Source of the DNA: an uncultured Actinotalea sp.
GTDB taxonomy: Bacteria; Actinomycetota; Actinomycetes; Actinomycetales; Cellulomonadaceae
Assembly: GCF_946885855.1 (NCBI RefSeq)
Contig: NZ_CAMPHH010000174.1
Span: forward strand, 1 to 7,281
Reading direction: 5' to 3'
DNA length: 7,281 nucleotides
The position numbers and the translations under genes were made by a program. Below, piece by piece: positions 1-7,281 of this stretch. Every line of letters begins with the position of its first letter. Within the stretch, counting starts at the first letter, position 1. A model generated the notes under the pieces. The model did no database searches. It was not told the origin of the DNA and worked only from the letters and a program-made list of their open reading frames with translations.

Positions 1-4
1 CCGC

Positions 5-1579
5 ATGACCGCGCCCCCCGCGCCCAGCACTCCCCCGGCCGTCGCACCCTCGGTCACCGCCGCAGCGCCGTCGGACGCCCAGCCCTCCGGGGCGTCGTCG
101 TCGGCAGCGGGCACGGCCTGTCCCGGCATCGACCCCGCCGACCTGGCGACCTTCCTGCGCGTCGTGGACCAGGTGGCCGTCCTGCCGCAGGACCATCCCG
201 ACCACGCCACCGCCCGGCGCGCGGCGTCGGCCCTGTTCAAGGCGGCGAAGAAGCACCGCCGGACGGTCAAGCGGCAGGCGATCGACGCCGCCGACCGCGC
301 CGTGATCGAGGCGACGGCGACGGGCAGCCGCGGACGCATCGACGACGAGACCCGCGGCATCCCCCTGGTCTCGTCGGCCACGGGCGCGACCGCCGGCGAG
401 CTGCTCAAGCCGCGCCCCTGCTACGTCTGCAAGCAGCCGTACACGACGGTCGACGCGTTCTACCACCAGCTCTGCCCGACGTGCGCCACCCTCCACCACG
501 CCAAGCGGGACGCGCGGACGGACCTCACCGGACGCCGGGCGCTGCTGACGGGCGGCCGGGCCAAGATCGGCATGTACATCGCCCTGCGCCTGCTGCGGGA
601 CGGCGCGCACCTGACGATCACGACGCGGTTCCCCAAGGACGCCGCGCGGCGGTTCGCCGCGATGGAGGACGCGGGCGACTGGCTGCACCGGCTGAAGATC
701 GTCGGCATCGACCTGCGGGACCCGTCCCAGGTGGTGGCCCTGGCCGATGACGTCGCGGCCGCCGGGCCGCTCGACGTCCTCATCAACAACGCGGCGCAGA
801 CCGTCCGCCGGTCTCCGCAGGCGTACACCCGGCTCGTCGAGGCGGAGCTCGCGCCACTGACTCCGGCGCTCGAGCCGCTCGTCACCACCTACGGGCACAC
901 GAGCGACGCGCACCCGCGGGCGCTGGCCGGCTCGGTCACCTCCCTCACGAGCCCGGCGCTGGCCATCGAGCGCGCCGCCGCGACCGCAGCGGCCGAGGAC
1001 CTCGTGCAGCAGGCGCTCACGGCCGACGCCGCCGCGCTCGAGCGGCTCGTCGCCGGGACCGGCATCGACGCCGGCGGGCTCGTCCCGGACGAGGCGCACA
1101 CGAACAGCTGGGTCGCCACGGTCGAGCAGGTCGACCCGATGGAGCTGCTCGAGGTGCAGCTGTGCAACCAGACGGCGCCGTTCATCCTCATCAGCCGCCT
1201 GCGGCCGGCGCTGAAGGCCTCGCCGGCGCGGCGGACGTACGTGGTCAACGTCTCGGCGATGGAGGGCGTGTTCTCGCGCGGCTACAAGGGGCCCGGACAC
1301 CCGCACACGAACATGAGCAAGGCGGCCCTCAACATGCTCACGCGCACCAGCGCGGCCGACATGGCGGCCGACGGCATCCTCATGACGGCGGTCGACACCG
1401 GCTGGATCACCGACGAGCGGCCCCACTTCACCAAGGTCCGGCTCGCCGAGGAGGGCTTCCACGCCCCGCTGGACCTCGTCGACGGCGCGGCCCGCGTCTA
1501 CGACCCCGTCGTGCGGGGCGAGGCCGGCGAGGACCTGTACGGCTGCTTCCTCAAGGACTACGAGAAGGCCGCCTGGTAG
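5..1579 (+). CDS. Atypical SDR-like Rossmann-fold protein with N-terminal four-Cys motif
   Basis: This gene encodes 524 residues, about twice the length of a classical SDR. Residues 1-40 are Ala/Pro/Ser-rich and probably disordered. Residues 139-160 carry C139-x2-C142 and C157-x2-C160, a zinc-ribbon-like pattern. The nucleotide-binding fold starts near 178 with the glycine motif TGGRAKIG (182-189), then NNAA (261-264, the usual NNAG place), Asn388 at the position of the SDR active-site Asn, NVSAMEG (415-421), Lys439 in TNMSKAAL, and DTGW (464-467). Aligned by eye, the catalytic Ser falls on Ala418 and the YxxxK Tyr on Thr435, so ordinary SDR oxidoreduction is doubtful. Residues about 265-380 are far longer than this segment in classical SDRs. 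Binding of NAD(P) is inferred from the fold; substrate and role are unknown. From memory, similar long SDR-like proteins with the same cysteine motif exist in other organisms, so the substitutions may be family-wide. Only four bases precede the ATG, so the start cannot be tested and the gene could begin outside the window. Confidence 0.8.
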   Translation: MTAPPAPSTPPAVAPSVTAAAPSDAQPSGASSSAAGTACPGIDPADLATFLRVVDQVAVLPQDHPDHATARRAASALFKAAKKHRRTVKRQAIDAADRAVIEATATGSRGRIDDETRGIPLVSSATGATAGELLKPRPCYVCKQPYTTVDAFYHQLCPTCATLHHAKRDARTDLTGRRALLTGGRAKIGMYIALRLLRDGAHLTITTRFPKDAARRFAAMEDAGDWLHRLKIVGIDLRDPSQVVALADDVAAAGPLDVLINNAAQTVRRSPQAYTRLVEAELAPLTPALEPLVTTYGHTSDAHPRALAGSVTSLTSPALAIERAAATAAAEDLVQQALTADAAALERLVAGTGIDAGGLVPDEAHTNSWVATVEQVDPMELLEVQLCNQTAPFILISRLRPALKASPARRTYVVNVSAMEGVFSRGYKGPGHPHTNMSKAALNMLTRTSAADMAADGILMTAVDTGWITDERPHFTKVRLAEEGFHAPLDLVDGAARVYDPVVRGEAGEDLYGCFLKDYEKAAW

Positions 1580-1586
1580 GCGCACG

Positions 1587-1608
1587 CGGCGGGTCGCCCG
1601 ACCGGCCG
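1587..1608. terminator. GC-rich hairpin between convergent genes, possible bidirectional terminator
   Basis: The 30 bases between the SDR-like stop codon (1577-1579) and the jetC stop codon (1610-1612) contain an imperfect inverted repeat: arm 1587-1595, loop GCCC 1596-1599, arm 1600-1608. Eight of nine pairs match, the exception being a G-G mismatch at 1591/1604. No U-tract follows on either strand, so intrinsic termination is only an inference from the position between convergent genes and the stem strength. In DNA this GC-rich, a stem of this size could also arise by chance. Confidence 0.4.
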
Positions 1609-1609
1609 A

Positions 1610-4600
1610 TCAGCCGGGCCGCACCTCGTCCGCCACCTCGTCCGGCACGCCGACCACCGGCTTCGCCCGGGACCGGCCCGCGGCGTCCTTGAGCACGACG
1701 TACTTGAGGTCCACGTGCGGCTCGAGCGCCCCGAACTTGTCGTTCGGGGCGCCGATGACGAGCTGGAAGCCCAGGCCACGCCACGCGCCGACCGCCCGGC
1801 CGGTGAACCGCGCGTCCGCCTTGATGAGCGCCTCGTCGAGGAAGACCGGGGCGTACCGGGGACGGTCGGCGTCAGCGTCGCCGAGCTGGTAACGCAGGGC
1901 CGCGCCCACGATGAACGCGACGAGCTCCTGGGACTCGCCGCCGGACTTCTCACCGATGTGGTCGTAGAGCGCGACGTGCCGGCCGTCGAGGTCGACCTTC
2001 TCCGCGCTGAGCCGCACGTGCCGCCGCACGTCGACGAGGTCGGCGAAGTCGGGGGCCGTCCGCCGGATGCGGTCGATGACCTTCGCCATGCGGTGGTAGC
2101 GCCGCTCCCGCTCGGCGTCCGTGGCGTCCGTCGCCAGCAGCTCGCGCAGGTCGCGCAGCTCCGTGCGGAACCGCGCGACGACCGTGGACTGGATGTCGCG
2201 GGCGTCGATGCGCAGGCGGTGGTCGTCGTCGGCGAACGGCAGGTCGGCGAGGATGTCGTTGACCGGCCGGATCCGCTCCTTGATCTCCCGCACGGACCGG
2301 CTCAGCGCGTGGTGCAGGTCGGTGAGGTCGTTGCCCGACAGCCGCAGGAGGCTCTTGCGCCACTCCTCCTCCAGCTCGTGCAGCCCGTTGGCCTCGAGGT
2401 CGACGAGCAGCCGCTCGAAGTCCGCGTACGACTCCTCCGGGTCCGTGCCGAGGTTCGGGTCGGGCCAGCGCTCGACGAACGTCTCGAACGTGCGACGCAG
2501 GCCCTCGCGCGCGAGCCCGACCGCCTGCTGCGCCGCGACCCGCTCCGCGGCGAGCACCTGGGTCGCGCGCGCCGTCCGCTGGTCGAACGCGCGCAGCGCG
2601 TCGGCCGGCCGGGCGGGCCCGCCGGCGGGGGCCGCGTCCGGGGCGTCCCCGTCCTCGGCCCCCAGGTGACGCTCCAGGTACTCCCGGTGCTCCGCAGCGA
2701 CGACCGTGCCGGCGGCGCGCGCCGCGTCCAGCGCCTGCTGGGCCGCGTCGACCTCGTCGGTCGTCGACGCCCACCGCGCCTCGAGCTCCGCGGTCCGCCC
2801 CTTCGCCCGGCCGAGCTCTTCGGTGAGCGTCCGGATGCTCGCCTCCAGCTCGCCCGCCCGCCGCTGCAGCCGCTCGACCTCCGGGCTGCCCGACGTCACG
2901 CCGTCGATGACCCGCAGCCAGCGCGTCACCTCGGCCTCGGCGCCGCCGACATCGACCTGGTCCCACGTGACGTCCCGCAGGGAGGCGTAGGCGGTGCGCC
3001 GGCTCTCCAGCCCGTCGAGCCGCCGGCCCGCCGCCTCGGCCTCGGCCTCCGCCGATCCCAGGCGCTCCTCGGCCCGCGAAATCCGCTCGTCGAGGTCGGC
3101 GAGGAGCCGGGCGTTGCTGAAGCCCAGGACGTTCGCCCGCCCCTGGCCGCCGTGGGCACCCCGGTGCCCCTCGGAGACCTGCCCGGAGCGGGTCAGCGCC
3201 TTGCTGTGCTGGGCCAGCTCACCGGGGGTGTCGACGCACACGAACGCGAACCGGGAGGCGAGCTCGCTGCGCACCCACCCGGCGAACGGTCCGGGCCGCA
3301 GGTCGAGGCGACCCGGCAGCGTGCGGGGGTCCAGCGCGACGTCGTCGCGCAGCCCCGTGGGGACGCCCTCGAACCGGATCCGGCGGGCGGTCGGCACCGC
3401 GTCGATCGCGGCGCGGAAGGCCCGCAGGTGCGCCGCGTCGAGGAGCAGCAAGGTCGCGAACCCGCCGAGCGCCACGTTGAACGCGTCGCGCCACGGCTCG
3501 TGCTCGGTGCGCACCTCGACCAGCTCGGCGACGAACGGCAGGTCGGCGGCGGTGAGCCCAGCCGCCTCCGCGAGCGCCTGCCGGGCCCGGTGGAGGTCGC
3601 CCGGGATGTTGTCGGCGCGGCGGGCGGCCTGGGCACGCTCCTCACGCAGCGCGGCGAGGTCCGACCGCGCCGCCGCCCGCTCCGCCATCGCCTCCGCGAA
3701 CGCGGTACGGGTCGCGTCCTTGGCGCCGACGTCGTCCAGCGCCGCTCCCCCGCGGGCCAGCAGCGCCGCGAGGTCCGCGGCGGAGGTGACCGACGCGCCG
3801 AGCGGCTCCATCAGGGCGTCGAGCCGCCGCCGGGCCTCGGTGACGCGCTCGAGGCGCTGCTCGGCGCCCCGCACCTCGCGCTGCGCCGTCGCCAGGCGGT
3901 CCCCGCCGGAGGCCCACAGCGTCTCGCGGACCCCGTCGAGCTCGGCACGTGCGGCCTCGACGCGCGTGCCCGTCTCGAGGACGACCCGCCGGGCGTCCGC
4001 GTGCTCCCGCTGCAGCTCGCCCTCGACGGAGCGCAGGAGGTCCAGGCGCCGCTCGTCGCGCCACAGGGCGACCGGTGACGTGGGCGCGTCGACCGACCCG
4101 AGCGCGTCGAGGACCCGCAGCCGCTCCGAGGCCTCCTCGATGCTCGCGCGGTGCTGCCGGATCGGCTCGAGTGCCTTGACCTGCTGCCGCGCGGTGATCA
4201 TCTGCTGACGGGTGCCGCTGAGCTTGTCGAACTGCTCGACGACGGCGTCGGCCGTCGCGAACGTGCTCGGCTCCTCCAGCACCATCGCCTTGTACAGGGC
4301 GTCGACGGTGGTGATCTGCTGCCCCGCCTGGATCCGCCCGAGCAGCGCGACGGCCTTGGCCCCGTCGCCGGTCGCCCCGATCCCGAGGGTCAGGTGCAGG
4401 CGTGCGGTGTACTCCCGATCGGTGTCGAAGGGCGTGAGCCCCGCACGCGTCACCGCACCACGGGAGAGCCGGTCGACGACAGCGGCCTCGAGGTCGCGCA
4501 GGTCGAACGGACCGTCGCAGGTCGCCCGGACCGCGACGACGTCCTCCAGCGTGCGCGCCGCCGACGGCACGTACCAGGCCCGCACCGCGGTGAAGAGGCG

Positions 4601-5008
4601 GTCCGCCTGGTCGGCCCAGGTCATCGCGACCGCGGTCCAGGTGTCCTGGCCGTCGCCGCGCAGCACCCGTTCGCGCGTGCCGTCCTCGGTGCGGGACTCG
4701 TCGAGCTTGCCGCGGGCGTAGGACACGATGTTGCGCTGGTCCTTGCCGCGCGGCCGCCCGACGACACCACCGTTGGACGCCCCGTTGAACGGCGTGGTGT
4801 GCGGCATGAGCAGCGCGATGTAGGCGTCCATGAGCGTGGACTTGCCCGAGCCCGAGCCGCCCGCGAGGAGCGTCGCCGTCGACGCGAGCCGCAGGACGTG
4901 GTGCCCGTCGTAGCCGCCCCAGTTGACCAGCTGCAGGTCGCGCGCGACCCACTGCTGGCCGGTGGACGACTGCGGGACGAGCCCGAAGAGCGTGTCGACC
5001 ATCGTCAT
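1610..5008 (-). CDS. jetC: JetC/MksB-like SMC-type ATPase of a Wadjet condensin
   Basis: This 1132-residue protein is the motor subunit of a Wadjet/MksBEF complex. In studied systems it dimerises, binds the JetA kleisin and JetB, and uses ATP to extrude DNA loops. The N-terminal head half has Walker A GGSGSGKS (50-57). Charged helical segments from about 265 to 465 and 635 to 845 look like the two coiled-coil arms. They flank a globular hinge-like region at about 485-635, which includes [13 protein letters not shown] (504-516) and [14 protein letters not shown] (626-639). The C-terminal head half has the ABC signature KSGGES (1021-1026) and Walker B VFLDEA (1055-1060), followed by a D-loop-like LIKAD (1061-1065). 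All key ATPase motifs look intact and the length suits the family. Residues about 783-802 form an Asp/Ala/Pro/Gly-rich, probably flexible break in the second arm. The start ATG overlaps the jetB stop as ATGA and has a strong Shine-Dalgarno sequence; a second Met two codons on is the only close alternative. The expected downstream jetD is absent. Confidence 0.93.
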
Positions 5009-5679
5009 CGCGCGGCCTCCTGGGTGCGGTTCTGCTCGCGGAGCCAGTCCCGCAGCTCCACCAGCCGCGCGGTGCTCAGCACCACCTCCACGAGCGGGGT
5101 GACGCGGTACCGCCCCTCCGACTCCTCCTCGATGAGGCCGTCCTTCGCGAGCCGCTGGACCGCCGCGCGGATCTCCCGCTGCCGGGTCGCGAGGTTCGTC
5201 TCGTCGGGGTCGAAGTAGGTGAGCGCGGTCTGCTCCATCTCCTCGACGTCGACCCGCACCGACGTCTGCCCGGCGCCCTGCTCGCGCTGGAACACCGTGC
5301 GCAGGTGGACGAGGACGAGCGTCTCAGCGCGCGTGTACGCCTCGTCGCGCAGCAGCACCGGGACGTCGAGCTCGGCCGAGCGCACCTGCTTCTTGTAGGC
5401 GACGCCGCGCTCGTGGTCGACGACGAGGTGGACGAACAGGTCGTGCAGCCGGGACTCCACCACCTGCTGGTTCTCGAGCAGAGTGCGCCACTGGGCGGGG
5501 CTGCGCTCGGCCAGCAGGAAGCGGCGCTGCAGCAGCCGCACGAGGAGGCGGCGCACGTCCGCGTCGAGCGTGCCGGAGTCCCCGGCGAAGAGCTCCGACG
5601 GGTCCTCCTCCATGGGGACGGGCGCGATGAACGCCGTCGCGCTCCCCGGCGTCGCGGCCTCGGTCGTCGTGTCAGTCAT
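5005..5679 (-). CDS. jetB: JetB/MksE-like DUF4194 subunit of a Wadjet condensin
   Basis: This 224-residue protein matches, by recognition of sequence character, the DUF4194 family (JetB). These are winged-helix KITE-like proteins that bind the JetA kleisin in the condensin core. Residues 1-25 are Thr/Ala/Pro-rich and probably disordered. The rest alternates helices and strands, ending in a winged-helix-like segment rich in charged residues ([20 protein letters not shown], then a Val/Leu-rich C-terminal helix). The open frame runs much further upstream (to 6459), but that part is Arg/Ser/Thr-rich shadow of jetA. The chosen ATG at 5679 starts [12 protein letters not shown], has a good Shine-Dalgarno sequence 8 bases upstream, and overlaps the jetA stop by 8 bases. 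The stop overlaps the jetC start by 4 bases. This arrangement points to translational coupling and balanced subunit synthesis. Confidence 0.92.
5016..5021 (-). promoter_or_regulatory. Ribosome binding site of jetC
   Basis: Read on the minus strand this is AGGAGG, a near-perfect Shine-Dalgarno sequence, 7 bases before the ATG at 5008. It lies within the last codons of jetB and supports this start over the Met two codons later. Confidence 0.85.
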
Positions 5680-7153
5680 CGTCCGCGTCCTCCACTCGTG
5701 CGGTGACGGCACCGAACGCGAAGCGCCGTCGGGTCCCGTCGGGGCGGACGGCGACCACCGAGGCGACGTCGTCCTGCTCGTCCATGCCCAGCTCGTGGGC
5801 CAGCTCGATGAGCCCGAGGAGGTCCACGGGCCGGCGGAGTCCCTCCGGCGCCGCGTCGAACGCCGCCGCGACGTCGACGGTGCCGGCGCCGCCCACCATC
5901 CCGGCGAGGTGCTGCCGCAGCTGCTGGTAGTGCGCCCCGCCCCAGGCGCGGGCCTCGTCGTCCGAGACGTCCGGGCCGCCGTGGTCGTCCCACGCGGCCA
6001 GCGGCGACGGCGGCTGCGAGGGCCGCAGGTCACCGGGGGTCTGGCGCAGGTGGTCGACGTCGGCCACGGGCAGCCGGCGCAGGGGCTCGACCGCGTGCCC
6101 GCGACGGGCGTCCGGCGTCCACGCCTGCAGGCCGCGCATGACGTCCCGCAGGAGCTCGTCGACCTGACGGTCCCGCAGCGGGTCGTGGTTCCGGACCTGG
6201 GCGGTGATGACGTACGAGGCCTCGCGCTGGGCGGTGAAGACGAGGTCCAGCCCCTGCTCGATCCGGCGGACGAGGTCCCGCAGCTCGCCGCGCTGCTGCG
6301 GCAGCAGCCGCCGGGTGAAGGGGTGCTGCAGGACGACGTCGAGCCGGCCCGAGAGCTCGTCGAGGTGCTGCGCGTCCCCGATGAGCCGCAGCGCCCCCGC
6401 GAAGGCGCGGCCCTCCGCGGTCGACTCCATGACGTGCTCGCCGCGCTCGAGGTACTCACGCAGCACCTCGCCGGTGGGCCGCTCGTCCTGGCGCAGCGCG
6501 GTGACGACGTCGCGCTGCATCGCCTTGATGGACTCCGCGACCCGCGCGAAGTCCGCGGGCAGCTCCCGCACGAGGTGCAGGACGTTCTCCGCCTCCTCGA
6601 GGAGCTGCTCCTCGTCCACCTCCTCGACGACCCCGGTGCGCTGGATCTCGGCGAGCTCCGCGCGCAGCCGCGTGATCTCGGCGTCGAGGCGGGCCATCCG
6701 CACGAGGACGTCCGGGTCGGCGTCCTGGGCCAGCCGCTCCACCGCGTCGAGGAGGGTCCGGACGCGGGAGCGGGACACCCGTGCCCGCGCGCCGCCGGCC
6801 CGACCGGCGACCTCGAGCGCGCCGACGGCGTGCGCGGAGAGCCGGTACACCTCGACGTCGTCCTCGAGCACCTGCCGGACGAGCCACCCCGCGTCCGCCC
6901 ACTGCCGGCACAGGTCGCGCGCGTTGGCCGTCGCCGGCAGGCCGTCCTCGTGACCGGCCGCCCGGAGCTCGTCGAGCGCGGTGCCGACCTCGGCGTGCGC
7001 GTCCGCCACGGGGACGGTGGGTCGCTCGGCGGTGAAGAGCATCGACAGCAGCGAGACGACGAGCGGTGCGTGCCGCTTGTGGAGCAGGTCCAGCATGGGG
7101 TTCTGGAACGCCCGGACCGCCCCCAGGTACGCCGCTTCCGCTCGCGTCATCAT
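5672..7153 (-). CDS. jetA: JetA/MksF-like DUF3375 kleisin subunit of a Wadjet condensin
   Basis: This 493-residue protein is recognised as DUF3375 (JetA), the kleisin-like subunit that bridges the JetC heads and binds JetB. The N-terminus reads [20 protein letters not shown], followed by a mostly helical region of about 100 residues of winged-helix character. Residues about 130-220 are strongly charged and helical, probably coiled coil. A helical middle (about 230-350, with [19 protein letters not shown] near 277-295) follows, then a Pro/Gly/Asp-rich linker (about 370-400). A C-terminal domain ends in an acidic tail (EDADDD). It is the first gene of the operon. The frame stays open to 7276, but that extension would cross the terminator-like hairpin and uses a CTA codon, atypical here, so it is rejected. 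Two adjacent ATGs (7153 and 7150) are possible starts. Neither has a Shine-Dalgarno sequence, unlike the next two genes, which suggests leaderless translation. Confidence 0.92.
5688..5693 (-). promoter_or_regulatory. Ribosome binding site of jetB
   Basis: Read on the minus strand this is GGAGGA, 8 bases before the ATG at 5679. It lies inside the 3' end of jetA and decides the jetB start against the much longer upstream open frame. Confidence 0.85.
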
Positions 7154-7161
7154 CGCGGGAC

Positions 7162-7167
7162 AGAGTA
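7162..7167 (-). promoter_or_regulatory. Possible -10 element of the jetABC promoter
   Basis: The minus strand reads TACTCT, which fits the TANNNT form of an actinobacterial housekeeping-sigma -10 element. Eight bases separate it from the A of the jetA ATG at 7153, so transcription could begin at or within a few bases of the start codon and give a leaderless mRNA. It is one of the few AT-containing spots in the region. No convincing -35 hexamer is visible at the usual distance, so the call is tentative. Confidence 0.35.
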
Positions 7168-7173
7168 GGCCCC

Positions 7174-7192
7174 GGCGCCGACACCGGGCGCC
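7174..7192. repeat. Short inverted repeat GGCGCC-N7-GGCGCC upstream of jetA
   Basis: GGCGCC occurs at 7174-7179 and 7187-7192. Because the word is its own reverse complement, the two copies are both direct and inverted repeats. They sit between the possible -10 element and the -35 region of jetA, where a repressor could bind. GGCGCC is a common word in DNA of this composition, so this may be chance. Confidence 0.25.
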
Positions 7193-7242
7193 AGGCACCA
7201 CGGGCTGTCGGGGGCCGGCAGACGTCCGCGGCCGGGCACGAC

Positions 7243-7274
7243 GAAGGCCCCTGACCGGCGGGTCAGGGGCCTTC
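7243..7274. terminator. Strong terminator-like hairpin upstream of jetA
   Basis: A perfect 14-base-pair stem (7243-7256 with 7261-7274) closes a GGCG loop. Four further pairs (7239-7242 with 7278-7281) can form after a three-base bulge. The AAGGCCCCTGACC/GGTCAGGGGCCTT arms resemble terminators common in high-GC actinobacteria. No U-run follows on either strand within the window, which is usual for such terminators. It probably ends a transcript from an upstream gene outside the window or insulates the jet operon; direction cannot be decided from what is visible. Confidence 0.7.
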
Positions 7275-7281
7275 ATCGTCG

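Follow-up and report, generated by a model that had tools for sequence, protein, structure and literature searches.

Probable recurrent loss of the nuclease gene jetD from Wadjet-type JetABC operons in a single actinobacterial family, viewed from an Actinotalea locus

What does a DNA-extruding defence motor do once the nuclease that it works with is missing? In the available portions of the published accounts, JetABC is described as a dimeric motor that extrudes a plasmid before JetD cuts it (PMC12647877), JetD as the nuclease that executes plasmid cleavage (PMC10123090), and the anti-plasmid activity in B. subtilis as requiring all four subunits (PMC10586767). The locus investigated here, located within a stretch of 7,281 nt from an uncultured Actinotalea sp. 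(from here: the window), raises this question, as it codes for the motor without the cutter.

JetA, JetB and JetC of the window are near full-length matches to the PADLOC type I models and their genes keep the order of Wadjet type I (Table 1), with overlaps of 8 bp between jetA and jetB and of 4 bp between jetB and jetC. In Pfam, JetC matched SbcC_Walker_B (3.5e-22) and AAA_29 (3.4e-20). A sequence-only reading of this DNA had described three complete genes with intact overlaps and intact JetC motifs, followed after 30 bases by a convergent gene and not by jetD. The PADLOC and Pfam matches and the motif scan confirmed the first part of this description, and the convergent gene was found to belong to the SDR family. 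No jetD was detected in the 7,281-nt window, and there is no open reading frame between jetC and the SDR gene. Hence, the locus resembles Wadjet type I (JetABCD, also MksBEFG) in its JetA, JetB and JetC models, including a motif-intact JetC, and in its gene order, but differs from it by the lack of a JetD nuclease gene beside jetC; an operon for a three-subunit core without a nuclease gene is a feature that it shares with MksBEF-type systems.

Table 1. Features of the jetABC locus, with positions given in window coordinates.
Feature	Position	Strand	Evidence or remark
jetA (kleisin, DUF3375), 493 aa	5672..7153	(-)	Pfam PF11855 1.5e-119; PADLOC JetA1 682.9 bits
jetB (KITE, DUF4194), 224 aa	5005..5679	(-)	Pfam PF13835 5.9e-43; PADLOC JetB1 366.3 bits
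jetC (SMC ATPase), 1132 aa	1610..5008	(-)	PADLOC JetC1 1641.1 bits, aa 1-1124
JetB N-terminal motif LFAGDSG, aa 30-36	5572..5592	(-)	F-x-G-D-x-G pattern
JetC Walker A GSGSGKS, aa 51-57	4838..4858	(-)	motif scan
JetC signature motif SGGE, aa 1022-1025	1934..1945	(-)	motif scan
JetC Walker B LDEA, aa 1057-1060	1829..1840	(-)	motif scan
SDR-family gene, 524 aa, convergent with the jet operon	5..1579	(+)	adh_short 4.4e-19
Junction, 30 bp, SDR stop to jetC stop	1580..1609		jetD slot of the closest relative

An Mks complex without JetD is an already known kind. P. aeruginosa MksBEF is described as a likely derivative of JetD loss with a part in chromosome organisation (in the available text of PMC10586767) and with a role in chromosome segregation, standing beside Smc-ScpAB (in that of PMC7485682). 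The window locus is similar to it in having a three-gene core without nuclease, but it belongs to another lineage and is likened to MksBEF by gene content, not by sequence kinship. C. glutamicum MksBEFG is likewise actinobacterial and a second SMC complex beside Smc-ScpAB; this nuclease-bearing Mks acts on plasmids, and nucleoid architecture was not obviously influenced by it (PMC7083940). The descent of MukBEF and MksBEF from defence systems is named as an open question (PMC10586767, section 7). Our full-text literature search returned no paper containing both Cellulomonas and Wadjet, and family-wide or recurrent jetD loss was not found in titles and abstract openings, in a search that covered few subscription papers.

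For the comparison with relatives, the best 80 of 91 related loci found in genome contigs were used. The nearest among them is from Actinotalea MAG-52 (L077), with 89.6% identical DNA along a 3.7-kb stretch that reaches window base 7281 and 92% identity of the concatenated JetABC proteins. The jetC contig of MAG-52 stops inside jetC. A second contig of the same genome (L086) carries an SDR gene and then a convergent jetD, which shares 17 bp with the end of the SDR gene and continues as far as the contig reaches. The two SDR proteins share 93% amino acid identity over 483 residues, and this jetD was recognized as JetD1 by PADLOC (240.8 bits). The jetC-jetD junction of MAG-52 would lie across the contig gap. 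Given this arrangement, the SDR gene is the natural operon neighbour, and it is precisely the gene in between that is missing from the window. Because the closest relative possesses the same SDR gene together with jetD at this place, jetD was most likely deleted from the window locus. A loss of jetD had been one of the options in the sequence-only reading, which had also suggested looking for jetD near jetC in close relatives; the option is supported by the same-slot jetD of MAG-52 and by remnants in three other loci (see below). A jetD situated just past the right end of the window would have spoken against it, and none was seen in L077, where an opposite-strand gene follows with no jetD between that gene and jetA.

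Absence of jetD was frequent among the relatives. The gene stood beside jetC in 27 of the 80 loci (in L077 as deduced from its two contigs), while 53 were without it. In a profile search, JetD_C was found in 13 of 47 and in 17 of 32 genomes, covering the genomes of 79 of the 80 loci with L021 left out. No JetD_C match was obtained for 49 of the 52 jetD-less relatives' genomes searched; the exceptions were L067, in which the match is a remnant, and L022 and L079, with matches on other contigs. The idea that the nuclease is encoded elsewhere in the genome is thus not supported in the relatives. The stretch after jetC is shorter than 1.3 kb in five jetD-less loci (L007, L009, L011, L017, L055), whose genomes lack JetD_C; jetA is cut by the contig start in L019 and L065 and is also cut in L036, a jetD-bearing row. 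The operon likewise stops at jetC, with no JetD match after it, on seven near-complete contigs (3.5-4.8 Mb) of further members of the family. A JetD match occurred in one of 17 stretches examined (L130, picked as a jetD-bearing example), among which L127 ends at jetC and has no bearing either way. A replacement nuclease downstream of jetC was also considered and rejected: in nine jetD-less loci, the genes immediately following jetC gave no JetD in PADLOC, which returned only Fic-like (L135) and weak helix-turn-helix or JetB matches (L001).

To extend these counts, 150 genomes were drawn from the GTDB family of the genome of L001, to which the window is assigned by gene kinship. JetA was present in 121 of them, JetC in 120, JetD_C in 22 and JetD_N in 22. 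In a phylum-wide draw, JetA occurred in 10 of 296 genomes, one of which was the centre genome; JetD_C was present in seven of the other nine carriers and absent in two. By Fisher tests, which ignore the kinship of these related genomes, JetA is strongly over-represented in the family and JetD strongly under-represented among its JetA carriers. Since ScpA was detected in 149 of the 150 family genomes, JetABC is a second SMC complex in this family. JetC proteins of the window type, i.e. at least 45% identical to the JetC of the window, were found in 80 family genomes, 17 with and 63 without JetD_C. The JetD_C was apparently cognate in 10 of the 80 (adjacent in eight, by synteny in G045 and on another contig in G180), and in seven it belongs to a second, divergent JetABCD. 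These seven genomes (G202, G199, G092, G165, G150, G099 and G046) combine a jetD-less JetABC of the window type with that complete second system. A more divergent JetABC subtype exists in the family as well (L122-L126, JetC 26-30% identical where listed); it showed no JetD match downstream, and from these sequences the nuclease may have been lost in this second lineage, too.

The distribution of jetD was mapped onto a JetA-JetB-JetC concatenation tree (81 rows, quick LG+G4 search, with long-branch warnings). L077 was scored as jetD-bearing though its jetC contig and the SDR-jetD contig both end at that point, L004 as jetD-bearing despite an in-frame stop, and L067 as jetD-less with a remnant. 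At least 14 changes of the jetD state were counted, compared with 23 on average when the labels were shuffled; these changes are silent on gain versus loss, and the direction comes from the scars and from the same-slot jetD. With jetD ancestral and a midpoint root, 28 losses are needed. Remnants were recognized downstream of three of the 53 jetD-less loci at E <0.01: L014 retains a start region overlapping the jetC stop plus ~57 C-terminal residues of jetD, L058 ~59 C-terminal residues, and L067 an internal piece. In the jetD of Cellulomonas phragmiteti (L004:13359-13460), an in-frame stop is located near the start, ~65 bp after jetC, and judging from its sequence this gene is possibly in decay. 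The JetDs still present in the family have diverged further: at a JetC identity of 74-79%, the median identity of JetD was 53.6% in the family (7 pairs) versus 70.1% outside (32 pairs). All 27 JetD proteins have the glutamate motif and 26 have the DxD motif, with L075 off pattern; we take both motifs to be the catalytic residues of a Toprim fold. The repeated loss of jetD across the family appears well supported by these comparisons, in which the family differs from P. aeruginosa MksBEF by loss that would have occurred many times and by members that keep jetD.

The sequence-only reading had also held that the core remains under selection, and this is supported by dN/dS and by the lack of acceleration on jetD-less branches. 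For JetC, dN/dS was 0.042-0.216 in 14 pairs of jetD-less loci and 0.145-0.230 in five pairs of jetD-bearing loci, the pairs not being independent. Between the window and L077, values of 0.094 for jetA, 0.187 for jetB and 0.159 for jetC (over 476 codons) were obtained. Some jetD-less pairs gave higher values for jetB (up to 0.589), in proteins whose tails are longer and variable. Of eight sister pairs differing in jetD, three had the longer branch on the jetD-less side (p 0.31). Walker A (G-x4-GK[ST]) was present in 81 of 81 JetC rows, SGGE in 80 and LDEA in 79, both being absent from the truncated L077, while L064 has MDEA. Taken together, loss of jetD in the window and in the family with continued selection on the core is very probable.

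According to the available text of PMC10586767, the N-terminus of JetB bears an IFDR motif that is contacted by JetD. A decay of the JetB N-terminal motif after jetD loss was not seen, as F-x-G-D-x-G was kept in 54 of 54 jetD-less proteins and in 27 of 27 jetD-bearing ones, and residues F31, G33, D34 and G36 were invariant in 19 aligned JetBs. An attempt to map IFDR onto these JetBs failed, the alignable part of the solved JetBs beginning only around residue 31 or 48; for this reason, the persistence of the motif does not permit the conclusion that a docking site has been retained.

With regard to genomic position, 23 near-complete genomes were compared. The distance between window-type jetC and scpA stays within 0.4 of half a genome in 22 of them, and it is 118-226 kb in seven; this set consists of near-complete contigs, G010, G042, G167 and G186 were dropped for incomplete contigs, and the p-value for this distance takes no account of kinship. 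Such a broadly stable distance fits vertical chromosomal inheritance more than a roaming defence island. A search for one fixed gene neighbourhood throughout the family found none, and the immediate neighbours differ among genera. In a search for copies on plasmids, 15 of 72,556 plasmid records matched, all below 60% identity and the best at 42%. In L065, L066, L068, L071 and L072, a conserved co-directional gene of ~823 aa follows jetC after ~60-180 bp; its sequence in L072 is presumably glycogen phosphorylase-like.

As the best remaining reading of these comparisons, type I Wadjet has probably, in our judgement with moderate confidence, been converted repeatedly into a second SMC complex that lacks a nuclease, resembles MksBEF and has a role at the chromosome. 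Its case includes jetABC being near-core in the family (JetA 121/150) against 10/296 phylum-wide, with JetD_C in only 22/150. Under this reading, jetD would have been deleted from the slot between jetC and the neighbouring SDR gene, and the remaining operon would most likely make an ATP-driven SMC complex without a DNA cutter. This complex should hydrolyse ATP and move DNA without cutting it, and would act alongside Smc-ScpAB as a second condensin, in a way comparable to P. aeruginosa MksBEF. We infer that it has kept the ability to travel along DNA or to extrude it, and that it serves in the upkeep of the chromosome. Three points count against this reading: the C. glutamicum Mks, which is nuclease-bearing, argues against a chromosome role, given the lack of an obvious nucleoid effect in the available text of PMC7083940; a partner could still bind the conserved JetB N-terminus; and the neighbourhood outside the operon varies between genera.

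Of the other explanations, a nuclease-free immunity is the most probable, though still unlikely. JetABC would recognise small circular DNA and hold, compact or silence it without cutting, like Smc5/6 on extrachromosomal DNA. The action of SMC complexes on such DNA has been reviewed (PMC10586767, in the text available), and a core that stays intact and under selection without jetD is compatible with it. However, a defence gene would not usually occur in 121 of 150 family genomes or hold a broadly stable position on the chromosome, and the need for all four subunits against plasmids in B. subtilis (same source and extent) is at odds with immunity by three. Rather improbable is a nuclease encoded elsewhere that works in trans with JetABC. 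The JetB N-terminal motif of the 54 jetD-less rows and the JetD of the second, divergent JetABCD in 7 of 80 window-type genomes could serve such a scheme, but 63 of these 80 genomes have no JetD_C, JetD_N is just as rare (22/150), and the first downstream genes of the nine loci held no PADLOC JetD.

It is very unlikely that the operon is a recently disarmed remnant, with jetD just lost and jetABC on its way out. The split between window and L077 is recent, as their 92% JetABC identity indicates, and left little time for decay on the window branch; yet intact genes persist in a seven-row clade without jetD and in further rows, JetC dN/dS is ~0.04-0.05 among the closest members of that clade, and the jetD-less branches show no acceleration. 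Least credible, and to be entertained only as a very slim chance, is an assembly artefact in which an existing jetD was left out, or the contig misjoined, at ~1580-1610. The SDR-jetD neighbourhood in MAG-52 makes such a misjoin unlikely, as a random one would hardly have joined jetC to the natural neighbour past jetD, and the same absence recurs on the seven near-complete contigs of relatives. Overall, the sequence-only reading is partly supported: its loss of jetD and its selection on the core stood, its nuclease elsewhere did not, as far as the relatives are concerned, and its nuclease-free condensin of MksBEF type is the reading favoured here as to a putative function.

That most sampled relatives with the motor are without the cutter suggests that the motor has been recruited to a different task, perhaps maintenance of the chromosome. 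With chances that we regard as evenly balanced, this one family offers many independent replicates of a transition from defence system to housekeeping condensin, with jetD retained, decaying, scarred or gone. Close species, often sister pairs, differ by the nuclease at the same operon, which makes the change of role testable by direct comparison. In addition, if Wadjet were called on the basis of JetABC alone, many genomes would be assigned a plasmid defence that they may not have. We found no published account of the recurrence and near-fixation of jetD-less JetABC in one family.

Two further features of the window were noted. Upstream of jetA, a perfect inverted repeat, GGCCCCTGACC / GGTCAGGGGCC, is located at 7238-7275. 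It is terminator-like without a T run, and is for that reason missing from the promoter and terminator scan of the window, which returned nothing. The SDR protein has a long N-terminal extension before its Rossmann part with two CxxC pairs, CYVC and CPTC, which perhaps constitute a zinc site.
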